Below, one piece after another: positions 1-34,179 of a stretch of DNA of 34,179 nucleotides. The position numbers were made by a program, and so were the translations under genes. The notes beneath the pieces are model-generated. The model ran no database searches. It was not told where the DNA came from and saw only the letters and a program-made list of their open reading frames with translations. Source of the stretch: an uncultured Lachnospiraceae bacterium (GTDB lineage: Bacteria > Bacillota > Clostridia > Lachnospirales > Lachnospiraceae); contig CACZFF010000047.1 of NCBI GenBank assembly GCA_902780385.1, positions 1 through 34,179 on the forward strand, given 5' to 3'. Every line of letters begins with the position of its first letter. Within the stretch, counting starts at the first letter, position 1.

Positions 1-47
1 CATAAACATTTGTAAGACTAAACTCCACCCCCTTATTTGGAAAAAGT

Positions 48-87
48 AAATTCCACGGAACGGATGTTCCGGGTGGAATTTAATTTT
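48..87 (+). terminator. Probable terminator of a gene left of the window
   Basis: An inverted repeat pairs AAATTCCAC (48-56) and GGAAC (57-61) with GTTCC (66-70) and GTGGAATTT (73-81) around a GGAT loop; a T-rich stretch follows. It would end a transcript entering from the left. The T tract is short and the stem has a two-base bulge. Confidence 0.5.
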
Positions 88-134
88 GCAATTGAAGTGC
101 GTCGAGCCCGCTCTATTGTTCTCTCGATTTGCTC

Positions 135-163
135 TTGTTTTGTTCGCAATAGTTCAGTATAAT
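135..163 (+). promoter_or_regulatory. Sigma-A type promoter of the amino-acid ABC importer
   Basis: A -35 box TTGTTT (135-140) and a perfect -10 box TATAAT (158-163) are separated by 17 bases. The start codon of the lipoprotein gene lies 75 bases after the -10 box, so the leader is about 65 bases. Confidence 0.75.
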
Positions 164-237
164 ATCACTGCGCTGTGATAAATCATAAAACTGTGCGGCG
201 CAAATTATTCGAAACCAGAAAAACGGGAGGAAGTATT

Positions 238-1161
238 ATGAAAAAAATGATAGCGCTGCTGCTGGCAGGTATAATGTGTGCAGGTGCTCTGACTGCGTGC
301 GGAGGAAGCAGTTCTCCGGCTGCAACCGACACAAAGACAGAAGAAGCGGCCCCCGCTGAAGCTGAGGCGGCAGGTGATGAGGCTTCTGCTGTGGACACAG
401 CTGCAGCGACAGAGGAAGCTGCAGAAGGCATGACCTTTACAGTTGGCTTTGATGCGGAGTATCCGCCCTACGGATTTAAAGATGAAGCAACCGGTGACTA
501 CACCGGATTTGACCTTGAACTGGCAGAGGAAGTCTGCGCGCGCCGCGGCTGGACTCTGAAGAAACAGCCCATCGACTGGGATTCCAAGGATATGGAGATC
601 AACTCCGGTGCCGTCGACTGCCTGTGGAACGGCATGACCTATACAGGCCGCGAAGAGGACTATACCTGGACTGAGCCCTATGTCGATAATTCTATCGTTA
701 TCGCTGTCAATGCGGATTCCGATATCCAGACCAAGGCGGACCTGGCGGGCAAGATGGTTGTCGCGCAGGCTGCTTCTTCTGCAGATACGGCTCTGACCAA
801 TGATCCCGGCGACGGCAGCAACGACGAGAACCTCAATCTCTGTGCAACCTTCTCCGGTTACGAGACGATCAAGGACTACAACGACGCATTTATGCAGATG
901 GCCGCCGGCGTCTATGATGCTATCGCGGTAGATATCGGTGTTGCACAGTTCCAGCTGGCAGCCAACGAGGGCAAATACAGGATCCTTGACGAGCCTCTTT
1001 CCAAGGAGCAGTATGCGATCGCTTTCAAGAAAGGCAACACAGAGCTGCGCGATATGGTCCAGGAGACTCTGAATGAGATGGCTGCAGACGGCACTGTTGA
1101 CAAGATCGTTGCCAATTATGCGGATTACAATCTTCCCGAAATGCTGATCATCGGCAAGTGA
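238..1161 (+). CDS. Amino-acid ABC transporter substrate-binding lipoprotein (SBP_bac_3 family)
   Basis: This 307-residue protein is the extracellular ligand-binding part of a polar amino-acid importer. Residues 1-20 form a lipoprotein signal peptide ending in LTAC, so Cys21 should be lipidated after cleavage. An Ala/Glu-rich linker (about 22-62) tethers the family 3 solute-binding domain, which begins near TFTVGFDAEYPPYGF. The WNGMTYTGREEDYTWTEPY stretch matches the part of this family that carries the ligand-binding Arg. The start at 238 was chosen over an in-frame GTG at 175 because GGGAGG lies just upstream and the signal peptide begins there. A terminator-like hairpin separates it from the permease gene, consistent with more binding protein than membrane components. 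The ligand cannot be read from sequence. Confidence 0.93.
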   Translation: MKKMIALLLAGIMCAGALTACGGSSSPAATDTKTEEAAPAEAEAAGDEASAVDTAAATEEAAEGMTFTVGFDAEYPPYGFKDEATGDYTGFDLELAEEVCARRGWTLKKQPIDWDSKDMEINSGAVDCLWNGMTYTGREEDYTWTEPYVDNSIVIAVNADSDIQTKADLAGKMVVAQAASSADTALTNDPGDGSNDENLNLCATFSGYETIKDYNDAFMQMAAGVYDAIAVDIGVAQFQLAANEGKYRILDEPLSKEQYAIAFKKGNTELRDMVQETLNEMAADGTVDKIVANYADYNLPEMLIIGK

Positions 1162-1254
1162 TGACCTTGGGGTATAGTTTTTAGCTCATGTGTCCGGAAG
1201 GAGATCGGCATCTGCCGGGACCGGGTATTCGAAAGAGCAATACATGGAAATGAA

Positions 1255-1294
1255 CGCCTGCAGGAAGGAGACCCTGCCTGCAGGCGGTTTTTTT
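1255..1294 (+). terminator. Intra-operon terminator after the binding-protein gene
   Basis: A ten-base stem CGCCTGCAGG (1255-1264) pairs with CCTGCAGGCG (1277-1286) around a 12-base loop and is followed by a seven-base T run (1288-1294). It lies in the 240-base gap before the permease gene and probably lets only part of the transcription continue into the permease and ATPase genes. Confidence 0.8.
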
Positions 1295-1401
1295 GATAAA
1301 AGCCCTTTAAGCGGCTGACGTGCCGGCGAGGGCAGACATTTGCAGAAAATGCCGTTCGGGGATTATTTCTAAGTGAGTTTTTTGAAGTAAGGGGAAACCA
1401 T

Positions 1402-2052
1402 ATGGGATTCATGTCAATTGTTCAACAGATCATCGGCGGGTTCGGGACAACACTGTTTATTTTCTTCTGCACACTGCTGTTTTCCATGCCTCTGGGAATT
1501 CTATTCGCTCTGGCACGGATGAGCAAGTTTAAACCGCTGAATATTTTTATGCAGGTCTGCATTTCCATCCTGCGCGGAACCCCGCTGATGCTGCAGCTGA
1601 TCGTGGTCTTCTTTATGCCTTACTATGTGTTCGGCATCAAGCTCTCCACCGGCTGGCGTGTCTATGCAGCGTTGATCGGCTTTTCCATCAACTATGCAGC
1701 TTACTTCGGAGAAATCTTCCGCGCCGGTATCCAGGCGGTTCCCGTCGGACAGCATGAGGCTGCGGAGGTGCTGGGTTTCACCAAGACGCAGACTTTTTTC
1801 AAGATCGTGTTCCCTCAGATGGTCAAGCGGGTTGTCCCTCCTGTGACAAATGAAGTCATCACTCTGGTCAAGGATACATCCATGGCATTTGCCATTGCCT
1901 ATGCCGAGATGTTTACCATGGCCAAGCAGGTGGCAGCACAGCAGTCAAACATCATGCCCCTGTTTGTCGCGGGTCTTTTCTACTACATCTTTAACATTGT
2001 CGTGGCCTGGGTCATGGGCAGAGTCGAAAAGAAGCTGTCCTACTTTGAATAA
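1402..2052 (+). CDS. Polar amino-acid ABC transporter permease (HisMQ/GlnP type)
   Basis: The 216-residue membrane protein forms the channel of the importer, probably as a homodimer because only one permease gene is present. Hydrophobic segments lie near residues 8-38, 50-78, 85-105 and 185-207. RGTPLMLQL (58-66) is typical of polar amino-acid permeases. The cytoplasmic EAA loop, [21 protein letters not shown], runs from about residue 119 to 139 and is where the ATPase couples. The start at 1402 follows AAGGGGAAACC. The ATPase gene begins 11 bases after the stop codon, so the two are translated from one message. Confidence 0.93.
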
Positions 2053-2063
2053 GGAGGAGGAAT

Positions 2064-2843
2064 ATGAGCCTGTTTGAAATCAATAATGTAAAAAAGGCAT
2101 TCGGCGATCTGACTGTCCTCCACGATATTTCCGTTAAAGTCGATGAAGGCGAGGTTGTCGCTATTATCGGTCCTTCCGGCAGCGGCAAATCCACCCTTCT
2201 TCGCTGCGCGACCATGCTGGAGACCATGGACAGCGGTGAGCTGGTCTACCTGGATGAAAAGGCGGCCCACAATGATTCGTCAGGACATACTGTCTACGCA
2301 TCCCCGGCCGATCTGCGGCGGATCAAAGGGTACTTCGGGCTGGTGTTCCAGAACTTCAATCTCTTCCCTCATTTTTCGGTGATGCGCAATCTGACGGAGG
2401 CGCCCATTCATGTGCAGAAGAGGGATAGAAGTGAAGTGGAAGCAGAGGCCAGGGAGCTGATCCGAAAGATGGGCCTGGAGGGAAAAGAAAATTATTATCC
2501 CCAGCAGCTCTCCGGCGGCCAGCAGCAGCGTGTGGCGATTGCCCGCGCCCTGGCAATGAATCCCAAGATGCTTTTCTTTGATGAGCCCACATCGGCGCTG
2601 GATCCGGAGCTGACCGGCGAGATCCTCAAAGTCATCCGCCAGCTGGCACAGGAGAAGATGACTATGGTCATTGTCACCCATGAGATGGAATTTGCCAGGG
2701 ATGTCGCAGACAGAGTCATCTTTATGGATGGAGGATACATTGTCGAGGAGGGACGCCCTTCAGATGTCATCAGCAATCCCAGTGAGGAGCGCACCAAACA
2801 GTTCCTCGCCAGGTTCTCCGGGCAGGGCGCGATCAATGAATAA
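2064..2843 (+). CDS. Polar amino-acid ABC transporter ATP-binding protein (GlnQ/HisP type)
   Basis: This 259-residue ATPase drives the importer. Walker [10 protein letters not shown] is at 36-44, the Q-loop Gln at 96, the signature LSGGQQQR at 149-156, Walker B LFFDEP at about 170-175, and the switch His at 206. All catalytic motifs are intact and the length is usual for the family. A strong GGAGGAGG ribosome site precedes the ATG at 2064. An extra stretch of about 15 residues (roughly 65-85, between Walker A and the Q-loop) is longer than in many GlnQ proteins. The DapF-like gene begins 118 bases downstream without a clear terminator, so it may belong to the same operon. Confidence 0.95.
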
Positions 2844-2961
2844 CGAATAGAGCAAGTATATTGTCACTGTTCCTGCTCCAGATACTGACGCAGATTTTTT
2901 TACACAGCTGTTTTCAATGGATAATGCAGGGATGGTCCTCGTTCGAGAGGGTTTTCATACT

Positions 2962-3762
2962 ATGAAACTCAGAATTATCATGGCGGATCCGGCAGGAAAC
3001 CGGACCGCCATTGTGCGTACACCTGTACCTGCGGATCAGAGGGCGCAGATCGCGGCAGAGATTCTAAAGATTCGCGGACTGCGGGCGGAGCAGGTCGGGT
3101 TTGAGACATCGCCTGTGATGGGAGGAGCCGGCAGGCTTGACATGATGGGCGGTGAATTCTGCGGAAACGCAGCCCGGAGCTACGGATATCTTCTCTGGAA
3201 GGAAATACAGGAAAAACAGGAAGGGAAGCAGGAGACGCACGGAGAGACGGCGGGAAATATCATGATTGAGATTTCCGGAAGCCCGCATCCATTGAACGTT
3301 TTCTGCGACCTCGTACAGGGCAGCTCCTACGCGCAGATGCCCATGCCGACGGCAATTGAATACAGTCCGGATGGATATCCTCTGGTTGTCAGCGAGGGGA
3401 TCACGCATATGATTCTGGAGGATATGGAACCTGACCAGGACCTGATCCGGCGCCTGGTCGACAGCTGCGGTCAAAAGTGGGACGCCTTCGGAATCATGTT
3501 TCTGAAAGGGGAAGAGCTGATTCCTGTCGTCTATGTCGCAGCGGCGGGCTCTCTGGTATATGAGTCCTCCTGCGGGAGCGGTTCTCTTGCCGCAGCCTGG
3601 TATCAGGAACGGAAAGTCGCCCGGGACGGCCTGTCATCCTATAGCTTTCAGGAGCCCGGAGGCACCATCCGGGTGGATCTCCTCCGGGAAAAAGACGGAA
3701 GAGTTTCAGGACGCATGGGCGGAGCTCTCTTCCTGGAAAAAGAGACAGAAATTGAATTGTGA
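2962..3762 (+). CDS. DapF-fold amino-acid epimerase/racemase
   Basis: The 266-residue protein has the two-thiol active site of PLP-independent epimerases of the diaminopimelate epimerase superfamily: Cys67 in GGEFCGNAAR and Cys204 in ESSCGSGSLA. Both are present, so it should be catalytically competent. The N-terminal AGNRTAIV replaces the GNDF-type element of classical DapF, which suggests a relative acting on another substrate, for instance a free amino acid as in the CntK histidine racemase group. The start at 2962 is preferred over an in-frame ATG at 2917 because GAGAGGG lies ten bases upstream and the epimerase fold begins there. Its position right after an amino-acid importer suggests that it inverts an imported amino acid; the substrate is an inference. 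Confidence 0.75.
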   Translation: MKLRIIMADPAGNRTAIVRTPVPADQRAQIAAEILKIRGLRAEQVGFETSPVMGGAGRLDMMGGEFCGNAARSYGYLLWKEIQEKQEGKQETHGETAGNIMIEISGSPHPLNVFCDLVQGSSYAQMPMPTAIEYSPDGYPLVVSEGITHMILEDMEPDQDLIRRLVDSCGQKWDAFGIMFLKGEELIPVVYVAAAGSLVYESSCGSGSLAAAWYQERKVARDGLSSYSFQEPGGTIRVDLLREKDGRVSGRMGGALFLEKETEIEL

Positions 3763-3764
3763 GA

Positions 3765-3839
3765 GAGGAGACAGGGGAGGGTTCTGTGTCTCCTGTTTCT
3801 TTGGGGAAAAGGAGACACAGAACCCTCCCCTGTCTCCTC
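3765..3839. repeat. Long palindromic repeat, GGGGA(C/G)GG family, copy 1
   Basis: A perfect inverted repeat of at least 28 bases per arm (3767-3794 with 3810-3837), extendable by two pairs, encloses a 15-base loop. It starts immediately after the DapF-like gene. The arms are nearly identical to those at 19263-19332; one base differs in each arm and the two changes compensate, so pairing is kept. It may also serve as a terminator, although it lacks a T tract on the plus strand. Confidence 0.85.
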
Positions 3840-3964
3840 CAAAAAACGGAATCCTGCATAGGGTTTCGCTTTTTTTTTGTTACTTTTGCATTGATGATGC
3901 ATTATAATATAGACATAGATTTCGCGGCTATATTCGCTTACACAGGAAGTGATATACACTTTTG

Positions 3965-4004
3965 GTTACAGTCCACGCCCTCTCCAAGGGCGTGGACATG
4001 TAAC
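3965..4004. repeat. GTTAC-bounded hairpin repeat
   Basis: GTTACA (3965-3970) and GTCCACGCCC (3971-3980) pair with GGGCGTGGAC (3988-3997) and TGTAAC (3999-4004), with one extra base on the 3' side and a seven-base loop. Related hairpins with GTTAC ends and ACGCCC/GGG tops occur at 11268 and 24560. Confidence 0.7.
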
Positions 4005-4149
4005 GTTACGCGCGGCGATTCCAATACGCTTTGCGTGCGCCGCGCGCCGTTCAACTCGGGTTTTGCGCAAAAAGCGCGCAATACACCTCGTGTTTCAGGT
4101 GGGTCTGTACTGTGGTCACTTTTGGTTACTATTCACAGTCTCCGCGTTC

Positions 4150-4256
4150 GAGGTGTTTTTGCATGTGTTTTTTCATGCAAAAACCCGAGTAAAACGGCGT
4201 TTGCCCATGCTCGAAGAGCATTTACTATCACAGTTCCGAAGGGACTGTGATAGTAA
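4150..4256. repeat. Dispersed composite repeat, copy 1
   Basis: The stretch GAGGTGTTTTTG (4150-4161), then an A/C-rich part, then GTTTGCCCATGC with GAAGAGCAT recurs in the same order at 31303-31372. The copy ends in a 16-base-pair hairpin (4222-4237 with 4241-4256), TTACTATCACAG against CTGTGATAGTAA, which belongs to the same hairpin family as 18572-18607. Confidence 0.65.
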
Positions 4257-4296
4257 CCACTTTTGACAGATTGTTGAAAGAATTGTTGAAATCTTG

Positions 4297-4325
4297 TTGC
4301 AATTTGTTGAAAATGATGGTATTAT
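4297..4325 (+). promoter_or_regulatory. Probable promoter of glpP with upstream direct repeats
   Basis: TTGCAA (4297-4302) and TATTAT (4320-4325) are spaced by 17 bases. Four copies of TTGTTGAAA or TTGTTGCAA begin at 4271, 4283, 4294 and 4304, so they step across the -35 region at roughly helical spacing and could be an operator. Confidence 0.6.
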
Positions 4326-4354
4326 CTTTGTAATAAAAGATTGTGCCTGGAGAG

Positions 4355-4416
4355 AAGAGTATATGGCCGCGTAAAGGTTCGAAAGAACCTGTGTTTGTGG
4401 CGTATATTCTTTTTTT
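4355..4416 (+). terminator. Leader hairpin with terminator features upstream of glpP
   Basis: The arm 4355-4370 pairs with 4397-4411 (about 15 pairs with GU pairs and one bulge), with an inner hairpin AGGTTC-GAAA-GAACCT (4375-4390), and a seven-base T run follows (4410-4416). It lies about 20 bases after the expected transcription start and 170 bases before glpP. GlpP is an RNA antiterminator acting on glycerol gene leaders in Bacillus, so this is a plausible GlpP-controlled terminator; that assignment is inferred. Confidence 0.65.
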
Positions 4417-4587
4417 GTGCCTTTTTCCTGTAAACCTTGTACAGCATCCTGTCCAGATACCTGACGAAAGGGAGACGTCCCTTTCAAGGCGGGGATGAAC
4501 TGTCGGATTTCGGGGTATTCCGGCCTTCGCCAGAGACATTTGATGTGCGGCCGACGTGTAAAATGTTTTTTGGCAAAGGGGGATTGC

Positions 4588-5166
4588 ATGGGAAGAGAGT
4601 TTGTAGAGAAAGTCGAAGCTTCACCGATCATTGCTGCGGTCAAGAACGATGAGGAGCTTGAGAACTGCCTGAAATCGGAAATTGATGTGGTTTTCATCCT
4701 TTACGGGGATGTTGTCACGATTCCGGATATCATAGACAGGATCAAGGACAGCGGCAGGACCGCCATGGTGCACCTGGATCTTGTATCGGGACTGATGCAG
4801 AAGGAGATCTCACTTGATTTCATCCGTTATAAAACGAGGGCGGACGGCATCATCACGACGAGGGCCAATCTGATCCATCATGCTAAGGAGCTCGGCCTTT
4901 CGACAGTACTCAGGTTTTTCATTCTGGACAGCCTGGCGCTTTCCAACATTGAAAAACTGGCCAGGGTCAACCGTGCGGCAATGCCGGATTTGATCGAGAT
5001 CCTGCCCGGGATCATTGTTCCCAAGATCATGCGGAAAATCAGCGCCATGAGCAGTGTTCCGGTGATAGCAGGAGGTCTGATCAAGGATCGTAAGGATGTG
5101 ATGAACATGCTCAATAACGGCGCGGTGGCCATTTCCACCAGTGCCCGGGATGTCTGGTTTATGTAA
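4588..5166 (+). CDS. glpP: Glycerol-3-phosphate responsive antiterminator
   Basis: The 192-residue protein matches GlpP in length and sequence character, a TIM-barrel-like protein that senses glycerol-3-phosphate and prevents early termination in leaders of glycerol genes. Recognisable segments are VVFILYGDVVTIPDIIDRI, HLDLVSGL, ADGIITTRANLI, DLIEILPGIIVPKI and VIAGGLIKD. The ATG at 4588 follows AAAGGGGG with a normal gap; an in-frame ATG at 4495 would add 31 unrelated residues and has no ribosome site. The gene is followed by glpK after 231 bases, and candidate target hairpins lie at 4355-4416 and 7849-7908. Confidence 0.92.
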   Translation: MGREFVEKVEASPIIAAVKNDEELENCLKSEIDVVFILYGDVVTIPDIIDRIKDSGRTAMVHLDLVSGLMQKEISLDFIRYKTRADGIITTRANLIHHAKELGLSTVLRFFILDSLALSNIEKLARVNRAAMPDLIEILPGIIVPKIMRKISAMSSVPVIAGGLIKDRKDVMNMLNNGAVAISTSARDVWFM

Positions 5167-5334
5167 GGCGCAGGGCTGAGACCGGCAGACAGGGCCGGCA
5201 GGCCGCCGCAGGAGTATAGCTCTATAGTACATACAGGGCACATATTTCTTAACATTTGTACACGAATTGCTGTCCGTGCGGAGCGGAGGCAGTGTAAATA
5301 CTATTTCTACAGACAGGCTGAAGGGACGGAATAA

Positions 5335-6897
<1,563 letters not shown>

Positions 6898-7006
6898 ACT
6901 CTCAAAGTCACGCCTGCATCAGTAACAAATATAATAATCCTGTCTAAAACAAGATTTGTCGTCTCATAGATCATTATTGGTAAATAGTAATACTTGATAA
7001 TACTTA

Positions 7007-7034
7007 TGCCGGGCTGTTCCGGCCCGGCATTATT
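7007..7034 (+). terminator. Weak terminator-like hairpin between glpK and glpF
   Basis: TGCCGGGC (7007-7014) pairs with GCCCGGCA (7022-7029) and is followed by TTATTT. The T tract is weak and the hairpin ends about ten bases before the AAGGGGG ribosome site of glpF, so partial read-through or mRNA end protection is equally possible. Confidence 0.45.
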
Positions 7035-7054
7035 TCCTTATAAGGGGGTTTATA

Positions 7055-7780
7055 ATGAGTGGAATGAGTATTCTTATTTGTGAATTGGTTGGTACAGCAC
7101 TTCTGGTCCTTCTGGGTGACGGCGTGTGCATGAACATTAACCTGAATAAATCCGGTCAGAAGGGCGGCGGCGCCTGCCTGTGCGGCATTGGCTGGGGTCT
7201 TGCGGTCATGGTCCCCGCATTTATCTTCGGCAAAGCCACCGGCGCGCACTTCAACCCTGCTGTTACGATCGGACTTGCAGTGACCGGCGCTGTTTCATGG
7301 GGAGTGGTTCCCTTCTACTTCATCGGAGAGATGCTCGGCGGCTTCATCGGCGCATCCATCCTTACACTGATGTATCACGATCATCTGGCAGCTACACCTG
7401 AAAATGATGTCAAGCGCGGCTGCTACTGCACAGCTCCTTCGATCCGCAACACAGGTCTGAACTTCCTGTCCGAGTTCATTGACACATTTGTTCTGATGTT
7501 TGCGATCCTTGGCATCGGCCAGACTGTAGCCGGTGACACAGGCCTCAACTTTGTCTTCGTATGGGCTATCATCACTGCTATCGGCATGTCCTTCGGCGGC
7601 GTGACCGGATATGCTATGAATGCAGCCAGAGACCTGAGCCCCCGCCTTGCATTTGCTCTGTTCTGCCCCGGCGACAACAAGGACGCAGACTGGGGTTATG
7701 CATGGATCCCCGTAGTTGCTCCCATCTGCGGCGCGATCGTTGCAGCTCTCGTCTACGGCGTTATGCCTTTCCCTGCATAA
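7055..7780 (+). CDS. glpF: Glycerol uptake facilitator (aquaglyceroporin)
   Basis: The 241-residue MIP-family channel lets glycerol diffuse into the cell. Six membrane segments can be traced, with the first half-helix motif HFNPAV (NPA at 67-69). The second motif reads YAMNAARDLSPR, so NAA (189-191) replaces NPA while the selectivity Arg is kept in the following ARD. The ATG at 7055 follows AAGGGGG. It lies between glpK and the flavoprotein genes, as expected for a glycerol regulon. Confidence 0.95.
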   Translation: MSGMSILICELVGTALLVLLGDGVCMNINLNKSGQKGGGACLCGIGWGLAVMVPAFIFGKATGAHFNPAVTIGLAVTGAVSWGVVPFYFIGEMLGGFIGASILTLMYHDHLAATPENDVKRGCYCTAPSIRNTGLNFLSEFIDTFVLMFAILGIGQTVAGDTGLNFVFVWAIITAIGMSFGGVTGYAMNAARDLSPRLAFALFCPGDNKDADWGYAWIPVVAPICGAIVAALVYGVMPFPA

Positions 7781-7848
7781 TCAGTGCTGACGCGCAGATT
7801 CAGGTGAAACTGAATAATTAAAAAATTGTTTCAATAAATGAGTGTTTG

Positions 7849-7908
7849 GAGATGGAGTCGACATATGAAAGGCCTTTACAGAAGACTCTGTATTGTTGAC
7901 TCCATTTC
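7849..7908 (+). promoter_or_regulatory. Long leader hairpin upstream of the GlpA-like gene
   Basis: The arm 7849-7863 pairs without mismatch (GU pairs allowed) with 7894-7908, 15 pairs in all. The interior contains a small hairpin ACAGA-AGAC-TCTGT and the palindrome AAAGGCCTTT. No proper T tract follows. The shape (long stem, small inner hairpin) recalls 4355-4411, so it may be a second GlpP-responsive site, but this is inference. Confidence 0.45.
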
Positions 7909-7950
7909 TAAATAAGAGTTCATTTGGAAACCATCAGGAGGAATCAACTT

Positions 7951-9405
7951 ATGTATGATGTTATTATCATCGGCGCAGGCGTCACGGGATGCGCGGTCGC
8001 ACGCGAGCTCTCCCGTTACAAAGTCAACGTCTGCGTGCTGGATAAGGAAGAGGATGTCTGCAGCGGCACATCCAAGGCCAACAGCGCGATCGTCCACGCC
8101 GGTTTCGACGCACCCACAGGGTCTCTGATGGCCCGCTTCAATGTGCGCGGCAACGAGATGATGGATGACTTTGCCAGAGACCTCGATATTCCCTTCAAAC
8201 GCAACGGTGCCATGGTCGTATGTATCCATGAATCCGAGAAGGATGGGCTGAAAGACCTCTATGACCGCGGAATCGCCAACGGCGTCAAGGGACTGGAGAT
8301 TCTGGACCGCGAGCAGGCTCTTGAAAAGGAGCCCAATCTCACAGAGAACGTGGTCGCCGCCCTCTATGCGCCCACCAGCGGAATCATCTGCCCCTTCATG
8401 CTCAATATCGCCATGGCTGAGAACGCAAATGTGAACGGCGTTGACTTCTTCTTCAACACAGAGGTAGAGAAACTGACCCCTGCGACCTGTGAAAAATGCG
8501 GCCAGCCCATCTGGAAGATCCGCACCAACAACGGCGAGTACAAGGCAAAATATGTCATCAACGCGGCAGGTGTCTACGCAGACGTCTTCCACAACATGGT
8601 CTCTGAAAAGAAGATCCATATCACTCCCAGGCGCGGCGATTACTGCCTGCTCGACAAGACAGCAGGCGGCCATGTCAGCCACACGATCTTCCCCCAGCCC
8701 ACAAAGTTCGGCAAGGGCGTTCTGGTTTCCCCGACCATCCACGGCAACCTGATCGTGGGCCCGACGGCCATCGACATCGAAAACCGTGAGGGCATCAATA
8801 CCACCGCGGAAGGCATCAATGACCTGATCGGAAAGGCAGGCGAGAATGTCCGCAATCTTCCCATCCGCCAGGTCATCACTTCTTTTGCAGGTCTGCGCGC
8901 ACATGAAGACCACCACGAGTTCGTGATCGGTGAAGTAGAGGATGCGCCTCACTTTATCGACTGTGCCGGTATCGAATCCCCCGGCCTTTCCTCCAGCCCT
9001 GCCATCGGCGAGTACGTCGGACAGATGCTGAAAGAGAAGATGGGCCTCGAGGAAAAAGAGAACTGGATCGGAACCCGCAAGGGCATTCTCAATCCCGCCA
9101 ATCTCTCTATCGAAGAGAGAAATGAACTGATCAAAAAAGAACCCGCCTACGGCAGGATCATCTGCCGCTGCGAAATGGTCACAGAGGGCGAGATCATCGA
9201 CGCCATCCACAGACCTCTGGGCGCCCGTTCCCTCGACGGCGTCAAGCGCAGGACCAGGGCGGGCATGGGCAGATGCCAGGCAGGATTCTGCTCGCCTCGT
9301 ACCATGGAGATCATCAACAGAGAACTGGGCATTCCGATGGAGAAGATCACCAAACTCGGCGGTGATTCCAAAATTGTCCTTGAGAGAACAAAGGGAGGTG
9401 CCTGA
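7951..9405 (+). CDS. GlpA-like FAD-dependent oxidoreductase with C-terminal [2Fe-2S] domain
   Basis: The 484-residue flavoprotein most likely oxidises glycerol-3-phosphate to dihydroxyacetone phosphate. The N-terminus DVIIIGAGVTGCA is a dinucleotide-binding motif for FAD and a DAO-type domain follows. The last 85 residues form a BFD-like iron-sulfur domain with Cys405, Cys407, Cys442 and Cys447 (C-x-C and C-x4-C). The ATG at 7951 follows AGGAGG; an upstream in-frame start at 7924 adds nine residues without a ribosome site. The stop codon is two bases before the next start, so it is coupled to the GlpB-like gene. The trio with DUF1667 is common in Clostridia and Thermotoga. Final electron acceptor is unknown. 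Confidence 0.88.
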   Translation: MYDVIIIGAGVTGCAVARELSRYKVNVCVLDKEEDVCSGTSKANSAIVHAGFDAPTGSLMARFNVRGNEMMDDFARDLDIPFKRNGAMVVCIHESEKDGLKDLYDRGIANGVKGLEILDREQALEKEPNLTENVVAALYAPTSGIICPFMLNIAMAENANVNGVDFFFNTEVEKLTPATCEKCGQPIWKIRTNNGEYKAKYVINAAGVYADVFHNMVSEKKIHITPRRGDYCLLDKTAGGHVSHTIFPQPTKFGKGVLVSPTIHGNLIVGPTAIDIENREGINTTAEGINDLIGKAGENVRNLPIRQVITSFAGLRAHEDHHEFVIGEVEDAPHFIDCAGIESPGLSSSPAIGEYVGQMLKEKMGLEEKENWIGTRKGILNPANLSIEERNELIKKEPAYGRIICRCEMVTEGEIIDAIHRPLGARSLDGVKRRTRAGMGRCQAGFCSPRTMEIINRELGIPMEKITKLGGDSKIVLERTKGGA

Positions 9406-9407
9406 TA

Positions 9408-10676
9408 ATGACTTCGTATGATATCGTGATCGTCGGCGGCGGCCCCGCCGGCCTTGCAGCTGCCGTTTCCGCCAAAAAAGCCGGCACGGACAGCATCCTC
9501 ATCATCGAGCGCGACAAGGAACTGGGCGGCATCCTCAACCAGTGCATCCACAACGGTTTCGGACTCCACACCTTCAAAGAGGAACTGACCGGTCCCGAGT
9601 ACGCTTATCGCTTCATCGAGCAGGTCTATGACCTGGGAATCGAATACAAACTGGATACCATGGTCATGGATATCTCCCACGACAAGGTCGTGACTGCCAT
9701 GAACCGTACAGAAGGCATGTTTCAGATCCAGGCCGGCGCAGTCATCCTGGCCATGGGCTGCCGCGAGCGTCCCAGAGGCGCCCTGAACATCCCCGGCTAC
9801 CGTCCCGCCGGCATCTACAGCGCCGGTACAGCACAGCGCCTGGTCAACATGGAGGGCTATATGCCCGGACGTGAAGTCGTCATCCTGGGCTCCGGCGATA
9901 TCGGCCTGATCATGGCCCGCCGCATGACCTTCGAGGGCGCGACCGTCAAGGTGGTCGCGGAGCTGATGCCCTTCTCCGGCGGTCTCAAGAGAAATATCGT
10001 CCAGTGTCTGGATGACTACGGGATTCCGCTCAAGCTCTCCCACACCGTCGTGGACATCGAGGGCAAAGAGCGCGTCAAAGCCGTCACCATTGCTGAGGTC
10101 GGCCCCGACATGAAGCCCATCCCCGGAACAGAAGAGCGCTATACCTGCGATACACTTCTTCTTTCCACCGGCCTGATCCCCGAGAACGAGCTGTCCCGGG
10201 GCGCAGGTGTCGAAATGAATGCCGTCACCAGCGGTCCCGTCGTCAATGAGATCCTTGAGACCAGCATCCCCGGCGTCTTCGCCTGCGGCAACGTCCTCCA
10301 CGTGCATGACCTGGTGGACTATGTTTCCGAAGAGGCCACCCGCGCCGGCGAGAACGCGGCCAAATACGTCCAGAACGGCTGCAAGGACGAAAAGGAAGGC
10401 AATGATATCAAACTTGTTGCCACAGAGGGGGCCCGCTATACCGTGCCCTGCACTGTCAATGTCTCCCGCATGGACGAAAACCTCACCGTCCGTTTCCGTG
10501 TCGGTGCCGTGTTCAAGGACAGCTATGTCAGCGTCTATTTTGACGACGAGCGCGTCCAGCACAGGAAGAAGAGGATCATGGCCCCCGGTGAGATGGAACA
10601 GATCATCCTCCAGAAAAAGAAACTGGCGGACTACCCTGATCTGAAGACCATCACTGTCAAGATCGAGGCGGAATAA
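9408..10676 (+). CDS. GlpB-like FAD/NAD(P)-binding oxidoreductase
   Basis: The 422-residue protein has a thioredoxin-reductase-like two-dinucleotide-domain fold: VIVGGGPAGLAAA near residue 7 binds FAD, and EVVILGSGDIGLIMARR (near 155-171) is the second Rossmann motif. The C-terminal part contains the family-typical ACGNVLHVHDLVDYV segment. There is no redox-active Cys pair of the thioredoxin reductase kind. It begins two bases after the GlpA-like gene, with GGGAGG inside the end of that gene, and probably relays electrons from the GlpA-like subunit. Natural partners are the flanking genes. Confidence 0.85.
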   Translation: MTSYDIVIVGGGPAGLAAAVSAKKAGTDSILIIERDKELGGILNQCIHNGFGLHTFKEELTGPEYAYRFIEQVYDLGIEYKLDTMVMDISHDKVVTAMNRTEGMFQIQAGAVILAMGCRERPRGALNIPGYRPAGIYSAGTAQRLVNMEGYMPGREVVILGSGDIGLIMARRMTFEGATVKVVAELMPFSGGLKRNIVQCLDDYGIPLKLSHTVVDIEGKERVKAVTIAEVGPDMKPIPGTEERYTCDTLLLSTGLIPENELSRGAGVEMNAVTSGPVVNEILETSIPGVFACGNVLHVHDLVDYVSEEATRAGENAAKYVQNGCKDEKEGNDIKLVATEGARYTVPCTVNVSRMDENLTVRFRVGAVFKDSYVSVYFDDERVQHRKKRIMAPGEMEQIILQKKKLADYPDLKTITVKIEAE

Positions 10677-10814
10677 AATGACAGGTCTCTGCGTACGGAC
10701 AGGACGAACCCTCTGATGTCTGCCATTTCCATGGGAACATGGATACGACAAGCTTTCCGGCACCTGCCGGATTTGTGAGAGCGCCGCGTACGCACCGCAG
10801 AAATACGTCATTTT
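10675..10814 (+). other. Structured intergenic element between the GlpB-like and DUF1667 genes
   Basis: AAAATGAC (10675-10682) can pair with GTCATTTT (10807-10814), and TGCGTACG (10690-10697) with CGTACGCA (10787-10794). Inside are TCCATG-GGAA-CATGGA (10728-10743), TCCGGC-ACCT-GCCGGA (10756-10771) and a weaker GACAGG/CC...TGTC hairpin (about 10698-10720). The outer terminal repeats and interior hairpins fit either a structured RNA or a small MITE-like insertion. No open frame with a ribosome site is visible. Confidence 0.5.
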
Positions 10815-10855
10815 GATCATTAGTTATTTTTGAACAGGAGGTCATAACTGTAGGT

Positions 10856-11221
10856 ATGGAAAAAAGGAATCTGACTTGTATCGGCTGCCCTATGGGCTGC
10901 CAGATCACAGTGGAAGTTGAGGGTGAAGAAGTCTTCAGCGTCACAGGAAACACCTGCGCGATCGGAGACAAATACGCCCGCCAGGAAGTCACGCATCCCG
11001 AGCGCACTGTCACCTCTACGGTCGCTGTCACCGGAGGGGAAAAGGATCGCTGCAGTGTCAAGACCAAAGGCAATATACCCAAGGAAAAGATCTTCGCCTG
11101 CATGGATGCAATCGATCACGTCAAAGTTGCAGCACCGGTCCGCATCGGAGATGTCGTGATCGAAAACGTCTGCGGCACAGGCGTGGACGTCGTGGCGACC
11201 AAGAACGTGGACGCAGCCTGA
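10856..11221 (+). CDS. DUF1667 cysteine-rich protein of the glycerol-3-phosphate oxidation set
   Basis: The 121-residue protein begins with TCIGCPMGCQITVE, giving Cys8, Cys11, Cys15 and, further on, Cys34 in GNTCAIG, a pattern suited to binding an iron-sulfur cluster or zinc. DUF1667 proteins are regularly encoded after the GlpA-like and GlpB-like flavoproteins, so it is likely a small third subunit, perhaps the electron-transfer partner. AGGAGG lies at 10836-10841, 14 bases before the ATG, which is a little long; no better start is available. The 180-base gap before it holds the structured element at 10675-10814. Confidence 0.82.
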   Translation: MEKRNLTCIGCPMGCQITVEVEGEEVFSVTGNTCAIGDKYARQEVTHPERTVTSTVAVTGGEKDRCSVKTKGNIPKEKIFACMDAIDHVKVAAPVRIGDVVIENVCGTGVDVVATKNVDAA

Positions 11222-11267
11222 GACAGATAATTGAACAGGACAGGCTGTATAATACAATAAATGGCTG

Positions 11268-11295
11268 CGGTCACGCCCTCGAAGGGATGTGACCG
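11268..11295. repeat. GTTAC/ACGCCC-type hairpin repeat
   Basis: CGGTCAC followed by CCC pairs with GGG and GTGACCG around a short loop carrying TCGAA. It resembles the tops of the hairpins at 3965 and 24560 (CACGCCCT...GGG-TGTG). It follows the DUF1667 gene and may contribute to termination. Confidence 0.5.
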
Positions 11296-11318
11296 GTAAA
11301 AAATGAAACAATAAAAAA

Positions 11319-11360
11319 ACGTCTGCAGAAGTGAGAAAAAAGCTTCTGCAGACGTTTTTT
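11319..11360. terminator. Bidirectional terminator between convergent genes
   Basis: ACGTCTGCAGAAG (11319-11331) pairs perfectly with CTTCTGCAGACGT (11343-11355), with an A run on the left and a T run on the right. It can end the glycerol operon on the plus strand and the membrane-protein gene on the minus strand. Confidence 0.88.
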
Positions 11361-11428
11361 CACAGTTGCGGCAATGGGCGGGTGCCCGCAAACATGTATG
11401 ATCCGGGACCTGATCAGCCGGATGCAGA

Positions 11429-12004
11429 TCACTGCTCTACGGTGACAAGAAGATCCTTCGAGGTGGTCTCTCCCGTGGCCGGGCTGGTAATCTGGTAGGT
11501 GATCGTATAATCTCCGTGTACGGAGGTGTTGACCTCTCCTTTCAGATGAATATAACGGCTGAGGTCCGATCCGTCGCGGTCCCTCATAGTTACGATATAG
11601 TCATAGAAATTGAAATAATCGCCGACTTTCAGTGTCACGTGGTCATCGACCAGTTCGAGAATGGGACCGGTTTCGGATATTCCCTCTTCTTCATTGGATT
11701 CCTCGGATTCCTCGCTGCCCTCCTCGAAATCACCGTATTCTTCGTCTTCGGCTTCCGCGGGCGTTTCATAAGAGGTATATGCTTCACTGCTGTCCGCGGA
11801 ATTATAATCTTCGTAGGTCATGCTTTCCTCTGTCATCGCATCCGTGCTGTCGGGAGAGGAAGGGGCGGGGGCTTTCGCCGAGGGGCCGATCCTGGGACCG
11901 AATAAGAGGAATGCCAGAACAAATGCATTTACCACAACAAGGCCGATGATGATATACTTTACAAGAGGTTTACCGTTCAAATCGGATTGATTGAGAAAAT
12001 TCAT
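11429..12004 (-). CDS. Membrane-anchored protein with acidic linker and C-terminal Ig-like (DUF5011-type) domain
   Basis: The 191-residue protein has a single membrane segment at about residues 16-36 (YIIIGLVVVNAFVLAFLLF), followed by a Ser/Pro/Glu-rich, acidic and probably unstructured linker (about 40-110). The C-terminal 80 residues, from PILELVDDHVTLKVGDYF to the end, look like a bacterial Ig-like domain of the DUF5011 kind, with the typical GDYTITYQITSPATGETTSKDLLVTV ending in pieces. It would be anchored in the membrane and exposed outside. AGAAGGTG precedes the start. No function can be assigned. Confidence 0.7.
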   Translation of the reverse strand: MNFLNQSDLNGKPLVKYIIIGLVVVNAFVLAFLLFGPRIGPSAKAPAPSSPDSTDAMTEESMTYEDYNSADSSEAYTSYETPAEAEDEEYGDFEEGSEESEESNEEEGISETGPILELVDDHVTLKVGDYFNFYDYIVTMRDRDGSDLSRYIHLKGEVNTSVHGDYTITYQITSPATGETTSKDLLVTVEQ

Positions 12005-12110
12005 ATCTTCACCTTCTCTAAGGATCGCGGTTTATACTTCATCGCGCAATACCCGCGGGCGAGTCCCCGACGAGGTGCTGCGGCCTGTAAAACAAGGCTA
12101 ATCTAAGAGC

Positions 12111-12140
12111 ATTATAACAGCAAAACACTTATTCATTCAA
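12111..12140 (-). promoter_or_regulatory. Promoter of the Ig-like membrane protein gene
   Basis: On the minus strand TTGAAT (12140-12135) and TATAAT (12116-12111) are separated by 18 bases. The start codon lies about 107 bases further, giving a leader of roughly 100 bases in which no clear structure was seen. Confidence 0.55.
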
Positions 12141-12212
12141 GTTGTCATTCAGGAACAGGAAAGGATCAGGAAAGGAACGGTCAGGAAGGAACAGGAAAGG
12201 AATACGGGAGAG

Positions 12213-12647
12213 ATGGACCAGCAGAAAAAAATCGATATTACTAAACCGGGGATTGCCTTTTCGATGAAGCTTGTGGAAAACAATCCTTTTATGCAGTGGA
12301 ACCGCATTGAAGTGGACGAACTGGATGAGGATCATTGCCTGTGTCATGTGGAGCTACGCCATGAGCAGACAAATCCCAACGGTCTTGCCCACGGCGGTCT
12401 CCTCTTTACGATGGCGGATGTCGCGGCGTCTGCCCTGGCAAGGGCGGACGGACGCAACTATTCCACACTGGACGCGAACATTCATTATATGCGGAATGTA
12501 AAAGAGGGGGTCATTATTGCTGAGGCTTCCATGATCCGCCGCGGACGGACATCTGTCCTGATTGAGGTCAGCATCCGCAGCGGCGAGGGAAAGGAACTGA
12601 CCCGTGTGACGGTCACCATGTTCTGCATAGCCCCCGCCGCCAAATAG
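12213..12647 (+). CDS. PaaI-family hotdog thioesterase
   Basis: This 144-residue protein is a single-hotdog acyl-CoA thioesterase of the PaaI group. The diagnostic segment NPNGLAHGGLLFTMADVAA (near 52-70) contains the conserved Asn, His-Gly-Gly and acidic residue of the active site. The acyl substrate cannot be read. The ATG is preceded by a long purine-rich tract in which CAGGAAAGGA-like units repeat (12149-12203), so several ribosome-site-like motifs stand in a row. A terminator follows at 12703-12745. Confidence 0.88.
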   Translation: MDQQKKIDITKPGIAFSMKLVENNPFMQWNRIEVDELDEDHCLCHVELRHEQTNPNGLAHGGLLFTMADVAASALARADGRNYSTLDANIHYMRNVKEGVIIAEASMIRRGRTSVLIEVSIRSGEGKELTRVTVTMFCIAPAAK

Positions 12648-12702
12648 GACACAGCCTCTTTATTCCTTATTGCGCAAGGATCGCGAGAGAGCCCCGGATA
12701 TG

Positions 12703-12745
12703 CTGCTGTCGCACCCATGTGGGCGCGGCAGCAGATTTTATTTTT
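12703..12745 (+). terminator. Terminator of the thioesterase gene
   Basis: CTGCTGTCGC (12703-12712) pairs with GCGGCAGCAG (12725-12734), CCC with GGG across a single mismatch, loop ATGT, then ATTTTATTTTT. It overlaps the last codons of the convergent methyltransferase gene. Confidence 0.8.
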
Positions 12746-14012
12746 CGTCGATGACCTGAAAGATATAGAATTTTAAATAATAGGATTCTTCCGATGCCCA
12801 GAGGATCGGGTGATCGGCTGCCTGGGTGCGGAATTCCACCTGGCGCAGCCGTTTGTGTGCGTCTTTTGCCGCCTGCGCAATGGTGTCCCTGAAAAGGGCC
12901 GGATCCATGAAATGGGAGCAGGAACAGGTGGCCAGAAATCCGCCGTCCCGGACCAGACGAAGACCTCTCTGGTTGATCTCGCGGTAACCGCGCACGGCGG
13001 CTTTGACGGAATTCCTGGATTTTGTGAAAGCAGGTGGATCCAGGATCACGACATCGTAGAGCTCTCCCTTCTGGTGGAGAGAGGGAAGAAGGTCAAAAAT
13101 GTCCGCGCAGAGATACTGCAGGCGGGTACCGGCTTCGTTGGTCAGCCATCCAGTATCATCCGGGAGAAAACCGTTCAGCTTCGCGTTTTCCGCCGCCTGC
13201 TCTATGGCCAGGTCGGAGGCGTCGACACTGGTGACTTCAGCTGCGCCGGCCAGGGCCGCGTTCAGTCCGAAGGACCCGGTGTGTGTAAAGCAGTCCAGGA
13301 CACGGGCACCGGGGCAGAGTCTGGCAATGGCGCGGCGGTTTTCCTTCTGGTCCAGGAAAAAGCCTGTCTTCTGACCGTTTTCGACATCGACAATATAGCG
13401 GACGCCGTTTTCCGTGATCGGAACGAGGGTATCAAAGGAATCCCCGATAAAGCCCTTTGTGCGGGGAAGTCCTTCTTTTTCGCGGACCTTGGCATCGCTG
13501 CGCTCATAAATACCGCGCACGCGGATTCCGTCTTCTGCCAGGACCCGGGTCAGGGCATCCAGAATGATCGGCTTGAGCCTGTCGATTCCCAGGGCCAGCG
13601 ATTCCACCACAAGGACATCTTCATATTTATCAACCGTGATACCGGGAAGGAAGTCCGCCTCTCCGAAGATCACACGGCAGGAGGAAGTGTCGATCACCTT
13701 TTTGCGGTAGTTCCATGCGGCGCGCACCCGCTCCTCGAGAAAAGCAGGCGTGATGGCCTGCTCTTTTTTTCTGCTCAGCATGCGGATACAGATCTTTGAT
13801 GCGGTGTTGATGAATCCCCATCCCAGAAAATATCCGTCAAAATCCTCGACGGCCAGAATATCTCCGTCCTCAAAAGTACCGTCTACGCGGCTGATCTCAT
13901 TGTCATAAATCCAGAGCCCGCCGGACTTGAAAGCCCGTGCTCCGCCTTTTTTGATGCGGGCGGCGGCTCCGCCCGCCAGATTCTCATTCATATGCTCTCT
14001 GTAATCTGTCAT
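12738..14012 (-). CDS. RlmI-like class I rRNA cytosine-C5 methyltransferase
   Basis: The 424-residue protein has an N-terminal PUA-like RNA-binding domain (about 16-85, RIKKGGARAFKSGGLWIYDNEI), a central EEHD-like domain and a Rossmann methyltransferase domain. Motif I is VLDCFTHTGSFGLNAAL (238-254), motif IV VILDPPAFTKS (322-332), and CSCS (363-366) holds the catalytic-type Cys. This matches the RlmI/RlmK-type 23S rRNA methyltransferases, which run near 400 residues. The start at 14012 follows AGGAGG with a normal gap; longer in-frame extensions run through a palindromic repeat and the neighbouring gene's leader and are rejected. The modified base is inferred from family. Confidence 0.88.
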   Translation of the reverse strand: MTDYREHMNENLAGGAAARIKKGGARAFKSGGLWIYDNEISRVDGTFEDGDILAVEDFDGYFLGWGFINTASKICIRMLSRKKEQAITPAFLEERVRAAWNYRKKVIDTSSCRVIFGEADFLPGITVDKYEDVLVVESLALGIDRLKPIILDALTRVLAEDGIRVRGIYERSDAKVREKEGLPRTKGFIGDSFDTLVPITENGVRYIVDVENGQKTGFFLDQKENRRAIARLCPGARVLDCFTHTGSFGLNAALAGAAEVTSVDASDLAIEQAAENAKLNGFLPDDTGWLTNEAGTRLQYLCADIFDLLPSLHQKGELYDVVILDPPAFTKSRNSVKAAVRGYREINQRGLRLVRDGGFLATCSCSHFMDPALFRDTIAQAAKDAHKRLRQVEFRTQAADHPILWASEESYYLKFYIFQVIDEK

Positions 14013-14080
14013 CAGGTATTTCCTCCTGTTTATTGTCTCATTATCATATTCAGGTTTTAGGATTTTTGCAAGCATGAGCG

Positions 14081-14163
14081 GAACATGGGGACGGTCCTTT
14101 TGTGTCTGTCCCCGTGTCCAATTAGGACAAGGGGACAGACACAAAAGGACCGTCCCCATGTTC
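14081..14163. repeat. Long palindromic repeat, GGGGACGG family, copy 2
   Basis: A perfect 33-base inverted repeat (14081-14113 with 14131-14163) is extended by five more pairs (TGTCC with GGACA) after one mismatch, leaving a five-base loop. The outer part GGGGACGGTCC is shared with the other copies, while the inner TTTTGTGTCTGTCCCC differs. It lies in the divergent gap between the methyltransferase and DegV genes. Confidence 0.88.
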
Positions 14164-14280
14164 TTCTGTGCTAACTTTCTGTCATATGATATTATATGTT
14201 TATGAAAACCACATGGCGGCATTTTCGATGCTATATCAGCCGCCAAGGGCATTGGATTTGGATATATAAAGGAATGAGGA

Positions 14281-15156
14281 ATGGACTGGAAGGAACATAT
14301 GAATGCGGAGAAGGCAGCGGTTCTTGTCGACTCAGGCTGTGACATTGCGCAGGAATGTATAGACAAATACGGCTTGTGGCTGTTACCGCTGCACATTGAT
14401 TACCCTGAGAAAGCTTATCTGGACGGTGTGGACATAGATCCGCAGATGGTGTATGACCGCTACCCCAGGGACTATCCCAAGACTTCGACGCCCTCCCTGC
14501 AGGAGGTGCTGGACAAGCTGGAGGAGATGGCGGACGCGGGGATCGAGAAGGTCATTGCCGTATGTATTTCCAGCGGGCTGAGCGGGACATGGAACGCAGT
14601 GCGCCTCGCCGCTCTTCATCAGGACCGTGTGCAGGTCTTTGTTTTTGATACGAAAAATATTTCCGTGGCATGCGGCCTTCTGGGGATCTGGGCGGCACAC
14701 AAACTGTCGCAAGGAATGTCCTATGAAGAAGTCTGCCGGGGCCTGCAGGACAAAATCTATGATTCAAAGGTTATGTTCTACATGGATACACTGGAATATC
14801 TTAAACGCGGCGGCCGGATCGGAACGGTCTCCTCGATGATCGGGCAGGCATTGAAGATCAAACCGATCATTTCCTGTAATAAGGAAGGCATTTACTACAC
14901 AGTTTCGCTGATCCGCGGAAGTAAACAGGGCAAGAAGAAGCTGCTGAATGAAATGCTCAAATTCTGCCGCGGCCACAAGGTGTGGATCGGCCTGGGACAC
15001 GGAGCGGCCCCCCTGGAACTGGAAGAGATGGGCAGAATGCTGACAGGTGAACTCGGGGAAAATGCGGAGATCCTCTACAGCAAGCAGATTGCCGCGACCC
15101 TGGCCCTTAATACAGGTCCCGGCCTTGTCGGCGTAGCGGCTCTGCTGGATCCGTAA
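14281..15156 (+). CDS. DegV family fatty-acid-binding protein
   Basis: The 291-residue protein belongs to the DegV family, which binds fatty acids and in some Firmicutes serves as FakB for the fatty-acid kinase. The N-terminal AAVLVDSGCDI, the TSTPSLQEVLDKLEE segment with Thr/Ser ligand contacts, ISSGLSGTWNAVRLAA and the YLKRGGRIG motif are typical. AAAGGA lies seven bases before the ATG at 14281; a second in-frame ATG at 14299 is also possible and would give 285 residues. No FakA gene is in the window. Two terminators follow. Confidence 0.9.
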   Translation: MDWKEHMNAEKAAVLVDSGCDIAQECIDKYGLWLLPLHIDYPEKAYLDGVDIDPQMVYDRYPRDYPKTSTPSLQEVLDKLEEMADAGIEKVIAVCISSGLSGTWNAVRLAALHQDRVQVFVFDTKNISVACGLLGIWAAHKLSQGMSYEEVCRGLQDKIYDSKVMFYMDTLEYLKRGGRIGTVSSMIGQALKIKPIISCNKEGIYYTVSLIRGSKQGKKKLLNEMLKFCRGHKVWIGLGHGAAPLELEEMGRMLTGELGENAEILYSKQIAATLALNTGPGLVGVAALLDP

Positions 15157-15182
15157 TTATCTGTCAGAGGATCCGGTTTTTT
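15145..15182 (+). terminator. Terminator overlapping the end of the DegV gene
   Basis: CTGGATCC (15145-15152) pairs with GGATCCGG (15169-15176) with one GU pair, followed by six T. The stem includes the last codons and the loop contains the stop codon. Confidence 0.55.
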
Positions 15183-15242
15183 CACAGGGACTGCACACAC
15201 TCTCCGCTGGAGGTGTGCTGCGACGAATAGAGAATACAAATA

Positions 15243-15282
15243 CAGGCGGAAGAGGGGCGACAGTCTTCCGCCTGTTTTTTTT
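15243..15282 (+). terminator. Strong terminator downstream of the DegV gene
   Basis: CAGGCGGAAGA (15243-15253) pairs perfectly with TCTTCCGCCTG (15264-15274) around a ten-base loop and is followed by eight T. Confidence 0.9.
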
Positions 15283-15397
15283 GTCAAAATACAGATTGAG
15301 CCGGACACAATGAGTCAGATCAGTCATGCAGGCAGGCCCAAAAATGAGTAATTTTGTATACATGTATATTTTTATTCGATTTTTTCTGTGTTTAGAC

Positions 15398-15426
15398 TGG
15401 AAAAATATGAGTACCCGCTTTATAAT
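15398..15426 (+). promoter_or_regulatory. Probable promoter of the aminotransferase gene
   Basis: A perfect TATAAT (15421-15426) lies 17 bases after TGGAAA (15398-15403), a weak -35 box. A 12-base palindrome TATACATGTATA (15357-15368) lies about 30 bases upstream and could be a regulator site. The rest of the 15283-15397 stretch shows nothing coding. Confidence 0.45.
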
Positions 15427-15529
15427 AGAGTATCTGTTTGGCATGATAAAGTATAAAAGTGCTGAAAAGTGAGCAATATCGGCGTAAAAAAACGACGCCC
15501 CGGAACAGGAAACTGGAGGAAGGTTCATT

Positions 15530-16561
15530 ATGGAAAAGAAAAACATCGATTGGAGTAACCTGGGATTTGGATATATGGTCACAGACAAGCGCTATGTGTC
15601 CATGTTTAAGAATGGCGCATGGGATGACGGCGCCCTGATCAGCGACGATAAGATCGTCATGAGCGAGGATGCAGGTGTCCTGCACTATTCACAGTCTATT
15701 TTTGAAGGACTCAAGGCCTATACGACTGAGGATGGCCGTATCGTGTGCTTCCGCCCCGACCTGAATGCAGACCGTATGTACAATTCCGCACTGCGTATGG
15801 AAATGCCTCCTTTCCCGAGGGACCGCTTTATCGATTCTGTCGTGCAGACCGTCAAGGCCAATGCAGCATGGGTACCCCCCTATGGCACAGGCGCGACTCT
15901 GTATGTACGTCCCCTTATGTTCGGTATCAGTCCCGTTATCGGCGTTAAGCCCGCGGAAGAATATATGTACCGTGTCTTCGTGACACCTGTCGGCCCTTAC
16001 TTCAAGGGCGGCGCGACCCCGATCCAGATCAAGGTCAGTGACTATGACCGCGCGGCACCGCGGGGAACCGGCCACATCAAAGCCGGCCTGAACTACGCAA
16101 TGAGCCTGTTGCCCGTTATGGAAGCCCACAGAGAGGGATTCGCTGAGAACCTCTATCTTGATCCCGCTACCCGCACCAAGATCGAGGAGACCGGCGGCGC
16201 CAATATCATCTTCGTAGACGCAGACGGAAATCTGGTCATCCCGACTTCCGACAGCATCCTGCCCTCCATCACACGCCGCAGCATCCACTACGTCGCGGAG
16301 CACTATCTCGGACTCAAGGTCACCGAGCGTGTTGTCACCCTCAAGGAAGTGGAAGAAGGCAACTTCAAGGAAGCCGGACTGTGCGGCACTGCTGCAGTTA
16401 TTTCTCCCCTTGGCTGCATCAACGATCACGGAAAAGAGATCTTCTTCTCCAACGGCATGGAGAAGGTCGGCCCTGTCATCCAGAAGCTGTATGACACCCT
16501 GACCGGCATCCAGGCAGGCCGCATCGAGCCGCCGGAAGGCTGGATCGTCGAGATCTGCTGA
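15530..16561 (+). CDS. ilvE: Branched-chain amino-acid aminotransferase
   Basis: The 343-residue PLP fold-type IV aminotransferase interconverts Leu, Ile and Val with their 2-keto acids. Lys184 in GTGHIKAGLNYA is the PLP-binding Lys, and ETGGANIIFVDADG with the following SILPSITRRSI matches the class IV signature. The length and the N-terminal FGYMVTDKRYVSMF fit the long bacterial/eukaryotic BCAT type II group. The ATG follows GGAGGAAGG. IorAB, which consumes 2-keto acids, is encoded next after 229 bases of repeat-rich gap. Confidence 0.93.
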   Translation: MEKKNIDWSNLGFGYMVTDKRYVSMFKNGAWDDGALISDDKIVMSEDAGVLHYSQSIFEGLKAYTTEDGRIVCFRPDLNADRMYNSALRMEMPPFPRDRFIDSVVQTVKANAAWVPPYGTGATLYVRPLMFGISPVIGVKPAEEYMYRVFVTPVGPYFKGGATPIQIKVSDYDRAAPRGTGHIKAGLNYAMSLLPVMEAHREGFAENLYLDPATRTKIEETGGANIIFVDADGNLVIPTSDSILPSITRRSIHYVAEHYLGLKVTERVVTLKEVEEGNFKEAGLCGTAAVISPLGCINDHGKEIFFSNGMEKVGPVIQKLYDTLTGIQAGRIEPPEGWIVEIC

Positions 16562-16615
16562 TAGAACTGATAGAACTGCCGGAATTGTCAGCAGGATTAC
16601 GCGGTTTTGCCGCCC

Positions 16616-16667
16616 TATGACAGAGTATCAGGACTGTCGACTGCTGTATGACAGAGTATCAGGACTG
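16616..16667. repeat. Pair of 21-base direct repeats
   Basis: A 21-base unit beginning TATGACAGAGTATC occurs at 16616-16636 and again, identically, at 16647-16667. Looser GATTATC/TATCAGGAT motifs continue to 16722, so the gap after ilvE looks like decayed tandem repetition. Confidence 0.75.
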
Positions 16668-16728
16668 CATGAAAGATTATCCGGATTATCTGAAATCATG
16701 ATTATCCGCAATTATCAGGATAGAAACT

Positions 16729-16753
16729 GGGGACACACTTAACGCGTGTCCCC
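16729..16753. repeat. Short GGGGACAC hairpin upstream of iorA
   Basis: GGGGACAC (16729-16736) pairs with GTGTCCCC (16746-16753) around a ten-base interior. It resembles a shortened member of the GGGGAC palindromes and lies 38 bases before the iorA start. Confidence 0.5.
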
Positions 16754-16790
16754 ATTGTTTAGAGTAGATTATATTTACCAGGAGTTTTTT

Positions 16791-18545
16791 ATGAGTGAAA
16801 AAAAGATGATGCTGGGCAATGCCGCTCTCGCGCGCGGCGCATGGGAAGCCGGTGTGAAGGTTTCCTCCGCATATCCCGGAACTCCCAGCACGGAGATCAG
16901 TGAGGAACTTGTCAAATACCCCGGCGTATACGCTGAGTGGGCTCCCAATGAGAAGGTTGCCGCGGAAGTCGCCATCGGCGCTTCCTTTGCAGGCGTCCGT
17001 TCCCTGGCCTGCATGAAGATGGTCGGCCTGAACGTGGCTGCGGATCCGGTCTACTCCGTCTCCTATATCGGAGCGGACGGCGGTCTTGTCTTTGTCGTCG
17101 CCGATGACCCCGGTCTCTACAGCTCCCAGAACGAACAGGACACCCGCCGCGTCTGCCGCGCAGCTGTGGTTCCCTGCCTGGAGCCCGCGGATTCTCAGGA
17201 AGCCAAGGATTTCATGAAATATGCTTATGAGATCAGCGAGAAATTCGACACGCCGGTCATCATCCGCACAACCACCCGCCTTGCCCACTCCCAGTGCGAG
17301 GTTGAGATCTGCGACCGCGTTGAGCCCGAAGACAAAGAATATAAGAGAGATCCCTTCAAGCGCGTCATGATGCCCGGTATGGCCAAGAAGCGCCACCTGG
17401 TCGTCGAACAGCGCATGAAAGATATGGAAGAGTGGGCATGCAGCCAGCCCTTCAACAAGGTAGAGATGGGCGATATGACCATCGACGGCAAGAAGATCGG
17501 CTTCATCACGGACGGTATCCCTTACCAGTATGTCAAGGAAGTCTGCCCCAATGCCTCCATCCTCAAGCTCGGCATGTGCAATCCGCTTCCCAGGAAAATG
17601 ATTGAAGATTTCGCAAAGCAGGTCGACGTCCTCTACATCTTCGAGGAACTTGAGCCTGTCATCGAGGAGCAGGTCCGCGCATGGGGCATCGACTGCATCG
17701 GCAAGGAGCTCTTCACCATTCAGGGCGAGTACAGCGCCAACATGATCCGCGAGCGCGTTCTCGGCATGGATCTTGGTATTGAGCCGACTCCCCAGATCCC
17801 GCCCCGCCCGCCCATCCTCTGTCCCGGATGCCCCCACAGGGCAACCTATTCCGTGCTCAAAAAGCTCAAACTCCACGCAGCAGGCGACATCGGATGTTAC
17901 ACACTGGGCGCCCTGGCACCTCTGGCAGTCGTCGACACCACCGTCTGCATGGGCTCCAGCATTTCCTCCCTGCACGGCATGGAGAAGGCAAAGGGCCACG
18001 ATTATATCAAGAACTGGGTCGCGGTCATCGGTGATTCCACCTTCATGCACACCGGCATCAATTCTCTGATCAACATGTACTACAACCAGTCCCACGGTAC
18101 TGTCATCATCCTTGACAACCGCACGACCGGTATGACAGGCCACCAGGATCATCCCGGAACAGGCAAGACCCTGTCCGGCGAGACCGTCCCGGCCGTCCAT
18201 TTCCCGACTCTGATCAAGGGCATCGGCATCCAGAACGTCAAGGTAGTCAATCCCTTCGACACCGAGGAACTCACCAGGGTCCTCAAGGAAGAGACGCAGA
18301 AGGAAGAACTGTCCGTCATCATCGCCCAGGCACCCTGCGCCCTCCTCAAGAGCGAAGTACATCCCTACAAGGTACAGCCTCTTCCGGAGAAATGTGTCCA
18401 CTGCGGCGCCTGCCTGCAGCCCGGCTGCCCCGCTCTGACAAAGAATGAGGACGGCAGTATCCGCATTGACGCCACTATGTGCAACGGCTGCGGCCTGTGC
18501 ATGAAGATGTGCCGCTTCGGCGCGCTTGAGCAGGTCAAAGCTTAA
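16791..18545 (+). CDS. iorA: Indolepyruvate:ferredoxin oxidoreductase, alpha subunit
   Basis: The 584-residue subunit carries out oxidative decarboxylation of aryl-2-keto acids to acyl-CoA with reduction of ferredoxin. YPGTPSTEI (28-36) belongs to the pyrimidine-binding half, GDSTFMHTG (414-422) with LDNRTTGMTGHQDHPG (441-456) to the TPP/Mg-binding half. The C-terminus has two [4Fe-4S] motifs: Cys535, 538, 541, 546 and Cys564, 567, 570, 574. The ATG at 16791 follows AGGAG; an in-frame start at 16746 lies in the repeat and has no ribosome site. iorB follows 99 bases later. The enzyme is oxygen sensitive, supporting an anaerobic host. Confidence 0.95.
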   Translation: MSEKKMMLGNAALARGAWEAGVKVSSAYPGTPSTEISEELVKYPGVYAEWAPNEKVAAEVAIGASFAGVRSLACMKMVGLNVAADPVYSVSYIGADGGLVFVVADDPGLYSSQNEQDTRRVCRAAVVPCLEPADSQEAKDFMKYAYEISEKFDTPVIIRTTTRLAHSQCEVEICDRVEPEDKEYKRDPFKRVMMPGMAKKRHLVVEQRMKDMEEWACSQPFNKVEMGDMTIDGKKIGFITDGIPYQYVKEVCPNASILKLGMCNPLPRKMIEDFAKQVDVLYIFEELEPVIEEQVRAWGIDCIGKELFTIQGEYSANMIRERVLGMDLGIEPTPQIPPRPPILCPGCPHRATYSVLKKLKLHAAGDIGCYTLGALAPLAVVDTTVCMGSSISSLHGMEKAKGHDYIKNWVAVIGDSTFMHTGINSLINMYYNQSHGTVIILDNRTTGMTGHQDHPGTGKTLSGETVPAVHFPTLIKGIGIQNVKVVNPFDTEELTRVLKEETQKEELSVIIAQAPCALLKSEVHPYKVQPLPEKCVHCGACLQPGCPALTKNEDGSIRIDATMCNGCGLCMKMCRFGALEQVKA

Positions 18546-18571
18546 ATCATCCGAGCTGAAAACGGTACTAT

Positions 18572-18607
18572 TTACTATTCACAATATCTTCGGAACTGTG
18601 ATAGTAA
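18572..18607. repeat. TTACTAT hairpin repeat inside the iorAB operon
   Basis: TTACTATTCACA (18572-18583) pairs with TGTGATAGTAA (18597-18607) apart from one bulged base. The same outer sequence forms the hairpin at 4222-4256. It lies between the iorA stop and the iorB ribosome site. Confidence 0.7.
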
Positions 18608-18644
18608 CTTGCAAAAAACGCACATAGTGGGAATGGAGAATATT

Positions 18645-19211
18645 ATGACAAAGAATATTATGATCGTCGGCGTCGGCGGGCAGGGAACCCTGCTCACCAG
18701 CCGCATTCTGGGCGGCGTCATGGAGAACGCCGGATATGAAGTGAAGGTTTCGGAAGTCCACGGCATGGCACAGCGCGGCGGCAGCGTCGTCACTTTCGTG
18801 CGCTACGGCAAGGACGTGGCCGAACCCATCGTGGAAGAGGGACAGGCAGATGTCCTCATCGCCTTCGAGCGCCTCGAGGCTCTTCGCTATGCCAACTTCC
18901 TCAAAAAGGACGGCGTCCTTATCGTCAACGACTGGCGCATCGACCCCATCAGCGTCGTCATGGGCACTGCCCAATATCCCGAGAACATCATCGAGAATCT
19001 CGAGAGGACCCACACGGTCTACAGGATCAACGCCATGGAGGAGGCCCTCCGCCTGGGCAACTCCCGCGTATTCAACAACATTGTCCTCGGCATGGCCGCA
19101 AAGCACATGGAATTCGACCGCGAAGACTGGCTCAAGGTCATCGAGGCAAAGGTTCCGCCCAAGACTGTCGAAATCAACACAAAGGCTTTCCTGGTCGGCT
19201 ACGAGAAATAA
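18645..19211 (+). CDS. iorB: Indolepyruvate:ferredoxin oxidoreductase, beta subunit
   Basis: The 188-residue subunit is the gamma-domain partner of IorA; the heterodimer forms the active enzyme and CoA-binding site. NIMIVGVGGQGTLLTSRIL at the start and SEVHGMAQRGGSVVTFVRYG are family hallmarks. The ATG at 18645 follows GGAATGGAG; an upstream in-frame TTG at 18609 lies inside the hairpin repeat and was rejected. A strong terminator follows the stop at 19223-19262. Confidence 0.94.
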   Translation: MTKNIMIVGVGGQGTLLTSRILGGVMENAGYEVKVSEVHGMAQRGGSVVTFVRYGKDVAEPIVEEGQADVLIAFERLEALRYANFLKKDGVLIVNDWRIDPISVVMGTAQYPENIIENLERTHTVYRINAMEEALRLGNSRVFNNIVLGMAAKHMEFDREDWLKVIEAKVPPKTVEINTKAFLVGYEK

Positions 19212-19222
19212 AATCTGAATGG

Positions 19223-19262
19223 ATGAGTCAGCGGGGACGGTTCCCGCTGACTCATTTTTTTC
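19223..19262 (+). terminator. Terminator of iorAB built on the GGGGACGG core
   Basis: ATGAGTCAGCGGG (19223-19235) pairs with CCCGCTGACTCAT (19243-19255), loop GACGGTT, followed by a run of eight T. The loop and its flanks reproduce GGGGACGGTTCCC, the core of the long palindrome family. Confidence 0.9.
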
Positions 19263-19332
19263 GGGAGACAGGGGACGGTTCTGTGTCTCCTTTCTCAGCG
19301 AAAAGGAGACACAGAACCGTCCCCTGTCTCCC
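19263..19332. repeat. Long palindromic repeat, GGGGACGG family, copy 3
   Basis: A perfect 31-base inverted repeat (19263-19293 with 19302-19332) encloses an eight-base loop. A degraded extra copy of the right arm continues to about 19368 (CAGAACCATCCCCTGTCTCC, then CCCTGTCTCCCC). Confidence 0.9.
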
Positions 19333-19371
19333 TTCAGAACCATCCCCTGTCTCCCTCCCTGTCTCCCCTTA

Positions 19372-19400
19372 TTGCAGTTTTCGGGCAAATATGAGATGAT
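19372..19400 (+). promoter_or_regulatory. Possible promoter of the LicD gene cluster
   Basis: TTGCAG (19372-19377) and GATGAT (19395-19400) are 17 bases apart. The -10 box is weak; the position, 60 bases before the start codon and after a terminator, supports the call. Confidence 0.35.
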
Positions 19401-19459
19401 AAACAGGACCCGAAGATTCAAATGAACCGCATATTTCTTTGATCCCATCGGAGGTAAGC

Positions 19460-20584
19460 ATGGTAAAACTGCAGATAGAAATACCCGAGGAGTTTTTGAA
19501 GGAAGAAGTTCGCTGCGGCTATACGATTTCCGCAGAGATGAAGAAAGTCTGGGCGGTGGAACTGGATATGCTTCACCTGCTTGACACAGTGTGCAAAAAA
19601 TACGGTCTGCGATATTTCGCGGACAGCGGCACACTTCTGGGAGCTGTGCGCCATCACGGCTTTATCCCCTGGGACGATGACATTGATGTCGTCATGTTCC
19701 GCGACGATTATGAAAAGCTCAAGGAGGTTGCGGAAAAGGAGTTTCAGCATCCTTATTTCTTCCAGACCTTATACAATGACGAGAAGCTGATCCGCGAGCA
19801 TGCCCAGATCCGCAACAGCGAGACCACGGGATACCTTCCCAATGAGGAGAACCGTCCCTACAACAAGGGCCTCTTCCTCGACATCTTCCCGCTGGACATC
19901 CTGCCGGACGACGGCCTCAAGTACAAGATCCACATGGCTAAGATCAAACTGCTCTGGCGGACCATCGAGTACGGAGGCTATGTCAAGGACGCACCCCACG
20001 AGTTAAAGGGAAAAATTTTCCTCCAGGGCACAAAACTTTTATATAAATTCACGGATTACAAGAAGCTTTTCAAAAAATACGAGAAGCTCTGTGCCAGGTA
20101 CAACGACAGCGATTACGACAGAATCAGCTACGTCTGTTTCTCCCGCGGAAAAGAAAAGAACATGTTCCGCAAGGAGTGGTGGGACGAGACCATCGACATG
20201 CCCTTTGAATTTACTACCATTCCCTGCCCGGCGGGCTATGACGGCCGCCTGAAACAGGAATACAAGGACTACATGACGATCAAAAACGTCCCCTCGACCC
20301 ACATCAATGCTTTCGGCGGAACCATCCAGAGTGCTGAAAAGCCCTACGGGGAATTTATCCGCGACAAGCAGGAGGCGGAGGGCAAAAATCCGGATACAGC
20401 CGGTCAGTCAGCAGAAGGCAATCGCCCGGAAGACGCCGGCCGGGCAAAAGCAGATGGAAAAATTTCTTCAAAAAAAGCTTCTCCAAAACAGGAAAAGCCG
20501 GAGAAAAAGAGCCTGAAAGCAGGGCTGAAGCGTCAGAAAAAGGATGGAAAAGCGCTGCTGAAGATCAGAAAGGGAAAGGACTAA
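19460..20584 (+). CDS. LicD family phosphotransferase
   Basis: The 374-residue protein carries the LicD nucleotidyltransferase-fold motif FADSGTLLGAVRHHG followed by FIPWDDDIDVVMF (53-80), with the metal-binding Asp cluster. LicD enzymes transfer phosphocholine, phosphoribitol or similar groups from CDP-activated donors onto surface glycans. The last 70 residues (about 305-374) are Lys/Glu/Ala-rich low-complexity sequence without recognisable fold, an unusual tail for the family. The ATG at 19460 follows GGAGG. The cluster continues with a racemase-family gene 10 bases downstream and a TagD-like cytidylyltransferase that could make its donor. Confidence 0.88.
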   Translation: MVKLQIEIPEEFLKEEVRCGYTISAEMKKVWAVELDMLHLLDTVCKKYGLRYFADSGTLLGAVRHHGFIPWDDDIDVVMFRDDYEKLKEVAEKEFQHPYFFQTLYNDEKLIREHAQIRNSETTGYLPNEENRPYNKGLFLDIFPLDILPDDGLKYKIHMAKIKLLWRTIEYGGYVKDAPHELKGKIFLQGTKLLYKFTDYKKLFKKYEKLCARYNDSDYDRISYVCFSRGKEKNMFRKEWWDETIDMPFEFTTIPCPAGYDGRLKQEYKDYMTIKNVPSTHINAFGGTIQSAEKPYGEFIRDKQEAEGKNPDTAGQSAEGNRPEDAGRAKADGKISSKKASPKQEKPEKKSLKAGLKRQKKDGKALLKIRKGKD

Positions 20585-20594
20585 GGGTACCGGA

Positions 20595-21302
20595 ATGAAA
20601 GACAATTTTGTAATCGGTGTTCTCGGAGGAATGGGAACCTACGCGACGATCCATCTTTTCCGGCAGTATGCGGATGTTTTTCCGGCGGAAAAGGAGTGGG
20701 ACCGTCCCCGGATCATCATAGATAACCGCTGCACCATGCCCAGCCGCGTGCTGGCATTTCTGCGTCACATCAAGGAAGAGGAACTAGTGGAGCAGATGAG
20801 TGATTCCATGCGCCATCTGGTGGATGCGGGCGCTACCAGGATCATCCTGGCCTGCAACACTTCCCACCTTTTCCTGCCGAAGATCTACCGGAATGTCCCC
20901 GAGGCGGAAGACAGGGTCATCCATATCATCCGCGCATGTGTGGACAGGATCAAGGCAGATGGCAGAAAGAGCGTTTACCTGCTCGGATCCGAGGGCACCA
21001 TCGATTCCCATATCTATCAGGATGCCCTGCAGGCGGAAGGAATCGAATGCCTTGTCCCCGCACCGGAAGAATATGCCGATCTGCGCGAGTGTATCGAGGC
21101 GGTCAAACAGGATAAGTACACGGAGGAGGCCAAAAAACTTTTCCTCGGTCTTGTCAACCGCTATGATGCCTGTATCCTCGGCTGCACGGAGCTTCCCATC
21201 CTGTATGAAAAATATGCGGATCAGGTGACCTGCAAAAAGATTTACGATCCCCTCATGACCGCCCTTGAAAAGCTGAAAGCAGAGTACGACGAGGCGGACT
21301 GA
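20595..21302 (+). CDS. Aspartate/glutamate racemase family protein
   Basis: The 235-residue PLP-independent racemase has the paired-Cys site of its superfamily: Cys87 in LACNTSH and Cys197 in LGCTELP. The N-terminal IGVLGGMGTYAT is typical. The substrate may be Asp, Glu or a related acid; it is not the MurI type by sequence character, so a role distinct from core peptidoglycan synthesis is plausible. It starts ten bases after the LicD gene, so the two are probably one transcript, suggesting supply of a D-amino acid for surface modification, which is inference. Confidence 0.85.
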   Translation: MKDNFVIGVLGGMGTYATIHLFRQYADVFPAEKEWDRPRIIIDNRCTMPSRVLAFLRHIKEEELVEQMSDSMRHLVDAGATRIILACNTSHLFLPKIYRNVPEAEDRVIHIIRACVDRIKADGRKSVYLLGSEGTIDSHIYQDALQAEGIECLVPAPEEYADLRECIEAVKQDKYTEEAKKLFLGLVNRYDACILGCTELPILYEKYADQVTCKKIYDPLMTALEKLKAEYDEAD

Positions 21303-21465
21303 GGAGGAAGAGGAGGAAGCGGGTGGACTGAGCCGGTCTGAGCCGGACCTGGCTGCGTATCCGCAAGAACAGACGTCAGCTTCTGAAAAGGTCCTGAGAA
21401 TGATCCGGACAAGCTGAATGAACAGTCCCGCGAGTACATTATTTCTATAAGGAGTGTATATTCAT

Positions 21466-21873
21466 ATGAAAAAAATACTCACCTTCGGTGTATATGATTA
21501 CTTTCATATTGGCCATCTGCGCCTGTTTATGCAGTGCAGACAGTATGCGGATTACCTGATCGTGGCGGTGCAGGATGGCGACTATATCCTGAAATTTAAA
21601 CCCGACGCGCATATTCTCTATTCTACAGAAGAGCGTGTGGAGATCCTCAAGGCTCTGCGTCCTGTCGACGAAGTTGTGGTTTACCAGACCGTCGGCGTGG
21701 AAGCTCTGGAAAAAATTGATTTTGACATTCTTGCCCTTGGTGAAGATCATCGCGGCGGACGCTTCGATGAGTGTGTCAAGTGGTGCGAAGAACACGGAAA
21801 ATCGGTTGTGCGCCTCAAACGGACTCCCAACATCTGTTCCTCCGATATCAAGAAGGAATTGTCCAGGTCGTAA
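21466..21873 (+). CDS. TagD-like cytidylyltransferase (CTP:alcohol-phosphate)
   Basis: The 135-residue protein is a compact nucleotidyltransferase of the cytidylyltransferase family. GVYDYFHIGHLRLF (8-21) carries the HIGH motif, and LKRTPNICSSDIKKEL (117-132) corresponds to the RTEGISTT-type C-terminal motif in a divergent form. It should couple CTP with a phosphorylated alcohol such as glycerol-3-phosphate, ethanolamine phosphate or choline phosphate. The ATG at 21466 was chosen because AAGGAG lies at a normal distance; the GTG at 21454 is too close to it. A 163-base gap with GA-rich repetition precedes it. The CotH gene starts one base after its stop. Confidence 0.88.
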   Translation: MKKILTFGVYDYFHIGHLRLFMQCRQYADYLIVAVQDGDYILKFKPDAHILYSTEERVEILKALRPVDEVVVYQTVGVEALEKIDFDILALGEDHRGGRFDECVKWCEEHGKSVVRLKRTPNICSSDIKKELSRS

Positions 21874-21874
21874 T

Positions 21875-24490
21875 ATGAGAATCAATTACACAATTTTGAA
21901 GGATCTGCTGAGGAAAAGTGCTGTCATATTGATCGTACTTGCCCTGGTGCAGGTCCTTTATATTTCCGAGCAGCCGGTGATCCCGGAGACTTTGGAAGAA
22001 TATACGAAGATAAATGGTTCCAATCCGATCCGCTTTTCCGCAGACAGCGGTTTTTATGAGCAGGGCTTCTCCCTGGAAATGGAAGCGGAGGGCGTACTGC
22101 CGAAAGGCGCCCAAATCCGATATACCCTGGACGGGTCGGAACCGGGGATCCGGTCGACGCTCTATGAGGGGCCGGTCCGCCTGGAAGTGCCAGATGCCCC
22201 TGCCGGGACAGACAAAAAAAGTGTCCCGGACCAGAACACGGACGCAGAAAAGGAAACTGCAGCAGAAGCAGGAGCCGAAGACAGTCAGACAGAAAATATG
22301 CTTCAGGCAGATGAGAAGGGCATTGAGACGGAAGAGCGGGCAGAAGAGTGGACAGAAGAGCGGACAGAAGAGTGGGCAGAAGGGTGGACAGAAGCTGTCT
22401 TTGATTCAGAGGCAGACGATGACAGTGAGGAAATGGGAGAAAGTCTCTCATCCGGCGGCAGACAGGAGACGGATACAGGCGGAGCCAGCTATCTGGCAGA
22501 TAATCCGGCGGCAGGGACCAGAGTCTACACTGTGCGCGCGAAAATTATCTGCGGTGAAGAAGAGACAAGAACGCAATATGCCGTCTATGGAATCGGTACA
22601 GGTGCCCTGCCCGGAGAAGGCGAATACATTGTCTGTGTGGATACTGAAGATGCCAATCTTTATGATTATGACATCGGTATTCTGGTGGGCGGCCGGATTT
22701 TCGATGAACACAAGGGGTCGAAATACCACGGCAACTACATGGAGCGCGGGGAGGAATGGGGCAGACCCTGCCACGTAGCGATCTTTGACGGCCGGGGAAA
22801 TCTCGTGGATGACCGCAGTGCCGGTGTGTTTGTCTCCGGCGGAATGTCGCGGAGGCTGGACCAGAAATCGCTGAATCTGGCATTCGGAGAGCCCTGGTGT
22901 GATGAGGACAGCGACGGGCACCTGGGACTGGATATTTTTCCGGATCCCCTGGAGTCGGAGTATGCCCATGTCGGTTTTTACACCCACCTGAGGCTTCGGG
23001 CACGCAGCCAGATTTCACGCACATTCCGTGAAGAATTAGTCTGTGAGCTTGCCGGCAGGAGCGGAGAGCCTTCCGTTGCCGCTTCCAGATCCGGACTTGT
23101 TTTTCTGAATGGTTCTTTCTATACTCTGGCGGAACTGGAACCGACCTTCAGCAATTCCTACCTGGCCCATCGCTTTGACCTTCCCGAAACAGACTCCATT
23201 GAAAAAAAGAAGGGCAAAGAGAGCAGTGTCTTTAGTAAATTGAATGTGAGCGAGCTGTTTGCCGCAGACCTCACAGAGGAAAAAAACCGTCAGGCCCTCG
23301 AAGCGGCAGTAGACATGGATGATTATCTTCTCTACTATGCCATCAACGTCCTGGACAACAACCTGGACTGGCCGCGCAATAACGTCCAGGCCTGGCGGTA
23401 CACCGGTGAGCATGATCCGTCCAATCCCTATACGGATGGCAGGATCCGGTTTACTGTTTTCGACTCAGACAAGGCTTATAACACGGATTCCTCTCTGGAT
23501 GATAAATTCGGGACCGACAACTTTGTCTCTATGATGACAAACACAAAGCGGGGGTTTGAATCCCGTTTCCGGGATGTAATGAGGGCGGACCCTTACAGGG
23601 AACGCTTCGTGACGATTGTCTGTGATCTGATGAATACCTCCTTTGCAACAGACCATGTCCTTGAGAAAATCAAGGAATATTATGATATGCAGGAAAAAGA
23701 GTACCGGGCCTATTTTTCACCGGAATATATGAGCCTGGTCGAAGAAGATGAAAAAGCAGCGCTCAGGGCTGCCGCAGACTCCAACGATATGACGCGCCGG
23801 GATCTGGAGGAATACTTTGGACTGAAGGACCAGTATACGATGAACCTCTCAGCTTCCGATGGGGTCAATGTCCGCTGGGGCTGCATGTATCTGGCTCCAG
23901 GATCGGAATACTCCTGCCCTTATTACAAAGGTGTCAATATCACTTTTACGGCCTCACCGTCGCCGGGATGGACTTTCGATCACTGGGAGATCAACGGAGA
24001 AGTATTGGAAAGTGCCGGAGATTCTCCCATACTGACTGTCGACACAAGCCGGCTGAAGAGCGGCAGCTGCAGTGTGCGCGCAGCCGCAGTGCGGGAAAAG
24101 GGCGAAAGACTTGTCATTTCGGAGATTCAATCTGCAGGCAGCAGTGACTGGATCCGGCTCTATAATGCCGGAACGACACAGATCAATCTGGGCAGATACT
24201 GTATCTCCGATGATCCGGAAAAACCGGATAAATACCGTCTGCCTTCCGCAGCGCTTTCTCCCGGCGAATCCTGCAGAATCGATTGCAGAGCCAACAATAC
24301 AGGGGAAGCTTTGTGCTGCTGCAATTTCAACCTCTCCAGAAATGAAGTACTCTATCTCACTCCGGACGGGGAAACCGGGCTGCAGGGAGACTCGATCCGC
24401 GTCCCCTATATGAGCGAAGGATGGACTTACGGGCGCAGGGACAACGGCAGCAGCTTTTGCTGGTTTGACCGACGGGAGGATGCGCGTTAG
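21875..24490 (+). CDS. Large CotH-family surface protein with CHB_HEX_C-like and lamin-tail domains
   Basis: The 871-residue protein has an N-terminal membrane segment or signal (about 15-30). A chitobiase C-terminal-like beta domain (about 52-104) seems to continue at 213-242 and is interrupted by about 105 mostly acidic residues. The CotH kinase-like domain spans about 250-610, with GSKYHGNY, SGGMSRRLDQKSLNL, DNNLDWPRNNVQAWRY (494-509) and FTVFDSDKAYN (526-536), which hold the presumed catalytic and metal-binding Asp residues. A beta-repeat-like segment (about 655-740) and a lamin-tail domain (about 745-845) follow. CotH proteins phosphorylate surface proteins. It is translationally coupled to the cytidylyltransferase gene, one base apart. 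Confidence 0.85.
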   Translation: MRINYTILKDLLRKSAVILIVLALVQVLYISEQPVIPETLEEYTKINGSNPIRFSADSGFYEQGFSLEMEAEGVLPKGAQIRYTLDGSEPGIRSTLYEGPVRLEVPDAPAGTDKKSVPDQNTDAEKETAAEAGAEDSQTENMLQADEKGIETEERAEEWTEERTEEWAEGWTEAVFDSEADDDSEEMGESLSSGGRQETDTGGASYLADNPAAGTRVYTVRAKIICGEEETRTQYAVYGIGTGALPGEGEYIVCVDTEDANLYDYDIGILVGGRIFDEHKGSKYHGNYMERGEEWGRPCHVAIFDGRGNLVDDRSAGVFVSGGMSRRLDQKSLNLAFGEPWCDEDSDGHLGLDIFPDPLESEYAHVGFYTHLRLRARSQISRTFREELVCELAGRSGEPSVAASRSGLVFLNGSFYTLAELEPTFSNSYLAHRFDLPETDSIEKKKGKESSVFSKLNVSELFAADLTEEKNRQALEAAVDMDDYLLYYAINVLDNNLDWPRNNVQAWRYTGEHDPSNPYTDGRIRFTVFDSDKAYNTDSSLDDKFGTDNFVSMMTNTKRGFESRFRDVMRADPYRERFVTIVCDLMNTSFATDHVLEKIKEYYDMQEKEYRAYFSPEYMSLVEEDEKAALRAAADSNDMTRRDLEEYFGLKDQYTMNLSASDGVNVRWGCMYLAPGSEYSCPYYKGVNITFTASPSPGWTFDHWEINGEVLESAGDSPILTVDTSRLKSGSCSVRAAAVREKGERLVISEIQSAGSSDWIRLYNAGTTQINLGRYCISDDPEKPDKYRLPSAALSPGESCRIDCRANNTGEALCCCNFNLSRNEVLYLTPDGETGLQGDSIRVPYMSEGWTYGRRDNGSSFCWFDRREDAR
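22331..22394 (+). repeat. 12-base tandem repeat inside the CotH gene
   Basis: Five units of GAAGAG(C/T)GG(A/G)CA run from 22331 to 22390, plus a partial unit. Each encodes four residues (E-E-R/W-A/T), so copy-number change would keep the reading frame. Confidence 0.9.
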
Positions 24491-24559
24491 CAAACGCCCT
24501 GCGTTTGCGGACCTGTCGGCATGGATCATTGCGTCCCGACCGGAATTTGTTTTTTCAAC

Positions 24560-24598
24560 GTTACTTGTACACGCCCTTGATAGGATGTGTGCAGTAAC
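24560..24598. repeat. GTTAC-bounded hairpin repeat after the CotH gene
   Basis: GTTACTTGTACACGCCC pairs imperfectly with GGATGTGTGCAGTAAC. It matches the layout of the hairpin at 3965-4004. The preceding palindrome GCAAACGC-CCT-GCGTTTGC (24491-24509) may end the CotH message. Nothing else coding is seen between 24491 and 24842. Confidence 0.6.
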
Positions 24599-24635
24599 GA
24601 GCAAATTTTTGCTTTTGTTTTTTACGCTTTTTTGC

Positions 24636-24664
24636 TTGCACTGCAGTTTTTTTTATGCTAAGAT
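24636..24664 (+). promoter_or_regulatory. Promoter of the rpsF-ssb-rpsR operon
   Basis: TTGCAC (24636-24641), a 17-base spacer ending in TGC (extended -10 element) and TAAGAT (24659-24664). The leader to rpsF is about 170 bases and contains several small hairpins, e.g. CTGTTT-TGAA-AAACAG near 24775-24790. S6:S18 autoregulatory leaders are known at this place in Firmicutes, but the conserved element could not be confirmed by eye. Confidence 0.75.
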
Positions 24665-24842
24665 ATTCATCCGTGGGATTTATCCCGGAATCATTTTTCC
24701 TTGCTCCTGTGATGCGTGAAACCGGATCACTGTTTTTGCAGAACGGATTGTCCTGATCGATGCGGGACACAGATCTGTTTTGAAAAACAGAGGCTGTTTT
24801 ACGGCGGAAGCGGGGGCCAGAGACCAAAAGGAGGTAAACAGA

Positions 24843-25133
24843 ATGGGTAAATACGAGTTAGCCGTTGTTGTGAATGCGCAGATCGATGATGAAGCGAGGA
24901 CAGCGGTTGTCGACAGATGCAAAGAGCTGATCACCCGTTTCGGCGGTACAGTCGGCGAAGTCGATGACTGGGGCAAGAAGAAACTTGCTTATGAGATCCA
25001 GAAGATGAACGAAGGTTACTACTACTTCATCAAGTTCGAAGCTGAAGGCTCCGCGATCGCCGAGATCGAGAACTTCATGCGCATCATGGATAACGTCCTC
25101 AGATATCTGTGCGTAAAACAGGAAGCGGCCTGA
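24843..25133 (+). CDS. rpsF: 30S ribosomal protein S6
   Basis: The 96-residue protein matches S6, which binds S18 and 16S rRNA in the platform of the small subunit. KYELAVVVNAQIDDEAR at the start, DDWGKKKLAYEIQKMNEGYYY and IMDNVLRYLCVK are typical. AAAGGAGG precedes the ATG at 24843. ssb follows 22 bases later, the usual operon order with rpsR third. Confidence 0.97.
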   Translation: MGKYELAVVVNAQIDDEARTAVVDRCKELITRFGGTVGEVDDWGKKKLAYEIQKMNEGYYYFIKFEAEGSAIAEIENFMRIMDNVLRYLCVKQEAA

Positions 25134-25155
25134 ATAACAGAAAGAAGAGGTCATC

Positions 25156-25707
25156 ATGAATAAAGTCATACTTATGGGTCGCCTGACCAGGGATCCCGAA
25201 GTCAGATATACACAGGGAGACAGTTCTCTCTGCATCGCAAATTTCTCTGTCGCGGTGGACAGACGCTATAACCGCAACAATCAGGATGGTCAGACAGCTG
25301 ATTTTATCAACTGTGTTGCCTTCGGTAAGCTTGCGGAGCATGTCGAGAAGTACTATCGCAAAGGACTGAAGACGGCACTGACCGGCCGGATTCAGACACG
25401 CAACTATACAAACCGCGACGGCCAGAAGGTCTACGTGACCGAGGTTGTTGTGGAAGAGCTTGAGTTCGCGGAGAGCAAGAATGCATCTGCTGCAGGAAAC
25501 GGCGGCAATGCTTACGGCGGCGGCAGCTACGGCGGTTCCGGAAACGGAAATTACGGCGGCAGCAGCTATGGCGGCAATAACGGAGGAAACTACGGTAATG
25601 CCGGCAGCTACAGCGCACCTGCCCAGAACACCGCGCCTGCATCTGACGCACTGGATGGATTTATGAACATCCCTGACGGCATCGACGAGGAGCTTCCTTT
25701 CAGCTGA
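25156..25707 (+). CDS. ssb: Single-stranded DNA-binding protein
   Basis: The 183-residue protein has the OB-fold DNA-binding domain (about 1-105; NKVILMGRLTRDPEVRYTQGD, VAFGKLAEHVEKYYRKG), a Gly/Asn/Tyr-rich flexible linker (about 112-160) and the acidic protein-interaction tip DEELPFS. It coats single-stranded DNA and recruits replication and repair proteins. Start codon and spacing to rpsF are normal. Confidence 0.97.
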   Translation: MNKVILMGRLTRDPEVRYTQGDSSLCIANFSVAVDRRYNRNNQDGQTADFINCVAFGKLAEHVEKYYRKGLKTALTGRIQTRNYTNRDGQKVYVTEVVVEELEFAESKNASAAGNGGNAYGGGSYGGSGNGNYGGSSYGGNNGGNYGNAGSYSAPAQNTAPASDALDGFMNIPDGIDEELPFS

Positions 25708-25745
25708 TCGATGCGCACCCATAGGGAGTATACAGGAGGATAGAA

Positions 25746-25969
25746 ATGGCTTTTAACAGAGAGAATCGTTCGGATGCACCTTTCAGAAAGAGAGGCGGCT
25801 TCCATAGAAAGAGTACAAGGACGTCGCAAAGCTTCGCAAGTATGTCTCCGAGAGCGGCAAGATTCTTCCCAGAAGAATCACAGGCACATGCGCTACTCAC
25901 CAGAGAGCACTCACCAGTGCGATCAAGAGAGCACGCCACCTGGCTCTGATGCCTTACACCGAGCGCTGA
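25746..25969 (+). pseudogene. rpsR: 30S ribosomal protein S18 gene with internal frame-shifting deletion
   Basis: The ATG at 25746 follows GGAGG and codes MAFNRENRSDAPFRKRGG plus FHRK (22 residues), a normal S18 start. From 25814, in another frame, [20 protein letters not shown] and then [31 protein letters not shown] run to TGA at 25967-25969, a complete S18 C-terminus. The middle, usually about 14 residues with a Cys-x-x-Cys pair (VCVFCG-type), is absent; roughly 40 bases are missing, which is not a multiple of three. As written, translation from the ATG goes out of frame and ends at 25949. S18 is normally essential, so an assembly error, strain mixture or second rpsR copy elsewhere must be considered. 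Confidence 0.9.
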
Positions 25970-26048
25970 TCGCATTCGGCGGAAGACGCATAAGGTGCAC
26001 GCATAAGATGCATCAGACAGAGACAGATCAGAGTTGATCGACTTATCC

Positions 26049-26077
26049 CCCCTGCAGGCTTTATCAGTCTGCAGGGG
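26049..26077 (+). terminator. Probable terminator of the rpsF-ssb-rpsR operon
   Basis: CCCCTGCAG (26049-26057) pairs perfectly with CTGCAGGGG (26069-26077) around an 11-base loop. Only CGATTTC follows, so the T tract is weak. Confidence 0.5.
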
Positions 26078-26099
26078 CGATTTCAAAAAATATCCCTAT

Positions 26100-26182
26100 G
26101 CCGGCGTGTCGGAATGGCAGACGAGGCAGACTCAAAATCTGCTGTCCGAGAGGGCGTGTGGGTTCGAGTCCCACCGCCGGCA
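26100..26182 (+). tRNA. tRNA-Leu, anticodon CAA
   Basis: The acceptor stem GCCGGCG (26100-26106) pairs with CGCCGGC (26175-26181). The anticodon stem GCAGA/TCTGC encloses the loop CTCAAAA, giving anticodon CAA (26133-26135), which reads UUG. A long variable arm (GTCC-GAGA-GGGC) marks a class II tRNA, and the T arm is GTGGG-TTCGAGT-CCCAC. The discriminator base is A26182. The CCA end is not encoded. Confidence 0.97.
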
Positions 26183-26190
26183 CTTTTTGA

Positions 26191-26246
26191 AAGACCCGCA
26201 TAAACACCGGATTTTTGTCCTGAAAACCGGTATTTATGCGGGTCTT
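26191..26246. repeat. 20-base inverted repeat after the tRNA gene
   Basis: The arm 26191-26210 (AAGACCCGCATAAACACCGG) pairs with 26227-26246 with one mismatch, loop of 16 bases. There is no T tract after it, so it is not a classical terminator; it may stabilise or process the tRNA transcript end, or lie in the leader of the following gene. Confidence 0.6.
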
Positions 26247-26284
26247 AGGTGTTTATTTCAGCATATTCGGAAAGAAGAAAACAC

Positions 26285-27376
26285 ATGGACATCTATTTTG
26301 CGCCTCTTGAAGGTATAACAGGATTTGCCTACCGCAATGTACACAGGCAGTTTTTCGGAGACCAGATCGCCAAATACTTTTCGCCCTTTGCCGCGCCGAA
26401 TTATACACATCATTTCAAGACCAGGGATCGGGAGGATATTGAGCCTGCCAATAATGAAGGCCTGCGGCTTGTTCCGCAGATCCTGACCAACCGGGCGGAA
26501 GATTTTCTGTGGGCGGCGGAAGATATGTTTACGATGGGTTACAGGGAGATCAATCTCAATCTCGGCTGTCCCATGCCGACCGTTGTAAAAAAAGGCCGCG
26601 GCTCGGGACAGCTGGGAGATCTGGATGCGCTGGATCTCTTTCTGGAACAGATCTGCGAGGGAATGGAGAAGATCGCGGGACCGCTTGATGCAGGGGACAG
26701 GCAGACTGCAGCTCAGGAGAGAACAGACCCGGGGACAATTCAGGGGCATTTCTCTGAGAATGGCCGGGACCGGGCTGCAGAGAACTACGGTATCAATAAA
26801 GAGATCAATACAGAGGAAAAAAACCGGTTTACCGTGAAGACCCGGATCGGGCTTGAGAGTGCCTCCAGGGCGGCGGCGCTTTTGGAAATCTATAACCGCT
26901 ATCCAATCGCGGAACTGACAGTTCATCCGCGGACTCAGCGAGATCTCTACGGAGGAAAACCCGACCTGGAGACATTTTCCCTGTTCCTGCAGGAAAGTGT
27001 TCATCCGGTCATCTATAATGGTGATATTTTTTCATTATCGGATTATGAAAAAATATGCGCGCGCTTTCCGGAGTGCCGCGCTGTCATGATCGGCAGGGGG
27101 CTGATCGCGAATCCGGCACTTGCCAGAGAGCTGAAGGGCGGCGCGCCTCTGCAGATAGAGGAGCTCCGGCTGTTCCATGACGCAGTCTATGAATCCCTCA
27201 GAAAAACGCTTCCCGGACAGGCGCCTCTTCTGGGCAAGATGAAGGAACTCTGGTTTTATATGGGACGGAATTTCACCGGTGCGGACCGATGTCTGAAGGA
27301 AATCAAAAAGGCTAAAAACGAAATCCAGTACCGGGCGGCTGTGCGGACTTTATTCCTGCGGGCGTTTGGGAATTGA
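26285..27376 (+). CDS. tRNA-dihydrouridine synthase family protein
   Basis: The 363-residue FMN enzyme reduces uridines in tRNA D-loops. APLEGITGFAYRNV at the start and INLNLGCPMPTVVKKGRGS (89-107) with catalytic Cys95 are diagnostic; TVHPRTQRDLYGG and the VMIGRGLIANPAL segment bind FMN. Between about residues 134 and 181 there is a hydrophilic insertion (AGDRQTAAQERTDPG... to TEEKNR) absent from typical Dus proteins, just before FTVKTRIG. The ATG at 26285 has only a weak GGAAAGAAGA site; a GTG at 26249 is possible but adds unrelated residues. A terminator follows at 27402. Confidence 0.9.
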   Translation: MDIYFAPLEGITGFAYRNVHRQFFGDQIAKYFSPFAAPNYTHHFKTRDREDIEPANNEGLRLVPQILTNRAEDFLWAAEDMFTMGYREINLNLGCPMPTVVKKGRGSGQLGDLDALDLFLEQICEGMEKIAGPLDAGDRQTAAQERTDPGTIQGHFSENGRDRAAENYGINKEINTEEKNRFTVKTRIGLESASRAAALLEIYNRYPIAELTVHPRTQRDLYGGKPDLETFSLFLQESVHPVIYNGDIFSLSDYEKICARFPECRAVMIGRGLIANPALARELKGGAPLQIEELRLFHDAVYESLRKTLPGQAPLLGKMKELWFYMGRNFTGADRCLKEIKKAKNEIQYRAAVRTLFLRAFGN

Positions 27377-27401
27377 CAGATATAGTTTGTTGCATTAAAC
27401 T

Positions 27402-27434
27402 AAAGGTGCTGCGTTACATGCAGCACCTTTTTTT
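27402..27434 (+). terminator. Terminator of the dihydrouridine synthase gene
   Basis: AAAGGTGCTGC (27402-27412) pairs with GCAGCACCTTT (27420-27430) around GTTACAT and continues into a T run ending at 27434. Confidence 0.92.
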
Positions 27435-27475
27435 ACATATGGGTTAGCTGTATCTAATATTTCGTATAGAGCCTC

Positions 27476-27580
27476 CTGCATGACCGTATGCTGCATGACC
27501 GTATGCTGCATAACTGGTAACTTCATGACTATAGGCTGCCAGACTGTATATTACATAACTGTATGCAGTCATAGTATGAA
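27476..27580. repeat. Degenerate 15-base tandem repeat
   Basis: The unit CTGCATGACCGTATG is present twice identically (27476-27505), then in five progressively diverged units to 27580. It lies between the Dus terminator and the AraC-type gene. Short frames through it on either strand have no start or ribosome site of note. Confidence 0.75.
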
Positions 27581-27660
27581 GAACAAAGAGTAATGGATGC
27601 CTATGCCAGAGTACTGATGTACTCACGTATAACCGGAAAAGATAGTAAAGGACGGCGCAG

Positions 27661-28170
27661 ATGAATAGATCATATGCCTGCTCTGCGACAGAGGACCACG
27701 CAGAAAATACAGTGAGCATTCTTTGTCCGCAGAATTTAGGAAAACCGGCGGATGAGGAAAATGCCGGGTTTCGGGAGGACAAGAAGAATACAGACTATAC
27801 AGCCTCACAGAAAGAGCTGGCCGAGCGGACGCATGAGATGATCATGACAAATCTTGAGCGGCATATTACGATTGCAGAGCTTTCACAGACGCTGCATACC
27901 TCCGCGACGCAGGTCAAATCCTGTTTTCACAAGGTATATGGAATGCCGATTTATGCTTACGCGCGTTCGCAGCGGATGGAAGCGGCGTCCTGGCTTCTCT
28001 CGGAAACAGATCAATCCATTCTGGAGATTGCCGGAAAGTTCGGTTACGAGAACGGAAGCAAGTTTGCCGGAGCCTTTCGCAGGGTCATGGGGGTCTCCCC
28101 GAGTGAATACCGCAGGAGAGTACAGTGGGAGAGAGAGAACCGGGAACTCTATGAAGAAAAAACTGAGTAG
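27661..28170 (+). CDS. Short AraC/XylS-type transcription regulator
   Basis: The 169-residue protein consists of an AraC-type double helix-turn-helix domain (about 65-155): ITIAELSQTLHTSATQVKSCF is the first helix-turn-helix, ILEIAGKFGYENGSKFAGAF and FRRVMGVSPSEYRR the second and the family signature. The N-terminal 60 residues are hydrophilic with no sensing domain visible, so it is much shorter than usual AraC proteins (near 280-300). AAAGGACG precedes the ATG. Its targets are unknown; no divergent partner gene lies next to it. Confidence 0.82.
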   Translation: MNRSYACSATEDHAENTVSILCPQNLGKPADEENAGFREDKKNTDYTASQKELAERTHEMIMTNLERHITIAELSQTLHTSATQVKSCFHKVYGMPIYAYARSQRMEAASWLLSETDQSILEIAGKFGYENGSKFAGAFRRVMGVSPSEYRRRVQWERENRELYEEKTE

Positions 28171-28213
28171 AAACCGGATACAGATTAAAAAACAGAATCC
28201 GAGCCTTTTGAGC

Positions 28214-28312
28214 GATGCGGGAGCGGGGGACGTGTCAGGCAGCGAGTAGTTTATTAGTTTATTCATTCATGATGCGGGGGCGGGGGACGCGCCGGGCAGC
28301 GAGTAGTTTATT
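28214..28312. repeat. Two 42-base direct repeats in the gap after the AraC-type gene
   Basis: The sequences at 28214-28255 and 28271-28312 (GATGCGGG(A/G)GCGGGGGACG... to GCGAGTAGTTTATT) differ at four positions, all transitions. Period is 57 bases. The whole 28171-28565 gap otherwise shows only the hairpin at 28342 and no gene. Confidence 0.85.
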
Positions 28313-28341
28313 CATATATGTTCGAGGGCATCTGCCCATGG

Positions 28342-28380
28342 CCGCAAGTTTGATCAAACGTGCGGTCTTATTGTTTTCAG
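28342..28380 (+). terminator. Possible terminator with nested palindrome
   Basis: CCGCA (28342-28346) pairs with TGCGG (28361-28365), enclosing the palindrome GTTTGATCAAAC; TCTTATTGTTTTC follows. It is far (about 170 bases) from the AraC-type gene it would serve. Confidence 0.4.
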
Positions 28381-28565
28381 ACTTATTCCGGCCCGGAGCT
28401 TTATGACGAAAAGTCTGTAACCTGTTTTTTAACGGTTTCGCACTAAGGAGGTGTTTTTGTCTGATTGGAGCTAAAAGAGTTTCAACTAACTTGATTATTG
28501 TGGCTTTTTGGAGTCGATTGAGCGAAAACTAACTCACTATCATATTTACATAGGGTATGAAAAAC

Positions 28566-28611
28566 CTGACACGCGTGTTGTACAGATTATATAATTCAGT
28601 TTTATAATCTG
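28566..28611 (+). promoter_or_regulatory. Promoter with inverted repeat before the DUF6110 gene
   Basis: CTGACA (28566-28571) and TATAAT (28590-28595) are 18 bases apart. CAGATTATA (28583-28591) and TATAATCTG (28603-28611) form a nine-base inverted repeat over the -10 region, a plausible operator. A second TATAAT (28603-28608) lies within it. Confidence 0.55.
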
Positions 28612-28639
28612 TTTACGAAAGAAAGATTGGAGGTACATC

Positions 28640-28945
28640 ATGGATTGGCATTGGAAATCTCTCAGATTACTCGGAGCCGGTGTTCTTCTCGGATCCTACG
28701 GCATCCGTCTGCTGACAAGCAGGGACGCAAAGAAAGCGTATACATGCGGTACAGCTGCTGTCCTGCGTATGAAGGACGAGGTCCTCAAGGACGTATCCCT
28801 CATTCGTGAAAACTGCAACGATATCGCGGCTGACGCCAGAGAGATCAACGAACAGCGTCAGGCAGAGCTTGATGCTCAGCAGATTGAGGATGCAAAGGCT
28901 GTTCTTGCTGCAGCAGGAGAGTGCGGGCAGACGGCAGAAGCCTGA
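28640..28945 (+). CDS. DUF6110 family small membrane-associated protein
   Basis: The 101-residue protein has one hydrophobic segment near the N-terminus (LRLLGAGVLLGSYGIRLL, about 8-25) followed by a charged, probably helical tail with many Ala/Glu/Gln residues. It matches the small DUF6110 type found next to heavy-metal P-type ATPases in Clostridia. GGAGG precedes the ATG. A terminator-like hairpin stands between it and the ATPase gene. Its role is unknown; partnership with the ATPase is inferred from position. Confidence 0.75.
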   Translation: MDWHWKSLRLLGAGVLLGSYGIRLLTSRDAKKAYTCGTAAVLRMKDEVLKDVSLIRENCNDIAADAREINEQRQAELDAQQIEDAKAVLAAAGECGQTAEA

Positions 28946-28988
28946 TCATGACGGGCGGCCTTATACAGCTGCAACTCTGAATAACGGT

Positions 28989-29015
28989 GCCCCGCCATGA
29001 TCTGGCGGGGCTTTT
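28989..29015 (+). terminator. Terminator between the DUF6110 and ATPase genes
   Basis: GCCCCGCCA (28989-28997) pairs with TGGCGGGGC (29003-29011), loop TGATC, followed by TTTTC. The short T tract suggests partial termination, with more DUF6110 message than ATPase message. Confidence 0.7.
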
Positions 29016-29084
29016 CATATCTTTCAGTAAAAGTCTTTTAATATTTTCAATCATTTAATATTTTTATCAAAGGAAAAAACAAGG

Positions 29085-31169
29085 ATGAAATGCAGAATAC
29101 TTCATGAATCCAGAGGCCGTATGCGCGTGCGGATGCTGCAGAGGCGGATGACCATAGCGCAGGCGGACAAACTGCATTATTATCTGCAGGCGCAGCCCGG
29201 GATTACGAAAGTGACCGTATCCGAGCGCACAATGGATGTAACTATATTATACGAAGAAAAAGAAGGAATCCGCGAGTCGGTCATCCGCTCGCTCTCTGAT
29301 TTCGGATATGAGCGCACGGAAGTGTCAGTACCTGAACACACGGGGCGCGAATTGAGCCGAACCTACGAGGACAAGCTGTTTTTTATGGTGGTCGGACGTG
29401 CTGTGAGGACAGTGCTTCTTCCGATCCCTCTCCGGCGCCTATACAGTCTGGGCAAGGCAGCACGGTATATTTTTGAAGGATTGCGCTGTCTGCGGCAGGG
29501 GCGCATGGAGGTTCCTGTCCTGGATGCGACAACCATCGGGGTATCTCTTCTGAGAGGAGAGTACTCCACTGCGGATTCCGTCATGTTCCTTCTGGATGTG
29601 GGCGGCCTTCTTGAGGAGTGGACCCACAAAAAGTCGGTGGATGACCTGGCACGCCGCATGTATCTGAACGTGGACAAGGCATGGGTGAAAACAGGGGAGA
29701 AGGGTGAAGTGCTCATGGCGGTCAACGAGATTCAGCCCGGAGACTGCATTGTGGTCCGCACCGGTAATGTCATCCCTCTCGACGGCCATGTGCAGGCGGG
29801 AGAAGGCGCTGTCAACCAGGCTTCCATGACCGGTGAGTCCCTGCCTGTGGCCAAAAGCGAGGGCGCCTATGTTTACGCGGGAACGGTCCTGGAAGAGGGC
29901 GAACTGGAGATCCGCGTCGAGAAGGCGCTCGGCAGCGGCCGCTACGACAAGATCGTCAATATGATCGAGGAGTCCGAGAAGCTCAAATCCGCAACAGAGA
30001 GCCGTGCGGCGCACCTGGCCGATTCGCTGGTTCCCTGGTCACTGGGCGGAACAGCCCTCGCATGGCTTCTGACCCGCAATGCAATGCGGGCACTTTCCTT
30101 CCTGATGGTCGATTTCTCCTGCGCTCTGAAGCTGGCCATGCCTATTTCGGTCCTTTCCGCCATGCGGGAGTGCAGCGATCACCACATCAATGTCAAGGGA
30201 GGAAAATTCCTTGAGGCCGTTGCCCAGGCAGACACCATTGTATTTGACAAGACCGGGACCCTGACCAACGCGACACCCAGTGTCCGCCAGGTGATCACTT
30301 TCGGCGGCGGGGAGGAGCGGGAAATGCTGCGGCTCGCAGCCTGCCTGGAGGAGCACTTCCCCCACTCGATCGCCAACGCCGTTGTGCGCGAAGCGGAAAA
30401 GAGGGGGCTCAAGCACGAAGAGCGCCACGCAAAGGTGGAATATGTTGTGGCTCATGGAATCGCCAGTTCGATCGATGATGTGCGGGCCCTGATCGGCAGT
30501 TATCATTTTATTTTTGAAGACGAAAAATGTCAGCTGCCGGAGGGCGAAGAGGAAATCAGGAAGTTTGAGAAACTTCCGGATGACTGCTCTCTCCTGTACC
30601 TGGCTCTGGGCGGGAAACTCGCCGCTGTGATCTGTATTGAGGATCCGATCCGCACGGAGGCTCTCAGTGTCGTAGGAGATCTCCATCGCGAAGGATTCAG
30701 CCGTGTCGTCATGATGACCGGCGACAGCCACAGAACTGCCGCTTCGGTCGCTGCCCGCCTGGGAATGGACGAATTCTTCTCCGAAGTGCTTCCCGAGGAC
30801 AAGGCGGCCTTCATCCGCCGCGAACATGAGGCAGGCCGCAAGGTGGTCATGATCGGGGACGGCATCAACGACTCGCCGGCTCTCTCCGAGGCCGATGCCG
30901 GTGTTGCCATCGCCGCAGGCGCGGCCATAGCCCGCGAGATTGCGGACATTACTATTTCCGCTGACGACCTGCGTGAACTCATCGTTCTCCGCAGACTCAG
31001 CAGTGCGCTGATGACCCGCATCGACGGAAACTACCGCCGGATCATGACCTTTAACGGCGGACTTATTGCCCTGGGCCTTCTGGGCATGATGCCCCCGGCC
31101 CGCGCAGCGCTTCTGCACAATATTTCCACAATTTATTTCAGTGTAGACAGCATGAAGAACCTGCTGTAG
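29085..31169 (+). CDS. Heavy-metal P1B-type ATPase with atypical FSC membrane motif
   Basis: The 694-residue pump has all catalytic P-type motifs: TGES (249-252), phosphorylated Asp388 in DKTGTLT, HFPHS (424-428) in place of the usual HP, MTGD (544-547) and GDGINDSP (591-598). The N-terminus (about 1-58, HESRGRMRVRM) resembles the HMA_2 kind of metal-binding domain but lacks Cys-x-x-Cys. In the transmembrane metal site, where CPC, SPC or TPC is expected, the sequence is FSC (344-346) followed by ALKLAMP, so the invariant Pro and first Cys are missing. Metal specificity is therefore not predictable from standard classes. It is paired with the DUF6110 gene. Confidence 0.92.
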   Translation: MKCRILHESRGRMRVRMLQRRMTIAQADKLHYYLQAQPGITKVTVSERTMDVTILYEEKEGIRESVIRSLSDFGYERTEVSVPEHTGRELSRTYEDKLFFMVVGRAVRTVLLPIPLRRLYSLGKAARYIFEGLRCLRQGRMEVPVLDATTIGVSLLRGEYSTADSVMFLLDVGGLLEEWTHKKSVDDLARRMYLNVDKAWVKTGEKGEVLMAVNEIQPGDCIVVRTGNVIPLDGHVQAGEGAVNQASMTGESLPVAKSEGAYVYAGTVLEEGELEIRVEKALGSGRYDKIVNMIEESEKLKSATESRAAHLADSLVPWSLGGTALAWLLTRNAMRALSFLMVDFSCALKLAMPISVLSAMRECSDHHINVKGGKFLEAVAQADTIVFDKTGTLTNATPSVRQVITFGGGEEREMLRLAACLEEHFPHSIANAVVREAEKRGLKHEERHAKVEYVVAHGIASSIDDVRALIGSYHFIFEDEKCQLPEGEEEIRKFEKLPDDCSLLYLALGGKLAAVICIEDPIRTEALSVVGDLHREGFSRVVMMTGDSHRTAASVAARLGMDEFFSEVLPEDKAAFIRREHEAGRKVVMIGDGINDSPALSEADAGVAIAAGAAIAREIADITISADDLRELIVLRRLSSALMTRIDGNYRRIMTFNGGLIALGLLGMMPPARAALLHNISTIYFSVDSMKNLL

Positions 31170-31196
31170 GTGACAGGGGGACGGTTCCTTTGTCAC
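31170..31196. repeat. Short hairpin with GGGGACGGTTCC core
   Basis: GTGACAGG pairs with CC...TTGTCAC around GGGGACGGTT, directly after the ATPase stop codon. It is a short relative of the long palindromes at 14081 and 19223-19332 and may act at the 3' end of the ATPase message. Confidence 0.65.
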
Positions 31197-31302
31197 ATCT
31201 CTGTCATCTCTGAACTATTCAAAAGCACCTTCGGGCTTGAGCATGCCTGGAATAGACCAGTAACGAAATCTTGTTACTAATCTAATCCAAGCCTCAGCCC
31301 CG

Positions 31303-31430
31303 GAGGTGTTTTTGAATGGGCTTTTCCTGTAAAAAACCGGGTATAAGGGTGTTTGCCCATGCCTGAAGAGCATCTGAAATGGGCAGACGCAAGCTGCGGT
31401 CACAGTTCAGAAGAGACCGTGAATAGCGGC
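31303..31430. repeat. Dispersed composite repeat, copy 2
   Basis: GAGGTGTTTTTG (31303-31314), a TTTT/AAAAA hairpin part, GTTTGCCCATGC (31351-31362) and GAAGAGCAT (31365-31373) match the order seen at 4150-4221. The tail (CGGTCACAGTTCAGAAGAGACCGTG) forms a hairpin like the end of copy 1 but with different arms. Upstream, GTAAC-GAAATCTT-GTTAC (31259-31276) is a further small hairpin. No gene is seen between 31170 and 31624. Confidence 0.65.
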
Positions 31431-31522
31431 AAATTCTTTGCAAAATGTCTGTTTGGAGTCGTTTTGCAGGTGCAAGTTAGCTACAATTAACCCACAATGT
31501 AGTTAGACATAAATAACTGTTA

Positions 31523-31550
31523 TTGCTGCATTCAATATAGCTGGTAGTAT
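31523..31550 (+). promoter_or_regulatory. Possible promoter of the DUF2325 gene
   Basis: TTGCTG (31523-31528), a 16-base spacer ending in TGG, and TAGTAT (31545-31550), an extended -10 arrangement. The start codon is 75 bases downstream. Confidence 0.45.
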
Positions 31551-31624
31551 TAAAGCGCTTTTCAGAGCGTTATCTTTTATGATGGTGGTTAGGTGAATCT
31601 AACCAATCCGGTACGGGGGTTATT

Positions 31625-31918
31625 ATGAGTGTGATCATATTGGGCGGCAATGAATGTATGGAGCGCCAGTACAAGGATTTGTGTAAAGAGTATAAATGTC
31701 GTGCGAAAGTCTTCATCAAACCATCGGGAAGCCTGAAGAATAAACTGGGTAATCCGGATCTGATGATCTGTTTCACAGGAGCGCTCTCGCACAAAGTTCT
31801 CAAATGTGCCCAGAACGAGATCAAAGGACTGGACACGAAAGTCGAACATTCCAGGACAGCTTCCGTGGCAGCGCTGCGAAGCATTCTGGAGAAACACACC
31901 ATGGGACAGAGTGCCTGA
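31625..31918 (+). CDS. DUF2325 family protein
   Basis: This 97-residue protein matches the DUF2325 family: it opens with SVIILGGNECMERQY and contains DLMICFTGALSHKVLKCA, a short alpha/beta Rossmann-like domain. No catalytic residues are known. The family often appears beside iron or redox genes in Clostridia, as here with DUF3793 and flavodoxin genes. The ATG follows a GGGGG tract. Function is not assignable. Confidence 0.78.
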   Translation: MSVIILGGNECMERQYKDLCKEYKCRAKVFIKPSGSLKNKLGNPDLMICFTGALSHKVLKCAQNEIKGLDTKVEHSRTASVAALRSILEKHTMGQSA

Positions 31919-32057
31919 TCAGTGCCGTTGAAAATGCAGGCTGAATCCAATGGAGTATAGACCTTATGCTGGATAAACCTGTTTCAGGATAAATCTAATT
32001 CAGATAAATGTTATGCAGGACAGGTCTGATGAATGATGAGTCGGAAGGTGCGCGCAA

Positions 32058-32621
32058 ATGTCGGATGAAATTATCGTTCAATATGCTTCCCCTACACTGG
32101 CAGGGATCAAGACAGGCAGTCTTTTTACCTGTCCCTGTACAGACAGGAAACAAACTATGCTGGAGATACGCAGCCTGAACAGGAAGCTTGTTCCCAAGGG
32201 GCTGCGGATCCTGCCCCTGCGGTATTCGGCAGAGAGGGTCCTGGTCTATCTTTATCGTCCGGCCCGTCTGGAAAAGGATCTTTCCAACAAGGAAGCTCTG
32301 GACCTTCTGGAAAAAGCCGGATACAGGCATGAGAACACCAATCAGTGTGTTGTCGAGCTCATCCACAGGCTCAACGATCTCGAGAGCGAGTTCCCCCATG
32401 AGATCGGGCTTTTTCTCAGTTATCCGCCGGAGGATGTGAGAGGATTTATCGCACACGGCTCAAACAGGTCGGTCGGATGTAAACTGGTCGGTACCTGGCG
32501 TGTCTACGGCGATGCCGAAGCCGCCCGGGAAACATTTGAAAAGTACCGCAGGTGTACAGAAACTTATTGTAAACAGTGGTCTGACGGGGTTCCGCTTATG
32601 CGCCTCGCCGTGGCTGTTTAG
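32058..32621 (+). CDS. DUF3793 family protein
   Basis: The 187-residue soluble protein matches DUF3793: the early GIKTGSLFTCPC segment, LVPKGLRILPLRYSAERVLVYLYRP, FPHEIGLFLSYPPEDVRGF and the CKLVGTWRVYGD segment. Cys residues occur in TCPC, but no known cofactor motif can be defined. GGAAGG precedes the ATG. It stands 93 bases before a flavodoxin gene, the frequent arrangement for this family, which suggests a role with flavodoxin or in iron limitation; that is inference. Confidence 0.8.
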   Translation: MSDEIIVQYASPTLAGIKTGSLFTCPCTDRKQTMLEIRSLNRKLVPKGLRILPLRYSAERVLVYLYRPARLEKDLSNKEALDLLEKAGYRHENTNQCVVELIHRLNDLESEFPHEIGLFLSYPPEDVRGFIAHGSNRSVGCKLVGTWRVYGDAEAARETFEKYRRCTETYCKQWSDGVPLMRLAVAV

Positions 32622-32647
32622 CATATAATCAGCAGGTTAAGCCCTTT

Positions 32648-32676
32648 CTTTTATCGCGGTACATCTGTGATAAAAG
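32648..32676. promoter_or_regulatory. Inverted repeat upstream of the flavodoxin gene
   Basis: CTTTTATCGC (32648-32657) faces GTGATAAAAG (32667-32676), a ten-base dyad with one mismatch (or GU pair in RNA) and a nine-base centre. It could be an operator or an RNA hairpin; it lies 38 bases before the start codon. Confidence 0.45.
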
Positions 32677-32714
32677 ACTTACCCAAAAGACAAAAAAGAA
32701 AGGAAGAACATCAA

Positions 32715-33137
32715 ATGAGCAAAGTAGCAGTAGTATTCTGGAGCGGAACCGGCAACACAGAGGCAATGGCAAATGCAGTAGCAGCAGGCGCAGAGGAGAA
32801 GGGCGCGGAAGTCACCACTATGGGCCCCGCCGATTTCGGCGCAGCAGCAGTTGCGAACTATGACGGCATCGCGTTCGGCTGCCCCGCAATGGGTGCTGAA
32901 CAGCTCGAGGAAGCTGAGTACCAGCCTATGTGGGATGAGGTCAAGGGCGAGCTCTCCGGAAAGAAGGTTGCTCTGTTTGGTTCCTACGGATGGGGCGACG
33001 GCGAATGGATGCGCACATGGGAAGACGAGGCCAAAGAAGCAGGTGCAGAGCTTGTGGCTGAAGGCCTGATGATCAACGGTGCTCCCGATGACGACGGTGA
33101 GGCCGACTGCAAGGCACTTGGCGCTGCACTTGCTTGA
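32715..33137 (+). CDS. Short-chain flavodoxin
   Basis: The 140-residue protein is an FMN electron carrier that can replace ferredoxin, typically when iron is scarce. The phosphate-binding loop SGTGNTE is at 10-16; FGCPAMGAEQLEE and LFGSYGWGDGEWM are the two isoalloxazine-contact loops. The ATG at 32715 follows AAGGAAG; an in-frame start at 32667 lies inside the inverted repeat. The stop codon is part of a 12-base tandem repeat and a terminator follows. Confidence 0.94.
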   Translation: MSKVAVVFWSGTGNTEAMANAVAAGAEEKGAEVTTMGPADFGAAAVANYDGIAFGCPAMGAEQLEEAEYQPMWDEVKGELSGKKVALFGSYGWGDGEWMRTWEDEAKEAGAELVAEGLMINGAPDDDGEADCKALGAALA

Positions 33138-33181
33138 TCCGGCTTTTGATCCGGCTTTTGATCCGACGTGTGATCCGGCTT
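33134..33181. repeat. 12-base tandem repeat over the flavodoxin stop codon
   Basis: Four units of TTGATCCGGCTT: two identical (33134-33157), one diverged (33158-33169) and one with a single change (33170-33181). The flavodoxin TGA (33135-33137) lies in the first unit. Confidence 0.9.
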
Positions 33182-33216
33182 GTTTTTTTGAAGGGACGTT
33201 ATAAATGAATCCTGAC

Positions 33217-33260
33217 GGGGAGTTTTCTGCAAAACCTGCAGAAAGCTCTCCGTCTGTTTG
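33217..33260 (+). terminator. Terminator of the flavodoxin gene
   Basis: GGGGAGTTTTCTGCA (33217-33231) pairs with TGCAGAAAGCTCTCC (33237-33251) with GU pairs only, loop AAACC; GTCTGTTTG follows. The stem is strong and the T tract weak. Confidence 0.6.
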
Positions 33261-33311
33261 CTTGGATCAATATCAAGGGATTATTATCAAGGCCTGCATG
33301 TGTATATTGTT

Positions 33312-33361
33312 GTTAGTTGCATATAACGGAAAATGCGTTATAATAGTTTATTGCAACTAAC
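33312..33361 (+). promoter_or_regulatory. Promoter embedded in nested inverted repeats before the ABC gene
   Basis: TTGCAT (33317-33322) and TATAAT (33339-33344) are 16 bases apart. GTTAGTTGCA (33312-33321) and TGCAACTAAC (33352-33361) form a ten-base dyad around them, and TATAACG with CGTTATA form an inner dyad. One half site covers the -35 box, the other the likely transcription start, so a dimeric repressor (MarR- or TetR-like) is plausible. No regulator gene is in the window. Confidence 0.6.
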
Positions 33362-33444
33362 ACACTGTAATTTGGCAGGATTATCCGGCGGACAGGGGAA
33401 GAAATGCCGGAGAGCCCGGCACTTGTAATCTGGAGGATAGAGAA

Positions 33445-34143
33445 TTGCTGCTGGAATTGAAAGACATCAGAAAATCTTTCGGAAAAGGAGACAGCCACGT
33501 AGAGGTTCTGAGGGGGATCAGCCTGGGTGTTGAAAAAGGAGAATTCTGCCTTCTTCTGGGACCGTCGGGATCCGGAAAATCCACCCTTCTCAATATTATA
33601 GGGGGAATCGATACAGCGGACAGCGGCGAAATATTCATCGGCGGAGAGAGGATGAACACGATGAAGGAAAAGCAGCTCACCCGTTATCGGAGAGAACACC
33701 TGGGCTATATTTTTCAGATGTATAACCTGATTCCCAATCTGACTGTGCGCGAAAACATTGAGGTGGGGGCCTATCTTGGCAGGCATCCCCTCGATGTTGA
33801 GGAAATCCTGCATACTCTGGGGCTTTATGAGCATCGTGACAAGCTGCCCAACCAGCTTTCCGGAGGACAGCAGCAGAGGACCAGTATAGGGCGCGCCATT
33901 GTCAAAAATCCGGACATCCTGCTCTGTGACGAACCGACCGGGGCTCTCGACTACAACACTTCCCGAGAGATTCTGCGGCTCATCGAGAGGATCAGCCTCC
34001 AATACCGCACAACCATTATCATGGTGACGCACAACGAAGCCATCGCCGCAATGGCGGACACGGTGATCCGCCTGCGCGACGGCCGGATCCGCGACCGCAT
34101 CGAGAATGCGGTCCGCACCCCTGCGGAAGAACTGGAGTGGTAG
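33445..34143 (+). CDS. ABC transporter ATP-binding protein, MacB/LolD type
   Basis: The 232-residue ATPase has Walker [10 protein letters not shown] (near 39-47), Q-loop FQMYNLIPN, signature LSGGQQQR, Walker [12 protein letters not shown] and a switch His in MVTHN. The DEPTGALD form and the [13 protein letters not shown] segment are typical of MacB/LolD/YknY-type ATPases that work with FtsX-like permeases to export peptides or lipids. It starts with TTG at 33445, seven bases after GGAGGA. The permease gene would lie beyond the right edge; a repeat begins right after the stop. Confidence 0.9.
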
Positions 34144-34145
34144 AG

Positions 34146-34179
34146 ACTGGGTGTCAGGGGTGTCAGGGTTGTCAGGGGG
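34146..34179. repeat. Start of a GGTGTCAGGG-type repeat cut by the window end
   Basis: GGTGTCAGG occurs twice and is followed by GTTGTCAGGGGG at the edge. The beginning resembles the flank of the GGGGACGG palindrome family (compare GTGACAGGGGGACGG at 31170), so another copy probably starts here. Confidence 0.45.

Follow-up and report, generated by a model that had tools for sequence, protein, structure and literature searches.

A 40-base gap splitting rpsR in a Lachnospiraceae draft genome is most likely an assembly error

The gene for ribosomal protein S18, rpsR, is split in the draft genome of an uncultured Lachnospiraceae bacterium by an internal gap of 40 bases. This gap is most likely an assembly error that was closed without N, and not a real feature. 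In the organism itself, rpsR is very probably intact. The gene lies in the window, a stretch of 34,179 nucleotides. The window genome (3.30 Mb in 96 contigs, 92.28% complete by estimate, so that about 8% may be missing) is probably a metagenome bin, as judged from contig number, completeness and its sister drafts. The assembly reading is supported by a frame-breaking loss in a second core gene of the same draft, rpoC, and by assembly gaps that four sister drafts show in the corresponding part of rpoC.

The frame-0 part of rpsR starts with the ATG at 25746, which is preceded by the ribosome site AGGAGG. It comprises 22 residues of S18, followed by an out-of-frame reading to a stop ending at 25949. 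Alignment with the closest relatives places the absent 40 bases, which include the Cys-x-x-Cys segment, between 25813 and 25814. Since 40 is not a multiple of 3, the frame changes: The S18 sequence resumes from 25814 in the -1 frame, which begins at 25811, ends with PYTER and has its stop at 25969. The 67-residue frame-0 product has no Pfam match. According to the codon list, no ATG, GTG or TTG precedes the last residues of the second half, so that it cannot readily start alone. Left of the gap, 97-99 bases are identical to each of the three nearest loci (L158, L159 and L161); right of it, 57-58 of 60 bases are identical in the same loci once the 40 bases are skipped. Thus, the initial annotation, which had described a normal ribosome site and two conserved S18 ends held in different frames by a roughly 40-base deletion of the Cys-x-x-Cys segment, was correct in these points. 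With the bacterial rpsR of the rpsF-ssb-rpsR operon (PF01084), the window shares the gene order, the ribosome site and both protein ends, but it lacks the 40 internal bases and changes frame. Of what marks a functional S18 gene in this group, the place behind rpsF and ssb is retained, whereas a single open frame over the conserved domain and the C-x-x-C segment are absent.

Table 1. Features of the rpsF-ssb-rpsR region in the window.
Feature	Position	Strand	Evidence
rpsF (ribosomal protein S6), intact	24843..25133	+	PF01250, 112.6 bits
ssb, intact	25156..25707	+	PF00436, 109.5 bits
5' part of rpsR (S18 residues 1-22), correct frame	25746..25813	+	all 22 residues as in relatives (100% aa identity); 97-99 bp up to 25813 shared exactly with three other genomes
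rpsR junction, 40 bases (C-x-x-C segment) absent compared with relatives	25813..25814	+	alignment; 57-58/60 right-flank fit in L158, L159, L161
3' part of rpsR, other frame (EYKDV...PYTER)	25811..25969	+	Pfam Ribosomal_S18 profile positions 6-52, 89.8 bits
tRNA-Leu (CAA) after rpsR	26100..26183	+	same position in relatives

As stated in the initial annotation, rpsF and ssb upstream are intact, and both match their Pfam profiles (Table 1). An Rfam search over window positions 24400-26300 yielded nothing but the tRNA at gathering score, and the single match among plasmid records covers only the tRNA end of the query. The gene order of the window agrees with that of the relatives; a chimeric contig is not indicated. 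When the window was screened with the ORFs of 11 relative stretches, rpsR was the sole sense gene found to be split. The other splits concerned ORFs antisense to other genes, as checked against the window ORFs, and one ORF (L159, 3261-4538) whose 5' end overruns the preceding gene.

Comparison with the closest relatives, also proposed in the initial annotation, showed one continuous rpsR frame in the relatives and, among the genus genomes in which the stretch could be read, the 40 bases absent only in that of the window. Across 62 genomes of the genus, rpsR is essentially whole and in one frame in 50, cut by a contig end in two and without a match in nine; the only split gene is that of the window genome. 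The two cut copies (G003 and G076) end at residues 46 and 44, and neither genome has an ssb match. Among the 11 genus genomes without a whole rpsR, ten are without an ssb match and one (G008) has an ssb match of only 42% identity; these genomes look like cases of missing stretches rather than lost genes. In a wider set of 80 ssb loci from GTDB genomes, S18 is found in one frame in 79, and no S18 was found at the remaining one (L096). All 79 one-frame genes carry C-x-x-C. In the initial annotation, the Cys segment had been considered variable; this does not hold for the Cys pair in this group. The Cys-less S18 of L017, whose genome belongs to a different family within the order, keeps a segment of similar length. 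The exact 30-base rpsR junction has no match in GTDB genomes, a collection that may omit the window's own genome.

A second core gene is broken in the same draft. In rpoC, which encodes the RNA polymerase subunit beta', 65 bases are absent from a conserved stretch after residue 954, and the frame changes (G000:C62; break at 1044-1059 of L174, minus strand). Residues 1-954 are found in one frame, which contains a TGA, and residues 972-1281 in another. A search of the draft revealed no further rpoC. How far apart the two flanks of the break lie was measured in 45 loci of relatives in which both flanks were readable on one contig: 43 loci counted initially, and G021 and G072 added later. The main row of G045:C88 as well as G018, G073 and G024 were left out of this count. 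The distance amounts to 70 bases in 41 of the 45 loci and to 67, 76 and 82 (G021) in one locus each, all in frame. In G072 it is 115 fewer than 70, with N there, and in the window genome it is 5. For a join between two species within rpoC there is no sign, as both flanks share the same closest genome by score, G074; when only a shorter portion of the right flank is compared, G045 and G055 exceed G074 in identity by 1-2 points.

Beta' is indispensable. A true loss in rpoC is therefore irreconcilable with a growing organism, and a cell with neither S18 nor beta' could not grow. Since a second indispensable gene is broken likewise, an assembly error is by far the simplest explanation for rpsR, too. 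That an organism truly without both sets of bases restores the frame at two unrelated sites and thereby makes a working S18 and a working beta' is scarcely conceivable.

Assembly failures at the same rpoC stretch were found in sister drafts. Six genomes were fetched for inspection (G045, G018, G073, G072, G021 and G067), and the first four have N gaps or contig ends. G072 contains 4 N where about 120 bases belong (residues 941-982). In G045, 123 N stand at residues 918-932 in place of 39 bases, and a further N run precedes them. Four N runs in 3 kb and a contig end at residue 916 were found in G018, and in G073 two contigs end, at residues 933 and 944. The N runs are scaffold gaps of wrong size and not masks, because the lengths are not kept; such runs are seen in rpoC of L265 (G018:C52), L264 (G045:C88) and L263 (G072:C64). 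G045 has two rpoC loci (G045:C88 and G045:C45) with 83% and 79% identity to the query, which hints at a mixed bin. The contig ends within rpsR of G003 and G076 (residues 44-46) are near the window gap (residues 23-36), but not at it, and by a rough estimate about two contig ends within rpsR would be expected by chance in the genomes of the genus. A point against an assembly error is that neither the window nor the further 512.5 kb read from its genome contain N, which would be a direct mark of scaffolding.

The same stretches, i.e. the window and 512.5 kb of the same genome, were compared with the fetched relatives in a survey of breaks. At 98 places, some of which may be antisense or counted twice, more than 90% of a relative's ORF is covered by a match in a single frame. 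Only two genes are broken, rpsR and rpoC; this rarity of losses also counts against an assembly error. The remaining splits are, in our reading, 5' extensions or ORFs that run antisense to other genes; one of them (L215/L202) is antisense to two genes which we take to be ruvA and ruvB. In addition, a home-made codon-usage screen for frame changes was applied, an earlier version of which had been too noisy to use. This screen is blind to genes as short as rpsR. It yielded 14 junctions in 547 kb of the window genome (372 unbroken genes), 21 in G056 (489 unbroken genes) and 7 in other relatives (116 unbroken genes). Three of the 14 junctions were translated (L174, L193 and L204): One is the broken rpoC, the other two are neighbouring genes. 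The remaining 11, all with an ATG close to the junction, were likewise interpreted as neighbouring genes; in the other genomes, the 28 junctions were screened for starts only. Such losses are not generally widespread in the draft: There is no excess of frame changes over the other genomes.

Why would an assembly fail in this operon? When the exact runs that the window shares with the fetched relatives are ranked by length, six of the top seven are located in rpsF-ssb-rpsR (270, 217, 206, 109, 99 and 97 bases). The three longest lie in rpsF, and those of 97-99 bases reach up to the rpsR junction. Other matched stretches of the window, excluding rpsF, rpsR and the tRNA, are about 66-93% identical. 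The long exact runs which the operon shares with genus genomes are a property inviting assembly failure. De Bruijn graph assemblies are described to break at DNA conserved between related strains (PMC11443906). The long conserved stretches in the window operon, the gaps and contig ends in rpoC of the sisters and the contig ends in rpsR resemble these cases. The passages concerned describe assemblies that are fragmented, consensus or chimeric and contain mismatches and indels, whereas a clean 40-base loss without N is an outcome that we infer. In the proposed course of events, rpsF-ssb-rpsR holds long DNA stretches identical between sister species, a short-read assembler would break or tangle at them, and a subsequent step such as scaffolding, gap closing or polishing would have joined both sides without the intervening bases and without N. 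By eye, no microhomology is seen at the rpsR gap in the alignment; at the rpoC gap, there are 4 bases, AGCC. A hairpin was considered as the cause of the rpsR loss and discarded: The sequences of two relatives fold no better than shuffled ones (z of -0.43 and 0.75).

The initial annotation had named, besides an artefact, a real deletion tolerated due to a second, Cys-less rpsR. In mycobacteria, a switch between two S18 proteins involves the Cys segment, and the second of them, S18-2, is without the Cys pair. A second rpsR could be located in the unassembled part of the genome, which is estimated to be 92.28% complete, and a second, zinc-regulated S18 is documented for mycobacteria (PMC8121289). 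The zinc-dependent switch described there likewise concerns S18, but it uses a second complete gene, whereas in the window draft neither a second nor a complete S18 gene was found. The rest of the 96-contig draft was searched for another rpsR, as the initial annotation had suggested, and no second S18 locus was detected by the family profile, by the DNA of a relative or by protein search. The DNA search returned 15 weak matches (E values of 0.12 and worse, 15-43 bases) that were taken as chance. Similarly, the genus genomes that gave a match, 53 in number, show no second S18 locus; the window genome contributes two rows, which are the halves of one gene. Moreover, a second rpsR leaves the broken rpoC unexplained. 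A tolerated strain deletion of this type is accordingly very improbable. For comparison, Yutin et al. (2012; PMC3353972) list those r-proteins of bacteria that are absent from any of 995 genomes; in the part of the text at our disposal, S18 is not listed.

Two further readings were weighed against an assembly error. A real deletion might be present in part of the population and have been taken as consensus by the assembler. A draft derived from a community would represent a mixture, and the relatives are intact, as this reading expects; yet cells lacking S18 would not be expected to prevail as the majority variant, and rpoC would need the same, so that a population variant deserves very little credence. 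Rescue of the product in an unusual way, also raised in the initial annotation, finds no support in the sequence: The second half has no ATG, GTG or TTG start, and rpoC would need such a rescue, too. In its most explicit form, a -1 frameshift during translation would join the rpsR halves to an S18 without the Cys-x-x-Cys segment. This is mechanically possible, since the second half is in the -1 frame and frame 0 is open for 67 codons. However, no heptamer of the usual slippery form is visible at the junction by eye. Furthermore, relatives do not keep a split frame, but read one continuous rpsR frame in each of the 50 whole genus genes, and in rpoC a further event of this kind would be required, which there, too, would remove conserved residues. 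The probability of frameshifting is practically negligible.

An assembly error in rpsR also carries a caution. Even highly conserved genes of a draft genome can have short pieces missing cleanly and without N, which quality figures (here, 92% complete and 2% contaminated) do not reveal. When a core gene appears broken in a draft, it should first be compared with other core genes of the same draft.

The DNA of rpsF (24843-25133) is 96-99.7% identical to that of the seven nearest genomes, in one of them over 136 bases only. The start of the neighbouring ssb is 78-92% identical. Genes of ribosomal operons show a median identity of 87% (G056) and 94% (G074), and in other genomes of the genus the DNA identity of rpsF goes down to about 76-84%. 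The high identity of rpsF possibly reflects an exchange of this gene between species or a strong constraint on its DNA.
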